The notes under the pieces were generated by a model that was not told where the DNA came from, made no database searches, and saw only the letters and a list, made by a program, of their open reading frames with translations. A DNA stretch of 64,000 nucleotides from Emticicia sp. 21SJ11W-3. Its GTDB lineage: Bacteria; Bacteroidota; Bacteroidia; Cytophagales; Spirosomataceae. Within the stretch, counting starts at the first letter, position 1; each line of letters opens with the position of its first letter. This document shows positions 1 to 64,000 of the stretch, one piece after another. Location of the stretch: the NCBI RefSeq assembly GCF_024138715.1, contig NZ_CP092074.1, positions 3,596,001-3,660,000 of the forward strand. The letters are read 5' to 3'. The translations under genes and the position numbers were made by a program.

Positions 1-3000
1 AGACCCATCAGCAAAAATAACCTTGGCATAATAAGTTGCCGGATTACAACCACTCAGGCTTACATTGACCAGGTCTGATGGGCGCGCCAACAGTTTGTCG
101 GTGGCAATATTGGCGGCATCGGGCTGGCAAGCCGTAACATTAATAGATGTTTCAGGGCCGCTTACTCCAAAGCGGTTACAGAATACCTTGTAAGTGCCGG
201 GCCCAACAGAGCTGAGTGTACGGCCTATTTCGGTGGCGCCTGATGGCAATACCCAGTTGACGGTTCCGTCTGAACAGCCATTGGTTGTGAGCAGAAATGC
301 CTCATTAGTAAACACGCAAGACTTGCTGGTAATCATGTTTACTGCACCAGGCGGAGCAGTTTCAATGTTTATTTCGCTCCAGGGGCCTGCACTTCTGTCT
401 GTTACCACGCATCGTGCTCTGTAACGGCCCGGCCCTGTAAATGTAACCGGTGAACCTGACACAAAGCCCGCTTTGGTTTCCCACTGAACCGAGCCCATAG
501 TACAGCCCGTTGCGGTGGCAATAAACTGCTCGAACGGACCCACCTTTATAACAGGGTTGCCAGGTGCGTCTTTATTGGTGGTTATCTGCACACCCGGTAC
601 CTTAAGCATGTATAAGATTACCTCTGCCCATGGCCCCACCTGATTACCCACAACGCAGCGGGCGCGGTAAGTTCCGGCGCCGATTACATTTGTAGTGTTT
701 CCTGTTCTTATATCGCCGAAGATATCCCATTGCACACCGGCCAGACTGCTTGTACAGCCCGAGGCAGTAAGGGTTATGTTTTCGTTATCATAAACATTAT
801 ATTTTGATGCCGAAATAGCGATGGCATCCACTGTATTCGGATGGATGGTAATATAGACCCACTCGCTAGTCTGGTTACCCATTACGCAGCGCGCCTGATA
901 GGTACCGGGTCCTGTTACGGTCTGGTTTCTGCCGGAAACATAGGTTTCACCAAATTTCCACTGGATACCTGCTCTGGAATCATTACAGCCAAGTGCATTA
1001 AGACTCACCGATTCTACCTCAAATGCTTTTACCTTGTCTGAAGTAAGCTGAATGTTATCGAGATTTTTGGCATTAATGATGGTTCTTTCCCAAGGGCCTG
1101 TAACAGGCCCCGAATAAAGGCATGCAGCCAGATAAGCACCCGAGCCAGTAACATTGACAGTCGATACATTATTAATTATTGTTCCATTGATATTCCATGA
1201 ATAATTGCCGGGGCAACCTGAAGCTGTAAGTGTAACAACGTCAATATCGTAAGCATCAGTTTGATTTGCTGTTATTTTCGGCTTATCATACTGTTTGAGT
1301 GTTATAGTAATTGTAGTAAATTGAAATTCTGTCTCCAGAGCATTAGCCGCAATGTGGGTAGGAACACAACGCGCCGCATAAGTACCCGGCCCACTTACAG
1401 ATAACGGGTTCTTGTTTTCAGAATCCGTAATATAGGCACCATCTTTTTTCCATTGTATTTTTGAATTTTGTGCAGGGCAGCCCATTGCCTTAATTGCAAA
1501 TGTCTGGCCTGCCACAGCCTCATAACCTGGCAAATCAGGTTTCAGGGTTAAACCTGCCGTTACTTTTATTTCGTTAGATTTTGGACTTTCGCCGCAATTT
1601 GAATTAAAGCAGCTGGCGAAGTAAACACCAATATCAGCGATTTTAACTGGCGTTCCAGTTATAGGCAGCAATGAATACCCGTTTTCTTCAACTCTATACC
1701 ATTTTATAGTTTCGTTTACACCTTTACAGCCATCAGTACTTAAAGTAGCAACCTCTGGCAGGCTTATATTCGTCGGGTTACCTGTAATCGTTGGCGCCGA
1801 TGGAGTTTGGCTGTTAATGATAATTTGATTTGATGTGGCCGTTGTAACTACACCAACAATTGTGACGGAGCAGGTAGCATAATAAACACCCTGCTCTTTT
1901 ACTGAAAGCGTTAAAGACGCTTTGGGCTCGCTAAAGTCTTTTCCTTGGCTATGCCATCTAACAGTATTTGCCTGACATACTTTAGGCTCAGCCACCAGAT
2001 TAATTGCTGGCACAGCGCATAGTGAAGTACCGTTTGTTTCTTTAATACTTATGGCCGGGGTAATGGTACATTTGGTAATGGTAATGGGCAACTGGTATGT
2101 TACTGTTGAACTTACCTTACACCGGGCAGTGTACGTTTTGTCTGCAGTAACTACAAATGGACGATTAATGTCGCTTAATCTCGTAGTACCATCAAACCAT
2201 CCACTTTCAGCACTATTATCAGGACAGTTCAAGGCTGTCAGGGAGATAGATTTTACCTTATCACAAAGTTCTGTTGAACCTGATGTATTCTGTATTGTGA
2301 AATTTTTAACGGTAAATGTATTTGATTCCAACGAAGACCAGGACGGCGAATTACCGGAACAACCAACGTTATAAATTCCTTCATACACAGTTATTGTCGG
2401 ATGACCAATGAAGCGCGGCACAGTTCCATACATCTCCTCATCCGAGTCCCAAATAAATTGAGATCCGGCAGGACAATTGGTTGATAGTGTAACTGGCTGA
2501 GGAGTAGGACACTGAGGACATGAAACCGATAAGCCAGTAATTGTGGGTTTAAAAGATGAAATACCAATTGATTTGGTTACATTCGCACATCCAGTTCTTT
2601 TTGCAGTTACTGTATAGGTTGTAGCAACATATTTTGAAACGTAGATTTCCTTAGTCGTTGCTCCATTTGACCATTCATAATTTACGTTTGATTGAGAAGA
2701 ATGTGCAATTAATTTAATTTGTTCTCCAACTTCCTGAGCCGTTATTGAGAGATCAAGGTTATCGCACAAAAATTCACAAGAAAGTTTGTCTGCACCAGTT
2801 GTAACATTTAAATCCAAAAAAGTCTGATAGTCAGGACCATTACCAGGACCCCAATAATTGGAAACAAGGAGGACATAAAACTTATCTTTTTGTAAATTTA
2901 AATCTATTTTTTCTTCATGGTTCCTGCTGTAGCTACACCAGCCTGAAGCTACTCTATCTCCTGCACACACAAATGGAGTTGATTGCGTTTTAGAAAGAGA

Positions 3001-4374
3001 GTCAGTAAGAACAGGCTTGTTGTCAAATGGACCCCAAACAATAAAGTCTAAGTCATTATCACCATTCTTCTCATCTTTATTCTCTTGCTTTAAACGTGTT
3101 TTAATATTAGCCTTAAATGCACCATTGTTTGATGCTTTAAAATACATCCATGTTACTCTGGAAGGTGGAGAACAATTCCCTGCAAGACACCCCCAGTTGG
3201 GAACATTTGTGGGTGCAGAACCATCCTGAATAATAACTTTACTTGTCTGATTACAAATTGGAATAGCATCTGAAAGAGATGCGCCTTTTGTTTCTATTGC
3301 TGCCTCCCTCGCCTTTACCTTATCAATATACAAGTCTTCTGATATTGATTGCGGGCAGCCAAGGTTTCTCTCAGATACCACATAACCGTTAAACCGATTG
3401 CCTTTAATTTCAAATTCGCTGTTTGTACTAAAATTTACACCATCATCAGAAAACAGATATTTGTCATTGCCCTTTACTCTTAAACTAATATAGTTTTTAC
3501 CCTCTTTTATAAACTGATGGCTGCCTAAATGATACGCTTCATACTTGCACTTTTGGGCATCATACACAGTTACGATCAGTTCGGCTTTTTTTACAAATGT
3601 ATTTTTATCATTAAAATCGCCATTGGTTCTGATTAACGTAAAACCCGTGGTGTTATCAATAGGAAGCGAAGTAAAGTATCCTCTTAAAGTATATACTCGC
3701 TTCCGGGTGTTGGCATTCAACTGGGCTCTCAGGTAATCATAATAATCTCCGCCCGTCTGTACAAAGCCATTAGGTAAAACTACCTTTATGGTATAGTCTT
3801 TGAGTTCTTCAAAAGTATAGAGTTGCTGCGGTGATACAGGCAGTAGCTCAGCAGTGATGGTCAGTTCCAGTTCTTCACCTATGGCAATAGAATCTTTGCT
3901 TGCTTTTAGCCTGAATACAATAGGGTCATTACCATTTGCTTTTTCATCGGTTGAATGAATAGTGGCAAATGCCGGGGCTTTGGCAACAGAATCGCGTTCA
4001 GAAACAATAGTAGATTCATTATTGGAAAAGGTACCTGAAGAATCAGTTGCTAAAGTAGCAGACTCAATTAAAGGCTGAACCTCTGCTATAGGCTGGGGGA
4101 CTGAATTTGGCACATACCATTTCTGAGGCTGATACTGACTTTGTACTACCGGAATTGACGGTTCACTGAAAACACTTGTGCTTCCATCAGAAATGCCGGA
4201 TAATGTATAATTGGCTTGTTCAGGTTCATTTTGAAAATTAACTGCATTGAGCAGAGAAACAGTGGGTATGTTTTCTGCGGCAGGTAAAAGAATTTTGTAA
4301 TAATTTAACCTACCTGCTACCAGGAGCGGTATTAAAACAGTTAATAAAAGAAACCTAATGTAGAAGTTTTTCAT
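1..4374 (-). CDS. Giant Ig-like-repeat surface protein, 5' part (runs off the window)
   Basis: An open minus-strand frame starts at the ATG at 4374-4372 and has no stop down to base 1, so about 1,458 residues are visible and the C-terminus lies outside the window. The first 25 residues form a signal peptide or anchor (FYIRFLLLTVLIPLLVAG), followed by a Ser/Pro-rich linker. Around residue 400 is a module with WMYFKASNNGAFKANIKT, of a kind seen in Bacteroidota secreted proteins. From about position 1450 down to 100 there are at least six imperfect units of roughly 100-120 residues, each carrying a G-x-G-x-Y-x-A-x-C-like strand (GPGTYKVFC, GPGRYRARC, GAGTYRARC, GPGTYQARC). This is an Ig-like repeat architecture of adhesin or gliding-type surface proteins. 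A type IX secretion tail would be at the unseen C-terminus. Surface location is inferred and the ligand is unknown. Confidence 0.8.
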   Translation of the reverse strand, partial: MKNFYIRFLLLTVLIPLLVAGRLNYYKILLPAAENIPTVSLLNAVNFQNEPEQANYTLSGISDGSTSVFSEPSIPVVQSQYQPQKWYVPNSVPQPIAEVQPLIESATLATDSSGTFSNNESTIVSERDSVAKAPAFATIHSTDEKANGNDPIVFRLKASKDSIAIGEELELTITAELLPVSPQQLYTFEELKDYTIKVVLPNGFVQTGGDYYDYLRAQLNANTRKRVYTLRGYFTSLPIDNTTGFTLIRTNGDFNDKNTFVKKAELIVTVYDAQKCKYEAYHLGSHQFIKEGKNYISLRVKGNDKYLFSDDGVNFSTNSEFEIKGNRFNGYVVSERNLGCPQSISEDLYIDKVKAREAAIETKGASLSDAIPICNQTSKVIIQDGSAPTNVPNWGCLAGNCSPPSRVTWMYFKASNNGAFKANIKTRLKQENKDEKNGDNDLDFIVWGPFDNKPVLTDSLSKTQSTPFVCAGDRVASGWCSYSRNHEEKIDLNLQKDKFYVLLVSNYWGPGNGPDYQTFLDLNVTTGADKLSCEFLCDNLDLSITAQEVGEQIKLIAHSSQSNVNYEWSNGATTKEIYVSKYVATTYTVTAKRTGCANVTKSIGISSFKPTITGLSVSCPQCPTPQPVTLSTNCPAGSQFIWDSDEEMYGTVPRFIGHPTITVYEGIYNVGCSGNSPSWSSLESNTFTVKNFTIQNTSGSTELCDKVKSISLTALNCPDNSAESGWFDGTTRLSDINRPFVVTADKTYTARCKVSSTVTYQLPITITKCTITPAISIKETNGTSLCAVPAINLVAEPKVCQANTVRWHSQGKDFSEPKASLTLSVKEQGVYYATCSVTIVGVVTTATSNQIIINSQTPSAPTITGNPTNISLPEVATLSTDGCKGVNETIKWYRVEENGYSLLPITGTPVKIADIGVYFASCFNSNCGESPKSNEIKVTAGLTLKPDLPGYEAVAGQTFAIKAMGCPAQNSKIQWKKDGAYITDSENKNPLSVSGPGTYAARCVPTHIAANALETEFQFTTITITLKQYDKPKITANQTDAYDIDVVTLTASGCPGNYSWNINGTIINNVSTVNVTGSGAYLAACLYSGPVTGPWERTIINAKNLDNIQLTSDKVKAFEVESVSLNALGCNDSRAGIQWKFGETYVSGRNQTVTGPGTYQARCVMGNQTSEWVYITIHPNTVDAIAISASKYNVYDNENITLTASGCTSSLAGVQWDIFGDIRTGNTTNVIGAGTYRARCVVGNQVGPWAEVILYMLKVPGVQITTNKDAPGNPVIKVGPFEQFIATATGCTMGSVQWETKAGFVSGSPVTFTGPGRYRARCVVTDRSAGPWSEINIETAPPGAVNMITSKSCVFTNEAFLLTTNGCSDGTVNWVLPSGATEIGRTLSSVGPGTYKVFCNRFGVSGPETSINVTACQPDAANIATDKLLARPSDLVNVSLSGCNPATYYAKVIFADGS

Positions 4375-5472
4375 ATTAATTTTTGTAAGTCCTTAGCGGT
4401 TGTTGTCTGGTTGACACTGATATTTTATTAGGCCTTGCTTTAAGATTAATTTTTGTAAGTATTTCTTGCTCTGGTCGTTTCAGTCCATAGCGCTATTGCC
4501 TGACAAATTGAAATGCCAGGGCAAGAAACGGAGTGCCAATATCTTTGTTTAGTGACATGAACACATGATAAAACAATGGATTAGCCAATCAAGAAGTGAA
4601 AAAATCTTGAAATTGATTGGTTAACTATTGGCTTAAGTTTCCAGAAATAGTAATTGAATGAAGATGCTGTAAATAAAAAACAGCGGGGGGTGTGGTGGAT
4701 AAAAGTCTATTCATAAATTTTAAGGATAGTGGAAGTTTCGTTTAAATATGTGGTTAATAAGAAAATCAATAGCCTAATCGGCATATCACTCAAATAGTGA
4801 TTACCGAGATGAACCTAAGTTTTTTATGATTGATTTAAAAAGACAATCTCTTGCACAGCACATCTAAATATCTCTTAAATCAGACTGATTAACAATTGAA
4901 GAAAAAATAACTTTTGGAATGGAATTTTAGTCACAAATTTTATCCAAATCAAGTTGTAATATCAGTTTCAAGAAAACACCTAAAAAAAGTATTTTTCAAT
5001 AGTACAAAGTAAATTTTTTGAAAATTAAAAAACAATAGTTCGTTCTTTTTTTTGTTCTTGCAAAGATTGTACTATTATTCGGGCACAACAAAATGACCTA
5101 AATATTTATAGAATGAATAAAATTTAGGTTAACTCAAAATTCGGTTTTACATTAACTACCGCCAGTCCGCAAACTTTAACAACATCTGCCACTAAATTCC
5201 AAATAAACTGTTTTTATAAGGTTATGGCTATACCATTATTAGCATTTGACAAGCCGAAAAACTTTATGGTTCCATGTTGAAAAGCCCTGAGCATTAATTT
5301 TTTTACAGAACCCAGGAAGGCGCACAGTAAAGGCAAAAGTTTGAATATCTCAGGCAAGTGATGCTCTCAATTATTGCATCACCCCACAACTTTTAGGGTT
5401 TGAACCTATATTATACCAAAAAGCTCGAAATAGGCCAAATTTGAGCATATCCCAGGCTTATCTATGCTCTAA
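4375..5472. other. Gene-free AT-rich stretch with a 16-bp direct repeat
   Basis: I see no supported gene in this kilobase. The 16-base word ATTAATTTTTGTAAGT occurs at 4375-4390, just before the start of the surface-protein gene, and again at 4445-4460. A weak inverted repeat (ACCTAAAT ... ATTTAGGT) lies near 5097-5134. The region presumably contains the promoter of the surface-protein gene, but no clear TTTG/TAnnTTTG pair can be assigned. Confidence 0.4.
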
Positions 5473-5646
5473 TATATTAATAATCAAAAAAAATGTCGCT
5501 ACAAAGGGAAGCCTTCGTGTGCGGAAAATTGGATTACCTCTCAGGAACAACTATTGTTAGACCCAGATATTATCTGGTATGGTGGTCAGCAATATCATAA
5601 CGGTAAAGAAAATTTCAGTGGTAAATCTTTTGGATTCATACCTTAA
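5473..5646 (+). pseudogene. C-terminal remnant of an unidentified protein
   Basis: A 57-codon open stretch without a plausible start ends at TAA 5644-5646. It encodes ENWITSQEQLLLDPDIIWYGG followed by a glycine- and asparagine-rich tail ending SFGFIP. The 'DPDIxWYG' pattern resembles the C-termini of some helicase or phospholipase-D-like proteins, but that is a pattern impression only. It overlaps the end of the opposite-strand kinase pseudogene by about 11 bases. Confidence 0.25.
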
Positions 5647-7467
5647 ACTTAATTGTGATTATAGTTCCGCCATTTTTTGAGGATTCAATTAATATGTCAC
5701 CATGTCAGTGTTCTTTCACTCTGAAAATGATATTTTCTAAACCCTTACCGTTCAAGGGAGAATTTTGCACCTCAAATCCGTTTCCGTCGTCTTCAATCAT
5801 TACTGTGAGTTTTTCATGACTTTGTTTAAAAATTACCGCAATCTCACTGGCCTCAGCATTTTTGAGGGCATTATTGATGCTCTCCTGTATAATTGCATAC
5901 AAAGCCATTTCTTTTTTTGAACTTAAACGAGTAGTAAAATTATTGTTCTGAATGATAACTTTAGGATTATCGGAATCTCGGTACATTTCTAATAACATAG
6001 GCACCAGTCCAAGCTTTATTAATGTACTTGAAGCCAGGCTATGTGAAATATTTCTTACCTCTTCTGAGGTTAAATCAAGCATTTTAAGTATTGTACCTAA
6101 AGACTCTGTATCTTGGCTTTGTAATTGCTTGTTACCCAACAAAAGTGTAAGGTTTATTTTTAACGCTCCCAGCAATCCCCCCAGCTTGTCGTGTAAGTCT
6201 TGTGCAATTCTTTTACTTTCGGTTTCCTGTACTTGTGTTTCTATTACAAAAACTTCTTACTGCAATTTTTTCTTTTCATCCTGTGCTATCTTATACCGAA
6301 GAGCCAGCCCAAGTGTAAGTACAAACATTTCAAACACTGTTGCAGAATAACAGATGGTATGCATAAGCTGTACCGGAATATGATGCAGGTCTGAGAAAGT
6401 CTCTAAAACACCTAAACACAGTACCGGCACAGTAGCAAATAGGAATAGCCAGGCAGGCTTGTATTTTCTTTTGATGCTACGGAACACCAGCACAAAAGTA
6501 AGGGAACAAAGACAGAAAATAAGCAGGTATGTAAAATAACGATACTGATAGAAACTCAAGTGCAAAATAAGAAATAGCAAAATGACCACAACTGTAATGC
6601 TAGACAACCAAATGGTGAACCGTTTTAAGACACCATCTTTATCATAGCCGTACATTAGAAACTCTTTGGCAAAAAACAAATAAAACATGGGTACAAAAGT
6701 GGTAGGAATACCAAAGAAGTTTTTATTGCGGATAAATTCAGGGGCTGTATCAAAAATAAGATAGTAGTACCCGTTATACACCAGCATCATAATCATTGAA
6801 AAAAGCACACAGAGCAGGTAGTAGAAATATATCCATTCTTTAAAAAAAATCAGCAAAGCAAGACTAAACAACAAAAGGAAAACCATAATGCCAATATACA
6901 GGCTCTGAAAGAGATCTCTTGTTTTAAGAAAGGAAATGGCCTTGTACTTGCTCAATAATTTAAGATAGATATATGCTTAACGGATAACTAACGTTTTTTA
7001 CGCGGAGATATATTGTGGTCTGTTGATGGGGCAATAATACAAAGTTAGATGTAAGATGCGAACTGGAAATTTCTCTTTTCTGAATCGAGATGTGGTCGCC
7101 GGTAAAGCTGTTTCTGATTATCACTCCATTGGCATCGTCTATTTGGTAAGTCCATTAGCTGTCGACACCTTTGGTGAATAGAATGAAGTCTCCGGATGCG
7201 GCAGATTGATTTGCAATTGTAACCTTCAGCCATAGGTAAGAAGGGTTACTGCCAAAATTAATCATCCATCCTTTCAGCTTTTTGAAACCGGGGTTTAGCA
7301 TAGCTTCCTGAATGGACATACTCCCCGAAGAATCTATCAGAAACCCGGTTTCAGGTATTAAATCTATTTTAGCGGGCAATGAGGTAATCTTTACAGAATT
7401 CGTCTGCGCAAATCCGGTTATTGAAATAGCCACAAACGAAAAAAAAAACAATAATTTTTCTAATCAT
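5636..7467 (-). pseudogene. Decayed 7TMR-DISM sensor histidine kinase
   Basis: The reconstructed order is signal peptide (ATG 7467), a DISMED2-like extracellular domain, seven membrane segments (about 6300-6930), an H-box (RIAQDLHDKLGG, phospho-acceptor His) and a HATPase_c domain (ESINNAL N-box, DDGNGF G1-box). The frame is broken five times. A T10 run (plus-strand A at 7439-7448) puts the ATG out of frame with the signal peptide. A TAA at 7155 follows KGVDS. A frameshift lies near 6960. A TAA at 6257 follows KKKLQ, and the next in-frame residues continue into the H-box. A TGA at 5705 follows RVKEH, after which 22 good C-terminal codons (HGDILIESSKNGG...) run to TGA 5636-5638. The ATG overlaps the stop of the response regulator (ATGA, 7464-7467), so the two formed a translationally coupled operon. 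It is clearly non-functional. Confidence 0.85.
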
Positions 7468-8125
7468 AAAAGCCCAGCTTGAAATGCATTTCGTATCAAT
7501 TCGGCGGTATTTTTGGCATTCATTTTCTTAATCAGTTTATCTCTGTATTCATTCACCTTATCCTTCTTCAATTTGAGCGCATTCGCAATGTCTTCACTTC
7601 TGTATCCTCTTGAAATATACTCCAGCACTTCTTTTTCGCGCTTGGTGAGAGAGACCGCATTCACAAATTCATCGCTTTCATCAAAATATTTCTGTTTTAA
7701 TTTCAAAGCCTTTTCTATCTCATCAGGAACAAATACTTTATTATGATATACAGCCCTTATGGCTTCAACAATATCACTGACAGAAGTATTTTTAAGCAAG
7801 TATCCCGAAGCACCTAAATTGAAAGACTGTCTAATAAGCCCGTAATCGTTATAGCTGGAGATAATAATTACTTTCGTTTTGCTATTTTTTTTTTGTCTTC
7901 CAAAACTTCAAATCCCGATGCTCTAGGTAGATCACTGCCCACTATTGGCATATTTAAATCAAGCAATAACACATCCGGATGATGGATTTCAATATTCCAA
8001 AGTGTATCTTTACAGGTGTGGCAAACACTCACTACTTCAAACTCTTCGTGAGTGTTTAGTGTGTTTTCAAGAGATTGTGCAAGTAATCGATGGTCATCAG
8101 CAATCGCAATTCTTATTTTCATCAT
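7464..8125 (-). pseudogene. NarL/FixJ-type response regulator broken at a poly-A run
   Basis: The receiver domain starts at 8125 (RIAIADDH; phospho-acceptor Asp in LLLDLNMP) and the product ends with a LuxR-type helix-turn-helix (SLTKREKEVLEYISRGY). The two halves are in different frames. After GFEVLED an A10 run (plus-strand T at 7885-7894) leads to a premature stop, while the shifted frame reads NSKTKVIIISSYNDYG into YLLKNTS and the HTH. Eleven (or eight) A residues would restore a normal regulator of about 220 residues. It is coupled to the downstream kinase by an ATGA overlap. Because that kinase also carries several nonsense codons, decay is more likely than programmed slippage. Confidence 0.8.
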
Positions 8126-8299
8126 TTCAGATTGATTCTTAAAGGTATTAAAAGGTTTTTAAATCAAAAATTACAATAGCTAATTTATTTGTTCCGATAC
8201 ACAAACGATAAGAATTGCCTCTCTAATTAGATTGGCTATCAGGTTTTACGCATTCATCAACACTTTTCAGGCTTATATTAAACTTGAATAATACAATTG

Positions 8300-8476
8300 T
8301 TACTTAGCAGGCAACCTTTGCCCATAAAGAGCAAAGCACCAATAATAGCATCCCAAAAATATTAACTGTCTGCCGCCCCATGAACTCATTATTCCGCTGA
8401 ATATTAAGCATATACCAACTAAAGTGGTAACATCGACCAGAAAAAAAATGTTATAATAGTTGGTGTGTACATCTTT
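8300..8476 (-). other. Start-less open frame for a hydrophobic peptide, likely a gene relic
   Basis: Between the response-regulator start (8125) and the LytTR gene end (8552) there is no normal gene. One minus-strand frame stays open for 58 codons, from after a TGA at 8477-8479 to a TAA at 8300-8302, and encodes two hydrophobic stretches (NIFFLVDVTTLVGICLIF and LIFLGCYYWCFAL). It has no in-frame ATG near its beginning. I read it as a fragment of a membrane protein and cannot name the family. Confidence 0.25.
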
Positions 8477-8551
8477 TCAATCTTGACTCAGATAAGGTTT
8501 AAAGGATAAAAAATTATAGAAAAAAATAAGATTATGCTTTCGCTGGTAAGG

Positions 8552-8926
8552 CTATTTCGATTCCGGAGCCGGATAGTCAGCATTGATGACCCTTTTTTTG
8601 GTCAGCGCTTTAACACTTGCATTCTTTTTTAGAAATTTTTTAAAGGCACTCGTTTTCCGTCTGGAAATAGTAAGAATTGAATTGTCTGTCATTTCAATTA
8701 AATACCTGGTCTTTCTGTCAGACATATAGTTTACATTGACCAGATATGACTTATGAATACGACAAAAAGGATAAGACTGAAGCTTTTCTTCAATCTTTTT
8801 CAAAGGCACGCAAATTATTTCTGTCCGGTTTTTATAATAAATAATTGTATAATTTATGCCTGCTACAAAATACATCATCTCATTAGGCAGAATGCTTGTC
8901 TTAAAATTGAGATTTATCTGGGTCAT
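8552..8926 (-). CDS. Stand-alone LytTR-domain DNA-binding protein
   Basis: This 124-residue protein consists almost wholly of a LytTR DNA-binding domain. The typical blocks are visible: MMYFVAGINYTIIYY (first strands), PLKKIEEKL, FCRIHKSYLVNVNYM (the conserved R-x-H-[KR]-S-[YF]-[LI]-[VI]-N segment) and ILTISRRKTSAFKKFL at the end. There is no receiver domain, so it is one of the single-domain regulators common in Bacteroidota. It lies downstream of the terminator at 8981-9025, so it is probably transcribed separately from the methyltransferase-like gene. Its target is unknown; the GNAT and methyltransferase genes just upstream are candidates by proximity only. Confidence 0.85.
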   Translation of the reverse strand: MTQINLNFKTSILPNEMMYFVAGINYTIIYYKNRTEIICVPLKKIEEKLQSYPFCRIHKSYLVNVNYMSDRKTRYLIEMTDNSILTISRRKTSAFKKFLKKNASVKALTKKRVINADYPAPESK

Positions 8927-8980
8927 AGCTACAGTAGTTTTGGGTAATAAATAAGTTGAAACAAAGTACCTCTATAGCCA

Positions 8981-9025
8981 AAAAAGAACCAACCCCCATT
9001 AATAAGGGGTATTGGTTCTTTTTTT
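8981..9025. terminator. Bidirectional hairpin terminator after the methyltransferase-like gene
   Basis: The arms AAAGAACCAA-CCCC and GGGG-TATTGGTTCTTT enclose an AT loop, with A-rich and T-rich flanks on the two sides. It stands 10 bases beyond the stop of the 9035-9679 gene on the minus strand and would end that transcript. Because it is symmetric it can also work on the plus strand. Confidence 0.8.
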
Positions 9026-9034
9026 AATAATAAT

Positions 9035-9679
9035 TCAAAAAATGTAAGGTATAAGTGCCCATGTTCTTTTCATATAAGCGCGGTATTCATCCCCGAAATG
9101 AGCTATGAGTAATTTTTCTTCCAGCTTAATTCTGTATAGATATACAGCCAATAAGAGAAACACGCTAACGGTGAGGCTCAACCATGATTCGAACAAGACA
9201 GACGTACCAAGCATGGTAATAATGGCGCCTGTATAAGATGGATGCCGAACATACTGATACAACCCTGTCTGGATTAGTTTCCAGTCCTTATCCACCCTGA
9301 CTTCGTTTGTAAAAAATTTCTTTAGCTGGTGCATGGCCTTGAGGCGTAAATACAAACCACAAAAAAGCATAAACGAGCCCAGGTAAGTCCATATAGTAGT
9401 TGGTAAGCACAACCATGTCTGTCCTTGCGTTTTCCACTCAAGCAACGGCATTGCCTGAGTTATCATTCCGACAAACACAATCAGGATGGTAGAATATCCA
9501 TCAGTAGCAGAGTGCTTGCTGATATTTTTCAGATTTAACTCTTTTTGCTCAATCAATAACCAAAGACTACATATTGTTGGAATAATCAACTTTATATCCA
9601 ACATAAAAGATGGTTTATCAAGCAAAGGGCAATAGAGCATAAGCCCTGCAATCAATACAGAGGTAAGAATTTTTTTCAT
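9035..9679 (-). CDS. Isoprenylcysteine carboxyl methyltransferase (ICMT)-family membrane protein
   Basis: This 214-residue protein has about five hydrophobic segments. Its C-terminal half carries the ICMT/phospholipid-methyltransferase hallmark: LYQYVRHPSYTG, then EEKLLIAHFGDEYRAYMKRT. The RHPxYxG and E-x8-FGxEYxxY motifs form the SAM- and substrate-binding site in this family. Bacterial members methylate small or lipidic carboxylates or have unknown roles, since bacteria do not use CaaX processing. It shares strand with the GNAT-like gene 40 bases upstream and could be in one transcript with it. Family assignment is solid; the substrate is unknown. Confidence 0.8.
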   Translation of the reverse strand: MKKILTSVLIAGLMLYCPLLDKPSFMLDIKLIIPTICSLWLLIEQKELNLKNISKHSATDGYSTILIVFVGMITQAMPLLEWKTQGQTWLCLPTTIWTYLGSFMLFCGLYLRLKAMHQLKKFFTNEVRVDKDWKLIQTGLYQYVRHPSYTGAIITMLGTSVLFESWLSLTVSVFLLLAVYLYRIKLEEKLLIAHFGDEYRAYMKRTWALIPYIF

Positions 9680-9719
9680 TTTTTGTATTTAAGAAAAGTT
9701 TTAGGAGAAGCCCGCTCTG

Positions 9720-10379
9720 TTAAAGAGCAGGCTTATTGATTTCTATTGTGATTTTACCATCATCAATCAGGTACTGGAATTTTTCAAGCGCTTTGAACGA
9801 ATCGGCCATAGTAGCTGTAATGAAGTTTACATTGTTAGGGTAATTACCCATACCTTCTCTGATTGACGATTCCATACGGAGAGGCTCGGTAGCAATAATC
9901 TCAACCGGAATGCCCAAGTTCAGAATATTCTGCAGTAGATTGTTATGAACAGAAGCCACCCATCTTGTAATACCCTTCAACTGACTATACGCCTTCACTG
10001 CCAGCAAAAGAGAGATGTAGATGTAAGCATCATTGTTTTTGTGCTCGGGTTTATCACTCTTTACCAGTCGCCCCATTTCTAATGTGGTTGCCAAATCAAC
10101 GTATGAAGGAGTTTTGAAACCAAAGTAAAAATTAGACGGAAATATCTTCTTCTCATCAGGGCGCGTAAGCGTAATCGTACCAATTATTTCATCTGTTTCA
10201 TCACAATAGGCATTGAAAACAATCTTCTCAAATGGAGGTGACAGTCGGCTAACTGCCTTGTAATCAAACTTATGATACTTCTTGAAAATATATTCAACCA
10301 GTTTGTTGGATGATACGTAATCTAACTGTTCTATGATTTGCCTGGTAAGTACACTCATGATATTTTTCGTTTTGTTCAA
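9720..10379 (-). CDS. GNAT-fold protein resembling FeeM/LuxI-type acyl synthases
   Basis: A 219-residue protein with start ATG at 10379 (an internal ATG eight codons in is also possible). The central part is arranged like N-acyl amino acid synthases and autoinducer synthases: IVFNAYCDETDEIIGTITLT (strands 2-3), then LEMGRLVKS (the E-x-G-R-L-V element), a long helix LLLAVKAYSQLKGITRWVA and LLQNILNLGIPVEII. The closeness to FeeM/LuxI-like enzymes is inferred from this pattern; it could be another GNAT-like acyltransferase. The neighbouring membrane methyltransferase and LytTR regulator would suit a small signalling or lipid-modification unit, but no cognate receptor is visible. An IS982 relic begins 55 bases upstream, so its promoter region may have been altered. 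Confidence 0.5.
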   Translation of the reverse strand: MNKTKNIMSVLTRQIIEQLDYVSSNKLVEYIFKKYHKFDYKAVSRLSPPFEKIVFNAYCDETDEIIGTITLTRPDEKKIFPSNFYFGFKTPSYVDLATTLEMGRLVKSDKPEHKNNDAYIYISLLLAVKAYSQLKGITRWVASVHNNLLQNILNLGIPVEIIATEPLRMESSIREGMGNYPNNVNFITATMADSFKALEKFQYLIDDGKITIEINKPAL

Positions 10380-10434
10380 GCAATAGTTCCCCTATCCCAT
10401 GAAAAAGGGCTCTATCGCATTATTGAGTAAATGA

Positions 10435-11404
10435 ACCCGTAGTGCATTTAGGTAATTGAAATTTTAATTTTGTTCAATTTTCTGTTAGCAAGATGATTTA
10501 GATACTGAATTACTGTTAAAGCAGTGATTTTAGTCAACAATCTGGTTTTATATCCTTGAAACGATTTTGAGTAATTTCTTCTAATCATAAACTGGTCACA
10601 AAGTTGAGAGAACAAGGTTTCTATTCTTTTGCGTGCTTTCTTAAAAGGATAATACTGAGGTTTGTAATCTTTCTGGTTATTTCTCATTGGGACCTGCAAT
10701 CGAATATTGTTACTGTTGAATAAATCTAACTGATAATCAACACTTAAGTAGGCTTTATCTCCGATTATAGTACAATTTTCATGATTGTTTTTGATGTCTT
10801 TCAAAAAATGGATGTCATGCACAGAAGCTTTGGTTAAATCAAAACTTTTAAAAACACCGCCAATACTACAAACAGCATGCAACTTATAGCCATAGTAACA
10901 TAAACCTGGAGAGGCACAGTAGCCTTTATCCGGAGCGCTCTCAAAGGTTTCTTTGCAAATGGCTGACCTGGCGCTTCTGCTTAGCTTACACACCTCTAAT
11001 GGCATGGAATCTACTATTAAATACTCTTCATAGGGAACCAGTATAGAAGCAAGTTTACTTCTGAGTATTTCTATAAAACCAAAAAGCCTTCTCTTTCTAC
11101 GATTATAAACTGTCCTCTCTATTTTGTCTGACAAATTATCAGGAAGTATCCTAAACAGCTAATGCTCAGAGTCAATGCAGCCGTTAATGCTAAAGAAATT
11201 AACTCGATATCTGACAATTTGGAAACTCCAATCTGATTTAAAAAATTACTTTTACTAGCTATAACTCTTAAAACATTCAAAATTTGTTCATAACTTTCAC
11301 CGAAGTTGTTCATAGTATTTAATCGACTGGTAGTCAATTAAATATACGACATTTATGTCAATATGAACAGCTTTTTTTTATCCCTCTCCAAATGCACTAC
11401 GGGT
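10435..11404 (-). mobile_element. IS982-family insertion sequence, defective
   Basis: The element is bounded by perfect 15-bp terminal inverted repeats, ACCCGTAGTGCATTT at 10435-10449 and its complement at 11390-11404, giving 970 bp, the expected size for IS982. No convincing target duplication is visible in the flanks (...GTAAATGA and TTAATTATT...). The transposase gene inside is broken, so the copy cannot move by itself. Confidence 0.85.
10448..11313 (-). pseudogene. IS982-type transposase, frameshifted and with a nonsense codon
   Basis: The N-terminal part starts at MNNFGESYEQ (11313) and reads to SLALTA; the DDE core follows in another frame (LIVDSMPLEVCK, YYGYKLHAVCS, IIGDKAYLS, ARKRIETLFSQL). 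Between them, near 11160-11185, about ten bases appear to be lost (the family reads LTAEFLSIDSEHQLFRIL, here LTA-IDSEH) and the glutamine codon after IDSEH is TAG. Everything after this lesion is intact to the stop at 10448. Confidence 0.85.
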
Positions 11405-11707
11405 TTAATTATTCTTTTTATACAACTGTTTTTTTGATAATTCTAAGTTCTAGAAAATGGAAATTGAAAGCAAAGAAAAGTTATTTATCGGCATCTTTAT
11501 ATTTAAGGCATTATTACTTCGTACAATTTAATTTGCCTTTGTTTTAATTCTTTCCAGCGCTTTTCTCCTATTCTCAAGTACTCCTTCTTCGGTTCTACTC
11601 TAAGAAATTTTCAATTTAATAAACTAGCCGCAATGCCAGTTGTGCCGGAGAAGGGACTTGAGTTGATAGGGTAAGTAGTTATTTTAGATTCTTTTTTTTA
11701 GAGGGAG
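11405..11707. other. Spacer between IS982 and the caspase pseudogene
   Basis: This holds about 300 AT-rich bases without a supported gene. A degraded 3' end of the caspase-like gene may extend into the part next to 11700, since that gene ends abruptly, but I cannot reconstruct a convincing frame. Confidence 0.3.
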
Positions 11708-12647
11708 CTAGGTTATTGAAGATTCATTGCTTGGGCTACTTGTGAGTGTAATAATAGAAGGAGGCGTCTGGCTTATAATTCTCTGTATTCTCCCGTAATC
11801 GATTGCGCCGGTTTTCTGCCCATTCTGGCGTGCAGCCCCACTTTGGCAGGCATCAATTAAAATAATGCGCTTGCAGTCCAGGTCTTTAATATTATCAATC
11901 ACATCGTTCTGATAGCTAATAAGGGAATACCGGCTTATGGAAGCATTGGCATCACTTGTTTCCAGATAAAAATCATCAGAATCATTGAGGCTATTAATTC
12001 CATGCCCAGAAAAGAAGAGAATCAAAACGTCGTTTCGCCGCAAGCCCTGAAATTTGATTTTCTCAATAGTAGTAGCAATTTTTGCTTTCGTAGTGTTTTC
12101 CGGACAAACCAGAAGCTCACCTCTAACGGTCTGGAATAAACTGGCAAACTGTCCGTTGAAAATATTATAAATGCTTTCGGCATCTTTTTGGGTAAAGTTC
12201 AGATCAGAACTTACACCTACACTCACTATGTAGAGAGGTGGTTTTTCTTCACTAAGAAGATTAACTTCCAGTTTTTCACTAATCTTCCTGACTTGGCCAG
12301 GTATTGCCAACTCTATTTCAATGAAATTTTTGTCCTCGGGTAAATAAATCTGTTGAGAAACGAGGCAGTCGCGCTCTTTTTTCTGATTTCTCTTACACCT
12401 AAGTTTTTTTTACCTTCTTTCGTATCCACACCATTAACCAGAATCCTGAGGTGGTTTTTGACATCCTCCTCTTTCTGCGTTGTTTTATAATAAACTCAAG
12501 TTTCAACGATTCATTGTTAGTAAAAATAACACCATCGTTATACTTAATAGGGTTAGGATTTAACCATGTGACCTCGAGCTGATTAACGTTCTGAGAAAAG
12601 ACAAAACAGGAATTGAATACTAATAAGAATGAGAAAAGAGTTCGCAT
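11708..12647 (-). pseudogene. Secreted caspase-like (peptidase C14) protein, broken
   Basis: The gene starts at 12647 with a signal peptide (LFSFLLVFNSCFVFSQ) and a short beta-domain (LEVTWLNPNPIKYNDG). The frame shifts near 12480, after EFIIKQ, into KEEDVKNHLRILVNGVDTKE, and again near 12375 into DCLVSQQIYLPEDKNFIEIE, which runs on into the caspase core. The core (11708-12310) has both catalytic motifs: LILFFSGHG (His) and IILIDACQSG (Cys). The product stops early after TLTSSPSNESSIT, shorter than usual for the family. With two frameshifts and a probable 3' truncation it is a pseudogene. Its relatives are Bacteroidota metacaspase/caspase-like proteins, often of unknown role. Confidence 0.8.
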
Positions 12648-12710
12648 AGTCGGATTTAGGCTTTTAGTCGCATTTCACGAACTAAATTATGCCTTAATCA
12701 GACGATACGA

Positions 12711-12730
12711 AACCCCTACAAATAGGGGTT
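12711..12730. promoter_or_regulatory. Perfect 8-bp inverted repeat upstream of the caspase-like gene
   Basis: AACCCCTA-CAAA-TAGGGGTT lies 64 bases before the start codon of the caspase-like pseudogene. It lacks a T-tract and sits at operator distance, so it could be a regulator binding site, though a chance hairpin cannot be excluded. Confidence 0.3.
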
Positions 12731-13037
12731 AACATGAAAATGGAGTACTCTCCTTAAACTGGCTAGCTATTGAAATTTGTACGTTAGTATTAATTAACTC
12801 AAGTTGTCAGCCATAAAAATAGTGTTATCCTTAGCAAGGCGGTACTTTAAAAATCACGACAAATCAAGAGATACAATGCAAAAATACGACACTGTGGTCA
12901 TATACATTATTATAGATAACATTTGCAATGGCCAGCTTACCAAGAAGATGGTCAACATCTAGTAAATGATGCGATGCTTCCGACAACCGCACTAATTAGT
13001 GGATGGTATTCTGGTGCTAACTGGGTGGATAGGGCTT

Positions 13038-13090
13038 TCTAAAAAGCCAAGCACTGTCAAAGATTATTTGGCGGCACTTGGCTTTTTAGA
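13038..13090 (+). promoter_or_regulatory. Long-loop hairpin in the leader of the lasso operon (terminator or attenuator)
   Basis: A perfect 14-bp stem pairs TCTAAAAAGCCAAG (13038-13051) with CTTGGCTTTTTAGA (13077-13090) around a 25-nt loop. It lies about 100 bases before the cyclase start codon at 13189. The stem contains its own T-run on both strands, which makes it terminator-like. No intact gene ends just upstream, so attenuation of the lasso operon is a reasonable reading, alongside a relic terminator of a lost gene. Confidence 0.5.
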
Positions 13091-13188
13091 CACCCCTATT
13101 TCAGTATTGACGGCAGAAAAAAAAGGTAATGGACACCATTTAATTAATACTGGTAATTGTGTATATTTGGGCTATACCGGAAGTACCC

Positions 13189-15093
13189 ATGAGCTCAATA
13201 TTTGGCATTATAAGTAAACATAGATTCGTCGAGCAACAGAAGTTACAAAATATGCAGGCCAGGCTGGATCATTGGGCGGCCGATGCGTCAGGGCTCTGGC
13301 AAAGTAACCGGGTTGGTCTCGGACATCTGATGCTTCACAACACGCCGGAATCACTTCATGAACATCTTCCGCTTTACAGCAAGGATACAGGATTGGCTAT
13401 AACTGCAGATGGTCGCATAGATAACCGCGAAGAACTGATAATAAAGCTTAACCTACCCCAGCATCCAAAGGATCAACCTGCGCCGGATAGTACACTCATA
13501 CTGGCAGCTTATGAAAAATATGGCGAAAACTGTGTAGACCATCTGATTGGCGATTTTGCATTTGCTATCTGGGATGAAAAAGCAGAAAAGTTATTCGTGG
13601 CGCGGGATCATATGGGTATCCGACCGCTTTATTATTATGAAGATGATGATTTATTTGCCTTTTCCTCTGAAATTAAAGGATTACTCGCAATTGGTATTAA
13701 CGAAGAAATCAACGAACTCTACCTTAAATATTTACTAGCTGGTCTTCACACCCGGGAAAAAACCTGCTATACATTTGTACAGAGGCTATGTGCAGCTCAT
13801 TGCCTGAGCCTGGAAAAAGGCAAAATAACTACCAGAAAATATTGGGAACTTGATACAACTAAAGAAACCATATTTAAAGACCCTGAACAATATGCAAAAA
13901 GGTTTTACGAATTGCTTGAGCAAGCTGTAAAATGCAGGACCAGATCGGCATTTCCGGTTGGTTTTGAGGTGAGTGGTGGTATGGACTCAACATCAATTGC
14001 CTGTATCGCGGCTAAACAACTCCATCTTGCCGGAAAAAGTACAATAGGAGTATCATTCCAAAGGCCGCCCGATCTTGAGTTTCCGGAATTAACTAACAAG
14101 GAGTCTTTCTATGTTGAGGAAGTAAGAAAATATGCGCCCCTTGATTATCTTGAAGTGTATATTGACGGAGATTATACGAGAGATTCGATTAATGAAATCA
14201 AGGTCAATTTGGAAAGGAATGACGGCCCCTGCTCTCATCTTGATATCGGATTCCTCCATATGAAGCAGTTAAGTCAGAAACACGGGGTACGCAGTATATT
14301 ATCAGGTTATTTGGGTGATCATATGGCTACCTGGTGGACTAAGCATCCCTTTTACCTGGAATATTTGTCTAAGTATAAGTTAATCCGTTATTTCAGGGAA
14401 GCCTGGAAAATGAAGCAGGTAAATTTTGCTACAAAACTCCTGTTGCGCGTAATACTTCAGAAGCTTTTTCCGGCATTTGTTTTATCGCTAGTGAGAAAAA
14501 AAAGAAATAACGACATTAAAAACTCCCCAACGAACCTGTTGCTGCCCCAATATTTCGATGAACTTGCCGCTGATATTGAGGATGATTTTTATAGATTGCC
14601 TAGCACTTTCAGAGAAATTCAGGTAAATGAAGCTACGAATGACTATTCATCGCAAAGAATGGAGGGAGAGATCCGATCTACAAAAGAGATGAAAATGGAA
14701 ATTGCGTATCCAATGGCCGATATAAGGCTTATAGAGTACGTACTAAGTGTCCCGGTTGAATATAAAGTGACCGCAGCAAATCGCCGAAAACTCTTTAGAG
14801 AGGCCATGGCTTACAAAATACCGGCATCTATTCTTAATAATCATCTTAAAATGGCGATTCCGGTAGGGAATACGACACGAAAATGGATGAAGCGGGCAGA
14901 AAGTATGCGAAGCTGGCTGAACGAATTGCCTGACCTAAATAATATCCTTCCCTACCTTAACAAAGACCTTTTTCTGGATGCCTATAAAGAAACCAGCATT
15001 GATGAACTGGAAAAAAGAATTTTATCTATGAAACTTCCGACTAAGCGAGTGGCGGAAAGCATAATTATTTGGAAATTAAAAAAAACTATGTAA
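13189..15093 (+). CDS. Lasso-peptide macrolactam synthetase (asparagine-synthetase-like, 'C' protein)
   Basis: A 634-residue AsnB-family protein. The start is ATG 13189 (MSSIFGIISKH) rather than the in-frame ATG ten codons upstream, because lasso C proteins begin in this way and, lacking the Cys-2 nucleophile, have no working glutaminase site. The N-terminal Ntn-like domain (LHEHLPLYS, ITADGRIDNREELI, VARDHMGIRPLYYYE) is followed by the ATP-pyrophosphatase domain with VGFEVSGGMDSTSIA (PP-loop, SGGMDS). In lasso biosynthesis this enzyme adenylates an Asp/Glu side chain and closes the ring onto the core N-terminus. The short gene at 15132 fits a precursor and B1/B2/kinase genes follow nearby, which supports a lasso role over housekeeping asparagine synthesis. 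Confidence 0.88.
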   Translation: MSSIFGIISKHRFVEQQKLQNMQARLDHWAADASGLWQSNRVGLGHLMLHNTPESLHEHLPLYSKDTGLAITADGRIDNREELIIKLNLPQHPKDQPAPDSTLILAAYEKYGENCVDHLIGDFAFAIWDEKAEKLFVARDHMGIRPLYYYEDDDLFAFSSEIKGLLAIGINEEINELYLKYLLAGLHTREKTCYTFVQRLCAAHCLSLEKGKITTRKYWELDTTKETIFKDPEQYAKRFYELLEQAVKCRTRSAFPVGFEVSGGMDSTSIACIAAKQLHLAGKSTIGVSFQRPPDLEFPELTNKESFYVEEVRKYAPLDYLEVYIDGDYTRDSINEIKVNLERNDGPCSHLDIGFLHMKQLSQKHGVRSILSGYLGDHMATWWTKHPFYLEYLSKYKLIRYFREAWKMKQVNFATKLLLRVILQKLFPAFVLSLVRKKRNNDIKNSPTNLLLPQYFDELAADIEDDFYRLPSTFREIQVNEATNDYSSQRMEGEIRSTKEMKMEIAYPMADIRLIEYVLSVPVEYKVTAANRRKLFREAMAYKIPASILNNHLKMAIPVGNTTRKWMKRAESMRSWLNELPDLNNILPYLNKDLFLDAYKETSIDELEKRILSMKLPTKRVAESIIIWKLKKTM

Positions 15094-15131
15094 ATTTATT
15101 AAAAAATTAGTACTAAATAAATATACATAAT

Positions 15132-15281
15132 ATGCAAGTAGATCCTAAAGAAAATCCTGATTCAGAAAAACCTGATTCAAAAAAGCTGTGGGTAGATCCC
15201 TCACTAACGATTATTCCAAGACAGGCTGTTCAAAGTGGCCCTACCCGTGGATCAGAAGATACTGATATATCACCATCCTGA
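15132..15281 (+). CDS. Putative lasso-peptide precursor (49 residues)
   Basis: A small gene starts at ATG 15132, 38 bases after the cyclase stop, and ends at TGA 15279-15281. The acidic N-terminus (DPKENPDSEKPDS) leads to KKLWVDPSLTIIPRQ, which fits the aromatic-x-x-P-x-L leader motif bound by RRE proteins (usually YxxPxL, here WVDPSL). The likely core is GPTRGSEDTDISPS: Gly1, with Glu7 or Asp8 as ring acceptor. The usual Thr at leader position -2 is absent (Gln here). The last residue is Ser, the residue phosphorylated by HPr-kinase-like enzymes in paeninodin-type lasso clusters, and such a kinase gene lies at 17315. Core boundary and ring size are inferred. Confidence 0.75.
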   Translation: MQVDPKENPDSEKPDSKKLWVDPSLTIIPRQAVQSGPTRGSEDTDISPS

Positions 15282-15306
15282 TTTTGGTGTTTAGTTTCTT
15301 CACTGT

Positions 15307-16278
15307 ATGATACCATACCACATTTCATTTAATACTATCGAAGGTGAAGTATTTTGGGTCGACATTGGCTTATCAAAATTTGATAAGCCATTTTTTGACC
15401 ATGTGATTGAGGATCATATCAGCATTTTAGAGGCAGGTCATAAGACCTTAACTACCTCTACTGAGACGCTTTTAAATTCAGCCTTACTTCTCCCTGCTGT
15501 TCCGCCATCTGGATTTGTTTTTCATGTATCACGCTGCGGCTCCACGCTTCTTTCAAATGCTTTGCAGCAAATTAAAGGAGCCACTGTTATATCCGAAGCC
15601 GGAATTTTAAACACATTATTTCAATCGTACTTACTTTCCAATTCTTTGGCAGATACACAGTTTTCCAAGGACAAGGTTAAGCAGTTTATACAATCGGTAG
15701 TCACCCTTCTGGGGCATTCACAAAGTGAATGCGATCGATTATTCATCAAATTCAGCAGTTGGAATATACTGTTCTTACCACTTATCCGGGAAATATGGCC
15801 GGATGTTCCCATAGCTTTTGCTTTTCGTGACCCTTTCCAGGTAGTGGAGTCGTTAATCCGTGCCAAACCGGGTTGGTCCAATTTGTTCCTAAATCCAGAA
15901 CTTGTTTCGGCTATGCTTCGCATCAACAAAAAAGAGGTAGCCACCTGGGCCTACATAGATTTTATTGTCAACATACTATCAGGAATTTACAATGCCGGAC
16001 AGGCTTTGGAACATAATGCGCTATTCATCCACTACAGCGAAGACAAAGTGCTACATATTAAGCAACTATTTGATCATTTCAATGTTAGCGCTGAAGAAAA
16101 CGAATGGGCCGCTATACGTTCCGGATGTAATATTTATTCAAAAGACCCAAATCGGTCTTCTCATTACTTACAAAACGTAATGGTGAGCAGTTTTGTGCTC
16201 AATGAACGTGTAATGTCACTTATAAAAACCAAACTTTGGGAAGATTACATGAAGCTGAAGTCATTCGTTTCTGTCTAA
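15307..16278 (+). CDS. Sulfotransferase-like P-loop protein of the lasso cluster
   Basis: A 323-residue protein. A PAPS-binding-type P-loop lies near residue 75 (FVFHVSRCGSTLLSNAL; SRCGST is the sulfotransferase signature), and a later segment FAFRDPFQVVESL matches the 3'-phosphate-binding 'RdP.....S' element. It begins 25 bases after the precursor stop, so it is co-transcribed with precursor and cyclase. Sulfotransferase-like genes recur with HPr-kinase-like genes in proteobacterial and Bacteroidota lasso loci. Transfer of sulfate or another group to the peptide is inferred, not shown. It converges on the cupin gene with 20 bases between stops. Confidence 0.75.
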   Translation: MIPYHISFNTIEGEVFWVDIGLSKFDKPFFDHVIEDHISILEAGHKTLTTSTETLLNSALLLPAVPPSGFVFHVSRCGSTLLSNALQQIKGATVISEAGILNTLFQSYLLSNSLADTQFSKDKVKQFIQSVVTLLGHSQSECDRLFIKFSSWNILFLPLIREIWPDVPIAFAFRDPFQVVESLIRAKPGWSNLFLNPELVSAMLRINKKEVATWAYIDFIVNILSGIYNAGQALEHNALFIHYSEDKVLHIKQLFDHFNVSAEENEWAAIRSGCNIYSKDPNRSSHYLQNVMVSSFVLNERVMSLIKTKLWEDYMKLKSFVSV

Positions 16279-16298
16279 CCTTAAACATGCTCAAATGT

Positions 16299-17318
16299 TC
16301 AGGCTATTGACACAATTTCTAATATTCCGTGCTTAATCAGCAACCTGATGCCTTGTACTAATGCCGGATCGTTAAACTTGCCAGGCAGTTCGCGTATCAT
16401 AATTTCCTCTGTTGTTAAAAGTTTGAGCAATAAGTCCTTTTGAGACAATGGGAAAGTTAATTTTGTGTCATAAAATTCTATTGTCACAAAGTCTTTGTGT
16501 TCAGTCAATGTAGGAGGTGGCTTCATACTACACCGCAGGCGGCTGTCTGGCGTAAGTTGCCTGTGATGTAATACATCGAAGAGGCGTCCCCTTGGTTCCA
16601 CAAAGTTCTTGTTCTGTAATTCGGCATCATGCAGTGAAAGTCCGATGCTGAGATGCAGCGAAGGTTCATCAACCGAGATCGCCTCGTGAATGAATCCACA
16701 GGGGAGGTAAAGCGTGTCACCCTGCTTTAAAGTAAATTCATGGCTCGGGGCGGTAGGTGTCCATTTGGCTCTATCAAACGGCTCATGAGGGCTGGCAACG
16801 GGCATATCATATAATTTCCAGACTTTTGAACCATATACCTGTATCACAATTATTTCGTGCATGTCGTAATGCGGCCTGAATGCCTTAGATGCTGATGGCG
16901 TTAAATAACCGTTGATATTCAACTTTGCCTGGAACTGTTGGGCCAAATTTTGAGACAGCGCATACAGGGATGGAAAAGCCAGGTTCATTTGTTGTCCTAC
17001 TACGGTGGAGCCATCGGCTAATAAACCAAATACTTTCCTGATATTAATTTTCTCAAGCGTCCTGTTACCAAAAGTACTTTGATTTACATAAAAGCTTGTG
17101 GGCAATTCCATGCCATCTTTCACAACTCTTATACTTGGATAAATCAGATCCTTTCGCTCCAGATAATCAGCCATGCTTTCAATGGACAGCAATTCTTTAA
17201 AAAAATCCGGTTGGTCGCGCTGAATAAGAAGCGGTTGGCGTTTAAAGAAATCGACATAGAAAGCTTTGGTTGTGACAGGAGCAATAAGCTGCTCGAAATT
17301 TTGCTGCATATAGTTCAT
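16299..17318 (-). CDS. JmjC/cupin-type Fe(II) oxygenase, RoxA-like, in the lasso cluster
   Basis: A 339-residue protein beginning MNYMQQNFEQL. The JmjC-like cupin fold shows a metal site with AFRPHYDMHEIIVIQVYGSK (HxD) and a distal His in LYLPCGFIHEAIS. The N-terminal segment FFKRQPLLIQRD is typical of cupin-4/ribosomal-oxygenase family members, which hydroxylate His, Arg or other side chains. Its ATG overlaps the stop of the kinase gene (ATGA, 17315-17318), showing translational coupling. In this context it is a candidate beta-hydroxylase of the lasso precursor or a partner of the kinase. That role is inferred. Confidence 0.75.
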   Translation of the reverse strand: MNYMQQNFEQLIAPVTTKAFYVDFFKRQPLLIQRDQPDFFKELLSIESMADYLERKDLIYPSIRVVKDGMELPTSFYVNQSTFGNRTLEKINIRKVFGLLADGSTVVGQQMNLAFPSLYALSQNLAQQFQAKLNINGYLTPSASKAFRPHYDMHEIIVIQVYGSKVWKLYDMPVASPHEPFDRAKWTPTAPSHEFTLKQGDTLYLPCGFIHEAISVDEPSLHLSIGLSLHDAELQNKNFVEPRGRLFDVLHHRQLTPDSRLRCSMKPPPTLTEHKDFVTIEFYDTKLTFPLSQKDLLLKLLTTEEIMIRELPGKFNDPALVQGIRLLIKHGILEIVSIA

Positions 17319-18238
17319 TTACTGTTCAACCTAGGTAAATAATGCATAACCTTTTCAACGAGCTGGGCAACAGTATTATCTGAACTTTTTCTAGATATCT
17401 CGTATACCGGAACCTTGGCAATAAGTGCCGAAATAGTTAAAAAATGCTGGCCGCGCATACCCATTGCATTGATCTGACCGGTCCGATAGGTTTGTGATTG
17501 AATTTTCATAAAGCTTGTCATTGGAGGCAGTGATTGAATGCTAACTTCTTCATTCCCGTTTTCAGCGGGGTTTAGCAGAAAAATTTTCAACACGGGCATT
17601 GAATCTGTCTGATAATTGGTGTGAATAAATTTTGAATACTTATTTACACCAGGTCTAATTTCCATGTCGGAGTCTGGCTTTCTAAGACCAAGCTTTTCAA
17701 AACTATCTTCCCAAAGCTTCATCATTGGGTATGTCGGTGATACTTTTACTTCATCAATTGCATTTTCGCACTTTAGTATACATACATCATCCGAAAAGAT
17801 TTGGTATCCTCTTGCCTGGAGTGAGGCAGCTATTGTTGACTTACCCGCGCCAGAATGTCCGCAAAACAAAACAACACCACCTTTGACACACACAGCTGAT
17901 GCATGCAGCATTATTTCATTCCGTTGGTGAAGTATCGCGGCCATAGCATTACTAAGCAAAAACAGTCGTACACTCTTTTCGTCAGATTCTTTGGAGGGGC
18001 TTACCACAATTGATTTTCCCGACGACACATAATAACGAGCCACGGGAAGCCAAAGCAAGTATTGATCAGGTGATATTGAGCAATTGCTTTTATGTACCAC
18101 TTTGTCACCTGCGATAGCCGATGGAGTTTCACCATAACTGATCTTTAAATCAGGTTCATCCACGAATTCGCGCGGAAGCAATTCGGGAAATTCCAACTCC
18201 GATTCAATATGAAGGCCGTAGCCCCAATAACGATACAT
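17315..18238 (-). CDS. HPr-kinase-like lasso-peptide tailoring kinase
   Basis: I place the start at ATG 18238 (MYRYWGYGLHIESELEF), the usual beginning of lasso-associated HprK homologues; an upstream in-frame start at 18286 is possible. The protein has about 307 residues. The kinase core has Walker A VVLFCGHSGAGKST, preceded by IMLHASAVCVKG, and the acidic pair GYQIFSDDVCIL as seen in HprK/P proteins. It is shorter than true HPr kinase and lacks its N-terminal domain. Relatives in paeninodin-type clusters phosphorylate the C-terminal Ser of the precursor, and the precursor here ends in Ser. It is the first gene of a minus-strand operon with the cupin gene. Confidence 0.82.
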   Translation of the reverse strand: MYRYWGYGLHIESELEFPELLPREFVDEPDLKISYGETPSAIAGDKVVHKSNCSISPDQYLLWLPVARYYVSSGKSIVVSPSKESDEKSVRLFLLSNAMAAILHQRNEIMLHASAVCVKGGVVLFCGHSGAGKSTIAASLQARGYQIFSDDVCILKCENAIDEVKVSPTYPMMKLWEDSFEKLGLRKPDSDMEIRPGVNKYSKFIHTNYQTDSMPVLKIFLLNPAENGNEEVSIQSLPPMTSFMKIQSQTYRTGQINAMGMRGQHFLTISALIAKVPVYEISRKSSDNTVAQLVEKVMHYLPRLNSK

Positions 18239-19219
18239 ATTAATTCTAACTTCGTCTAAAGTAAGTATTCGTTTTCTATTTAACAACTTCCATAAATGGG
18301 AATTGACCCATCCAATTATCCAATCAAGAACAGAACTGTTTTTCTGCGAAGGCTGGAATTAAATAACAAATAAACGGTGTCACGATTGAATATGGCAGAA
18401 ACTCAATAAGGCTCTTCTTTACAGCAGAGAGCCTTAAATTGTTGGTTATCAAACTCATAGTTTATATTTATTGTCAGTTCTAATCGATAATCTGTTAGAT
18501 TTGATATTGGGTCAATTACCCGCTTATACTATGAGTAAATATAAGTACTTTCTCGTAAGTAACCAATAGTAAAATAAAGTAAACTTACTTATCTATACGA
18601 CATTGAATAGCCTGTATGAAAATGGCATATAAATTTTGGGGGCAATAATTTTGTGAGTGCTTCCAATAATCCTCATCGGGAGCGTCGAATGCAACGCTTA
18701 GCGTTTTTTTCTGAACGCCCGATAACATAAGTTACTTCCGCAACTTTTTTGTTATGGCGCCCAAAAAGTGGTCGTGGGCGGCACTTACGGTTCTTTTCGA
18801 ATGCAAGTGGCTCGTAACGCTCATAAAGGCTACTGTACATAAAATCAAAATTGCTGTTATCGATAAATAACAATCCGGACACATTTAATTTAGCATCTAG
18901 GAATATGAGCCTTCCAATTACCTTTTCGAAGGTCACGCTTACCGCCATTGGCGATACCAATATCAAACCTTTATTGACCCGAATGTCTGACCTGAATATA
19001 CCACTTAAAAGAAGTGTAAGGTCGTTCATTATAGAGACAAATAAATTAAACGCTTTACTATTCCTTTTTCCTAAACGAAAATATGCAAGATTATGATATT
19101 ACACCCTCGGCAAAAGCATTCTTATCTAAGACCAGAGATATAATTCAAAAAATTATTTATTGCAAGTAATTATACTATCTTTTGATTATACTATCTTTAA
19201 AGATTAAAATTAAGGAATA
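18239..19219. other. 980-bp gene-poor gap inside the lasso locus
   Basis: This interval separates the kinase start from the B1 gene, and I find no intact gene in it. An 8-bp stem (AAGGCTCT 18408-18415, AGAGCCTT 18428-18435) could be a terminator. From about 18650 to 19170 several plus-strand frames give short protein-like pieces, such as VMAPKKWSWAALTVLFECKW near 18755 and DITPSAKAFLSKTRDIIQKI near 19095. They suggest a decayed plus-strand gene upstream of B1. A minus-strand open frame at 18673-19029 covers the same bases but looks like no known family. The promoters for the kinase and for B1 should lie here. Confidence 0.35.
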
Positions 19220-19498
19220 ATGATCACTCCTCAATCTCTGATCATACGGAATGACCAGCAGTTCCTGACAAGCGAACTTAGTAATGAACTCCTTATGATG
19301 AACCTGGATACTGGCAATTATATACTTCTAAATGAAGTAAGTGCCGATGTCTGGAAATTGCTCGAACAACCCCTACGTGCTGAAAGCATTGTTGATAAAC
19401 TGGTAGATATTTACACCATTTCAAAAGAGGATTGCTTGCAGAAAACATTTCTTTTCTTGAAGGAAATGGCAGATAATGAACTGGTGTCTGTCCGGTAA
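19220..19498 (+). CDS. PqqD-like RRE protein (lasso B1)
   Basis: A 92-residue PqqD-family protein. ELLMMNLDTGNYILLNEVSADVWKLLE is the characteristic PqqD/RRE segment, cited here as the pieces LLMMNLDTGNYILLNEVS and ADVWKLLE. It is followed by a helical part ending ELVSVR. In split-B lasso systems B1 binds the leader through this fold and hands the precursor to the B2 protease. The stop lies two bases before the start of the decayed B2 gene. The protein itself looks intact. Confidence 0.85.
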   Translation: MITPQSLIIRNDQQFLTSELSNELLMMNLDTGNYILLNEVSADVWKLLEQPLRAESIVDKLVDIYTISKEDCLQKTFLFLKEMADNELVSVR

Positions 19499-19499
19499 T

Positions 19500-19960
19500 A
19501 TGCTTAAAAATACCTTTAGGAAAACCGTAGGTTTTCTTGAATCCCTTTTTCATTAAAGCTGCTATTTATTGAAGCATTCCTGACCTCCGGGTGGGTGAAA
19601 CTTACGCTTATATTTTTCGAGCCAGGCAGGTTGGCAGGGGGGCGCGAACTTTGGAACTCCTGCAGATACTGACCCAGCAACTTTGGAACTCAGAAAGCAG
19701 GCGGATCTCGTACTTGGTCTTGGTAATAGTTATGCCCCCTGGCCTGCTGAATGTTATACCCGTGCGCTTACAGGTAAACTGCTTCTTAAAAGAAGAACGA
19801 TTGATTCTACTCTATAGATTGGGTTAAAAAAGATGATAGCGGTAATTACAAGGGACATGCCTGGTTGCGCTCCCGAGATACTTATACTACCGGATAATAC
19901 CAGGCCCAGGAATTGAGCATAAATTATATATTCAGTTAATGTTTACTTAATCTGAAGTAG
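19500..19960 (+). pseudogene. Decayed lasso leader peptidase (B2, transglutaminase-like)
   Basis: The start ATG at 19500 gives MLKNTFRKTVGFLESLFH and then TAA. Pieces of a B2 protein follow in changing frames: FIKAAIY, EAFLTSGWVKLTLIFF, LELRKQADLV, then PWPAECYTRALTGKLLLKRR with the catalytic Cys, IDSTLY, and KKDDSGNYKGHAWLRS with the catalytic His. The order and the W-x3-C ... STLY ... GHAWL pattern are those of lasso B2 transglutaminase-like proteases. At least four frame disruptions are needed to read it, for example at about 19555, 19650, 19715 and 19815. The cluster therefore seems to lack its own leader peptidase unless one acts in trans. The exact 3' end cannot be fixed. Confidence 0.78.
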
Positions 19961-20147
19961 CTTACCAGATTGTGGAAAATCACACAAGGGTTGGGCCTCA
20001 AATTATCTTTGAAATGGTCAACAGAAAGCGGGATTAGGGGCTGAATCGAAAGGTAATGTCCAACAGAGTATTAATAAATTACACAATTACGGGCACTAAC
20101 CAGCTGTTAAGATTGATCTATATCTACCCCCGAAATTGCAGAAAACA

Positions 20148-20175
20148 AAAAAAGCACTCATTTCTGAGTGCTTTT
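20148..20175 (-). terminator. Hairpin terminator next to a tRNA-like remnant
   Basis: AAAAGCACTCA-TTTC-TGAGTGCTTTT is an 11-bp stem with a 4-nt loop and A/T flanks. Read on the minus strand it directly follows the tRNA 3'-end-like sequence at 20174-20212, the usual order of tRNA gene and terminator. Confidence 0.65.
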
Positions 20176-20212
20176 GCGGACTGAATGGACTTGCAATCGA
20201 ACCCTTGGTCCC
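20174..20212 (-). pseudogene. tRNA 3'-end-like fragment (possible attachment-site remnant)
   Basis: On the minus strand the bases read like the T-arm and acceptor end of a tRNA: GGGTTCGAT followed, after TGCAAGTCCA, by TTCAGTCCGC. The intact tRNA-Asp at 32828-32901 has the same layout (GGGTTCGAGTCCCGTCC then GGACCG). The T-stem no longer pairs and no 5' half is present. Fragments of this kind, with their terminator, mark old integration sites of elements using tRNA genes. The isoacceptor cannot be told. Confidence 0.35.
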
Positions 20213-20316
20213 ATTTTTAACTTTTTTGGAAGATTTAAAAATCGGTTGAATATAATCGTTTGCTTATGGATTCCAATTCTGGGATTTGACATGCTAAATA
20301 GATAACTTAAATATGC

Positions 20317-21713
20317 GAGACTGTAAATTAAACTGTGTCAAGGTAAAATTTAGCTAAAATGTTAATTTTACTTTAAACACAGTTTTTTTATGGAACAGAA
20401 TGAAGAATTCGAGCGGGTCGCCGCTGCGATTTGAAGAGTTTAAAAGGCAAGCAATTGCAGGGATGTATGCTGGGAAACCTTTTAGTGGAGAGAAAGGGAT
20501 TTTTGCACCTTTAATGAAACATTTCTTGGAGGCCGCCTTAGCTGGGGAATTAGAAAATCATCTGTCAGAATCAAAAGCAAAAGGGGTAGCTAATCGTAAA
20601 AATGGAAAGACACAAAAGCAGGTAAAGAGTTTATCAGGAGAATTTGAACTGGAGAGTAACAGAGACCGTTCAGGGACTTTTGAGCCTATGATTTTACCTA
20701 AGAGACAGGTAATCATTACAGAAGAACTTGAAGCTAAAGTTATAGGATTGTATGGTTTAGGCATGTCTACCAGAGATATATCTTCACATATCAAGGAGTT
20801 ATATCAAATGGATATTTCAGCTACCCAGTTATCAACGATTACAGACAAAGTAATTCCAGCCATGCAGGAATGGCGTAGCAGACCTTTAGAGAGCATCTAC
20901 CCTATTGTTTTTATGGATTGCATACATTATAAAGTTAAGGAAGATGGGAGAGTGGTTTCGCGAGATATATACAACATCTTAGGAGTAGATTTAGAGGGGA
21001 AAAAAGATTTAATAGGTATGTACGTGGCTGAAACCGAAGGTGCCAAGTTCTGGCTTTCTGTTTTAACAGACTTAAAACGAAGAGGTGTAGATGATATCTT
21101 AATTGCATGCATTGATGGACTAAAAGGCTTTCCTGAAGCTATAGCTACTATATATCCCCAAACTCAAATACAACTTTGTATTGTCCATCAGATAAGGAAT
21201 AGTTTAAAATACGTTCCTGAAAAGGATAAAAAGGCTTTTATAGCTGACCTTAAACTTGTGTATACTGCTCTAAACAAAGAAGAGGGTTTTAGACAATTAG
21301 AGGCTTTAGAAGCTAAATGGGGCAAGAAATACATCATTGCTGTTCAATCCTGGTTTACTAACTGGGAAAACCTATCAAGCTTCTATGAGTATGCAGAAGA
21401 CATTAGAAGATTGATTTATACGACAAACCCTATTGAGGGTTTTCATAGGCAAGTCAGAAAAGTCACTAAAACTAAAGGCTCATTTACATCAGATACAGCA
21501 CTTTTGAAACTGATTTATCTGGTCGTACAAAGAATCTCCCAAAAGTGGACGGGGTCGCCCAGACTATGCCTGTCCGAAATTGGAGTGTCACCTTATCGCA
21601 GTTATACATTATTTTTGGAGATAGAATGAAATTCCATAATTTTGAAAAAACTCACTTGAAGCCAACTCCAAGTGAGTAGTAAAAATCCTTGACACAGTTC
21701 AGTTTACGCTCCC
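20317..21713 (+). mobile_element. IS256-family element, copy A
   Basis: This 1,397-bp element has imperfect 27-bp terminal inverted repeats: the left end begins GAGACTGTAAATTAAACTGT and the right end (complement) GGGAGCGTAAACTGAACTGT, both continuing GTCAAGG. A short tail repeat (CACTTGAAGCCAACTCCAAGTG) near the right end forms a hairpin. It shares all but a few bases of the transposase with copy B (23593-24989). No target duplication is visible. Confidence 0.9.
20400..21629 (+). CDS. IS256-family transposase, copy A (frame altered at both ends)
   Basis: This mutator-type (IS256) DDE transposase is read as 409 residues from ATG 20400. Catalytic residues lie in VFMDCIHYKV (D), IACIDGLKGF (D) and NPIEGFHRQVRK (E). 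The family start is probably ATG 20390 (MEQNEEFE), but a 16-base GC-rich insert (GCGGGTCGCCGCTGCG, about 20413-20428) brings that frame to TGA. Removing it restores MEQNEEFEFEEFKRQ, matching copy C. Near 21550 a second, 14-base insert (GGGGTCGCCCAGAC) changes the usual C-terminus WTMPVRNWSVTLSQLYIIFG into WTGSPRLCLSEIG and so on. Asp replaces Ala in the segment SRDIYN relative to the other copies. Activity is doubtful unless the inserts are bypassed. Confidence 0.85.
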   Translation: MKNSSGSPLRFEEFKRQAIAGMYAGKPFSGEKGIFAPLMKHFLEAALAGELENHLSESKAKGVANRKNGKTQKQVKSLSGEFELESNRDRSGTFEPMILPKRQVIITEELEAKVIGLYGLGMSTRDISSHIKELYQMDISATQLSTITDKVIPAMQEWRSRPLESIYPIVFMDCIHYKVKEDGRVVSRDIYNILGVDLEGKKDLIGMYVAETEGAKFWLSVLTDLKRRGVDDILIACIDGLKGFPEAIATIYPQTQIQLCIVHQIRNSLKYVPEKDKKAFIADLKLVYTALNKEEGFRQLEALEAKWGKKYIIAVQSWFTNWENLSSFYEYAEDIRRLIYTTNPIEGFHRQVRKVTKTKGSFTSDTALLKLIYLVVQRISQKWTGSPRLCLSEIGVSPYRSYTLFLEIE

Positions 21714-21752
21714 TAGTCATTAAATTTTATCACCCACAACACCTTCTTTTCT

Positions 21753-21777
21753 AACTAGTGCAATTTTTGCACTAGTT
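21753..21777. other. Perfect 11-bp hairpin between copy A and the relic gene
   Basis: AACTAGTGCAA-TTT-TTGCACTAGTT is a perfect stem with a 3-nt loop. It lies inside a short minus-strand open frame and has no T-tract, so it is not an obvious terminator. Confidence 0.35.
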
Positions 21778-21852
21778 CCAATTTCAACAACTAACATTTC
21801 TATCTCTACCAAAAACTCAGCTATTGGTAGTTCACTACTATAAACTGTAACT

Positions 21853-22053
21853 TTATCTTTTTAAGAATCGCTTTAAAGTTTCTCCCATAGTTTCTGTTTT
21901 GGAATATGTGACAACCCTTAAACCATGTTGGAAATTTTTAAAAGCCGGTGGCATCAGCCCATAAACGGAAATGGCTTTACGAACCCTTTTAGTATCGAAA
22001 CATATTTCTTTATAAACCTTGCGCAGTCGGATATTAAAATAAAACAGACACAT
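21853..22053 (-). pseudogene. C-terminal fragment of an AlbA_2/RecG-like ATP-binding protein
   Basis: The end of this frame, KAISVYGLMPPAFKNFQHGL then RVVTYSKTETMGETLKRFLK, resembles the C-terminal winged-helix part of AlbA_2-domain 'putative DNA binding/RecG-like' proteins (…GL.PP.F....GFRVTL…). The rest of such a protein, usually above 400 residues, is missing. The first residues do not match, so only the last 45 or so are real homology by eye. A second relic frame lies between it and copy A (about 21729-21850). It is probably debris left by IS insertion. Confidence 0.4.
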
Positions 22054-22240
22054 TATGTCGGCAACCCAATAATTTAGTTGGGACTATCTAGCCAAACTTC
22101 TAATTTTGGAAAAATTACCGAAGAAGAAATTATGATGATTTATCTTTTCTTTACAGTTTTCCTGGATAAAATCCATTGAACTTCCCCTTTTTACTATTTC
22201 TTCCTAATGCCTTGTAACGAGCTCTACAATAGTCAAAATT

Positions 22241-23272
22241 TTAGTTTTCGTTTACATTTCCTGTATTTTCAATCTTTTGCCTGATGATTTGTTTTTCCCG
22301 CTCTATTTCAGCAATCAATTCATCCTCTGTAGGTAAGTATAACATGTACTTTGCAGCAAATATTGAAGAGTTATCATTCATTACGGAGTATTTTACAACT
22401 GTCTCACTTTTTTCGGTACATAATATTATTCCAACAGTAGGGTTATCACCTTCCGGCTTTTTGAGATCGTCAAACAGCCTTCGGTACATGTCCATTTGGC
22501 CAATGTCCTGATGGCTTAGTTTGCCTACTTTGAGATCAATAAGTACAAAACTTTTAAGCAGATAGTTATAAAATACGAGATCTATATAAAAGTGTTCCAG
22601 TTCAGTACTTATACGGTACTGTCTCCCTACAAAGGAAAACCCTTTGCCTAGCTCTAGCAAAAACTTCTGCAAATTATTTATCAGAGCAGTTTCGATCTCT
22701 TTTTCAGAGGCTGTGACTGGTTGTTCAATATTTAGAAATTCGAAAATATAAGGATCTTTGATAAAATCACCGGGAGTATGTTTTTCCAGTTTCTCACTAT
22801 GGTGTAAAGCTTGTTTTTTATTGCCCGTTGTGAGCAGCCTTTCATAATAGAAACTGGTAATATTTCGCTCTAAAGTCCTTACACTCCAATTCTGTTCTGC
22901 TGCTTCTTTTAGATAGTATTCGCGGGCTTTCATATTTTCAACCCGCATAATCAATCTATTATGACTCCATGTCAATTTTCTACACACTGTGTAGAAAATC
23001 TCATAATCAGAGAAAGTTAAATAAAACTGTCTAAAATTATACAGGTTAGTAAACGAATACCCCCTGCCATATTTAGCATTTAATTCCTTTGATAGTTCTT
23101 TCAGTATGGCCTCTCCATAAGTAGCACGTTCTTTTCCCTGCTGTTCTTCTTCTACAATACGTTTGCCTGTCAGCCAATAGGCCTCTACCATAGCCGAATT
23201 AATAGCACTATATGCTTTCTTTCGGCCATCTTCTATTATGGCAACAATATCGGCAACTACATTTTTTATCAT
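22241..23272 (-). CDS. YhcG/DUF1016-family PDDEXK nuclease
   Basis: The intact protein has 343 residues. The N-terminal DUF1016_N helical domain is clear (SAINSAMVEAYWLTGKRIVE, YGRGYSFTNLYNFRQFYLTF, LTWSHNRLIMRVENMKAREY, SVRTLERNITSFYYERLL). The C-terminal PDDEXK nuclease has FSFVGRQYRISTELEHFYID with the acidic residues in HFYIDLVFYN and VLIDLKVGKL. Members of this family are endonucleases of uncertain role, often on mobile islands. It is the only intact gene between IS256 copies A and B, which are in direct orientation, so it could be moved or lost by recombination between them. Confidence 0.85.
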   Translation of the reverse strand: MIKNVVADIVAIIEDGRKKAYSAINSAMVEAYWLTGKRIVEEEQQGKERATYGEAILKELSKELNAKYGRGYSFTNLYNFRQFYLTFSDYEIFYTVCRKLTWSHNRLIMRVENMKAREYYLKEAAEQNWSVRTLERNITSFYYERLLTTGNKKQALHHSEKLEKHTPGDFIKDPYIFEFLNIEQPVTASEKEIETALINNLQKFLLELGKGFSFVGRQYRISTELEHFYIDLVFYNYLLKSFVLIDLKVGKLSHQDIGQMDMYRRLFDDLKKPEGDNPTVGIILCTEKSETVVKYSVMNDNSSIFAAKYMLYLPTEDELIAEIEREKQIIRQKIENTGNVNEN

Positions 23273-23592
23273 TAGCTATTTCTCCAATAAGTTTAATTAC
23301 TCACTTCACAAGTTTATCGACTCCGGTTTTATTGTTCATTTTCATATCCGATATTATATTGAAGAAAATAGATATCGGCTTATTCTTTACTGTACTCATA
23401 CTTCCTCTAATAACACCAATTCGGCTTATTTGCTGAAAAAACACTAACACAAAAGTAGAAAAATATTAGGTAACCTTATGCGTAATGGATTCCGGAAATC
23501 TTAATTAATAGGTCTTCATTAGTTGAAAGAATTACCGAATAGGCAAGTAAGAGAAAATATTTTTGTGAAAGCCTTAGATTATACCGAAAATA
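23273..23592. other. Spacer upstream of the YhcG-type gene
   Basis: These 320 AT-rich bases lie before IS256 copy B. No gene is supported; the promoter of the minus-strand nuclease gene should be here. Confidence 0.3.
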
Positions 23593-24989
23593 GAGACTGT
23601 AAATTAAACTGTGTCAAGGTAAAATTTAGCTAAAATGTTAATTTTACTTTAAACACAGTTTTTTTATGGAACAGAATGAAGAATTCGAGCGGGTCGCCGC
23701 TGCGATTTGAAGAGTTTAAAAGGCAAGCAATTGCAGGGATGTATGCTGGGAAACCTTTTAGTGGAGAGAAAGGGATTTTTGCACCTTTAATGAAACATTT
23801 CTTGGAGGCCGCCTTAGCTGGGGAATTAGAAAATCATCTGTCAGAATCAAAAGCAAAAGGGGTATCTAATCGTAAAAATGGAAAGACACAAAAGCAGGTA
23901 AAGAGCTTATCAGGAGAATTTGAACTGGAGAGTAACAGAGACCGTTCAGGGACTTTTGAGCCTATGATTTTACCTAAGAGACAGGTAATCATTACAGAAG
24001 AACTTGAAGCTAAAGTTATAGGATTGTATGGTTTAGGCATGTCTACCAGAGATATATCTTCACATATCAAGGAGTTATATCAAATGGATATTTCAGCTAC
24101 CCAGTTATCAACGATTACAGACAAAGTAATTCCAGCCATGCAGGAATGGCGTAGCAGACCTTTAGAGAGCATCTACCCTATTGTTTTTATGGATTGCATA
24201 CATTATAAAGTTAAGGAAGATGGGAGAGTGGTTTCGCGAGCAATATACAACATCTTAGGAGTAGATTTAGAGGGGAAAAAAGATTTAATAGGTATGTACG
24301 TGGCTGAAACCGAAGGTGCCAAGTTCTGGCTTTCTGTTTTAACAGACTTAAAACGAAGAGGTGTAGATGATATCTTAATTGCATGCATTGATGGACTAAA
24401 AGGCTTTCCTGAAGCTATAGCTACTATATATCCCCAAACTCAAATGCAACTTTGTATTGTCCATCAGATAAGGAATAGTTTAAAATACGTTCCTGAAAAG
24501 GATAAAAAGGCTTTTATAGCTGACCTTAAACTTGTGTATACTGCTCTAAACAAAGAAGAGGGTTTTAGACAATTAGAGGCTTTAGAAGCTAAATGGGGCA
24601 AGAAATACATCATTGCTGTTCAATCCTGGTTTACTAACTGGGAAAACCTATCAAGCTTCTATGAGTATGCAGAAGACATTAGAAGATTGATTTATACGAC
24701 AAACCCTATTGAGGGTTTTCATAGGCAAGTCAGAAAAGTCACTAAAACTAAAGGCTCATTTACATCAGATACAGCACTTTTGAAACTGATTTATCTGGTC
24801 GTACAAAGAATCTCCCAAAAGTGGACGGGGTCGCCCAGACTATGCCTGTCCGAAATTGGGGTGTTACACTATCACAGTTGTACATCATTTTTGGCGATAG
24901 ATTGAAATTTCATAATTTTGAAAAAACTCACTTGAAGCCAACTCCAAGTGAGTAGTAAAAATCCTTGACACAGTTCAGTTTACGCTCCC
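23593..24989 (+). mobile_element. IS256-family element, copy B
   Basis: It has the same length and ends as copy A and is in direct orientation to it, 1.88 kb downstream. The transposase part differs from copy A at only a few bases, but the last 75 bases of the gene carry about ten substitutions. No target duplication is seen at the flanks (…CCGAAAATA and TGATAAGTT…), consistent with recombination between copies after insertion. Confidence 0.9.
23676..24905 (+). CDS. IS256-family transposase, copy B (frame altered at both ends)
   Basis: The 409-residue frame is like copy A, with the DDE residues intact and the usual SRAIYN segment. It carries the same 16-base 5' insert (about 23689-23704) and the 14-base 3' insert (about 24827-24840). 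Downstream of the 3' insert the annotated frame ends VLHYHSCTSFLAID, very different from copy A, while the hidden frame gives NWGVTLSQLYIIFGDRL, almost the same as copy A. The nucleotide changes are therefore nearly all silent in the hidden frame. Confidence 0.85.
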   Translation: MKNSSGSPLRFEEFKRQAIAGMYAGKPFSGEKGIFAPLMKHFLEAALAGELENHLSESKAKGVSNRKNGKTQKQVKSLSGEFELESNRDRSGTFEPMILPKRQVIITEELEAKVIGLYGLGMSTRDISSHIKELYQMDISATQLSTITDKVIPAMQEWRSRPLESIYPIVFMDCIHYKVKEDGRVVSRAIYNILGVDLEGKKDLIGMYVAETEGAKFWLSVLTDLKRRGVDDILIACIDGLKGFPEAIATIYPQTQMQLCIVHQIRNSLKYVPEKDKKAFIADLKLVYTALNKEEGFRQLEALEAKWGKKYIIAVQSWFTNWENLSSFYEYAEDIRRLIYTTNPIEGFHRQVRKVTKTKGSFTSDTALLKLIYLVVQRISQKWTGSPRLCLSEIGVLHYHSCTSFLAID

Positions 24990-25418
24990 TGATAAGTTGA
25001 ACTTTTTTATATTACCTTTTATGAAAACAGTTCTGATTTAAAATAAGATATAATCTCCAAATAATTCTTAATATTCATTTTCCTATTTAAATGCATCTAT
25101 TGAATGTTGTTTTCAATTTTATTATACTCTATATGGGATAGGCAAATTTTAATTTTCTAGTTCTGAAAGGAGTGGATTTTTGGCGAATAATTATTAACCG
25201 TATTGAATAAATATTATATTGAAAGGGGCCGGTAAATAAAAATTCCAGTAATGATGACTAAACTTTAAGGAATTTTAAAGAAATTAGCATTATATGGTCT
25301 TAAAAATATTATATATTCTTTTACTATGATTTTAAAAGTAATATTTATAGCCCTCCATTTGTAATCTAATAAGCGAAAAATCTTTCTTTATAATTACTAA
25401 ATTAAACTATTGTATATT
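24990..25418. other. AT-rich leader before the unknown three-gene operon
   Basis: About 430 bases of very low GC hold no gene I can support. The promoter of the operon starting at 25419 should be here, although no clean TTTG/TAnnTTTG pair can be fixed. IS256 right ends can also supply outward transcription. Confidence 0.3.
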
Positions 25419-26345
25419 ATGATTATAGATATTAATGAGAGAAAAAAGAAAATTTCTAATTATCGGAATGAATTATTCAAACTTAGGCAAGAAAAAGGGA
25501 TTAAGTTACAGCCCAGCATAGTACACCAATTGCTAGAGTTAGCTAATGCCATAAAACCATCAACAAATTCTTTTGAAAGAAGTCAGGACTTACTTACAAA
25601 TTTGGCTAAAAGATGCACGTTTTATCATAGTTGTTCAAAATGGTTGTCAGCAGCAATCCATACTGATAGCAAGTACTTATATAGGATACAATCGTTTGAA
25701 TCAACAGTTAAATACAATGAAATAAGAAAGAGAAATATATACAGAATAAATAAAGACGATATAGAACTTGAAGGTTTTTATAAAGAATCATATGAAAAAA
25801 TAGTTAATAATTTTCATAGAAATAATAACAATTGGCAACATTTTGGAAATTTAATCACACAGTGGACTCCAAATAGAAGCTTTTCTTGGTGGACAGATTC
25901 TTTACCAAAAACAGATTTCATTCTTGAAAACGATAATTTTTTTTCTCCAGATCAGATAATTAATGAATGGGTGGTTGAATTGGCGCATAATATTGGTTTT
26001 CCAAATGATTGGCTATCCGAGAAAAGTCTTATTTTGAGAATTGAAGTTGATAAAGTAAAAGACCTATTATTTGTGCCAAGTGCTATAGACGCTTTTACTC
26101 AAGAGGTTTTTTCTCCAGTTGACGAAGTTACAAAACCTTCAGCAGGTAAAGCAATTAAAATCGACAAGACTTTGAGTACTGGATTTAATGAGTACTTAAT
26201 ACCGTTATTTGATATAAGCTTAATTGAATTTTTACCTGTTAGATTAAATATTAAAGCTGTTATTAATACTTTACCTTTTGCAAGCTTAGTGCCCCCAACA
26301 ATTAATTTTCAACTTTATGAAGAGTTATTAGCATACCATAATTAA
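25419..26345 (+). CDS. Unknown protein with a possible ADP-ribosyltransferase-like layout (operon gene 1)
   Basis: A 308-residue protein whose start is ATG 25419 (MIIDINERKKK), rather than the TTG three codons upstream. The N-terminal third is helical and charged. From residue 85 on, the spacing recalls ART-fold enzymes: YLYRIQS (Arg near 89), RSFSWWTDS (Ser near 154-156), LILRIEVDKVKDLLFVPS (central strands) and FTQEVFSP (Glu near 229). This R-S-E order is a pattern read by eye and may be wrong; no family is recognised with certainty. GC content is far lower than in the surrounding core genes. The next gene begins six bases after the stop, so the three genes form one operon. Confidence 0.6.
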   Translation: MIIDINERKKKISNYRNELFKLRQEKGIKLQPSIVHQLLELANAIKPSTNSFERSQDLLTNLAKRCTFYHSCSKWLSAAIHTDSKYLYRIQSFESTVKYNEIRKRNIYRINKDDIELEGFYKESYEKIVNNFHRNNNNWQHFGNLITQWTPNRSFSWWTDSLPKTDFILENDNFFSPDQIINEWVVELAHNIGFPNDWLSEKSLILRIEVDKVKDLLFVPSAIDAFTQEVFSPVDEVTKPSAGKAIKIDKTLSTGFNEYLIPLFDISLIEFLPVRLNIKAVINTLPFASLVPPTINFQLYEELLAYHN

Positions 26346-26350
26346 CTTGA

Positions 26351-27328
26351 ATGTCAATGGATTATAATAGATTAAATGTGGTTTTGACCAAAGAATTTTG
26401 GTTAAGTGAATGTATTAGTTTAATAGACGGTAATATTTCTGACCGATCTTTGGAAGAATTAGGCATAAGTGAGTATTTAAGGAGATATATTGAAAATTAT
26501 GGCGATTTATTCGAAAGTAAAAGAAATCTTCAAATTGTAGTTAATGAAATTTCTAAGAGCTTCAATTATTTTGAGCCAGAGAAAATACTGATAAATTATG
26601 AAAAAATAGACCGTTTTTTAAATTTAATCTCTTCATTTGGTGAAGGGCAATATTGGTGCATTAATAGATTGATGAAAATTATTAATGATATATATAGTTA
26701 TACTTTCAATAATCAAGATGCCAATAATAAAATTCTAAGTAAAGTATTGAAAAAGTGTATATTAATCTTAAACCACAACTTCAGAATATTACGTCTAAAC
26801 AACCCAAAATATCTTAAGATTACATCATTTGAAACTATACCTTCCGAGATACTCCTATTTGAAGATTATTTAAATATTATCTATGATTTCTCGAAACTGC
26901 AAAAAATCGGTTTAGATGTTTTAGCACAAATACTAAATACTCTAATACAATTTGAATATGATAGAATTTCTTTCATCGAAGATAATACTTTTCTTGAACC
27001 ATTTTTTATTGATAAAATATTTTCTGATGATGAGCTATACTCAGTAGTAATTGAATCATTTCTTAATTCAGAGAATATAGAGGCATATAATAATTTCGTT
27101 TTTTCTCTAGCATTAAATAAGAACTACAAGGATAAGTTTTTAGAATTTGTCAATAGCGCAGGAGTTAGTGAGAAGCCTTTGATTGAGACGAAACATGAAA
27201 CAATTCAAATTAAGATAACAAACTATAAAGGGAAATCAATAAATACTATGCGGTTTGTTAAGGATTTGGTAAGAATAACCTATCTTTTTATGCAAGTTTC
27301 ATATAATGTTCAGGGTTCCCATAAATAA
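26351..27328 (+). CDS. Unrecognised, mainly helical protein (operon gene 2)
   Basis: A 325-residue protein starting MSMDYNRLNVVL. I recognise no domain. It is rich in Ile, Asn, Lys and Leu and predicted by eye to be mostly helical (repeated blocks such as LILNHNFRILRLNN and LAQILNTLIQFEYDR), ending with a basic strand-like segment HETIQIKITNYKGKSI. There is no signal peptide or membrane segment, so it is probably cytoplasmic. It is spaced 6 and 12 bases from its neighbours and so is tightly co-expressed with them. The AT-rich codon use marks it as foreign to the core genome. Confidence 0.6.
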   Translation: MSMDYNRLNVVLTKEFWLSECISLIDGNISDRSLEELGISEYLRRYIENYGDLFESKRNLQIVVNEISKSFNYFEPEKILINYEKIDRFLNLISSFGEGQYWCINRLMKIINDIYSYTFNNQDANNKILSKVLKKCILILNHNFRILRLNNPKYLKITSFETIPSEILLFEDYLNIIYDFSKLQKIGLDVLAQILNTLIQFEYDRISFIEDNTFLEPFFIDKIFSDDELYSVVIESFLNSENIEAYNNFVFSLALNKNYKDKFLEFVNSAGVSEKPLIETKHETIQIKITNYKGKSINTMRFVKDLVRITYLFMQVSYNVQGSHK

Positions 27329-27340
27329 ATGTGTATGTAA

Positions 27341-29614
27341 ATGAAAAGACATTTTTTATATTTAGACAGTTTCAATACTTGTATTGCTGAATCCGATTAT
27401 GAGCATCAATTCTATTTTGATGCATTTGATTTAATAGATATAATGCAAGGCTTTGGAGCATTTTATAAGAATAAAATTTTACTTTCTGATTTTGAAAATG
27501 AAAAGTTTGAATCTGACCAAACCCTCATTCAGAGTCTTGCTTCAGGAGGCTTTTTAGGTTTAAATATTAAAATATTACCATGGCATCAGTCTGAATTTTA
27601 TCATCATCTATCTGATAATTTTGGAATGCCCAATAGGTTACCTAATTATAGAGAAGTTTTTAAAAAATTTCTGGGCGACGTTTATGGACAGAATAATGCT
27701 TCTTTAAATTCAAGAATAACCGAATTTAAAAATAATATAGAGAATCATATATTTGAAGAGCATTCAGAAGAAAAAAGAAGAACGTTTAATGTATTGAGAA
27801 CAATAAACGATTTTACATGGCAAGAGAGATTTTATAATCTTTTTGAGGAAAAGAAAATTTTCGTTCTTGAGAAAGAGGATGTTTACAGTTCAAATCCGGA
27901 TTTTTTTGATTCAATTTTGTTCGCATTTAATATTAAGAGGCCATCAAAGAAGCAAGAAAATTTTAATGATGCGCAGGCGTTAAATTTTATCAGAGAAAGG
28001 GTAATGGAATTTAACGAAGGTAAGATAAAGGTAATTCCAATATTTTATGACTCTCTAGGAACCATAACTGAGGCATTAAGGGATAGAAACTTATTAAGTC
28101 TGTTTGAAATAAACCTGAACGGAATTACTGTCTCAGCAATAAGAAGTGCAGATTACTTCCTTTGCTATTCTCTTGGATATACGATTAATAATAAAGAATT
28201 GGAAGAGGTTAGTAATTATCAGAAGATAGTAAGAAGACAAGAAGAATTTTCCGTTTTTGTGGATAAAGTAATAGACTCAAGAAATAAGCGCTTTAGAGAA
28301 AAAGAATCAGAATTTATTAATAAAGAGCTTCAGAATTTAGAGAATGAAATCTCAGATTTCATTAGATATGATTTCTTTAAGAATGTTGTTTTACCAAGCT
28401 TTTCAAACGAGGATTATCAGAAAGTAATTGAAAATGTGACACATAACCTCGTAGATAATCAGCAGTATCAAAAGCTTCTTGAGAGAAAAATTGAAAAAGT
28501 TATTACTCAATTAGAGAAGTCATATAAATCATTACAGGGTACTTTTAATTTGTATAATGAAATAACAACAAACATTGATTTATTAGTTTCTAAAGTAGCA
28601 ATTCCAAATAGTTTTGATGTATTTAAAGACTTTAGTTTAATTCGTTTTTTTATTCCTGAAGAGATTCATCCGGTAATTCGCGATATGTTTAATTCAGAAA
28701 AAGGATGTTTATCTACAGACTCAAAAGATAGAAATCGTGTTGCAGTGGGAGTTTTAAATTTAATTACTCGAATTAGAAATAATGAAAGTATAAATGACAA
28801 TGACATCTTTAAAGTTTTAACAGCTTTTTGGGTTTTGGAACTATATAATAATGTTAAATTACTCTCAATTGAAAAAGACTTCTGGAATAGATTTAAATTT
28901 TCTCAATTAATGTTGGCAGGTGCATGTTGGATAAAGTCAAAAAACTCATTTGAAGATGTTAAAAATACTCTTTTTACAATTATTAAGCTGCTCAAAAATA
29001 TGATTAACAATAAAGAAGGGGTCCCCTACACTTTGCAAGAGGCCCAAATATGTGCTGCCCTAGGATATTTAAATTTTCATTTGTGGTGTAAAAAAACAGA
29101 TAATTCGTTATGTACAATTAAGAGAAGGATTCCAGAATGTGAGCCAGGAAACTTAAATTATGAAGCGATTTATTATATTGAAAAGGCATATAATTATTTC
29201 AGCGAAAGAAATGAAGTCGATAGCGTTCAAAAAATGTATGTTACTAATATTTTTTTATTTTATTCAACAGAAGCTGGTGGAAAAGAAGAATTTGGAAAAT
29301 TGAATCAAGTTCATGCATACTTAACACAAATTGTTAAGACTGCTAATGCAGAATGGCACTATCGATATGATGACTCAATTGCTAGATTCTTCATTCGGCA
29401 ATCTATAAGTATTGATATTGAAAATGAAAAAAATTTAAATCTAAAGATAGAGAAAATTAATCATAAGGTTTTTTTAATAAATCAGGCACAGAAGATTTTA
29501 GAACAAGCGAAAGTACAATTGAAAGGTAAAGAAAATCTGAGAGATGTTCATGACTTATTTCTCTATGCGGATGTAATTACAACATATAAAACTGAAATAT
29601 TGACTTCATATTGA
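27341..29614 (+). CDS. Large unrecognised protein (operon gene 3, 757 residues)
   Basis: The protein begins MKRHFLYLDSFNTCIAESDY. The early aspartate after a hydrophobic strand (FLYLDS) and a later IRSADYFLCYSLGY, each preceded by hydrophobic strands, vaguely recall a PIN-like nuclease fold, but this is weak. Residues 300-450 form a long coiled-coil-like helical part (NKELQNLENEISDFIRYDFF, ERKIEKVITQLEKSYKSLQG). The last third is again helical. There is no signal peptide. As the largest product of a three-gene AT-rich cargo operon between inverted IS256 copies, it may belong to a defence or toxin-type system; this is inferred from context only. Confidence 0.6.
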   Translation: MKRHFLYLDSFNTCIAESDYEHQFYFDAFDLIDIMQGFGAFYKNKILLSDFENEKFESDQTLIQSLASGGFLGLNIKILPWHQSEFYHHLSDNFGMPNRLPNYREVFKKFLGDVYGQNNASLNSRITEFKNNIENHIFEEHSEEKRRTFNVLRTINDFTWQERFYNLFEEKKIFVLEKEDVYSSNPDFFDSILFAFNIKRPSKKQENFNDAQALNFIRERVMEFNEGKIKVIPIFYDSLGTITEALRDRNLLSLFEINLNGITVSAIRSADYFLCYSLGYTINNKELEEVSNYQKIVRRQEEFSVFVDKVIDSRNKRFREKESEFINKELQNLENEISDFIRYDFFKNVVLPSFSNEDYQKVIENVTHNLVDNQQYQKLLERKIEKVITQLEKSYKSLQGTFNLYNEITTNIDLLVSKVAIPNSFDVFKDFSLIRFFIPEEIHPVIRDMFNSEKGCLSTDSKDRNRVAVGVLNLITRIRNNESINDNDIFKVLTAFWVLELYNNVKLLSIEKDFWNRFKFSQLMLAGACWIKSKNSFEDVKNTLFTIIKLLKNMINNKEGVPYTLQEAQICAALGYLNFHLWCKKTDNSLCTIKRRIPECEPGNLNYEAIYYIEKAYNYFSERNEVDSVQKMYVTNIFLFYSTEAGGKEEFGKLNQVHAYLTQIVKTANAEWHYRYDDSIARFFIRQSISIDIENEKNLNLKIEKINHKVFLINQAQKILEQAKVQLKGKENLRDVHDLFLYADVITTYKTEILTSY

Positions 29615-29738
29615 TTTGTTTACTTAGTTAATTTCAAGAAATAAATTCAAGATAGTTATTATGTGTTGACTCAAATAATAATACTCTTCACTAATCTATA
29701 ACACAAAACACATGGTTCAGGAAATACAGGTTTAGTAA

Positions 29739-31119
29739 GGGAGCGTAAACTGAACTGTGTCAAGGATTTTTACTACTCACTTGGAGTTGGCTTCAAGTGA
29801 GTTTTTTCAAAATTATGGAATTTCATTCTATCTCCAAAAATAATGTATAACTGCGATAAGGTGACACTCCAATTTCGGACAGGCATAGTCTGGGCGACCC
29901 CGTCCACTTTTGGGAGATTCTTTGTACGACCAGATAAATCAGTTTCAAAAGTGCTGTATCTGATGTAAATGAGCCTTTAGTTTTAGTGACTTTTCTGACT
30001 TGCCTATGAAAACCCTCAATAGGGTTTGTCGTATAAATCAATCTTCTAATGTCTTCTGCATACTCATAGAAGCTTGATAGGTTTTCCCAGTTAGTAAACC
30101 AGGATTGAACAGCAATGATGTATTTCTTGCCCCATTTAGCTTCTAAAGCCTCTAATTGTCTAAAACCCTCTTCTTTGTTTAGAGCAGTATACACAAGTTT
30201 AAGGTCAGCTATAAAAGCCTTTTTGTCTTTTTCAGGAACATATTTCAGGCTATTCCGTATTTGATGAACAATACAGAGCTGTATTTGAGCTTGGGGATAT
30301 AGGGTAGCAATAGCATCAGGAAAACCTTTCAGTCCATCAATACAGGCAATTAAAATGTCCTCTACACCTCTTCTTTTTAAATCTGTTAAGACAGAAAGCC
30401 AGAATTTAGCACCCTCTGTTTCTGCCACATACATACCTATTAAGTCTTTTTTCCCCTCTAAGTCTACTCCTAAGATGTTGTAAATAGCTCGTGAAACCAC
30501 TCTGCCATCCTCTTTGACTTTATAATGTATGCAATCCATAAAAACAATGGGATAGATGCTCTCCAAGGGTCTGCTACGCCATTCTTGCATGGCAGGGATT
30601 ACCTTATCTGTAATAGTAGATAACTGCGTAGCTGAAATATCCATTTGATATAGCTCCTTGATATGAGAAGATATATCTCTGGTAGACATTCCTAAACCAT
30701 ATAAACCTATAACTTTAGTTTCAAGTTCTTCTGTAATTATTACCTGTCTCTTAGGTAAAATCATAGGCTCAAAAGTCCCTGAACGATCTCTGCCACTCTC
30801 CAGTTCAAATTCTCCTGATAAGCTCTTTACCTGCTTTTGTGTCTTTCCATTTTTACGATTAGATACTCCTTTTGCTTTTGATTCTGCCAGATGATTTTCT
30901 AACTCACCAGACAAAGCAGCTTCCAAAAAATGTTTCATTAATGGCGCAAAAATGCCTTTCTCTCCACTAAAAGGCTTACCAGCATACATTCCAGCAATTG
31001 CTTGCTTTTTGAACTCTTCGAAATCAAATTCTTGCTTCTCTTCCATAAAAAAACTGTGTTTAAAGTAAAATTAACATTTTAGCTAAATTTTACCTTGACA
31101 CAGTTTAATTTACAGTCTC
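29739..31119 (-). mobile_element. IS256-family element, copy C (inverted relative to A and B)
   Basis: The ends are GGGAGCGTAAACTGAACTGT at 29739 and the complement of GAGACTGTAAATT ending at 31119. It is 16 bases shorter than copies A and B because the 5' GC insert is absent. With copy B it encloses the three-gene operon as an inverted pair, the form of a composite transposon (23593-31119, 7.5 kb). Its right side touches the ISAon1-type transposase stop with only a few bases between. Confidence 0.9.
29823..31046 (-). CDS. IS256-family transposase, copy C
   Basis: A 407-residue transposase with a normal N-terminus (MEEKQEFDFEEFKKQAIAG) starting at 31046, so the 5' insert is missing here. The DDE motifs are the same as in the other copies. 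The 14-base 3' insert is present (complement at about 29892-29905), replacing the normal WTMPVRNW tail. The body differs from copies A/B at many silent and a few coding positions, but the last 70 bases are identical to copy A, pointing to gene conversion among copies. Confidence 0.88.
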   Translation of the reverse strand: MEEKQEFDFEEFKKQAIAGMYAGKPFSGEKGIFAPLMKHFLEAALSGELENHLAESKAKGVSNRKNGKTQKQVKSLSGEFELESGRDRSGTFEPMILPKRQVIITEELETKVIGLYGLGMSTRDISSHIKELYQMDISATQLSTITDKVIPAMQEWRSRPLESIYPIVFMDCIHYKVKEDGRVVSRAIYNILGVDLEGKKDLIGMYVAETEGAKFWLSVLTDLKRRGVEDILIACIDGLKGFPDAIATLYPQAQIQLCIVHQIRNSLKYVPEKDKKAFIADLKLVYTALNKEEGFRQLEALEAKWGKKYIIAVQSWFTNWENLSSFYEYAEDIRRLIYTTNPIEGFHRQVRKVTKTKGSFTSDTALLKLIYLVVQRISQKWTGSPRLCLSEIGVSPYRSYTLFLEIE

Positions 31120-31124
31120 GGGGA

Positions 31125-32111
31125 CTACGCATAAATCTTGGCGAGTCTAAAGAGGAAGAAAGTAATATTTCTTACACCTCTAAACTGGTTTCTTAGTGCT
31201 TTAACTTTCGCGTTGAACGATTCTGCTGATGCATTGGTGCTTCTTCTATCGAAGAAGTTCAGGATTTTCTCATAATGATTCTGAATCGTTCTGGCAATTG
31301 TATTGAATGAATCGAAACTTGCCTTTTCAATCTGATTATACCATAGTGCCAGCTTTTTGAATGCTACAATTCTTTCTTTGGAATGGGTAAAAATGTCAGA
31401 TAATCCTCTACTCAATCCATAAGCTTCTGCAATGTCTGGATATAATCTGAATAAGATTTGAGCTCTGTGTGTTTGTGATTCAGACCAGTTATGTGGCTTC
31501 TTATAAAGTAAATACCGACTTCGGGCTAAAAGTTGTTTGAGTGTATCTCCGTTCTCTAGTATTTGAGGGGTAAAAGATACTTTTTGTTCTTTAGCTGATT
31601 GCATTTGCCCGTTTTCTTCTTCCATTGCCTGCCACCTGTGTTGGATTCTAATCTCTTGTACTGCATCACAGGCTAGCTGTTGAACATGAAACCTATCCGC
31701 TACAAGTTTGGCTTTAGGGAATGTTCTTCTGGCTATTTTCTCCATTGTAGGAGCTAAATCTAAAGTCACTTCTTTTACCCTCTTCCTTAAAGATTCAGGT
31801 ATCTGACGTAATACTTCTATGATTTTCTCACTTTCAGTGCCTTTTATCATGGCTACCAAAGTTCCTTTACGGCCTTTAGCCGCTTTATTAGTTAGAATAG
31901 TATAAAGCTCTCCCTGCGATAAGCTCGTCTCATCAATAGATAGATATTCACCAATATTCTCAGTGAACAACAACCAATCTTCAGCATATGAGGCCTGTGG
32001 CCAACTCTTAAAGTCACTTAAATGACTCACGTACTGCTCCTGGAATCGCTTGCCATCTAAGCCATAAAGTTCTCCCAGTGTTTTACAACTAATGGGGGTA
32101 TTATCTACCAA
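31125..32111 (-). CDS. ISAon1-family transposase (DDE, ORF B)
   Basis: A 328-residue ISL3-like DDE transposase. SIDETSLSQGELYTIL carries the first Asp, KEVTLDLAPTMEKIARRTFP the second, FHVQQLACDAVQEIR is the conserved helix, and STNASAESFNAKVKALRNQF carries the catalytic Glu. It begins at a TTG (32111) overlapping the N-region ORF in another frame, so it is probably made by translational coupling or frameshifting, as in its family. The C-terminal FFLFRLAKIYA is complete. Confidence 0.85.
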   Translation of the reverse strand: MVDNTPISCKTLGELYGLDGKRFQEQYVSHLSDFKSWPQASYAEDWLLFTENIGEYLSIDETSLSQGELYTILTNKAAKGRKGTLVAMIKGTESEKIIEVLRQIPESLRKRVKEVTLDLAPTMEKIARRTFPKAKLVADRFHVQQLACDAVQEIRIQHRWQAMEEENGQMQSAKEQKVSFTPQILENGDTLKQLLARSRYLLYKKPHNWSESQTHRAQILFRLYPDIAEAYGLSRGLSDIFTHSKERIVAFKKLALWYNQIEKASFDSFNTIARTIQNHYEKILNFFDRRSTNASAESFNAKVKALRNQFRGVRNITFFLFRLAKIYA

Positions 32112-32460
32112 GTCCTTTCGGTCGGCGTTCCGATAAAAAAAATGCGAATTCCTTTGTCATTCGAGTGCCATCTGCTACCATTTCCCAATTTCTATAGACT
32201 GTTTTACCAGTAGTGAGATTCAGCCATTTCCTGCGCTTGATTTTTAGATAGCACGCTTTACCTCGTAAAGGAAAATCTCTTACAGTTTCTTCATCAAAGA
32301 ATCCCTTAGATTGTAGTTGGTCGGATTGATATTCTTGTGGTGGTAGATTCTTCTCTGATAAAAACAGATAGTAAGATTACTCTTTCTTTATCACATTAGT
32401 TAATTCAAAGTATTCTAAAATGCCTTCAGGAAGTAGTAATGATAGTAGCGTCGTATCCAA
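32101..32460 (-). pseudogene. ISAon1 N-region ORF with an in-frame nonsense codon
   Basis: The frame reads LLSLLLPEGILEYFELTNVI then KKE, a TAA at 32377-32379, and SYYLFLSEKNLPPQEYQSDQ, continuing to KGFFDEETVRDFPLRGKACY and WEMVADGTRMTKEFAFFLSE. The match to ISAon1 N-region proteins is clear on both sides of the stop, so the TAA (probably from GAA) is a point nonsense mutation. The true start codon is uncertain (TTG 32460 or upstream). Confidence 0.75.
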
Positions 32461-32517
32461 GTCCGTATTCTTTTTCGCAAAGTAACTCCTTTTTTACCTA
32501 CTCCCCAACTTTTCAGA

Positions 32518-32760
32518 TTGGTCCACAATAGGCTCTCCTTGAAGGCATCCATTGAACACTTAAGCAGTGACCAAAGCAAGAAATTCAGAATTTTAGAAAA
32601 CAATTTAGAGAAGCTAACTGACCTGGAATTTGTTTTTAACAAGACCAATGCGTTGGAAAAACAGGAGCAGATAAATATGGTGTTCGATCAAAAACTCTAC
32701 TATCAAGAGGGTATGTATCGAACCCCGACAATGATTGATTTACTATCGCAAACTGCTTGA
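32518..32760 (+). pseudogene. Serine recombinase C-terminal remnant
   Basis: The last 45 residues (KTNALEKQEQINMVFDQKLY then YQEGMYRTPTMIDLLSQTA) match the C-terminus of Bacteroidota site-specific serine recombinases, where '[VI]FD..L.Y..G.YRTP.M' is conserved. The catalytic N-terminal domain is missing, cut off by the ISAon1-type element. It lies about 30 bases before the terminator of tRNA-Asp. Confidence 0.6.
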
Positions 32761-32790
32761 TAATGAGCAAGAAAGGCTTACTGGATTATC

Positions 32791-32822
32791 AAAAAAAACG
32801 GGGGAATTTTTCAATTCCCCCG
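32791..32822 (-). terminator. Rho-independent terminator of tRNA-Asp
   Basis: The stem CGGGGGAATT (32799-32808) pairs with AATTCCCCCG (32813-32822) around a 4-nt loop; on the minus strand it is followed by eight T residues (32791-32798). It lies five bases beyond the tRNA 3' end. Confidence 0.92.
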
Positions 32823-32827
32823 CTCAG

Positions 32828-32901
32828 CGGTCCGGACGGGACTCGAACCCGCGACCCCCTGCGTGACAGGCAGGTATTCTAACCAACTGAACTACCGGAC
32901 C
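32828..32901 (-). tRNA. tRNA-Asp (anticodon GTC)
   Basis: The 74-nt gene folds into a full cloverleaf: acceptor GGTCCGG/CCGGACC with discriminator G, D-arm GTTCAGTTGGTTAGAAT, anticodon arm CCTGC-CTGTCAC-GCAGG (anticodon GTC) and T-arm CGGG-TTCGAGT-CCCG. CCA is not encoded. It is the boundary between the mobile region and the core genes to the right. Confidence 0.97.
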
Positions 32902-32943
32902 TTTTTCTCCTTAACGCTTCGTGATTTTTATTTTCTCTCATCG

Positions 32944-32976
32944 TTTGGGACTGCAAAGGTAGGAACATTATATTTG
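32944..32976 (+). promoter_or_regulatory. Bacteroidota-type promoter of the DinB-M20-Nif3 operon
   Basis: TTTG at 32944-32947 and TATATTTG at 32969-32976 are separated by 21 bases, matching the -33 TTTG / -7 TAnnTTTG consensus of the phylum's primary sigma factor. The ATG of the DinB-family gene is 27 bases downstream. Confidence 0.75.
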
Positions 32977-33003
32977 CGTGTCAAGACCTGAATCAAAAAA
33001 AAT

Positions 33004-33525
33004 ATGAAAATTTTTAAACCTACTCCGCAAGAGTATAACGCCCTTTCGTATCAACACAGTTATATTCAGCAAGTTATCTCTGACGACGCCCTCAAACAAA
33101 TGTCAGAAAATATTTCAATTGTGGATAACTTCTATCAATCATTACCTGCAGAAAAACACTTTTACCGATACGACACCGGTAAATGGACACCCATTGAGAT
33201 ACTCGGCCATCTGATTGATACAGAAAGAATACTGGCCTACCGTGCCTTGTGCATTGCCAGAGGCGAAAAACAGTCGCTGCCGGGTTTTAATGAGGCTCAA
33301 TATATGGCAGGCACCAACTTTAACAAAAAAAGTCTCAGAAGTTTACGCTTACAATATAAAGCGCAGCGAAAATCTACTATATTGCTTTTCAAATCGTTCA
33401 GCAATGATGAGTTGCATCGGGTTGGTTTGGCCAATAACCAGCCTACTTCTACAAGAGCGCTGGCCTGGTTGATTCCGGGGCATGAGTTGCACCATCTAAA
33501 AATCCTGAACGAACGCTATCTGTAA
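33004..33525 (+). CDS. DinB-family putative metal-dependent protein
   Basis: A 173-residue DinB/YfiT-like four-helix-bundle protein. The metal-binding histidines are visible in KWTPIEILGHLIDTERILAY and at the C-terminus in WLIPGHELHHLKIL. Homologues include bacillithiol transferase-like enzymes; the neighbouring YtxJ protein at 56790 shows that bacillithiol chemistry may exist in this organism, but the substrate here is unknown. It is the first gene of a run with the M20 peptidase (10 bases later). Confidence 0.85.
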   Translation: MKIFKPTPQEYNALSYQHSYIQQVISDDALKQMSENISIVDNFYQSLPAEKHFYRYDTGKWTPIEILGHLIDTERILAYRALCIARGEKQSLPGFNEAQYMAGTNFNKKSLRSLRLQYKAQRKSTILLFKSFSNDELHRVGLANNQPTSTRALAWLIPGHELHHLKILNERYL

Positions 33526-33535
33526 TTTTATTAAG

Positions 33536-34822
33536 ATGAATAAAGCTTTAATCTTTCTGCTTCTATTACCGGGTTTTAATGGGCTGGCGCAAAAAATCAG
33601 TCCGGTCGAAAAAAAAGTGGCAGAACATATAACCGCCCACATTGCCCAAACCGAGCAATTGCTTGAAAAAGTGGTGAATATCAATAGTGGCACCCTGAAC
33701 CTCGAAGGTGTAAAACAGGTCGGACAGCTATTCCGTCAGGAATTTGAGGCTATGGGCTTCACAACAGAGTGGGTTGCCCTGCCAGATTCCCTCAATCGTG
33801 CCGGTCATCTGGTGGCGTACCGGAAAGGCAAAAAAGGTAAAAAATTATTCCTGATTGGCCATCTAGACACCGTTTTTGAGAAATCAATGCCTTTTACACC
33901 CTTTACCCGGCTGAACGAAACTTTTGCTACCGGGCAGGGGGTAAATGATATGAAAGGAGGCGATGTAATGATTATTGCCGCTCTGAAAGCCCTGCATGCT
34001 CAGAACTTACTCGACGACACCAGCATAACTATTTACTTTACCGGCGACGAAGAGAGTTCGGGCAAACCCACCAGCATCAGCCGCAAAGATTTTATTGAGC
34101 GTGCCCGCCAGTCAGACATTGCTCTGGCTTACGAAACCGCTCAGAGTTTCAGCATTGCTGCCACTGCACGCCGGGGTGCAAGTGGTTGGGAATTAACTAC
34201 CACGGGTAAAACTGGTCATTCGTCAGGTATATTCAATGCCGGTATGGGTTACGGAGCCATTTATGAAGCTGCCCGTATTTTAGACCGCTTCAGAGAAACC
34301 CTGAGCGCCGAAAAATACCTGACCTTTAATCCGGGCGTAATTTCAGGTGGAACCGAGGTAAGTTATAACCCGGCTACTGCCAAAGGTGAGGCCGTGGGCA
34401 AAACAAACATCATTGCCCAAAAGGTAATAGTAACCGGCGATTTACGCTTTATCAGCGAAGCACAGAAAGAAAAAGCCCGTAATAAAATGCGTGAGATTGT
34501 GGCTCAAAACCTGAACGGAACAACTGCAGAAATAAAGTTTTCAGACGGTATTCCGGCCATGGAACCAACACAGGCCAATGCTGATTTGCTGAAAGTGCTG
34601 AATCAGGTGAGCCTTGATTTGGGTGTGGGCGAAGTAAAAGCCGGAGACCCGGGTTCTCGCGGTGCCGGAGATATTTCTTATATTGCGCAGTATGTACCTT
34701 GTCTCGACGGCCTTGGCGCATCCGGACAGGGAGCGCACGCGCCCGGAGAAACCATTAATCTGAAGGAGTTTCCGGCACTTACGCAACGCGCGGCTTTATT
34801 AATTTACCGACTTACCCGATGA
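33536..34822 (+). CDS. Secreted M20-family metallopeptidase (glutamate carboxypeptidase-like)
   Basis: 428 residues with a signal peptide (MNKALIFLLLLPGFNGLAQ). The M20 metal and catalytic motifs are present: FLIGHLDTVFE (first metal His, D), GVNDMKGGDVMI (bridging Asp), YFTGDEESSG (catalytic Glu and metal Glu), the dimerisation domain, and GQGAHAPGETINL (last metal His). It probably trims peptides or folate-like glutamates in the periplasm. The stop overlaps the start of the Nif3-like gene (ATGA at 34819-34822). Confidence 0.9.
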   Translation: MNKALIFLLLLPGFNGLAQKISPVEKKVAEHITAHIAQTEQLLEKVVNINSGTLNLEGVKQVGQLFRQEFEAMGFTTEWVALPDSLNRAGHLVAYRKGKKGKKLFLIGHLDTVFEKSMPFTPFTRLNETFATGQGVNDMKGGDVMIIAALKALHAQNLLDDTSITIYFTGDEESSGKPTSISRKDFIERARQSDIALAYETAQSFSIAATARRGASGWELTTTGKTGHSSGIFNAGMGYGAIYEAARILDRFRETLSAEKYLTFNPGVISGGTEVSYNPATAKGEAVGKTNIIAQKVIVTGDLRFISEAQKEKARNKMREIVAQNLNGTTAEIKFSDGIPAMEPTQANADLLKVLNQVSLDLGVGEVKAGDPGSRGAGDISYIAQYVPCLDGLGASGQGAHAPGETINLKEFPALTQRAALLIYRLTR

Positions 34823-35919
34823 GAATAAAAGACATAACTAACTATATTGAAAGACTTGCTCCCCTGCCCTATCAGGAGTCTTATGACAACGCAGGGCTTA
34901 TTGTGGGTAGTCCTGACGAAAATGTAACAGGTATACTGGTAACGCTCGATTCTACCGAAGATGTGGTGGAAGAGGCCATTCAGCGCGGTTGTAACCTTAT
35001 TGTGGCGCACCACCCCATTGTTTTTAAGGGTATCAAGCGGCTGAACGGCAAAAATTACATAGAACGCACCGTTATAAAAGCCATCAAGAACGACATCGCC
35101 ATTTATGCCACCCATACCAACCTTGACAACGTGGTTGATGGCGTCAGTTTTAAAATTGCCCAGAAACTGGGCTTGCTAAGGGTGAAAATTCTGGCGCCCA
35201 AAACCGATTTACTAATGAAGCTGGTGGTTTTTACACCAGTAGAACACACAGGAGAGCTGCTGGATGCGCTTTATGCCGCCGGGGCGGGCGAAATAGGCAA
35301 TTACAGCCAATGCAGTTTCAGGGTTGAAGGCAAAGGCACATTTAAACCCGGGGCAGCGGCTGATCCGGTAATCGGGCAGTCGGGCGGGCCAATGGAAGAA
35401 GTTGAAGAAAACCGGGTAGAAGTTATTTTTCCGGCATACCTGAAAAACCAGATACTAGCCGCCATGCGTAAAGGGCATGTGTACGAAGAGATCGCCTACT
35501 ACCTTACCCAGCTGGATAACCGCCATCAGGAAGTGGGCTCGGGTGCAGTTGGTTACCTGCCTGCGCCGATGGCGCCAACAGATTTTCTGGCCTATCTGAA
35601 ACAAAATATGCAGGTTTCAGTTATCAGACATACAGGTTTACTGAATAAACCTATAAGCAAAGTTGCCTTGTGCGGCGGTGCGGGTAGCTTTTTGTTGGGC
35701 GACGCCATCGGAGCCGGTGCCGACATATTCATAACTGCTGATTATAAGTATCATGAGTTTTTTGATGCCGAAAATCGCATCATCATTGCAGATATTGGCC
35801 ATTATGAAAGCGAGCAATTTACAAAAGAATTGTTGAAAGATTATATTTGCAAAAAATTCACTAACTTTGCAGTCCATTTGTCGGAAACACCTACAAATCC
35901 TGTTCAATATTATTATTAA
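34819..35919 (+). CDS. Nif3-like dinuclear metal centre protein (YqfO/YbgI family)
   Basis: A 366-residue Nif3-family protein of the long form, with the CutA-like insert in the middle (LMKLVVFTPVEHTGELLDAL). The metal-binding motifs are NLIVAHHPIVFKG and YATHTNLDN in the N-terminal half, and ADIGHYESEQF near the end. The protein forms hexameric rings; GTP cyclohydrolase-like activity has been suggested for the family, but the function is unsettled. It is translationally coupled to the M20 peptidase gene. Confidence 0.92.
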   Translation: MRIKDITNYIERLAPLPYQESYDNAGLIVGSPDENVTGILVTLDSTEDVVEEAIQRGCNLIVAHHPIVFKGIKRLNGKNYIERTVIKAIKNDIAIYATHTNLDNVVDGVSFKIAQKLGLLRVKILAPKTDLLMKLVVFTPVEHTGELLDALYAAGAGEIGNYSQCSFRVEGKGTFKPGAAADPVIGQSGGPMEEVEENRVEVIFPAYLKNQILAAMRKGHVYEEIAYYLTQLDNRHQEVGSGAVGYLPAPMAPTDFLAYLKQNMQVSVIRHTGLLNKPISKVALCGGAGSFLLGDAIGAGADIFITADYKYHEFFDAENRIIIADIGHYESEQFTKELLKDYICKKFTNFAVHLSETPTNPVQYYY

Positions 35920-36000
35920 TCAGATGATTGCAGGGGTAGTCTCCGCAGCAAACAACAACGCTTTAAATTCAAGACGGTCCGCCGTAGCGGTTCATATATT

Positions 36001-36741
36001 ATGGAATTAACAGTTGCACAAAAATTAGATGCTCTTCTAAATCTTCAATCTATTGATTCAGAGCTGGACGAAATAAAAAAGCTACGTGGTGATTTACCAG
36101 ACGAAGTACGCGATCTGGAAGATGAGGTGATTGGTTTTGAAACACGTATTTCTAAGTTTAAAAAAGAAGTAGATGCTTTAGAAGCCGAAATCAACGGGTA
36201 TCGTCTGAATAAAAAAGATGCCGAGAAGCTGATTCAGAAGTATAAAGACCAACAAATGAATGTTCGCAATAACCGCGAATATGATGCCATATCTAAAGAA
36301 TTAGAGTTACAGGAACTTGAAATTCAGCTGGCCGACAAACGCATCAAAGAAGCTGACTTCAAAATCAGAAATAAAAGCCTTGAGATTGCTGATGTAGAAG
36401 CAGCCATGAATGGCCGTAAAAAAGACCTTGAGGTAAAACGCAAAGAGCTGGATGTTTTGGTTGCCGAAAGCCAGGAAGAAGAAAAAGCGCTGGTTGGCCA
36501 ACGCGACAAAGCCGCACTTGACGTAGAAGAACGTTTAGTGAACGCCTATAACCGTATCCGTTCTAATGCTCTCAATGGCTTAGCCGTTGTAATGGTGCGT
36601 CGTGGTGCATGTGGTGGTTGTTTCAACATTGTGCCTCCGCAACGCCAGGCAGATATCAAAGACAAAAAGAAGATTATCGTTTGCGAACACTGCGGCCGTA
36701 TTCTGGCTGACGTTGACGCCATTGAAATCAGCAGAAAATAA
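36001..36741 (+). CDS. Coiled-coil zinc-ribbon protein (CT398/DUF164 type)
   Basis: 246 residues: a long antiparallel coiled coil (residues 10-170; for example LRGDLPDEVRDLEDEVIGF, VRNNREYDAISKELELQELE) followed by a C4 zinc ribbon, RRGACGGCFNIVPPQR and IVCEHCGRIL. This is the CT398-like family, nearly always next to nif3 as here. Nucleic-acid or flagellar-regulator binding has been proposed for relatives. It probably shares the nif3 transcript (81-base gap) and is followed by a good terminator. Confidence 0.9.
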   Translation: MELTVAQKLDALLNLQSIDSELDEIKKLRGDLPDEVRDLEDEVIGFETRISKFKKEVDALEAEINGYRLNKKDAEKLIQKYKDQQMNVRNNREYDAISKELELQELEIQLADKRIKEADFKIRNKSLEIADVEAAMNGRKKDLEVKRKELDVLVAESQEEEKALVGQRDKAALDVEERLVNAYNRIRSNALNGLAVVMVRRGACGGCFNIVPPQRQADIKDKKKIIVCEHCGRILADVDAIEISRK

Positions 36742-36769
36742 TATCATTTTCATTAAGAGAAAGCCAAAT

Positions 36770-36797
36770 TTTCATTTTCTGGAAGATTTGGCTTTTT
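36770..36797 (+). terminator. Terminator after the zinc-ribbon gene
   Basis: GAAAGCCAAAT ... ATTTGGCTTTTTTG forms a strong stem (AAAGCCAAAT with ATTTGGCTTT) around a 14-nt loop and ends in a T6 tract. It lies about 30 bases after the stop at 36741. Confidence 0.85.
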
Positions 36798-36813
36798 TGT
36801 TTTCAGAATAGCC

Positions 36814-38325
36814 ATGCACATCAGACACCAACACTTTGCAACTATCAACAGGTTCTTTTCAGGCCTGTTGTGGCTTTTGGTGTTTGCTATCCCTGCCTAC
36901 GCCACCACGGCTGACTTCACCCCCAATCTTCAAAAAGCTTACGCCGAAATTTTTAAACTGCGATTGCAAAGCGGAAGAAATCTGCTTGCTACTGAAAGCC
37001 CGGCTAACCCTTTCAGGGTTTATGTAGAAAACTACGCCGATATGGTAGAATTGCTTAATTCGGAGGATGCGGCTGCTTTTGAAAAATTAACCGGCAAAGA
37101 AGAACAAAGACTTGCGCTGATTGAGCAAACCGACAGGCGGTCGCCCTATAACCGCTTTCTGAGGGCAGAGCTCAAAATCCATTGGGCATTGCTTAAAATC
37201 AGGTTCGGGCATGAAATAAAAGCGGCCTGGAATATCATTCAGGCCAATAAGCTGCTGGAAGAAAACAGAAAACTGTTTCCGGAGTTTCTGCCGAATCTGA
37301 AGTCTATTGGCTGTTTGCACGTGTTAGTGGGTTCAATACCTGAAAACCAGCAATGGGTTACCAATTTTCTGGGTTTGAAAGGCAACATTCAACAAGGTAT
37401 AAAAGAACTGGAGGCCGCATCTAAAGACAAAATATGGGGCGGCGAGGCCGATTTCTGCCGCTTCTTTATCCAGGCGTACATACTACCTTATACCGACGAG
37501 GCCAAAGAAGAATTATTACAGGCAGTTAACCGGCATAAAGACAACCTCAACCTTTGTTATCTGGCCACAGCCATATCATTAAAAACAGGGGAAACCGACC
37601 AGGCCGCCGAAATACTCAGGCTGAATCCGTACAATGCTTCTTATTTATACTTCCCGATTGCCGAGCTATACAAGGCCGAAATAAACCTATTTAAAGGAAA
37701 TTATGCACAGGCCAACGCGGCGTATCTGGCCTATATCCGTAATTTTAAAGGGAAAACTTTTTTAAAAGACACCTATTATAAATTATTTTTGAGCAACTGG
37801 CTGGCTGGCGATGAAAAAAAGAGCCTGGCGTATCTGAGGCGTATTCCGGATGTTGGCAATACGGTGGCGGAGTCTGACAAGGCCGCACAGAAATTCTACG
37901 AAAGCTATAACAAAACGCAAACTTTTCCGGATAAACGGCTGATGAGAATCAGACTGGCTTTTGATGCCGGATATTATGACGAAGCGCTGCACGAAGCCGC
38001 CAATCTTTCTGAAACCAGCTTTGGTTCGGCTAAAGACAAGGCCGACTTCAACTATAGAATAGCTCGTATTTTTCATAAAACTGCCCAACCCGACAAGGCG
38101 CTGGCTTATTATGAGAGGGCCATAAAACTAACCGACCAGAACAAAGATTCGCAATGGCATTTCGGGGCGAGTGCTGCCTTGCAGGCAGGCTATATTTTTC
38201 AGGAGAGAAATCAGCCACAAAAGGCTAAAGCATATTTTGAAAAAGCGCTGGCTTACAAACGCCACGAATACAAAACCTCAATAGACAATAAAGCCCGCGC
38301 TGCGCTTACGGCTTTGGGCGTTTAG
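36814..38325 (+). CDS. Exported TPR-repeat protein
   Basis: 503 residues with an N-terminal signal/anchor (RFFSGLLWLLVFAIPAYA). The body is helical, with TPR-like pairs that are clearest at the C-terminus: FNYRIARIFHKTAQPDKALA, YYERAIKLT, AALQAGYIFQERNQPQKAKA, YFEKALAY. It likely acts as a periplasmic or lipoprotein-like scaffold. No lipobox Cys is visible. It is separated from the upstream zinc-ribbon gene by a terminator and converges on dnaX. Confidence 0.8.
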   Translation: MHIRHQHFATINRFFSGLLWLLVFAIPAYATTADFTPNLQKAYAEIFKLRLQSGRNLLATESPANPFRVYVENYADMVELLNSEDAAAFEKLTGKEEQRLALIEQTDRRSPYNRFLRAELKIHWALLKIRFGHEIKAAWNIIQANKLLEENRKLFPEFLPNLKSIGCLHVLVGSIPENQQWVTNFLGLKGNIQQGIKELEAASKDKIWGGEADFCRFFIQAYILPYTDEAKEELLQAVNRHKDNLNLCYLATAISLKTGETDQAAEILRLNPYNASYLYFPIAELYKAEINLFKGNYAQANAAYLAYIRNFKGKTFLKDTYYKLFLSNWLAGDEKKSLAYLRRIPDVGNTVAESDKAAQKFYESYNKTQTFPDKRLMRIRLAFDAGYYDEALHEAANLSETSFGSAKDKADFNYRIARIFHKTAQPDKALAYYERAIKLTDQNKDSQWHFGASAALQAGYIFQERNQPQKAKAYFEKALAYKRHEYKTSIDNKARAALTALGV

Positions 38326-38405
38326 CGGTATTAAAACAGCTGTTTGAAATCATCTCTCAGAGCCTCAATGCTTGCGGGTTTACCAGATTCATTTCTATCC
38401 TCACA

Positions 38406-40187
38406 TCAAAAAACCAGCTCCATGCCCAGTTTATCCTTTAACTCCCAAAGAGCCGGGTTTTTATTGGCCAGAAATTCAAATTTTTCCTGAGCCGTGTAGG
38501 GGCGCCTTTCAATCTGAGACTCCACAATCTCAGCATAAATTTGAATCGTATAATTTTGCAGTTGTTTTCTTAAGTATTCAGCCAAATCCTGCTTTATACC
38601 TGTCAGCAGATCCATCTGCACCTGGTTATCCAGCCTTAGCTTTAACATGGTTCCCTGTAAGTCAAAATCACGTTTCAGCATAACTTCAAGCGTTGATTTA
38701 TCCTGCGAATCTGCAAATCTGTGTAATTCCTGCCGTAATTGTTCTGCCGTAAACTCCTTGTTGTGCCTCACAGGGTTTAACGCGGGTTCATTCGCCTGGT
38801 TGCCCTTGTCAGCAGAAGATGGCAAAGAAATATCAATATTGGTTGATTTTAACGAAGACGGCACAAATGCAGGTCTGGCCGGCACTGTTTGTCCCTGTTG
38901 CCTTACAACGGGCTTGGCTTCGGGTACAGCAGGTGCGGTATAAACCGGCTGTGGAGCAGCAGTTTTAGCAGGTTCAGTCGCTACGGGTGGAGCAGCAGCA
39001 GGCACCGCGGGCTGGGTTGCTGCGGGTTCGCTTACGCTAGGCTTTTTTTTTTCGTCTGCCGTGCCGGTGGGCAGGTCACTCAGGTTCAACACCTGTTGTA
39101 TCTGTGAGAGCTTCATTAGCCCTATCTCAACATGCAGGCGTTGATTTTTGGCCGATTTATAGTTAATATCCAGATGACTACCCACACTCAGGCTCGACAT
39201 GATGTAGCCCATCGGTAATTTTTCGGCCTGTTCCTGATATCTTCTCTGGGTAGACTCTGCTACCTGCAACAGTTTCACAGTCTGGGCATCTTTACTTACC
39301 ATCAGGTTTCTGAAATGCTCATTAAGACCCACCACAAACTGGTGGCCGTCAAAGCCTTTTTCCAACACCTCATTATAAAGCAGTAAAGCTGCCGATATAT
39401 TGCCACTGAACAGGCTATCTGTCATTCTGAAATAATAGTCATAGTCCAGAATATGCAGGTTGTCAAGCACAGCCCTGTAGGTAAGCTCATTGCCTGCGGC
39501 AAAGGTTACGTTCAGGTCAAACATAGACAGGGCATCGCGCAAACCACCGTCGGCCTTTTGGGCAATTAACTCAAGCGCCTGGTAATCGGCATTGATACCC
39601 TCTTTACTGGCTACATTGGCCAGGTGGTCGGCCATGTCTTTTATCTGAATCCGGTTGAAGTCAAAAATCTGACAGCGGCTCAGGATAGTAGGCAGAATCT
39701 TATGCTTCTCGGTAGTTGCCAGAATAAAAATGGCATAGGCAGGGGGTTCTTCCAGCGTTTTCAGGAAAGCATTGAAAGCCGCCTGCGACAGCATGTGCAC
39801 CTCATCTATGATATATACTTTGTATTTACCCGATTGCGGAGGAAAACGCACCTGGTCGGTCAGGTTTCTGATGTCCTCCACCGAGTTGTTAGAAGCCGCA
39901 TCCAATTCATGTATATTGAAAGATGCGTTGTTGTTGAAACTGCGGCATGATTCGCACTCGTTACAAGGCGAAATGTCTTCCCGTAGATTCTGACAGTTGA
40001 TAGTTTTAGCTAAAATACGCGCACAGGTAGTTTTGCCCACACCACGCGGCCCACAAAACAGAAAAGCCTGCGCCAGATGATTGGTTCTGATGGCATTCTG
40101 AAGAGTAGTGGTGATATGAGACTGCCCCACTACGGCATCAAACGTAATCGGGCGGTACTTACGAGCTGAAACTACGAACTTTTCCAT
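38406..40187 (-). CDS. dnaX: DNA polymerase III subunit gamma/tau
   Basis: I choose ATG 40187 (MEKFVVSARKYRPITFDAVV), giving 593 residues; an in-frame start 51 codons upstream lies in unconserved sequence. The clamp-loader AAA+ domain has Walker A FCGPRGVGKTTCARIL, a zinc module with CNECESC, Walker B VYIIDEVHML, the SRC sensor (LSRCQIF) and domain III. A Pro/Ala-rich linker (residues 380-470) joins a C-terminal domain typical of Bacteroidota DnaX. No obvious slippery heptamer for a gamma form is seen. Confidence 0.95.
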   Translation of the reverse strand: MEKFVVSARKYRPITFDAVVGQSHITTTLQNAIRTNHLAQAFLFCGPRGVGKTTCARILAKTINCQNLREDISPCNECESCRSFNNNASFNIHELDAASNNSVEDIRNLTDQVRFPPQSGKYKVYIIDEVHMLSQAAFNAFLKTLEEPPAYAIFILATTEKHKILPTILSRCQIFDFNRIQIKDMADHLANVASKEGINADYQALELIAQKADGGLRDALSMFDLNVTFAAGNELTYRAVLDNLHILDYDYYFRMTDSLFSGNISAALLLYNEVLEKGFDGHQFVVGLNEHFRNLMVSKDAQTVKLLQVAESTQRRYQEQAEKLPMGYIMSSLSVGSHLDINYKSAKNQRLHVEIGLMKLSQIQQVLNLSDLPTGTADEKKKPSVSEPAATQPAVPAAAPPVATEPAKTAAPQPVYTAPAVPEAKPVVRQQGQTVPARPAFVPSSLKSTNIDISLPSSADKGNQANEPALNPVRHNKEFTAEQLRQELHRFADSQDKSTLEVMLKRDFDLQGTMLKLRLDNQVQMDLLTGIKQDLAEYLRKQLQNYTIQIYAEIVESQIERRPYTAQEKFEFLANKNPALWELKDKLGMELVF

Positions 40188-40304
40188 GCCGCAAGTTACT
40201 AAAAAAACAAATGAACAGCTAAACTGCCGGGGCGATTCGGATGATTTATTTAGTTTTGCAAAGCCAATTGAGTTAAAAAAAGTTATATATAACCAACAAC
40301 ACCT

Positions 40305-40679
40305 ATGCTTAACAAGCTGACCATCAGCACCTTTAGCCATGTTGCGTTACAGGTAACAGGCGTAGAACGCAGCGCCCACTTTTATGCAAATGCCCTTGAC
40401 CTGCACGAAATACCCACCCCTGCCTTTGACTACCCCGTGCGATGGTTCAGCCTGGGTGGTAACCGCGAACTGCACCTCATAGGGCGTGAAGAAACCGGTA
40501 CATCAACCGGGATAAGGGGCAATCATTTCGCATTGGAGGTTACCGACATACAGCAAGCCGAAAAGCACCTGCAAACAATGGGTGTAGACTATATGCCCAT
40601 TAAACTACGCCCTGACGGCGCCAGGCAGCTATTCTTAACCGACCCCGACGGCCATTATATTGAATTGTGTGAGTTTTGA
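40305..40679 (+). CDS. VOC/glyoxalase-fold protein
   Basis: A 124-residue single VOC module. Metal-ligand positions of the fold are present: HVALQVTG (His), ELHLIG (Glu/His), HFALEVTD (His) and GHYIELCEF (Glu). The -7-like element TAGTTTTG at 40251-40258 could be its promoter. The substrate is unknown; members include glyoxalase I, dioxygenases and resistance proteins. Confidence 0.85.
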   Translation: MLNKLTISTFSHVALQVTGVERSAHFYANALDLHEIPTPAFDYPVRWFSLGGNRELHLIGREETGTSTGIRGNHFALEVTDIQQAEKHLQTMGVDYMPIKLRPDGARQLFLTDPDGHYIELCEF

Positions 40680-40700
40680 GATACCAAACAATACGCAAAA

Positions 40701-40747
40701 AAAACCGGCAGCACTTATTGGTCAGATAAGTTTAACTGCCGGTTTTT
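40701..40747 (+). terminator. Terminator after the VOC gene
   Basis: AAAACCGGCAG (40701-40711) pairs with CTGCCGGTTTT (40736-40746) and T residues follow. The loop of 24 nt is long but the stem is perfect. Confidence 0.75.
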
Positions 40748-41149
40748 AACTTTGGTTTAAATGGTGCCTGTTAAAAGCGTTTTTGGGTTACGATTGTCAG
40801 GCAATATATTGGCCGGGACATACTCATTCACTCAATTATAAAAGCCGTGCTATCAACTGACTGTAGTTGATACTAGAAAAAATATCTTTGATTAGGTAAT
40901 GATATATAGTATAGCATTTTCAGAAATTCGTAAGGGATGGCCACAGCAAAAGCTTGTTTTAATTCTTAACAAACTAAATATTTGACTGTACGAAGCAACA
41001 AAAAACGGCCTTAACTTAAAAGTAAAACTTATTTAGCGGTTTTAATTGGCTATTTAGTACAAAATATTCTTAATACTGTACAAAAAAAGACTACCGACCA
41101 TTTTGTATCGGTAGCCAGCAGCCATAAAACCTGATAAAATAATGCTGTA
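40748..41149. other. Intergenic, no gene seen
   Basis: These 400 AT-rich bases lie between the VOC terminator and the end of the DUF1501 gene. I see no open frame with coding character and no repeat. Confidence 0.4.
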
Positions 41150-42628
41150 TTAACTCAATATGGGCTTTATTACCTTACCTGCCACGTCGGTTAGCCTGAA
41201 CGGCCGCCCCTGAAAAGTATAGGTAAGTTTTTCGTGGTCAAAGCCCAGTAAATGCAGTATAGTAGCCTGTAAATCATGCACATGGGTGCGGTCTTTTACC
41301 CCATAATAACCAAGGGGGTCGGTTTCGCCTAAAGACATCCCCTTTTTCAAACCTCCGCCTGCCATAAAAACAGTAAAGGCATCCAGGTGGTGGTCGCGGC
41401 CTTTAAACGGCAGGGTTTGCCCGTCGCGGTTTTCCTGCATAGGGGTTCTGCCAAATTCTCCGCCCCATACAATCAGGGTTTCGTCTAGCAGGCCACGCAT
41501 TTTCAGGTCTTTTATTAACCCCGTTACTGCTCTGTCGGTTATCTGGCATAATTCCTTGAAACCTCCGTCTAATGACAACCGCTGGTCGGTGCCGTGCGCA
41601 TCCCATCCCCAATGGAAAAGCTGCACAAAACGCACACCGTTTTCAACCAGCCTGCGGGCCAAAAGGCAGTTATTGGCAAAAGAGGCTTCGCCTACCTCTG
41701 CCCCATACATATTGCGTATCCATTCGGGTTCTTTGCTGATATCCATCACCTCCGGTACCGACATCTGCATTCTGAAAGCCATTTCATATTGCGATATCCG
41801 GGTCAATATCTCGGGGTCCTGTACTTCTTCATATTGCTGGCGGTTAATTTCATTGATAGCCTCAATGGTTTGCTTGCGTATGTCGCGGCTCATGCCGTGC
41901 GGATCCGACACATACAACACCGGGTCGGCGCCTGTGCGGCACTGTACACCCTGGTATATAGAGGGCAAAAATCCATTACCCCACACACTTTTCCCGGCAT
42001 CGGGGCTACGCCCGCCAGATGCCAGCACTATAAAACCGGGCAGATTCTGATTCTCGGTACCCAGGCCATACATTGCCCACGAACCCAGGCTCGGCCTGCC
42101 CAAACGTGGGCTACCCGTGTGCATCAGTAATTGAGCCGGCGCATGGTTAAACTGGTCGGTGTACATGGCCTTCAGGAAAGTCAGCTCGTCGGCAACATCC
42201 GGCAGATACGGCATAAAGTCTGAAATATATGCCCCCGACTGCCCATGCTGGCTGAAGTTTCCGATAGAACCCAGCATTTTGGGTACACCCCTGATGAAAG
42301 CAAATTTTTTCCCTTCCAGAAACTCCTGCGGACAATCCTTGCCGTCGTACTTCATCAGTTCAGGTTTGTAGTCGAACAATTCCAGTTGAGACGGCGCTCC
42401 GGCCATGTGAATATAAATAACCTGTTTGGCTTTGGGTGCAAAATGCGGGGTTTTAGGTAGAGTGGGGTCTGTTATTATGCCATTGCCTGACGAACCGCCA
42501 GAAAAACAGCCGCCCATCATTGAGCCTAAAGCAGCAGCCCCCAAACCAGTTGTGCAGGTTTTAAAAAAATGCCTGCGGGTTTGGTGAAGGTTTTCGGCAT
42601 GCAGAAACTCCTTAAATAATTTTTCCAT
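41150..42628 (-). CDS. DUF1501 (sulfatase-fold) protein with Tat-like signal
   Basis: The start is ATG 42628 (MEKLFKEFLHAENL), giving 492 residues; fifteen more in-frame residues upstream are not conserved. A Tat-like region TRRHFFKTCTTGLGAAALGS precedes a lipobox-like GGCF. The DUF1501 core follows (YIHMAGAPSQLELFDYKPEL, WGWDAHGTDQ, VWGGEFGRTPM, GRDHHLDAFTVFMAGGG, THVHDLQATILHLLGFD). This alkaline-phosphatase-superfamily protein is usually encoded next to a DUF1553/DUF1549 cytochrome-like partner, which is absent here. It is probably periplasmic or membrane-anchored; the substrate is unknown. Confidence 0.88.
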   Translation of the reverse strand: MEKLFKEFLHAENLHQTRRHFFKTCTTGLGAAALGSMMGGCFSGGSSGNGIITDPTLPKTPHFAPKAKQVIYIHMAGAPSQLELFDYKPELMKYDGKDCPQEFLEGKKFAFIRGVPKMLGSIGNFSQHGQSGAYISDFMPYLPDVADELTFLKAMYTDQFNHAPAQLLMHTGSPRLGRPSLGSWAMYGLGTENQNLPGFIVLASGGRSPDAGKSVWGNGFLPSIYQGVQCRTGADPVLYVSDPHGMSRDIRKQTIEAINEINRQQYEEVQDPEILTRISQYEMAFRMQMSVPEVMDISKEPEWIRNMYGAEVGEASFANNCLLARRLVENGVRFVQLFHWGWDAHGTDQRLSLDGGFKELCQITDRAVTGLIKDLKMRGLLDETLIVWGGEFGRTPMQENRDGQTLPFKGRDHHLDAFTVFMAGGGLKKGMSLGETDPLGYYGVKDRTHVHDLQATILHLLGFDHEKLTYTFQGRPFRLTDVAGKVIKPILS

Positions 42629-42758
42629 GAGGATTTGAATAGAATCTCTACAAATATAACTCGCAATTGGCAATTCTATTTCAAAAACCTGTTAATTTCT
42701 ATCTGAATGCCAATAACGCGATAAAGGCATTTGATAAGCGATTAATGTGAATCTTTCG

Positions 42759-42766
42759 TATTTTTG
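42759..42766 (+). promoter_or_regulatory. Putative -7 element of tgt
   Basis: TATTTTTG fits TAnnTTTG and ends four bases before the tgt start codon, implying a very short leader. The -33 region is less clear (TTTG at about 42730, too far upstream at a 25-base spacing). Confidence 0.35.
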
Positions 42767-42770
42767 CAGT

Positions 42771-43901
42771 ATGAAATATGAATTACAAAAGACAGACAGC
42801 GGCTCAAAAGCCAGAGCCGGAAAAATAACAACCGACCACGGCGAGATTCTGACACCGATTTTTATGCCGGTGGGTACAGCCGGAACCGTGAAAGCGGTGC
42901 ATCAGAGAGAGCTTGAAAACGATATAAAAGCGCAGATAATACTGGGCAACACCTACCATTTATACCTGCGGCCGGGCTTAGATATTCTGCAACGTGCCGG
43001 AGGCCTGCATAAATTTAACGGCTGGAACCACCCGATACTGACTGACTCGGGCGGGTATCAGGTGTTTTCATTAAAAGATATACGGAAAATAACCGAGGAG
43101 GGCGTACGGTTTCAGTCGCATATTGATGGCTCTAAACACTTATTTACGCCTGAAAGCGTAATGGATATTCAGCGGGTAATAGGCGCCGACATCATCATGG
43201 CTTTTGATGAATGCGCCCCCTACCCTTGCGACTATGATTATGCCAAAAAATCGATGGAAATGACACATCGCTGGCTGAAACGCTGCTGCGACAGGTTTGA
43301 TGCCACCGAAGGCCTGTATGGCTACTCGCAAACGCTTTTCCCGATTGTGCAGGGCAGTGTGTATAAAGATTTACGTATCCAATCGGCTGAATTTATTGCT
43401 AACCAGAACCGAGAGGGCAATGCCATAGGCGGGCTGGCCGTAGGCGAACCGGCCGAGAAAATGTATGAAACCATTGACTACGTAAATGACATTCTGCCTA
43501 AAGATAAACCACGCTACCTGATGGGCGTGGGTACGCCTGAAAACATACTGGAAAGCATTGCGCTGGGCATTGATATGTTCGACTGCGTAATGCCCACCCG
43601 CAATGCGCGCAACGGCATGCTGTTTACTACGCAGGGTATCATCAACATCAAAAACGAAAAGTGGAAAGACGACTACAGCCCGATTGATGAAAATCTGGGC
43701 GGCCATGTAAGCACATTTTATAGCAAGGCATATCTACGCCACCTGGTGAAGTGTGACGAAATTCTGGCCGCGCAAATAGCCAGCGTACATAATCTTACTT
43801 TTTACCTCTGGCTGGTTGGCCAGGCCCGTGAACACATTCTGGCCGGAGATTTTACGGAGTGGAAAAACGCGATGGTAAAACAGGTAATGCAACGATTATG
43901 A
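42771..43901 (+). CDS. tgt: tRNA-guanine transglycosylase
   Basis: The start is ATG 42771 (MKYELQKTDSGSKARAGKIT), giving 376 residues. It exchanges guanine-34 for preQ1 in tRNA-Asp, -Asn, -His and -Tyr. The active site is visible: LTDSGGYQVFSL (general acid-base Asp), the substrate-binding IMAFDECAPYPCDYDYAKKS, GGLAVGEP, and the nucleophile in GIDMFDCVMPTRNARNG. The C-terminal zinc site normally reads CxCxxC plus His; here the region after FYSKAYLRHLVKCDEILA has a single Cys and the upstream cysteines are replaced, so the zinc site appears lost, as in some Bacteroidota members. Confidence 0.93.
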   Translation: MKYELQKTDSGSKARAGKITTDHGEILTPIFMPVGTAGTVKAVHQRELENDIKAQIILGNTYHLYLRPGLDILQRAGGLHKFNGWNHPILTDSGGYQVFSLKDIRKITEEGVRFQSHIDGSKHLFTPESVMDIQRVIGADIIMAFDECAPYPCDYDYAKKSMEMTHRWLKRCCDRFDATEGLYGYSQTLFPIVQGSVYKDLRIQSAEFIANQNREGNAIGGLAVGEPAEKMYETIDYVNDILPKDKPRYLMGVGTPENILESIALGIDMFDCVMPTRNARNGMLFTTQGIINIKNEKWKDDYSPIDENLGGHVSTFYSKAYLRHLVKCDEILAAQIASVHNLTFYLWLVGQAREHILAGDFTEWKNAMVKQVMQRL

Positions 43902-44028
43902 TACCAGCACATTGTATAAAATACGACAGGGCTTTGCCCTGTTTTTTTTTGCCCCGTTCTCAAAAAAAACTTTTCATTTTTTATGGAATCTTATGCCGTT
44001 TTGCATCCATCATAAAAAAACAAATATT

Positions 44029-45915
44029 ATGAAGAAAATCATCCTGCTTTGCCTGCTTGGCCAATGGCTATGGGCACAACCCCACACTATCCCTTCAAAA
44101 GTTGAAAACGTGACGGTTTTTCTCAATGGTGCTCAGATAACCCGTTCTGCAAAAGTATCGCTGCCTGTGGGCAGAACCGAGCTGCTGTTCAAAGGTATAT
44201 CGCCGCAAATCAACGCCAATAGCATTCAGGTGAAGAGCGAGGGCAGGTTTACTATCCTGTCGGTATCGCATAAAATAGGCAATATGCTTGACAAACCCCT
44301 GCAGGAAGAAATCAATGCAATTGATGCCCAGAAAAAACAGATTGCATTGAAGATGACGGTTGAAAAAAACAACCTGCTGGTTTACCAGCGCGAAGAAGAA
44401 ATACTGCTCAAAAATCAGGTGGTGGGTGGCACACAGGCAGGTATGAAAACCGCCGACTTAAAAGAAAGTATCGACTTCCAGCGACAACGGATGGCGGAGG
44501 TGCTGACTAAAAAACTGGAGTTTCAGAACAAAATAGAGAAACTGGAAGAAGAAACGAAAAAACTTAACCAGCAACTTACAGAAATCAATGCCAGAAAAGA
44601 CGCGCTAATTTCAGAAATTTCGGTTACCGTCAGCGCAAAAGAACCTGTAACCAACGCCCCTGTTTCAATAAATTATTTCGTAAAAAATGCTGGCTGGGCA
44701 CCTACGTATGATTTCAGAATTGAGAAGCTCAGCCAACCCCTGCGCATGGCATATAAGGCCAATGTGTACCAGTTTTCAGGCGAAGACTGGAAAGACATAA
44801 AGCTGAGCCTTTCAACGGCTAATCCGTTCAAAAGTGGGCAGGCACCCATACTTCAAAAATGGACAGTAGGCCAAAGAAATGATTACAGCGACTATTATAA
44901 TCAGGTGGAGGAGGCTGATAATCAGGGCATCAATTCTAATCAGGCAGAGGTGTTCGGTAAAGTAACCGGAAAAAGCGACAAACAACCTTTGCCCGGTGTG
45001 CAAATTAGCCTGAAAGGTACCAGCCTTAGTACATCAACTGATGCAAACGGTTATTACAGGTTAACAATTCCGCCCCAGCTTTATGGCAAATCGGTAACAT
45101 TAATTTTCGATTATATTGGCTACTATAGGCTTGAAAGACCTGTAATTTCTAACAGATTAGATGTAATGATGGATGAGTCTGTTCAGGCTTTAAACGAGGT
45201 TGTTGTGACAGGCTATGCTCTAGCAGGCCGGGCCGCCGGGGTGGAAATTGCCGGCAATAATGACTACAAAAAAAAGACCGTTCCGCTGGATATTACTGAA
45301 CGAGATGCCCCTACCAGCCAATCTTTTGATATTCTGGTGCCATACAGTGTTCCATCAGACGGCAAGGTAATTACTGTGGAAATTAAGGAAGAGAGTATTC
45401 CGGCGGTTTTTCAGCATTTTACCATCCCGAAAATAGACACTGATGTGTTTCTGAACGCACAGATTATTAACTGGGAGAAATACAAGCTGTTACCCGGCGA
45501 GGCCAGTCTGTTTATTGAAAACACGTATGTGGGGAAATCGAACCTGAACTTATTCAATAAAGATACCCTGAGCCTTTCGTTCGGGCGAGATAAAAATGTA
45601 ATCATAAGCCGCACACAAATAAAAAGCTATCAGAAAAAACAGTTCATCGGCAGCAATAAAACTGAGCAGTTTGCCTATGAAATTGTAGCGCGCAACACCA
45701 AAAACGAAACCATAAATCTGGTGATTGAAGACCAGTTTCCTGTCTCAAACACCCGCGATGTAAGCATTGACGACAAAGAAGCACCCGAAGCGGAAGTTAA
45801 TACAGAAACCGGAAAAATTAAATGGACACTCACAATGGCACCTGCCAAAGAATACAAGGTGGGCTTTAAATATACCATTAAATCGCCGAAATCAGGAATG
45901 GTTTTGGCAGAGTAA
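44029..45915 (+). CDS. MuiA/DUF4139 protein with an inserted carboxypeptidase-regulatory-like domain
   Basis: The start is ATG 44029 (MKKIILLCLLGQWLWAQ, signal peptide), 628 residues. Order: DUF4140 N-terminal domain (VENVTVFLNGAQITRSA), a coiled coil (residues 85-200), the first part of DUF4139 (FVKNAGWAPTYDFRIE), an inserted CarboxypepD_reg-like beta-sandwich (residues 308-380: GKVTGKSDKQPLPGVQISLK, STDANGYYRLTIP) followed by EVVVTGYA, as at SusC N-termini, and then the rest of DUF4139 (PYSVPSDGKVITVEIKEESI ... KWTLTMAPAKEYKVGFKYTI). The family is named after a mucoidy inhibitor; its function is unknown. It is probably periplasmic or outer-membrane. Confidence 0.88.
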   Translation: MKKIILLCLLGQWLWAQPHTIPSKVENVTVFLNGAQITRSAKVSLPVGRTELLFKGISPQINANSIQVKSEGRFTILSVSHKIGNMLDKPLQEEINAIDAQKKQIALKMTVEKNNLLVYQREEEILLKNQVVGGTQAGMKTADLKESIDFQRQRMAEVLTKKLEFQNKIEKLEEETKKLNQQLTEINARKDALISEISVTVSAKEPVTNAPVSINYFVKNAGWAPTYDFRIEKLSQPLRMAYKANVYQFSGEDWKDIKLSLSTANPFKSGQAPILQKWTVGQRNDYSDYYNQVEEADNQGINSNQAEVFGKVTGKSDKQPLPGVQISLKGTSLSTSTDANGYYRLTIPPQLYGKSVTLIFDYIGYYRLERPVISNRLDVMMDESVQALNEVVVTGYALAGRAAGVEIAGNNDYKKKTVPLDITERDAPTSQSFDILVPYSVPSDGKVITVEIKEESIPAVFQHFTIPKIDTDVFLNAQIINWEKYKLLPGEASLFIENTYVGKSNLNLFNKDTLSLSFGRDKNVIISRTQIKSYQKKQFIGSNKTEQFAYEIVARNTKNETINLVIEDQFPVSNTRDVSIDDKEAPEAEVNTETGKIKWTLTMAPAKEYKVGFKYTIKSPKSGMVLAE

Positions 45916-45941
45916 AGGTGCAACCCCACCCCATTAAACGC

Positions 45942-45970
45942 CAACAGGCCACCCGATGGGTGGCCTGTTG
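45942..45970. terminator. Strong bidirectional terminator between the MuiA-like gene and exbD
   Basis: CAACAGGCCACCC and GGGTGGCCTGTTG form a perfect 13-bp stem with a 3-nt loop, midway between convergent genes ending at 45915 (plus) and 45989 (minus). It lacks a long T-run, but the stem is very stable. Confidence 0.8.
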
Positions 45971-45988
45971 CATCTATAATAGTTCTAT

Positions 45989-46390
45989 TTACTTATTCAG
46001 TTCGGTAGCCAGAACCATGCGTATTTTCAGCTTGGCACCCAGCGACATGGCATCTACCAGGTCTTGCACGGTAAGTGAGCTTTCGGCTCTTAAAACCACC
46101 GTTGGTTCTTCCATATTGGCGGTGGCGGCTATCAGGCGTTCTTCCAGTTGCGGAAAAGGCACCGGTGTGCTGTTAATATAATACACCTTATCTTTGGTAA
46201 TAGAAAGCGAAACCGGTTGCTTGCTGACATCGTGCGAAGATTTCGACGATTTAGGCAAAAGCAGTTTAATTACGTTAGGATTCCCCAGCGTAGATATAAT
46301 GAGGAAGAACAACAGCAGGAAGAACATAATATCGTTCAGCGATGCGGTTGAAACTTCGGCTTCAAATCTTCTTTGGCGTTTTAATTTCAT
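45989..46390 (-). CDS. exbD: ExbD/TolR-family biopolymer transporter
   Basis: 133 residues: a cytoplasmic basic N-terminus (MKLKRQRRFEAEVSTASLND), one membrane helix IMFFLLLFFLIISTLG with the conserved Asp just before it (LNDIMF), and a periplasmic domain. It uses the proton motive force with ExbB to energise TonB-dependent transport or a related gliding/Tol function. It lies 27 bases after exbB. Confidence 0.9.
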   Translation of the reverse strand: MKLKRQRRFEAEVSTASLNDIMFFLLLFFLIISTLGNPNVIKLLLPKSSKSSHDVSKQPVSLSITKDKVYYINSTPVPFPQLEERLIAATANMEEPTVVLRAESSLTVQDLVDAMSLGAKLKIRMVLATELNK

Positions 46391-46417
46391 GTTGGTAAAC
46401 TGATGGTTGCTGAAAAA

Positions 46418-47095
46418 TTATCTCACAGGCTCGTTCAATGTGTCGAGCAGATCCATTACAGTTGCCTGCAGGTGGATACTGAATTTATCAATCATCATGT
46501 TGATACCATGATACCCGGCGTAGGCTATCACCCCTACCACCAGCCCGGTGAAAGACGAAATCATTTTTTCGTACAAACCGTTGGCAATAATCTCGATGGT
46601 GAAGTTTCCGGTAGCGGCAATGTCATAAAATATACGGATGATACCCGAAATGGTACCAATAAAACCCAGAATAGGCGCTACACCGGCAATAAGGCCCAGA
46701 AAGCCCATATTTTTTTCCATTTTAGATATTTCCAGATTCCCCTGTATCTCCATTGCGCTCTCAATATCTTTCACAGGGCGGCCTATACGTGTAATACCCT
46801 TTTCTAATATACGTGAAATAGGCAGATTAGTACTTTTGCAAAGGGTGGTAGCGGTGCGTAGGTCGCCGCGTAATACGTTATCTTTTAAGGTGCGTAGAAA
46901 GCCAAAATCAATATTAGAGGCAGCTCTGATAAACAGGTAACGCTCAATAATGAAGAATATGGCCAGAAAAAGCAAAAACAATAGCGGGTAAACAACAACT
47001 CCCCCTTTCAATAAGAGGCTTAAATAATTAATTGATTCGGCACTTGCAGCAGTTGAGGTTGAGTCTGGAACTTGAAGCAAAACTGTTTGTAGCAT
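46418..47095 (-). CDS. exbB: ExbB/TolQ/MotA proton-channel protein
   Basis: 225 residues with three membrane helices: VVYPLLFLLFLAIFFIIERY, GFLGLIAGVAPILGFIGTIS and the last at MISSFTGLVVGVIAYAGYHG. The MotA_ExbB signature (LGLIAGVAPILGFIGTISGI) is complete. It is the first gene of the exbB-exbD operon. Confidence 0.92.
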   Translation of the reverse strand: MLQTVLLQVPDSTSTAASAESINYLSLLLKGGVVVYPLLFLLFLAIFFIIERYLFIRAASNIDFGFLRTLKDNVLRGDLRTATTLCKSTNLPISRILEKGITRIGRPVKDIESAMEIQGNLEISKMEKNMGFLGLIAGVAPILGFIGTISGIIRIFYDIAATGNFTIEIIANGLYEKMISSFTGLVVGVIAYAGYHGINMMIDKFSIHLQATVMDLLDTLNEPVR

Positions 47096-47354
47096 GGGGA
47101 AAAGATTATAGGTTTTCGTTATAAACTTTAAGAAAGCTGGATTTAGTATGCAAGTTAAGGCTTTTTTTAAACTTGCGCCGAAGATTCTTCCGATATTGGC
47201 ATTAACAGTCTGTAAATATCTGGTTTATAACCCAATACCAAACAATAATTTTACAATTATTTATCGAACGGTTGGGAAAAAAAAATTAAATTTGTTAATT
47301 ACCCTAATCGTGCGGGATACCCCCGTAAACCAATAAACAAACCAAACCTACACT

Positions 47355-47720
47355 ATGCATTTCAGCAAGCTGGTACCCAATATTTTTTATGTTGATATTA
47401 AAGACGGCCTCGTTACGTTTGTCGACTGCCTGCAGTTCAGCATTGTGCATGATGAACTGAAAACCGCAAGGCCTTTTTGTGTGCTTGCCAAAGGAGATAT
47501 AACGATTAATCTTTTTCAGGATGCCCCTTTGGCCCGTGAACACAACCCGGAGTTCAGACTGGTAACCGATAACATAGAAGAAGTGTATGCCCGGGTTTCG
47601 GCCTCGCATCCGCACTTGTTGCACCCTAACCTGAGCCGGATAACCCTGCGCCCCTGGGGAGCCAGAGAATTTGCAATTACCGACAAACAATTGGGCATTG
47701 TTGTGCAGCAGTGGACTTAG
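47355..47720 (+). CDS. Bleomycin-resistance/VOC-fold protein
   Basis: 121 residues with a dioxygenase-like VOC fold: MHFSKLVPNIFYVDI at the start, FCVLAKGDITINLFQDAP in the middle and LRPWGAREFAITDKQLGIVV at the end. Typical His/Glu metal ligands are not all present (no clear terminal Glu), so it may bind a small ligand without metal. It lies convergent with the SnoaL-like gene, 12 bases apart. Confidence 0.75.
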   Translation: MHFSKLVPNIFYVDIKDGLVTFVDCLQFSIVHDELKTARPFCVLAKGDITINLFQDAPLAREHNPEFRLVTDNIEEVYARVSASHPHLLHPNLSRITLRPWGAREFAITDKQLGIVVQQWT

Positions 47721-47732
47721 TACTTGCTCTGT

Positions 47733-48221
47733 TTACTTAGCAGGCGCATATTTCTCGGCGCTATCCCAGTGTTCGGCTATTTTGCCGTTTTCAATTCTGA
47801 ACATATCAAACCAGGTTGTAGTATATTTTTTGGATTTGTCGGTTGGGTCAGGCAACTCTCTTACAAAACTGATTACCACCAAATCTCCTTCAGCCACGAT
47901 TGACACCACCTGCGCCTTAATGGCATCTGCAATGGGTTCAGGCTTTTTGAATTTTGAGAAAAACTCTACCACCGCCTTTCTGCCCGTAGCGGCGTTCGGG
48001 TTGTGCTGCATGTAGTCTTCGGCAAAATATTTTTCAGCTACTTCCATGTGCCCACCTTCCAGAAACTCCCGCCACATATCATACACCAATTTCTTATTTG
48101 CCGCCAGCTTTTTATCCTTGCTTTTCAGTAACTCGCTTTGTGGAGCTAGGGGTTTTACGGGTAGTTGGGCTAGTAGTTGGTTTGAGATTAGTAATAGGGC
48201 TAGTATTGATATTTTTTTCAT
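47733..48221 (-). CDS. Exported SnoaL-like (NTF2-fold) protein
   Basis: 162 residues with a signal peptide (MKKISILALLLISNQLLAQ) and a SnoaL-like polyketide-cyclase/NTF2 fold: VAEKYFAEDYMQHNPNAATG, VVISFVRELPD, FDMFRIENGKIAEHWDSAEK. This family is widespread in Bacteroidota; the enzymatic role is unknown. Confidence 0.88.
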   Translation of the reverse strand: MKKISILALLLISNQLLAQLPVKPLAPQSELLKSKDKKLAANKKLVYDMWREFLEGGHMEVAEKYFAEDYMQHNPNAATGRKAVVEFFSKFKKPEPIADAIKAQVVSIVAEGDLVVISFVRELPDPTDKSKKYTTTWFDMFRIENGKIAEHWDSAEKYAPAK

Positions 48222-48432
48222 GGGGGTGATTTTTTGGGTTGGACATTTTGGGGGAAGATAGGGGTTGTTTGGTATGAATAGATTGGGATTAAAAGTTTGT
48301 TAATTGAATACCTATATTAGCTATGTGATTTTTTTATACCAAATTGACGATGTATTCTAAGAATGATTGCCACAATAAGTATATAAATTTAGTCTAGGAT
48401 GTCTATATTACTCAATGGATATTGAGTGCGTT

Positions 48433-48930
48433 TTAATTTTTAGTAATAAGTCTCCTATGTTCTTCCTTTAAAATACTCGGCCTTTTCTTAAACACTTTAT
48501 AAAATAATTCAATCTTTTCTTTTAACGTTAAATTAACGATATCTTGATTTAAACTCCACCATTTATAAAACTCGATTGGTTGTGTAGCGTAAGGAACAGC
48601 AGCCTGTACAGGTTTATCATAGCCACTAAACTCGATTCTTGTTTTTAAACCTAGTGCATGTCTAAAGTATTCTTGATGATATACTCGCAATTTCGAAATT
48701 AGTAAATTAAAAACCTCTTTATTGACTTTTAAAGGAGTGCCCTTACGTACTCTATCAAATAAAACCGGATCTTTTATAAGCCACTCTGAAACACGCAAGG
48801 TATTTAATTTAATTCCATTATCAATCGTTAATAAATCATTGAAAAAATAAGTTCTATTAATAGATGGAAAAAAAATGTGAGCATTCGATTCGCTATGTTG
48901 ATTAATTTGAAGTTCCCCTCTTGTTAATTC
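48433..48930 (-). CDS. Start-less frame continuing the helicase gene across an A11 run
   Basis: From the A11 run at 48932-48942 (plus-strand T) to TAA 48433-48435 the frame stays open for 166 codons with no ATG or GTG in its first 44 codons; the first possible start is TTG 48798. It reads ELTRGELQINQHSESNAHIF, then FPSINRTYFFNDLLTIDNGI, LRVSEWLIKDPVLFDRVRKG and on to RRLITKN. The sequence has coding character throughout. One extra A (A12) in DNA or mRNA would fuse it to the helicase after DIIEDLKKK, giving about 1,220 residues. It is therefore either the helicase's own C-terminal domain, reached by slippage, or the relic of a recent frameshift. I recognise no known domain. Confidence 0.6.
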   Translation of the reverse strand, partial: ELTRGELQINQHSESNAHIFFPSINRTYFFNDLLTIDNGIKLNTLRVSEWLIKDPVLFDRVRKGTPLKVNKEVFNLLISKLRVYHQEYFRHALGLKTRIEFSGYDKPVQAAVPYATQPIEFYKWWSLNQDIVNLTLKEKIELFYKVFKKRPSILKEEHRRLITKN

Positions 48931-51900
48931 GTTTTTTTTTTTAAATCTTCGATTATATCAATATTATTTGGTTCACCTCCTTTGTATTTTTCTAATATAA
49001 AATCAACATCTGCTCCTAAAAAGAAATCTTCAATTAGATCCCATCGTTCTGAATTGCTAAAGCTACGTAAAAAAAAATGATCGAATATTTGGTTACTTAA
49101 ATTATGACGATCAAGAGTTTTGTTCAATAGGCTGTTTGAGTAACCAGAGTGATTTGAGTCTCTTTCAATTCTACTTGGGTCATTTATACGAATAAAAACC
49201 ATTGGATTTTCACCACCTTTAATTTCAAATGTTCCTAGTTCAAGTATTTCCAAAAAATAACCTAAACGCACATAAGTAATTGCATTAGATTCCTTATTTG
49301 TTACATATCTTTCAACTACAACATTATCATTATTTCCAAATATACCGTTTAAACGATTTAGAAGCGTTATGAAATTCCCCAAATACTGATTATTAAACAC
49401 CCTGTATTCTACTCCATCTATACTTTTTCGCTGTTGCAAAAATGCATTAGGCTCAATTACTCCAGGTTGCAGTAAACGACCCGAATATGAAGACAATATA
49501 AATTTACTCAATTTTTCTGCTTTTTTATCGTCTTGAAGATAATTATTAAGTTGATTCTGAAATTCACTTTGTTTAAAGAAGCCATTGCTATTTGCAAATA
49601 TTCTTTGAACTGAATCAAGTATTGATTGGAGTTTACTAAATGTAGAATTGAAGCTATCTAGTCTTTCAAATGAAATTTTCAATTGGGGTATCAATTCTAT
49701 TTTCTCATCTTTGAACAAATTCCCTTTATAGAACTCTTTCTTTAAAATAGGAAAACTTTTATCTACAAAATGATCGTACCAAAGTCTATCTAGATCTATT
49801 TCAATTATTGCATTACCATTTTCAGTATTCAATAGAATCCTAAATATACTATTGTATTTCAATTTTAAGATTTTTAAATGAGAATCTGATATTCTAGCAA
49901 AAACCTTAACAAACAACTTTTTAGGCCTTGCAATAATAACATTAAACCTATTTTTAGCTAAATAATCCTTTTCGATCATCATTAAGGCAGTTAATACTTT
50001 CTGATCTAGATCAATTGCATTTTCGAAAATGTGTCCGAAGTCATCAACAGATAATAATAAGTTTCTATTATTGTTATTCTTTAAATAGGATTTATAAATT
50101 TTCTTAAGAACTTCTCTTATTTGGTATGGTTTAATTGCTGACATACCGTGAAGTGCTTTAGTATACCTTTGATCTTGAGATGAATAGTTTAATGAGGCAA
50201 ATCCATTTAGTTTAGGATTTCTTGCAACTCTACCAATTTCTTGAACATAGTCAGGAAGTAAACCAGAGGGAGCATGATGATAAACAACTTGTATATCTGA
50301 TATATCTATTCCCATTCCAAAGGCTTTTGTAGAAATCATAATTTTTCTTTCACTGCTTTTGAATTGTTTATAAGCAAACTCTTTGCTCTGAGCGTCCAAT
50401 GACCCATAATAACCTATTGCAATTTCTGGTTGATTGGAATTTAATTGATTGAGAATCTGCCGAATATGTCTTGAATATGGGGTATAAACTAATGTTTTTA
50501 AACCAAGTTCATTGAGCTTTCTAATAAATTCAACAGTTTGAGAAATTTTATGTGCATCATAATTAGATGAAAATTTTTCATAATTATTTACTATAAATTC
50601 AATATCATTTCGTTTTATCTGCCCAATAAAAATATGAGGGTTAAGCATAACTAAGCTGTCAATACTATCAAATACCATGTCATTTGTACCTCCATAGATC
50701 GCAGTTGCTGTAACTGCAACCATTGGGAAACTCAAGTTATGATATTTGCGCATTTTCCTAATATGATTTCCTAGAAACCAATAATCTACGCGAAAATCTC
50801 TTCCCCAAGTAGTAATAAGATGAGCTTCATCAATTACTAACAAGCCAAGTCTTCTATAACCTATGAAGTGCGTGATGTCATAAGATAATAATAATTCAGG
50901 GGACATATACAAAATATCTATTTCGCTGCTTTTGCAACTTTCAATTACTCTTTCCCTATCTATTAAACTTAATTCGCTATTTAAATATGCTACTTTATCA
51001 AAATTTCTGTCATTTAGAATTGTATTAACTTGGTCTTTCATTAATGCAATAAGTGGAGATACAACAATAGTGACATCACCTTTTTCGGAAACATAAAAAG
51101 CCGGCAATTGAAAAAGCATAGATTTTCCTGCTCCTGTTGGAGCAGTCAAGAATAAATCTCTGGTAGGCTTACTTAACACTGAATTTTCATATTCATTAAT
51201 AATTGTATCAACAATCAATCCTTGAGAAATATCAAATACTTCACTATTTAAGTTTGGATTTTTGTAAACTGAAATATTTCTAAAAGAAACAGATTTGCCC
51301 CAATATTTATATAAAAGTTCTAGAGTTTTATCCTTTATTTGAAAGGCTGAATTAATTGAAGTCTCTTTAAGGATAAAAAGTATACCACCGAATTCGCATA
51401 AAAAAGCATTTAGTTTCTTTAGTTGGTTTAAAACAGAATCATTTAGGGGTTGTTTTGGATAAAACTTCACAACCGCTTGCTTTTTGAAATTATCTTCCTG
51501 AAAGCATTTATTTACAAAAAAATCTATAGAGTATGGATCAGAACTAACATCGATACACTCTATAGTTTGATCTTTTGAAAACTCAAGTTCTTTGGTATCT
51601 TCAAAAATATCATTAAATATAAATGGGTTTATAGGATATTTTATTGAGTAATAATAATTACCGTTAATTGCTACTTGTTCTGCCTGATATATTGGTAAGT
51701 TATCAGGTCGTAACTCAATACTTTCTTTTTCTTCCTTTTCAAAATAATTTTCTTTACTTACAGGAAAAAGTTGTCTAAGGTTATCTTTAATTATTACTAC
51801 TCTTTCAATAAAAAAGGATGGATCAATATAAAAGATAAGATAGCTAAATTGAGCAAATGAAAGCAAATGATACTCTTTAGTTTGATTAAGTATAGTGAAG

Positions 51901-52103
51901 ATTTTTGTAAACCAAATTTTATTGAAGGTCTTTTCATCTGCCTCTATCTCAAATGTTTCAATATCTGCAATAAAATTTTGTCGATCATTATAATCCAAAA
52001 GCGTTATTTGACCAAGAATCACAAAAATTTGATTATTATTTATTTTACTTAAATAGTCAACTTTATTGAAAATTTTCCTAGAATAAATTTCTCTTTGAGT
52101 CAT
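48924..52103 (-). CDS. RecQ-like superfamily 2 helicase with long extensions
   Basis: A 1,059-residue protein. The central helicase core (about residues 310-660) shows TAPTGAGKSMLFQLPA (motif I), VVSPLIALMKDQ (Ia), LLVIDEAHLITTWGRDFR (II, DEAH), VAVTATA (III), STKAFGMGIDISDIQVVYHH (V) and YVQEIGRVARN (VI), the RecQ layout. About 310 residues precede it and 400 follow, without a visible RQC zinc site or HRDC domain. The gene is much more AT-rich than its neighbours and stands alone, as expected of a horizontally acquired defence or repair gene. The stop follows an A11 run, after which the next frame stays open for 166 codons. The defence role is inferred. Confidence 0.85.
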   Translation of the reverse strand: MTQREIYSRKIFNKVDYLSKINNNQIFVILGQITLLDYNDRQNFIADIETFEIEADEKTFNKIWFTKIFTILNQTKEYHLLSFAQFSYLIFYIDPSFFIERVVIIKDNLRQLFPVSKENYFEKEEKESIELRPDNLPIYQAEQVAINGNYYYSIKYPINPFIFNDIFEDTKELEFSKDQTIECIDVSSDPYSIDFFVNKCFQEDNFKKQAVVKFYPKQPLNDSVLNQLKKLNAFLCEFGGILFILKETSINSAFQIKDKTLELLYKYWGKSVSFRNISVYKNPNLNSEVFDISQGLIVDTIINEYENSVLSKPTRDLFLTAPTGAGKSMLFQLPAFYVSEKGDVTIVVSPLIALMKDQVNTILNDRNFDKVAYLNSELSLIDRERVIESCKSSEIDILYMSPELLLSYDITHFIGYRRLGLLVIDEAHLITTWGRDFRVDYWFLGNHIRKMRKYHNLSFPMVAVTATAIYGGTNDMVFDSIDSLVMLNPHIFIGQIKRNDIEFIVNNYEKFSSNYDAHKISQTVEFIRKLNELGLKTLVYTPYSRHIRQILNQLNSNQPEIAIGYYGSLDAQSKEFAYKQFKSSERKIMISTKAFGMGIDISDIQVVYHHAPSGLLPDYVQEIGRVARNPKLNGFASLNYSSQDQRYTKALHGMSAIKPYQIREVLKKIYKSYLKNNNNRNLLLSVDDFGHIFENAIDLDQKVLTALMMIEKDYLAKNRFNVIIARPKKLFVKVFARISDSHLKILKLKYNSIFRILLNTENGNAIIEIDLDRLWYDHFVDKSFPILKKEFYKGNLFKDEKIELIPQLKISFERLDSFNSTFSKLQSILDSVQRIFANSNGFFKQSEFQNQLNNYLQDDKKAEKLSKFILSSYSGRLLQPGVIEPNAFLQQRKSIDGVEYRVFNNQYLGNFITLLNRLNGIFGNNDNVVVERYVTNKESNAITYVRLGYFLEILELGTFEIKGGENPMVFIRINDPSRIERDSNHSGYSNSLLNKTLDRHNLSNQIFDHFFLRSFSNSERWDLIEDFFLGADVDFILEKYKGGEPNNIDIIEDLKKKTN

Positions 52104-52294
52104 AAATCAATAGGTTATTAGGTTTTAATCTTTGAAAATTTAATTAGTACAATAAACTAGATTTTTAGAGATTTTAAAATACTCTTGACAAAATTGGAAT
52201 TAATCGAATGTCAAAAAAATATTTAGAAATATACAAACTAAGCAATACAACTCCAATAAACATTTTTTTAACGGTACCTACAAACCAAAAAAAA
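52104..52294. other. Intergenic upstream of the helicase gene
   Basis: These 190 AT-rich bases lie between the helicase start and the terminator of the XRE gene. They should hold the helicase promoter, but none is clear. Confidence 0.3.
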
Positions 52295-52311
52295 AGCCGC
52301 ATCTCGCGGCT
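52295..52311 (-). terminator. Terminator after the XRE regulator gene
   Basis: AGCCGC-ATCTC-GCGGCT, read on the minus strand, is followed by a T9 tract (52286-52294). It lies 27 bases beyond the regulator stop. Confidence 0.85.
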
Positions 52312-52337
52312 GTTCCAAAATCTTTATTACATTATAA

Positions 52338-53822
52338 TCACCCCTCCATCGCCCTCAGGGCAGCTTTCATGTTCTGTATCTGGCGTTTTTTTTGTAGTAT
52401 CACTGGGGCGGCTACGCGTTCTTTGCAGTCGAAAAGGCTGCAGCGTTCGCAGGTCTGGTTTACGTCGCGGGTTATGATGTTCGGGTCGTCCAGAAACTTC
52501 ATTTTGGCGCGCAGGTTGTCGTTTATCTCAAAACCCACCGACACGCTGATGTTGGTATGCTTAATGATGTTCAGCGGGCGCGCCATGGCCATCACCAGAT
52601 ATTTACTGCCAGAGTCAACATAGTTAGATATCTGCACCCCTACCAGTGGCTCTTTCACCTCGCCTTTTTGTTGAAGGTCTGACACGTCGTCGAGAATATT
52701 CAATGACACCCACCGGCGGCAGTAATGCTCTTCCTGCGACTCGTGCGGGGTATGCCTGCGCGCCAGGTGCATTTCTTTGGTAAGATGATACTCCTTTTTG
52801 CCCGTAGGGGCCTCAAACCGCAGAAAGAAAATCTCGTCAATGCCAAAGTATCGGGGCAGCACATTGCTGATGCGGTGGTAGAGTGTCTCTGGTGTAGCCT
52901 GAAACTGCTCGGCCATTTCTACCAGTGCGGCGTTGCTCCAGGTTGGCTGGTTAAACAGCTGCTCCAGTTTTTCTATCAGTTTCTCACGGCGTATCAGTAT
53001 GGCTCCGGCAAAATAAGAGGCCTTGAAGTTGTTGAGAATCTCTTCAAACGACTTCACCTCTACCCAAGACGAGGTATAGGGGCGGTCTTTGAGCTTCATA
53101 TAAATAAAGCCCAGCTCGCGGCCCAGGGTAAAGGCGCGTTGGTCAGACGTGATACGTTTATTGATGAGCAGGGTATTGGTTTTGGGCAAAAATACCGAGC
53201 GGATGTTAATGATATGGGGGTAGTCGTCTTCGTCGAAGTACTTAATAGCAATGCCGTATTTATCAGTTAGCAGGTTAGAGAGGTAAAACTCATCAATCTG
53301 GGTGTCGGCGCTGATGCGGTTTTCGGCCAGAAAACGGTCAATTACCTCTTCCAGTTCGGGGAAGTAGTTGTCGTGCATTTCCTGATACGAGCGCATAACG
53401 GCAAAATAAAACTGCTCTACCGTCATGTTATAATTGCGGCCTATTTCAATAATAGTGCTGATAAAGGCGCTCAGCTTGGTTGGCGCCCCTGAGAGGAGTT
53501 CAAGCAGGTCGGCCGGCGAAATACCAAAAATTTCAAAGGGCAGCTCGGTCAGAAAATTAGAGTGGAGCAGCTCTGAAATAGGCTCAAGTTTTTTGTTGAG
53601 TTTGAGCGACACCAGGCTGTCGTAATCAACGCCCATGGCATCGGCCAAAGCCACTATTTTATCAGACTTCGGATATTTCTTTCCTTTTTCTATTTCATTG
53701 ATATAGGACATCGACAGGCCTGACTTCTGGGCGAGGTCAGTGAGCGACATACCTTTGTCAATTCGCAGTTGTTTTAGCTTTAGTCCGAAAACCAGTCGGA
53801 TATTATCAGTATTAAGGCTCAT
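52338..53822 (-). CDS. XRE-family regulator with DUF955-like and C-terminal Cys domain (RamB/ScfR type)
   Basis: 494 residues. The N-terminal HTH is clear (LKQLRIDKGMSLTDLAQKSG, LSMSYINEIEKGKKYP). A middle domain resembles IrrE/ImmA, but the HExxH is degenerate (TLGRELGFIYMKLKDRP), so peptidase activity is unlikely. The C-terminal domain has EEHYCRRWVSL and a cysteine cluster CERCSLFDCKERVAAPVIL. This architecture is that of short-chain acyl-CoA/fatty-acid regulators such as RamB. Possible target genes cannot be told. GC content is that of the core genome, in contrast to the AT-rich helicase beside it. Confidence 0.88.
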   Translation of the reverse strand: MSLNTDNIRLVFGLKLKQLRIDKGMSLTDLAQKSGLSMSYINEIEKGKKYPKSDKIVALADAMGVDYDSLVSLKLNKKLEPISELLHSNFLTELPFEIFGISPADLLELLSGAPTKLSAFISTIIEIGRNYNMTVEQFYFAVMRSYQEMHDNYFPELEEVIDRFLAENRISADTQIDEFYLSNLLTDKYGIAIKYFDEDDYPHIINIRSVFLPKTNTLLINKRITSDQRAFTLGRELGFIYMKLKDRPYTSSWVEVKSFEEILNNFKASYFAGAILIRREKLIEKLEQLFNQPTWSNAALVEMAEQFQATPETLYHRISNVLPRYFGIDEIFFLRFEAPTGKKEYHLTKEMHLARRHTPHESQEEHYCRRWVSLNILDDVSDLQQKGEVKEPLVGVQISNYVDSGSKYLVMAMARPLNIIKHTNISVSVGFEINDNLRAKMKFLDDPNIITRDVNQTCERCSLFDCKERVAAPVILQKKRQIQNMKAALRAMEG

Positions 53823-54205
53823 TTATTAATGTAAGCACCTGGCCACTAGGCATAAGTACTTATAGTTTGTCTTAAGTGATTGTTTCTGATGCTAAAGATA
53901 AGAAAAAAGTAATCACGCGCCTAAAGAATTGGATAAATTAAAGACGATTTTATTAATTTACTAAGAAGAAATGAGTGATTAAGTGAATGAGTGAGTTAGT
54001 GAGTAATGAATAAACGATTAAAAATATTTGTGCAACTTTGGGTACTTGGTGTACATTGTGGCAATTTGGTTTTAAGTCTTGGTAATTGCCACCATGTACT
54101 CTAGGATTACACTATGTTACACAATTTATTCACTCAATCACTCATTCACCGCACAGGCGGCCGCTAATTCACTAAATCACTCAATCACTCATTCACTAAT
54201 TCACC
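53823..54205. repeat. Tandem heptamer-like repeats (TCACTCA/GAGTGAA) with a GC-rich interruption
   Basis: From 53971 to 54015 the plus strand carries GAGTGATTAAGTGAATGAGT and similar words; from 54129 to 54204 it carries the complementary type (CACTCAATCACTCATTCAC at 54131-54149 and again at 54178-54196). The two blocks are inverted relative to each other. Inside the second block the GC-rich 15-mer CGCACAGGCGGCCGC (about 54150-54164) interrupts the AT-rich repeat. No gene is present. This is a microsatellite-like intergenic array rather than CRISPR, since there are no spacers. Confidence 0.65.
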
Positions 54206-54208
54206 ATT

Positions 54209-54243
54209 AAAAAAGCCCCTGCCATTAATTAAATGACAGAGGC
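54209..54243 (-). terminator. Terminator of the alpha-oxoamine synthase gene
   Basis: On the minus strand GCCTCTGTCATT and AATGGCAGGGGC form a stem with two G-T/T-G wobbles and are followed by a T6 tract. It lies about 20 bases after the stop at 54262. Confidence 0.8.
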
Positions 54244-54261
54244 CGATTTTAATAAGACGCA

Positions 54262-55536
54262 TTACACCAGATGATTCTGATTATCTCTCATTTTAAAGCC
54301 CTTCAATACTTGCTCTTTATTAAAAGACCCTTCTTTTTCTAGTACTTCAATGTACTCGGCCAGCAGGTCAAGCAGGTTTGTAACGTCTTCCACTGTCTGG
54401 TAAAGGCTCAGTGAAATACGGAAACCTGAGTGTTTTACAGGCACCGCCGGAACAGTTGACGGGCTAAGAAGGAATTCTTTGCTCATTAAAAACTGCGAGA
54501 ACCGTATCAGTAATTCTACACTACCCAGGCCTAAAAAGAACTGTGGTGTGTGCGAATAATTAACAATTGGCAGGTTCAGGGCCTGGGCCTTTTGTTTAAA
54601 TACGGTAATGAGTTCGTTAAGGCGCATTTGTCGTTCGTATATCTCGTCAGACAAATGAATATCTGCAATGCACGATGCCGCCGTTATACCGGCATGCAAA
54701 GTAGGTGCCGAGAAACGCAATGCACCGCCACAATTATAAACGGTTTGTTTGGTTAGCTGATTCGGGAATATCAGTGCCGAGCTGAAGGCGCCAAAGCCTT
54801 TGTTGAGCGACGTAATGACATACATTTTCTCATGCCGTGGTATGTTATGCAGGGCATAGCCTTTGCCGTTCTGACCAATCCAGCTCATGCCGTGGGCATC
54901 ATCAATGTACACCTTAAATTTATCATACGCGTTCAGAAGTGTTTCCACGTCTTTCAATGGTGCCAGGTCGCCGTGCATAGAGTACACGCTGTCGGCCAGG
55001 TACCAGACATTATCAAACTTTTCGCTCAGCATTTTAATTCTTCTTTCAAGCATATCCATCTGGCTGTGCTTGATCATTTCTACATGGTAGCCGTCGGCTT
55101 TTAAAGTGTTGGCAGCCAACTGAACACTCTCATGTACGAACTGGTCGAGAATTACGGCATCATTTTTGCCTATGATTACAGGCAGGTAGGCGAAGTGCCC
55201 TAAAGTAGTGCAAGACGAAAGAAATGTAGGTAAGCCAAAAATCTTTTCCAGCTTTTCTTCCAGCTCCAGGTAGTGGTCAAAAGACATATACATTCTGGAA
55301 ATAGAAGTTTGCATGCCGTACTTTCTGATGCCCTCAATGGCCGCTTCCTTTACCCGCTCATCGTTTTCAAAGGCAAGATAATTGTTAGACATGAAACTGG
55401 TGTAAGATTTTCCGTTCAGCGAAATAGAACGGCCGGGCTGATCGCCCTGCTGAGCTCTTACCTGGATAAGACCAAGGTCGCGTGCTGAACTGAATACATC
55501 ATTAACATACGACATTTGTTTTGGCAATTCTTTCAT
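54262..55536 (-). CDS. PLP-dependent alpha-oxoamine synthase-family enzyme
   Basis: 424 residues of fold type I. The family marks are NNYLAFENDERVKEAAIEGI (N-terminal), GMQTSISRMYMSFDHYLELE, the PLP-binding region YLADSVYSMHGDLAPLKDVE and VYIDDAHGMSWIGQNGKG, and the internal aldimine lysine in TSLNKGFGAFSS. Relatives condense an amino acid with an acyl-CoA (AONS, KBL, serine palmitoyltransferase, cysteate acyltransferase). The usual 'SGTLAKAxG' motif is TSLNKGFGAF, and the end differs from KBL or BioF, so the substrate is open. Sphingolipid- or sulfonolipid-type roles are possible in this phylum. It stands alone and is followed by a terminator. Confidence 0.8.
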   Translation of the reverse strand: MKELPKQMSYVNDVFSSARDLGLIQVRAQQGDQPGRSISLNGKSYTSFMSNNYLAFENDERVKEAAIEGIRKYGMQTSISRMYMSFDHYLELEEKLEKIFGLPTFLSSCTTLGHFAYLPVIIGKNDAVILDQFVHESVQLAANTLKADGYHVEMIKHSQMDMLERRIKMLSEKFDNVWYLADSVYSMHGDLAPLKDVETLLNAYDKFKVYIDDAHGMSWIGQNGKGYALHNIPRHEKMYVITSLNKGFGAFSSALIFPNQLTKQTVYNCGGALRFSAPTLHAGITAASCIADIHLSDEIYERQMRLNELITVFKQKAQALNLPIVNYSHTPQFFLGLGSVELLIRFSQFLMSKEFLLSPSTVPAVPVKHSGFRISLSLYQTVEDVTNLLDLLAEYIEVLEKEGSFNKEQVLKGFKMRDNQNHLV

Positions 55537-55898
55537 AATTGATTTTGTTTTAGAATGGCTAATAGTTAAAAAAGAGGGTTAAACATAAATGATATAAATT
55601 ATCAAAGAACGAAGCATTTTTGTGTAAATACTGACTTTACCGACAAATGGTAAGAATTTAAAGATAAACGGTAAGAAATCGGATATTATCAGTAATTTGC
55701 CATGCCCGAAATCTTCTGAAATATCAGCATTCAAGGGTTTTTTGGCAGCCTTACCCCCCTGAAAGCACCCGAATGCTCAAAAAATAAAAAATTAAAATTA
55801 TTGAGATACCCGACCCGAATCAGGGAAATTTCAAGAACTTTTTAATAGCTTTGTTCTCAATTTAGTTAAGTCCAAACCGAACTTCGATTAATTAACTC
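55537..55898. other. Divergent promoter region
   Basis: These 360 bases lie between divergent genes. TAGCTTTG at 55846-55853 fits the -7 consensus for the plus-strand membrane-protein gene starting at 55899; its -33 partner is unclear. Nothing else is visible. Confidence 0.4.
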
Positions 55899-56708
55899 AT
55901 GCAGAGAGTTATTACTGTATTACTGGCGATACTGGTAATATTCAATATTTACGTCTTTCTGAATGATAGCCGTACCGCACTGCTGATAGGGGCAACAATG
56001 TTAATGCCACTGCTGGGAGTGTACTATGGATTTGCCAGAAAATGGGCGTTTGCCAGTATAGACAAACTCATGTACTTTGCCTGTTTTATAGGCGCCTTCA
56101 GCGACCTCTCCATTTACCTCAACTACCACGGCAATGGCGAACTAATCCAGATTTCACTCGCCTGCATTGTGCACTTGGTTTATATAATAATTTTTCAGAA
56201 AGAAGGCACCCGTGTTTACAACCTTCAATGGAAAAACAGTTTAAAGCTGGCTTTCCCTGCCAGTTTTGTTTTCTTTTTTTTCGGTTTCGTTCTACTGAAA
56301 GTAATACCAGACACCGTTTTTCTTGTAACTGTTTTATATGCTTTTGAATTGTTTGTTTTATTGGTATTGGGTTATTTCAGGCCTGTAAACAAAAAAAGTT
56401 ACTGGGTTGGGGTAACTGGTGTTACCATTATTCTGGTGAAAGATATTCTCTACAGCGAGTTTTATTTTATTAATCAAGACAAGACCATTCATGCCCTGAT
56501 GGATGTAACCAATGCGCTGGCCTATTATTCAATCACGCTGGCGGTGGCCCTTAACCAGAACGATAAAACCACAACACCCAATTATCCGGGTTTTATTTCA
56601 AAATTTATAAAATTCATTTCCCGGTCTCACATGGCACGTATGGTGTCGCTCAAATTCATTAATCTGCGGTATCAAATCAGCCTCCTTTATCGTAGTAACC
56701 GGCATTAA
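55899..56708 (+). CDS. Multi-pass membrane protein, possibly YhhN/TMEM86-like
   Basis: 269 residues with about eight hydrophobic helices, including VITVLLAILVIFNIYVF, LLIGATMLMPLLGVYYGF and FPASFVFFFFGFVLLKVIP, and a basic C-terminal tail. The region IGAFSDLSIYLNYHGNGELI and the periodicity recall YhhN (lysoplasmalogenase-like) proteins, but the catalytic residues cannot be confirmed by eye. Function is unknown. Confidence 0.6.
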   Translation: MQRVITVLLAILVIFNIYVFLNDSRTALLIGATMLMPLLGVYYGFARKWAFASIDKLMYFACFIGAFSDLSIYLNYHGNGELIQISLACIVHLVYIIIFQKEGTRVYNLQWKNSLKLAFPASFVFFFFGFVLLKVIPDTVFLVTVLYAFELFVLLVLGYFRPVNKKSYWVGVTGVTIILVKDILYSEFYFINQDKTIHALMDVTNALAYYSITLAVALNQNDKTTTPNYPGFISKFIKFISRSHMARMVSLKFINLRYQISLLYRSNRH

Positions 56709-56789
56709 AGCCTGCTGTTTTCTCTGTTGCTGCCGAAACTTTTAAGTTTAGCTTTTGGTTTTAAGCATAAATAAACAAAGTAAACGCGC

Positions 56790-57128
56790 ATGAACTGGCA
56801 GACCATCAATAACGAATTGCAGATTGAGGAAATCAGACAAAAATCTTTTCAGCATCCAGTATTAGTATTCAAACATAGCACTACGTGTTCAATAAGTGCG
56901 GCATCGCTTGGCAGAATGGAACGCGCCTGGGACACTACCAAAGCCCGGGGCATAGAACCTTATTATCTTGACCTGCTGCAGTTCAGGGGAATCTCTAACA
57001 AAATAGCGCAGGATTTTGCCGTTGAGCATCAGTCGCCACAGGTATTATTGATTAAAAACGGAGCGTGCGTTTATGATGCTTCTCATTTCGACATCCGGTT
57101 TGATGAGCTTGTAAACCAGGTATCTTAA
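56790..57128 (+). CDS. ytxJ: Bacillithiol-system monothiol protein YtxJ (bacilliredoxin-like)
   Basis: 112 residues with a thioredoxin fold. The typical active site lies at residues 26-35, VFKHSTTCSISAASLGRME, with a single Cys in T-C-x-I-S. The C-terminal part SPQVLLIKNGACVYDASHFD is typical of YtxJ (DUF2847). It may remove bacillithiol from protein thiols. Confidence 0.88.
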   Translation: MNWQTINNELQIEEIRQKSFQHPVLVFKHSTTCSISAASLGRMERAWDTTKARGIEPYYLDLLQFRGISNKIAQDFAVEHQSPQVLLIKNGACVYDASHFDIRFDELVNQVS

Positions 57129-57138
57129 ATACATACAA

Positions 57139-57167
57139 CCCGGGGGACACACAGCGTATCCCCCGGG
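57139..57167. terminator. Terminator between ytxJ and the OsmC-type gene
   Basis: CCCGGGGGA and TCCCCCGGG form a perfect 9-bp GC-rich stem around an 11-nt loop between convergent genes. It lacks a T-tract. Confidence 0.75.
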
Positions 57168-57175
57168 AATATCAT

Positions 57176-57604
57176 TTAAACGGTTTCGGCAACGTGCCAG
57201 TTAAAGTTAAATACCTGCGCAATATCAGGGTGCAGGCTCAGAGCCACAGGGCAGGTATGCGCCACACGGATATACTTCTGCTTTACTTCTTCGCTTAGTT
57301 CTTCAGGTGTTTGCATGTTAAAATTCACCTCTATTTTTACTATTCTGCGAGGCAAATCTGCCGACATAATTTTCGTCACTTCAATAGTTGAACCCGTGAA
57401 ATCAATTTCATCGCGGCGGGCCGTTATGCCCATGATGGTCATGGCACAACTGCCTAATGAGGTTGCGGTGAGATCGGTAGGCGAAAAAGCTTCTCCTTTT
57501 CCATGATTATCAACCGGGGCGTCTGTTACTATTTGTGTGCCCGATTGCAGGTGTACGGCTTCCGTACGAAGCTCGCCAAGGTAAGTAATTTTTGAAGTCG
57601 GCAT
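57176..57604 (-). CDS. OsmC/Ohr-family protein
   Basis: 142 residues. The redox Cys pair is visible, in FSPTDLTATSLGSCAMTIMG and VAHTCPVALSLHPDI, with the usual 60-residue spacing. It is a peroxidase-type protein for organic or fatty-acid hydroperoxides. It lies next to the YtxJ gene in convergent orientation, so both may act in thiol-based redox defence. Confidence 0.88.
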   Translation of the reverse strand: MPTSKITYLGELRTEAVHLQSGTQIVTDAPVDNHGKGEAFSPTDLTATSLGSCAMTIMGITARRDEIDFTGSTIEVTKIMSADLPRRIVKIEVNFNMQTPEELSEEVKQKYIRVAHTCPVALSLHPDIAQVFNFNWHVAETV

Positions 57605-57797
57605 TTTTTAAAAAGAAATTTTTAGAATTTGTGGCATTTTCTTGAATAATGCTAACCAAATTTACGTTTAAAATAAGTATTTTGCAAAAAAACAGTTTCG
57701 GTAAACAATTTAAAATAATTTAATGTTGCTATCAGTAGAAAAAAATCTACATTTAGATATTGTCATTGGTAGTAACAGAATCATAAATTTTTCGCCC

Positions 57798-58604
57798 GTG
57801 AAAATAGGTGTACTAAGTTTGGCGCTTTTGCTTGTTTTTTCAGGCGGTTTTGCGCAAAGAAGGTCTTCTACCCCACCGCCTGTTGTAAATAAACCTGATT
57901 CTAAAAAAACAGAGCGTAAAAAAGAAGACTATAAAATGCTGGCTTATGGTTTAACTACCAACACCAACTCCGGCCTGCTGGGGGGCTTTGTTGTGCGGCA
58001 CTCTAAATCTATAGGTACTTATAAATGGAACCCGGTTCATCAGTACATTGCCTTTGAGGCGGTCAATATCAAAAACAACAAAGAGCGGTCTGAACCCACC
58101 ATCATTGCCAACCGTATTATTTATGGCAAAACCAACTATTTATTCTCGCTTCGCCCGCAATATGGCCGGGAAATAGTTTACTTCAGAAAAAACGGTGAAG
58201 ACGGCATTGGCATAAGCGTTATTGCAGCGGTTGGCCCATCGTTGGGCTTACAAAAACCCTATTATATTAAATATGACCGAGACGGCAAAGGCGCTGTAGA
58301 TGTGGTTCAGTTTGACCCCAACATTCATACAGACTTTAACCGTATTCAGGGGTCAGCGGGTATCTGGCAGGGCTTGTTTACCAGTATGAAAGTTATACCG
58401 GGTGCCCATGCCAAGCTGGCTGCCAATATAGATATCAATACTTTTGGCAACAACATGACAGGCTTTGAAGTTGGTCTTACGGCAGAGTATTTCAGTAAAA
58501 CTCCCGAAATTATGTCGAACCAATTGACCACCAATTCGCGTTTCTATACTGCAGGCTACCTGACCATTTATTTTGGCAGCAAAAAACAGAGTAAAACCAA
58601 GTAA
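57798..58604 (+). CDS. Outer-membrane beta-barrel-like protein
   Basis: I place the start at GTG 57798 (KIGVLSLALLLVFSGGFAQR, signal peptide); an ATG 25 codons upstream (57723) is possible but lies before the signal peptide. About 268 residues. After a short charged linker (RRSSTPPPVVNKPDSKKTER), alternating strands end in an aromatic strand (YTAGYLTIYFG), typical of a small beta-barrel. The function is unknown. It may share a transcript with lipA, 89 bases downstream, although lipA has its own -7-like element. Confidence 0.7.
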   Translation: MKIGVLSLALLLVFSGGFAQRRSSTPPPVVNKPDSKKTERKKEDYKMLAYGLTTNTNSGLLGGFVVRHSKSIGTYKWNPVHQYIAFEAVNIKNNKERSEPTIIANRIIYGKTNYLFSLRPQYGREIVYFRKNGEDGIGISVIAAVGPSLGLQKPYYIKYDRDGKGAVDVVQFDPNIHTDFNRIQGSAGIWQGLFTSMKVIPGAHAKLAANIDINTFGNNMTGFEVGLTAEYFSKTPEIMSNQLTTNSRFYTAGYLTIYFGSKKQSKTK

Positions 58605-58641
58605 TCTGCATTAAAATGTTTTACAGAAGTATGAAAACTTA

Positions 58642-58649
58642 TACTTTTG
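58642..58649 (+). promoter_or_regulatory. Putative -7 element of lipA
   Basis: TACTTTTG fits TAnnTTTG and lies 44 bases before the lipA start codon. No clear -33 TTTG is seen at the right distance. Confidence 0.35.
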
Positions 58650-58692
58650 TACCTTGTAGGGCCGTTGCCTCAAACTATTAGCAGAAAAGATT

Positions 58693-59568
58693 ATGACAGA
58701 TACACCCGTTGTACTAACCGAACAACGAACACGCCGCCCCGATTGGTTGAGGGTAAAGCTACCTATAGGCGACAATTTTAAAAAAGTACGTAGTTTAGTT
58801 GATGAGCATAAGCTGCACACCATCTGCCAGTCGGGCAATTGCCCCAATATGGGCGAATGCTGGGGAGAAGGTACAGCCACTTTTATGATTCTGGGCAATG
58901 TTTGTACGCGTAGCTGTACGTTTTGTGCCGTAGCCACCGGCAGGCCTAACGAATACGATACCGACGAACCCCGCCGCGTTGCCGAAGCCATTAAGCTGAT
59001 GCAGGTAAAACATGCTGTGCTTACATCGGTCAACCGTGATGAGTTAAAGGATAAAGGTGCCGAAATCTGGTATCAGACCGTAAGAGCAGTGAAAGAAACC
59101 TCACCGCAAACCACCATTGAAACGCTGATACCTGATACCAAAAGTAACTGGGAGGCATTGTATAGGATGATATCAGCCGGGCAGGAGGTTGTTTCGCATA
59201 ACATGGAAACCGTTGAACGCCTGTATCGTAATGTACGCCCGCAGGCCAAATATGCACGTAGCCTTGAACAGACACGCAGAACCAAAGAGTATGGCAAACG
59301 CACCAAGTCTGGCATTATGCTGGGGCTGGGCGAAACCAGAGACGAAGTCTTTCAAGCAATGGACGACCTGGCAGAAAACGGGCTGGATATTCTGACTCTG
59401 GGCCAATACCTGCAACCTACCAAGATGCACCATGAAGTAATTGAGTTTATACACCCGGATACCTTTGCCATGTATAAAGAAGAAGGCCTGAAACGGGGTA
59501 TAAAATACGTTGAATCGGGGCCGCTGGTGCGTTCAAGTTACCATGCCGAGCGCCACGTACATGTGTAG
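58693..59568 (+). CDS. lipA: Lipoyl synthase
   Basis: A 291-residue radical SAM enzyme that inserts two sulfurs into octanoyl groups on lipoyl domains. Auxiliary cluster cysteines: [20 protein letters not shown]; radical SAM cluster: [17 protein letters not shown] (CxxxCxxC). The C-terminal [14 protein letters not shown] supplies the conserved serine ligand (RSSYHA). Length and motifs are complete. Confidence 0.96.
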
Positions 59569-59591
59569 TATTGATAAATTAGATATTTCAG

Positions 59592-59626
59592 AAAAGCCCC
59601 AATTCATATAAAATCGGGGCTTTTTT
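59592..59626 (+). terminator. Terminator of lipA
   Basis: AAAAGCCCC and GGGGCTTTT (with GATTTTATATGAATT as AT-rich loop on the opposite strand) form a stem ending in a T6 tract, 24 bases after the lipA stop. Confidence 0.88.
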
Positions 59627-59787
59627 GTAGGTTTACATATATATTTCATCAAAACAATCTCTCTTCCTTTTCAAGGAGGAGTACCCTAAACTAGGCGATG
59701 ATAATCGCTTATTTTAGAGGGAGGTGGTTAATGACGCCTGTAAAGTTCTCATTAACTTTACTATCCTTTTTAGCAGGCATTCATCCC

Positions 59788-60972
59788 ATGAAACACTACG
59801 ACTACATTATCTGTGGTGGCGGCATGGCCGGGCTTTCGCTGGCTTACTATCTAAAAAACAGTAAGCTGGCCGATAAATCTGTGCTGATAATTGAGCCACA
59901 GGAGAAAAACACGAACGACCGCACCTGGGCATTCTGGGAACGAGGCATAAACACGTTTGAATCTGTTTTGATAAAAAAATGGGAGAATGTACAGCTGATT
60001 GATGCCTACGGCAACAATCAGATGTTAGATATGGGCGGCTATCAGTATAAGTTGCTGCGCGGAAAAGATTTTTATGATTTTGTAAAAGCCGAACTTCAAA
60101 GGCATCAACCAATTGAATGGCTGAAAGATAGCGTAAACAGCATAAAAGATAATGCAAATAGTGTGGTGGTAGAAACCACCGACGGACAGGCCTATGAAGC
60201 TGCTCTGGTATTTGACAGCACCTATCAACTTAACCTTACCCAGCCACTTAACCACAATCTGCTGCAGCATTTTAAAGGATACGTAGTTAAAACAGCCCAA
60301 GCTGCCTTCAACCCGGATGTGCCAGTACTGATGAATTTCAATATTGATCAGAAGCAAGATTGCCGGTTTATGTATTTGCTGCCATTAGATGCCCATACTG
60401 CTTTGGTTGAATACACCATTTTCAGTGAAACACTTCTGCCATCTGACGATTATGATGCAGCCTTAAGAGATTATCTGAATAACGATTTGCAATTGCAGGA
60501 TTATCAGATTCTGGAAGAAGAGTTTGGTGTGATACCCATGAGCGACGTACCCACTACCGAACGCCCAAGCCCACGTGTGGTAAGAATTGGCACCGCAGGC
60601 GGATACACCAACCCTGCCACCGGATACACCTTTGCCAATACGCAAAGAAAACTAAAGAAGCTGGTTGAAAACCTTGAGCAGACGGGTTCACCGAAAATAG
60701 AAGCAAGTATTTTCGACAACCGCTTCCGGTTCTATGCCTCGGTACTTCTGAATGTGCTGGAACAAAAACGGCATAGCGCTGCCGACATTTTTGCCATGCT
60801 TTACCGCAAAAACCCTCCGGCCCGCGTTTTTAGCTTTTTAGATGGCCACACCACTTTGGCAGAAGAGTTACAGATAATGAACTCAGTACCCCGGGGCAAG
60901 TTTCTGGCCGCGGTGGGTGCCGTAATTATTCGTAAAACCAAAGCCTGGCTTAACGGTCAACTTCACCCATAA
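59788..60972 (+). CDS. crtY: Lycopene beta-cyclase, CrtY-type
   Basis: The start is ATG 59788 ([20 protein letters not shown]), giving 394 residues; a longer frame reading upstream is not conserved. The N-terminal Rossmann FAD/NAD motif [13 protein letters not shown] is followed by the cyclase motif NDRTWAFWE and, later, [10 protein letters not shown] and [15 protein letters not shown]. It converts lycopene to carotenes for membrane pigments. It stands apart from other crt genes here. Its last 23 bases overlap the end of nuoD on the other strand. Confidence 0.88.
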
Positions 60973-62263
60973 CAATATCAATAGAGCCGATAGCGGCTAT
61001 CAGGTCGGCAATCATGCCCCCGCGCGAAATCTCGGGCAGTACAGAAAGGTTGTTAAACGAACAGGCGCGCGCCTTTACCCGCAAAGGAACATCAGACCGG
61101 CCATCAGTTCTGAAATAGAAACCCAGCTCGCCTTTGGTACTTTCGGCGCGGGCGTAAAAATCCATTTTCTGTGGGCGAATCTTCTTTGGCACCACAGCCT
61201 GAGGGTCAAACTCCGGCGTGCGGTTATATTCTTTGGTGAGTTTCTCCAGACATTGCTCAATGATTCTGATAGACTCGTGGCACTCCAACACCCGAACATA
61301 GTTTCTGTCCCAGCAGTCGCCTACTTTACCAACCAGCCCTTTGCCAATGGGTACATCAAAATCAATTTCCGGATACACAGAGTAGCCATCCACCTTGCGT
61401 AAATCCCATCTCAGACCAGAGCCCCGCAGCACCGGCCCTGTGCAGCCGTAATTAATAGCCACAGGCAGCGGCAAAACTGCTACATTAGCAGTACGGTTAA
61501 TAAAAATGTGGTTGTCAATTACCAGTTGCTGCAACTCAACCAGTTTGGGTTTCAGGTATTTTATCAAAGACAGGCAACGGTCTTCAAAACCAACGGGCAG
61601 GTCATAAAACAAGCCTCCTACCCATATATAATTATATAACATACGTGCGCCGCAGGTCCATTCAAGCATACGCAAGATGTGTTCACGGTCACGGAACAAC
61701 CATAAGAAAGGAGTATAAGCGCCTATATCGAGCGCATAAGTACCAATAGCAATAAAGTGCGAGGCTATGCGGTTCAGTTCAGCCACCAGCACCCTGATGT
61801 ACTCTACCCGTTTGGGAATGTCTTTATCTATGCCCAGCATTTTTTCAACACCCATTACATAGGCGTGTTCGCTGTTCATTGCGCCCAGGTAATCAAGGCG
61901 GTCTACAAATGGAATAGTCTGATTAAACGGTAAGCTCTGCGCGTGTTTTTCAAAACAACGGTGCAGATACCCCAGGTGAGGTATTACGTCAACCACAATC
62001 TCGCCATCAGTAACCACCTCCAGCCTTAGCACTCCGTGCGTTGACGGGTGCTGAGGCCCCAGATTCAGAATCATCTCTTCCGACTTCAGGTTTTCAGGCT
62101 TATACTTATTGGGCTCTGACTCCGTCAGGTTATCGGGGCGGTATTTATATTGTATATTGTTCAAAATGCAATTATGAAAATGTAAATTGTCAAACGTTGT
62201 AGGTTCAAAATTCTGAACTGCTACGGCAAATTCGGTAATTCCGGGTTCAACCATGAGCCACAT
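60950..62263 (-). CDS. nuoD: NADH-quinone oxidoreductase subunit D
   Basis: The conserved part begins [20 protein letters not shown] and ends [20 protein letters not shown] with MGEVDR, the complete 49-kDa subunit of complex I, which forms the quinone site. The first 45-65 residues before [10 protein letters not shown] are unusual and the start is uncertain (ATG 62263, or an internal TTG near 62164, before [10 protein letters not shown]). No nuo gene lies on either side within the window; upstream is a NAGPA-type gene, 41 bases away. The 3' end overlaps crtY convergently by 23 bases. Confidence 0.93.
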
Positions 62264-62304
62264 GCCATGCGGCTCTACCTGATTCAGCGGTTTTTAATGC
62301 CGCC

Positions 62305-63186
62305 TCACTTCTTCAAAATTACGAAAATATTGCTTACAGACCGTTCTCCGGCATGGTCAAATATTTTATTGTCAGACGGGTAATTAACCACACCGTTTTC
62401 AGGTTGCCCCTCAATATACATGGTAGTAGAACCTCCCCCGTCAAAATTAACAGCATCCTTGCATTTTAATGCTTTGGTAAGAGCCGTTAATTCGTGGAGC
62501 GTCATACCATGCGACTCCTTGCTGCGGCCATCAACGGTTATTAAAAGTAACTTTTTATCGGTGGTTATACAGGCGCAGGTTCTGGGATGGCGATTGTCGT
62601 TAAAAGATGTTTTCTCCAGTTTTACGGCTTCGCCATCAGCTAATAATAAAGGCCCGGTTAGCAGCACATTTTCAGCAGGCAGGCTTTTCTCCCAACCCGG
62701 TGTAAGCCCACCTTTCAAAATTTTCACACGGTTACGATGAATAACAACCGCCGCAATCACATTTCTGGGCAAGCGTGCCACATTGGCCACCCGGGTAGTG
62801 TCTATTACACGGCCATCAATTTTCAGGTAATCAACTGCGCCACCGTTTTTCATATCAAAGAATCCGGCGTTTACTGCTGCCAATGCTCCGCTTTTTGCTG
62901 CCAGCTGGCTGGTAGGTAAAAGCAATCGTCTGGCGGTGGTATCCGTCTTTTTTTCATCTGCGGCCACAAAACCAAACCTGACCTTCTTATTTTTCTGTTT
63001 ACTTTCCAGCACGTTTATCATCTGGCTGGTACCCATCAGGTTTTTATCATTAAAATGGTAGTTTTTCCAGACAACGCCATGGCCTAAATTCAGGGTTTTC
63101 CAGGGGGTTGCATTTAGGTTAAGAGAGTCTTTCTGTGCGTAGCAAATCTGTGTAAACAGTAAAAGGCCAAGGATTTTTTTATACAT
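62305..63186 (-). CDS. Exported phosphodiester-glycosidase-family (NAGPA/DUF2233) protein
   Basis: 293 residues with a signal peptide (MYKKILGLLLFTQICYAQ). The NAGPA core shows AAVNAGFFDMKNGGAVDYLK, LLLITVDGRSKESHGMTLHE and AVNFDGGGSTTMYIEGQPEN; GGGST is the family hallmark. It probably acts on phosphodiester-linked sugars in the periplasm. It may be co-transcribed with nuoD downstream. Confidence 0.87.
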   Translation of the reverse strand: MYKKILGLLLFTQICYAQKDSLNLNATPWKTLNLGHGVVWKNYHFNDKNLMGTSQMINVLESKQKNKKVRFGFVAADEKKTDTTARRLLLPTSQLAAKSGALAAVNAGFFDMKNGGAVDYLKIDGRVIDTTRVANVARLPRNVIAAVVIHRNRVKILKGGLTPGWEKSLPAENVLLTGPLLLADGEAVKLEKTSFNDNRHPRTCACITTDKKLLLITVDGRSKESHGMTLHELTALTKALKCKDAVNFDGGGSTTMYIEGQPENGVVNYPSDNKIFDHAGERSVSNIFVILKK

Positions 63187-63215
63187 TTGAAGGTATTATT
63201 TTGCCAAAAGTACTG

Positions 63216-63818
63216 ATGCAGGACATTCTTCCCAAAGAATTTTTCGAAAAATATGACACCCTCTCGCTGGCTCGTCATCTGCTTGGCTGCACATTGGTGC
63301 ACAACAGCCCTGAAGGCCTCACAGCGGGCATCATTGTAGAGACAGAGGCGTATCTGCAAAACGACCCCGCCTGCCACGCCTACCGGAAGAAAACCCCCAG
63401 AAATGCGGCCATGTTTGAAAAACCGGGTATATCCTACGTCTATTTTATTTATGGTGTTTACCATTGTTTTAACATTGTAAGTGGCCAAAAAGACACCGGC
63501 GAAGCGGTGTTAATCAGAGCGCTTGAGCCTGTGGATGGAATAGAACTGATGCAGCAAAGAAGAGGAACCACCCAACTGAAAAACCTTTGCAGCGGCCCGG
63601 GCAAGCTGGTAACGGCTATGGGTATTAACCGCGACTTTAATTTTTTACCCGTTTACAGCCACCATTTTTATTGTCTGCCGCCCAAAGATGAAAACCCTGA
63701 AATTGTAACCACCACACGCATTGGTATTACCCGGGGAGCCGATTTGCTCTACCGATTCTACCTGAAAGGCAACCAGTTTGTGAGCAAAATAGTAAAGGAG
63801 AAGCCCGCTGCCCCATAG
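63216..63818 (+). CDS. 3-methyladenine DNA glycosylase (Mpg/AAG family)
   Basis: The start is probably ATG 63216 (MQDILPKEFFEKYDTLSLAR), with an alternative TTG 63201; about 200 residues. AAG-family motifs: LARHLLGCTLVH, IIVETEAYLQNDPACHAYRK (catalytic Glu), YVYFIYGVYHCFNIVSG (intercalating Tyr region), AVLIRALEPVDGI, CSGPGKLVTAMGI. It excises alkylated purines in base-excision repair. Confidence 0.92.
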   Translation: MQDILPKEFFEKYDTLSLARHLLGCTLVHNSPEGLTAGIIVETEAYLQNDPACHAYRKKTPRNAAMFEKPGISYVYFIYGVYHCFNIVSGQKDTGEAVLIRALEPVDGIELMQQRRGTTQLKNLCSGPGKLVTAMGINRDFNFLPVYSHHFYCLPPKDENPEIVTTTRIGITRGADLLYRFYLKGNQFVSKIVKEKPAAP

Positions 63819-63926
63819 TGCATTGCTCAAATTATGTCAGTTTTTCGGTGTCCATTTAAAATTTCTTCGATAAATTGCCGTCCTGATTAATTTTCGGCGT
63901 TTATTGCCCGGAAAGACATAATGAAT

Positions 63927-64000
63927 ATGAATTTTAAAGAGCATATATCAAACGAACCCATTTTTGAAACCATTGCACAGGCGGCCACCGAGTTAGGGCT
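63927..64000 (+). CDS. tRNA nucleotidyltransferase (CCA-adding enzyme), 5' end only
   Basis: Only the first 24 codons are inside the window: MNFKEHISNEPIFETIAQAA and TELG. They match the start of Bacteroidota CCA-adding/poly(A) polymerase-type proteins (…FE.I...A.ELG). The start is either ATG 63927 or ATG 63921. The nucleotidyltransferase motifs lie outside. Confidence 0.6.
   Translation, partial: MNFKEHISNEPIFETIAQAATELG

Follow-up and report, generated by a model that had tools for sequence, protein, structure and literature searches.

A probable kinase-type lasso peptide cluster with unusual tailoring genes and a broken B2 gene in Emticicia sp. 21SJ11W-3

Within the 64,000-nucleotide stretch of Emticicia sp. 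21SJ11W-3 DNA analyzed here (the window, to which all positions refer), a cyclase and a 49-residue precursor lie among genes for a sulfotransferase-like protein, an oxygenase and a kinase, raising the question of whether these genes form a lasso peptide cluster and, if so, how its product would be tailored and freed of its leader. The answer that we consider rather probable is that the locus is a diverged kinase-type lasso cluster whose tailored product either requires a B2 peptidase acting in trans or is no longer made.

Layout of the locus and identity of the core genes

Six genes are intact open frames in positions 13189..19960, adjacent to one another as described in the initial annotation: cyclase, precursor, sulfotransferase-like gene (ST1), JmjC oxygenase, HprK-like kinase (K) and PqqD-type RRE protein (B1). 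They are arranged in three units, with cyclase, precursor and ST1 on the plus strand, K and JmjC on the minus strand, and B1 followed by a broken B2 on the plus strand.

The cyclase (13189..15093, plus strand, 634 aa, with an SGGMDS PP-loop) scores 405 bits against the lasso cyclase profile NF033535 versus 234 bits against the Asn synthase profile TIGR01536, both values lying below the respective cut-offs of 525 and 267. It starts MSS and has no N-terminal Cys, and in two trees three AsnB sequences form a branch of their own (100/100) separate from it. Housekeeping AsnB, the alternative identity raised at the outset, is set aside by the profiles, the absent N-terminal Cys and the trees, with the caveat that an AU test in which the window cyclase was forced together with AsnB gave p 0.246 and thus does not reject that grouping. 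Among the matches listed the nearest cyclase, at 37%, is that of Mucilaginibacter sp. E4BP6 (locus L187), which both trees leave out; in one tree the window cyclase pairs at 97/96 with that of L011, a pairing not recovered in the smaller tree. A contig search with the single window cyclase as query found no relative, while an alignment query did find relatives.

B1 (19220..19498, plus strand, 92 aa) matches PqqD (PF05402) at 49 bits, above cut-off, and the lasso PqqD profile NF033536 at 62 bits, below its cut-off of 80; it matches the B1 proteins of L187 and L188 at 37% and 41%, respectively. K occupies 17315..18238 on the minus strand, counted from an ATG chosen by homology (a longer frame to a TTG at 18286 is possible). 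Its match to Hpr_kinase_C is 28 bits, below the cut-off of 33, as are all HprK models below theirs; nevertheless the alignment retains the His, P-loop Lys and Asp-Asp (LHASA, GHSGAGKS, SDD), and His, Lys, Asp and Asp are the catalytic residues reported for lasso kinases (PMC9266682). The L187 kinase is again the nearest among the matches listed, at 49%. A kinase match alone does not mark a lasso locus: no cyclase lies within the stretch in 37 of the 72 surveyed loci with kinase matches.

The precursor, its probable core and its C-terminal serine

The precursor (15132..15281, plus strand) carries the leader motif W20-x-x-P23-x-L25 and an Asp/Glu at core position 7-9, thus having both the W/YxxP motif and a potential ring acceptor, and had no NCBIfam match at E 1, including the paeninodin family model NF033524. 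It shares with the L187 precursor a 25-residue ungapped match with 11 identities, the junction AVQSG and an equal distance between that junction and the leader Trp; when the L187 residues after WKSP were shuffled, 3 of 100000 shuffles scored as high as the real match. Neither of the two outcomes that the initial annotation named as refuting it was observed: a homologous precursor adjoins the related Mucilaginibacter cyclase, and the trees place AsnB apart (subject to the AU result above). The initial assignment of the locus to lasso type is supported.

Reading the 49-residue frame as a real precursor gains further support from the surveyed loci. In the 35 with a cyclase, 74 of 844 small ORFs between genes carry a W..P leader motif; the figures are 8 of 568 for the 37 kinase loci that lack a cyclase and 1 of 479 for 24 loci retrieved because of ST1 or JmjC. 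At least one such ORF is present in 22 of the 35 cyclase loci, the W..P rule finding none in the other 13. An earlier count (82/703 in 26 loci versus 3/753 in 45) used loci chosen for having candidates, so the 35-locus count is the one relied on here; neither count includes the precursor of the window.

The precursor ends in Ser49, which, with the conserved kinase residues, agrees with the initial description of a kinase-family locus with a C-terminal Ser precursor; lasso kinases acting on a C-terminal Ser have been described (PMC8498205). In the 35 cyclase loci 42 of the 74 W..P ORFs end in Ser, or 34 of 36 when three loci from a single genus (L119, L120 and L122, with 8 of 38) are removed, compared to a background of 48 in 479 small ORFs. 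The same three loci rule out the notion that every kinase locus has a C-terminal Ser. Of 15 precursor-like ORFs in the Emticicia genome, which has six lasso-type cyclases, 14 end in Ser.

The likely core is SGPTRGSEDTDISPS, residues 35-49, with the ring probably closed between Ser1 and Glu8 of the core (Ser35 to Glu42) and Val at -2. This core of 15 residues is one longer than the 14-residue, Gly1-starting core first proposed; the Glu7 acceptor of that proposal is the same Glu42 and remains favored. The reason for both choices is that the L187 precursor keeps the Glu matching E42 and does not keep D43. The initial observation that Thr is absent at -2 holds, and its place is probably taken by Val, as Ile/Val(-2) is reported in place of Thr in kinase-bearing lasso clusters (PMC10368454). 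We thus lean to a Ser35 start with closure at Glu42 over a Gly36 start, given Val(-2) and the Glu kept in the L187 precursor, which could start at Gly only with a seven-residue ring, while among hand-picked precursors the two rules are near even (Gly1 start fits 21 of 24, [TIV](-2) 22 of 24). The tail is short, as had been pointed out, but it is not odd in this respect, as the same rule assigns cores of 13 residues to the precursors of L114 and L116. The core has no Tyr, and R39 is its only Arg.

Broken B2, tailoring genes and competing readings

Downstream of B1, at ~19532..19936 on the plus strand, lies a B2 peptidase relic that matches NF033537 at 29 bits with one TAG inside and is disrupted by frame changes and, near its 3' end, by an in-frame stop. 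Its pieces lie in two frames: the intact L187 B2 matches one at 53% across the central part of the relic (L187 B2 residues 40-112) and the other at 35% (L187 B2 residues 10-147); no intact B2 was found in the cluster. Consequently, either the leader would be cut by the one recognized intact B2 over cut-off in the genome, at 0.92 Mb (two weak Transglut_core3 matches also occur), or production of the peptide has ceased. Tail-collar proteins adjoin lasso loci L010, L011 and L187, and in the Emticicia genome are found only at 0.92 Mb.

Loss of B2 in cis means that the locus may be dying, and a decaying remnant, with nothing made and the other genes still open because the loss is recent, is a possible though doubtful reading. 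It is suggested not only by the fragmented B2 but by nearby transposase genes of the Mutator/IS256 type (at 20400 and 23676) and by L113, another kinase locus of the same genome, which is without the B1 and B2 present in its syntenic relative L115 and whose precursor-like ORF ends in Tyr. However, the six other genes remain open, and as no B2 lies near L012, L013, L014 or L185 either, while the copy at 0.92 Mb is intact, sharing of B2 in trans is plausible. That the frame changes are instead assembly errors, and the cluster complete, is quite improbable; single-base runs of six do occur near them, but the further in-frame stop goes beyond what run-length errors alone would produce.

What makes the locus unusual is its combination of tailoring genes, as initially noted. 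ST1 (15307..16278, plus strand) matches Sulfotransfer_3 at 21.5 bits, below the cut-off of 27, and its family profile matches the sulfotransferase 5x2b at E 0.0018. The motifs F.FH.SRCGSTLL and R.P..V..S are invariant in 8 ST1 relatives, and SRCGSTLL and R.P..V..S are presumably PAPS-binding. The genome has one APS kinase. The oxygenase (16299..17318, minus strand) matches JmjC_2 (PF08007) at 84 bits, above the cut-off of 22; its nearest solved structures are MINA53/NO66, with HYD and a later H aligned (HxD...H). JmjC_2 genes also occur near NHLP- or FlmA-family RiPP precursors in L069-L072, and in two further lasso loci, L074 and the Calothrix locus L247, where the gene lies between the precursors and K.

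It is conceivable, although on balance unlikely, that ST1 and perhaps JmjC act on some other substrate and are present by insertion. An ST1-type gene is absent from the other lasso loci compared, and ST1 relatives sit near 2OG hydroxylases in 20-kb stretches without lasso cyclase; 17 such clustered stretches contain the sulfotransferase family in 16, an Asp/Asn beta-hydroxylase in 15, APS kinase in 12 and tail-collar proteins in 10 (family names come from Pfam matches of L058 members). Insertion is harder to reconcile with the position of ST1, which starts ~26 nt past the precursor stop on the same strand, and with that of JmjC, whose start shares 4 bases (ATGA) with the K stop and whose family recurs in lasso loci. 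The kinase gene lies beside a sulfotransferase of another type in nine related loci, whereas in the window it overlaps JmjC.

For the preferred reading, a diverged kinase-type cluster, maturation may be envisaged as follows. B1 would bind the W-x-x-P leader and present the linear precursor; K would phosphorylate Ser49; JmjC would hydroxylate one core residue; ST1 would move sulfate from PAPS onto Ser, Thr or the new hydroxyl, since sulfation of a core without Tyr would fall on such residues; a B2 would then cut after Gln34, and the cyclase would join Ser35 to Glu42, with seven residues remaining as the tail. The leading guess for the hydroxylated residue is R39, a weak one: Arg lies in the ring of both the window and Calothrix L247 precursors, yet the L074 precursor has none in its likely core, though a JmjC gene is only 2 kb away. 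A more specific and rather improbable proposal is a triply tailored lasso bearing a C-terminal phosphoserine, a JmjC-made ring hydroxyl and a sulfate carried either by that hydroxyl or by a Ser or Thr. Its hydroxylase-sulfotransferase pair would resemble those of the cassettes without lasso genes in which ST1 relatives occur beside 2OG hydroxylases, and its maturation would depend on a single B2 shared among several lasso loci dispersed over the genome.

Comparison with known systems

Published work mentions lasso clusters with sulfotransferase genes to which no role is assigned (PMC8498205, PMC4289311), and the portion of the lasso literature surveyed, which includes sections of one review without mention of sulfation, describes no sulfated lasso peptide. 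Tyr is absent from the likely cores at L010, L011, L014 and the window, so that non-Tyr peptide sulfation is directly testable at these loci, and the genome is a test case for one B2 serving several separate lasso loci.

In its split B1/B2, HprK-like kinase, Ser-ending precursor and cyclase the locus resembles the kinase-type lasso clusters described for paeninodin, SyanK and others (PMC8498205, PMC9266682), from which it differs in its broken local B2, added JmjC, different type of sulfotransferase and a precursor that the NCBI paeninodin model does not recognize. The Mucilaginibacter sp. E4BP6 cluster (L187:7874-12690) is alike in K, cyclase, B1, AVQSG junction, C-terminal Ser and a related B2, but that B2 is intact and a Sulfotransfer_1 enzyme follows K, with no JmjC or ST1 match in the L187 stretch. 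The bsf cluster of Bradymonas is also a kinase cluster, with Ile at -2 of the leader and Ile or Val there in its relatives; in contrast to the C-terminal Ser of the window precursor, its peptide ends in Asp and its kinase, BsfK, acts on Ser3 (PMC10368454). BipG of biphenomycin provides a parallel for JmjC, being a JmjC hydroxylase that acts on a RiPP precursor, although its substrate is ornithine made by an arginase and its peptide is not a lasso (PMC12707348).

Locus organization and the broken peptidase

The locus is genuine and belongs, as a diverged member, to a known lasso kind; its set of tailoring genes is new and its peptidase is broken. Its genes form three units: on the plus strand the lasso-type cyclase (13189-15093), the 49-residue precursor (15132-15281) and a sulfotransferase-like gene, ST1 (15307-16278); on the minus strand a JmjC_2 oxygenase (16299-17318) and an HprK-like kinase (17315-18238), which overlap by 4 bases; and, again on the plus strand, the PqqD-type RRE gene B1 (19220-19498) with the remains of the leader peptidase B2. 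In profile searches of the window proteins several locus scores fall under curated cut-offs. The initial annotation had called the gene a lasso cyclase, and this is upheld: the lasso model scores 405 bits vs 234 bits for Asn synthase, the N-terminal Cys is absent, and each of two trees sets three AsnB proteins on a 100/100 branch of their own, apart from the window cyclase, although forcing the two together, with long branches, gives a grouping that is not rejected (AU p 0.246). A caspase-like (Peptidase_C14) open frame (34 bits) lies at 11708-12310.

The B2 relic contains internal stops; an intact relative matches it at 53% over residues 40-112 in one frame and at 35% over 10-147 in another. 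The genome, a single contig of 5.18 Mb with the window at 3596001-3660000, has one B2 above cut-off, at the 0.92 Mb locus L010; two Transglut_core3 matches are weak, at 20 and 16 bits. No B2 was found near the cyclase loci L012, L013, L014 and L185 of the same genome; therefore either one B2 serves many lasso loci or several of them are idle. Seven lasso-type loci are scattered over the genome (these five, L113 and the window), and together have six cyclase and five kinase genes, three B1 of the PqqD type and one intact B2; a further PqqD is found at 1.19 Mb. Just downstream of the broken B2 are two almost identical transposase genes of the Mutator type (IS256-like; 20400-21629 and 23676-24905).

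Leader, core and C-terminal serine

A W-x-x-P leader motif occurs in 74 of 844 small intergenic ORFs in 35 surveyed cyclase loci; 22 loci have one, and the motif rule finds no precursor in the other 13. In the 37 kinase loci that lack a cyclase, 8 of 568 small ORFs have the motif, five of the eight belonging to L113, L115 and L126, which are probably lasso loci; in the 24 loci retrieved for ST1 or JmjC it is 1 of 479. The missing Thr at -2 noted initially has a probable explanation: Val33 is likely the -2 residue of a core running from Ser35 to the C-terminal Ser49, and Ile or Val at -2 is reported for kinase-encoding lasso clusters (excerpts of PMC10368454). Since [TIV] at -2 with an acceptor at 7-9 fits 22 of 24 hand-picked precursors, vs 21 for a Gly1 start, the choice of Ser35 over Gly36 is only a lean. 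Of the proposed Glu/Asp acceptor pair Glu is favoured over Asp: E42 is the likely acceptor because the precursor of the Mucilaginibacter sp. E4BP6 locus (L187) keeps Glu there and has Gly at D43. The ring would then likely comprise 8 residues from Ser35, or 7 from Gly36.

C-terminal Ser ends 42 of the 74 motif ORFs, or 34 of 36 once L119, L120 and L122 (one genus) are left out, against a background of 48 of 479 small ORFs. Each of those three loci has an array of lasso-like precursors, 11 to 14 in number (L119:1011-5152, L120:14766-19605, L122:779-7548) and mostly without C-terminal Ser; the five closer to the L122 kinase all end in Ser. The window's genome has 15 precursor-like ORFs, and Ser is the last residue of 14 (window 1, L010 1, L012 4, L013 1, L014 2, and L185 5, these ~6 kb from its cyclase); the single L113 ORF ends in Tyr. 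A kinase profile matches in 60 genomes, this one included, out of 390 from the order, and 35 of 72 surveyed kinase loci carry a cyclase within the stretch. The window kinase retains in alignment the His, Lys and two Asp named in a review as catalytic in C-terminal-Ser lasso kinases (excerpts of PMC9266682); the L014 kinase has Lys in the His column, and another lasso kinase targets Ser3 (PMC10368454, in part).

Sulfotransferases and the JmjC oxygenase

Relatives were sought with a seven-cyclase alignment, the best 80 matches of a longer list representing 79 distinct loci. The sulfotransferase-like gene of the window is of the ST1 type, which had no match in the other surveyed kinase loci or in these 79. 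Another type, ST2, adjoins or overlaps the kinase gene in nine surveyed loci (L010, L011, L014, L074, L117, L119, L120, L122, L125) and occurs in 6 of the 79, at L252 without a kinase match; the L187 sulfotransferase is a Sulfotransfer_1 (Pfam). No Tyr occurs in the likely core sequences at the window, L010, L011 and L014, so sulfation, if on the core, would not be on Tyr. ST1 relatives (23-35% identity) occur in 18 of 221 other genomes of the family. Of 17 neighbourhoods that were clustered (12 of them listed; L064, a short contig, was left out), with families named by Pfam on L058 and L052 members, 16 have a sulfotransferase family, 15 an Asp/Asn beta-hydroxylase family, 12 an APS kinase and 10 a tail-collar family; the window's genome has one APS kinase. 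A cassette of varying make-up recurs in the same family (L051, L052, L054, L055, L057-L061, L063, L065, L067). It combines a sulfotransferase of the ST1 type with an Asp/Asn beta-hydroxylase and often with an APS kinase, PhyH, a gene resembling formyltransferases, as many as three tail-collar proteins and one large protein, which at L055, the case tested, has a T9SS sorting tail. Tail-collar genes in tandem also adjoin, or are located within, lasso loci that have a kinase and a sulfotransferase (L010:13641-17455, L011:13591-17327, L187:4722-6487).

The closest solved relatives of the JmjC protein are MINA53 and NO66, then ribosomal L16 Arg hydroxylase. At E 1e-15, 6 of 389 other genomes searched hold relatives, at seven loci: L074, a lasso locus, has a JmjC gene ~2 kb from B1 as well as other 2OG oxygenases; precursors of the NHLP family lie near the gene in L070, L071 and L072 (of six tested, one scores just under cut-off); L069 (7265-10667) has a FlmA-family precursor; L068 has two similar small peptides, of which the one tested had no match; and no RiPP precursor was seen near the gene of L073. 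In the 79 loci the only JmjC_2 gene is that of Calothrix (L247), between lasso precursors and kinase. Bacterial kin of PF08007 proteins with RRE-like folds are reported from RiPP-like contexts (excerpts of PMC12710340), and a JmjC enzyme that hydroxylates a RiPP is described in BipG (PMC12707348, in part); the portions of the literature found on lasso peptides and JmjC name no JmjC gene in a lasso cluster.

Comparison with the Mucilaginibacter locus

Aligned without gaps over 25 residues starting at the leader Trp, the window precursor and that of L187 share 11 identities, AVQSG at the putative leader/core junction included, a match reached by 3 of 100000 shuffles of the L187 residues behind WKSP, for a pair chosen after the likeness was noticed. 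The B1 of L188 is 41% identical to that of the window. Mucilaginibacter sp. E4BP6 ranks first among the best 80 cyclase matches, with identities to the window of 49% for the kinase, 37% for the cyclase and 37% for B1.
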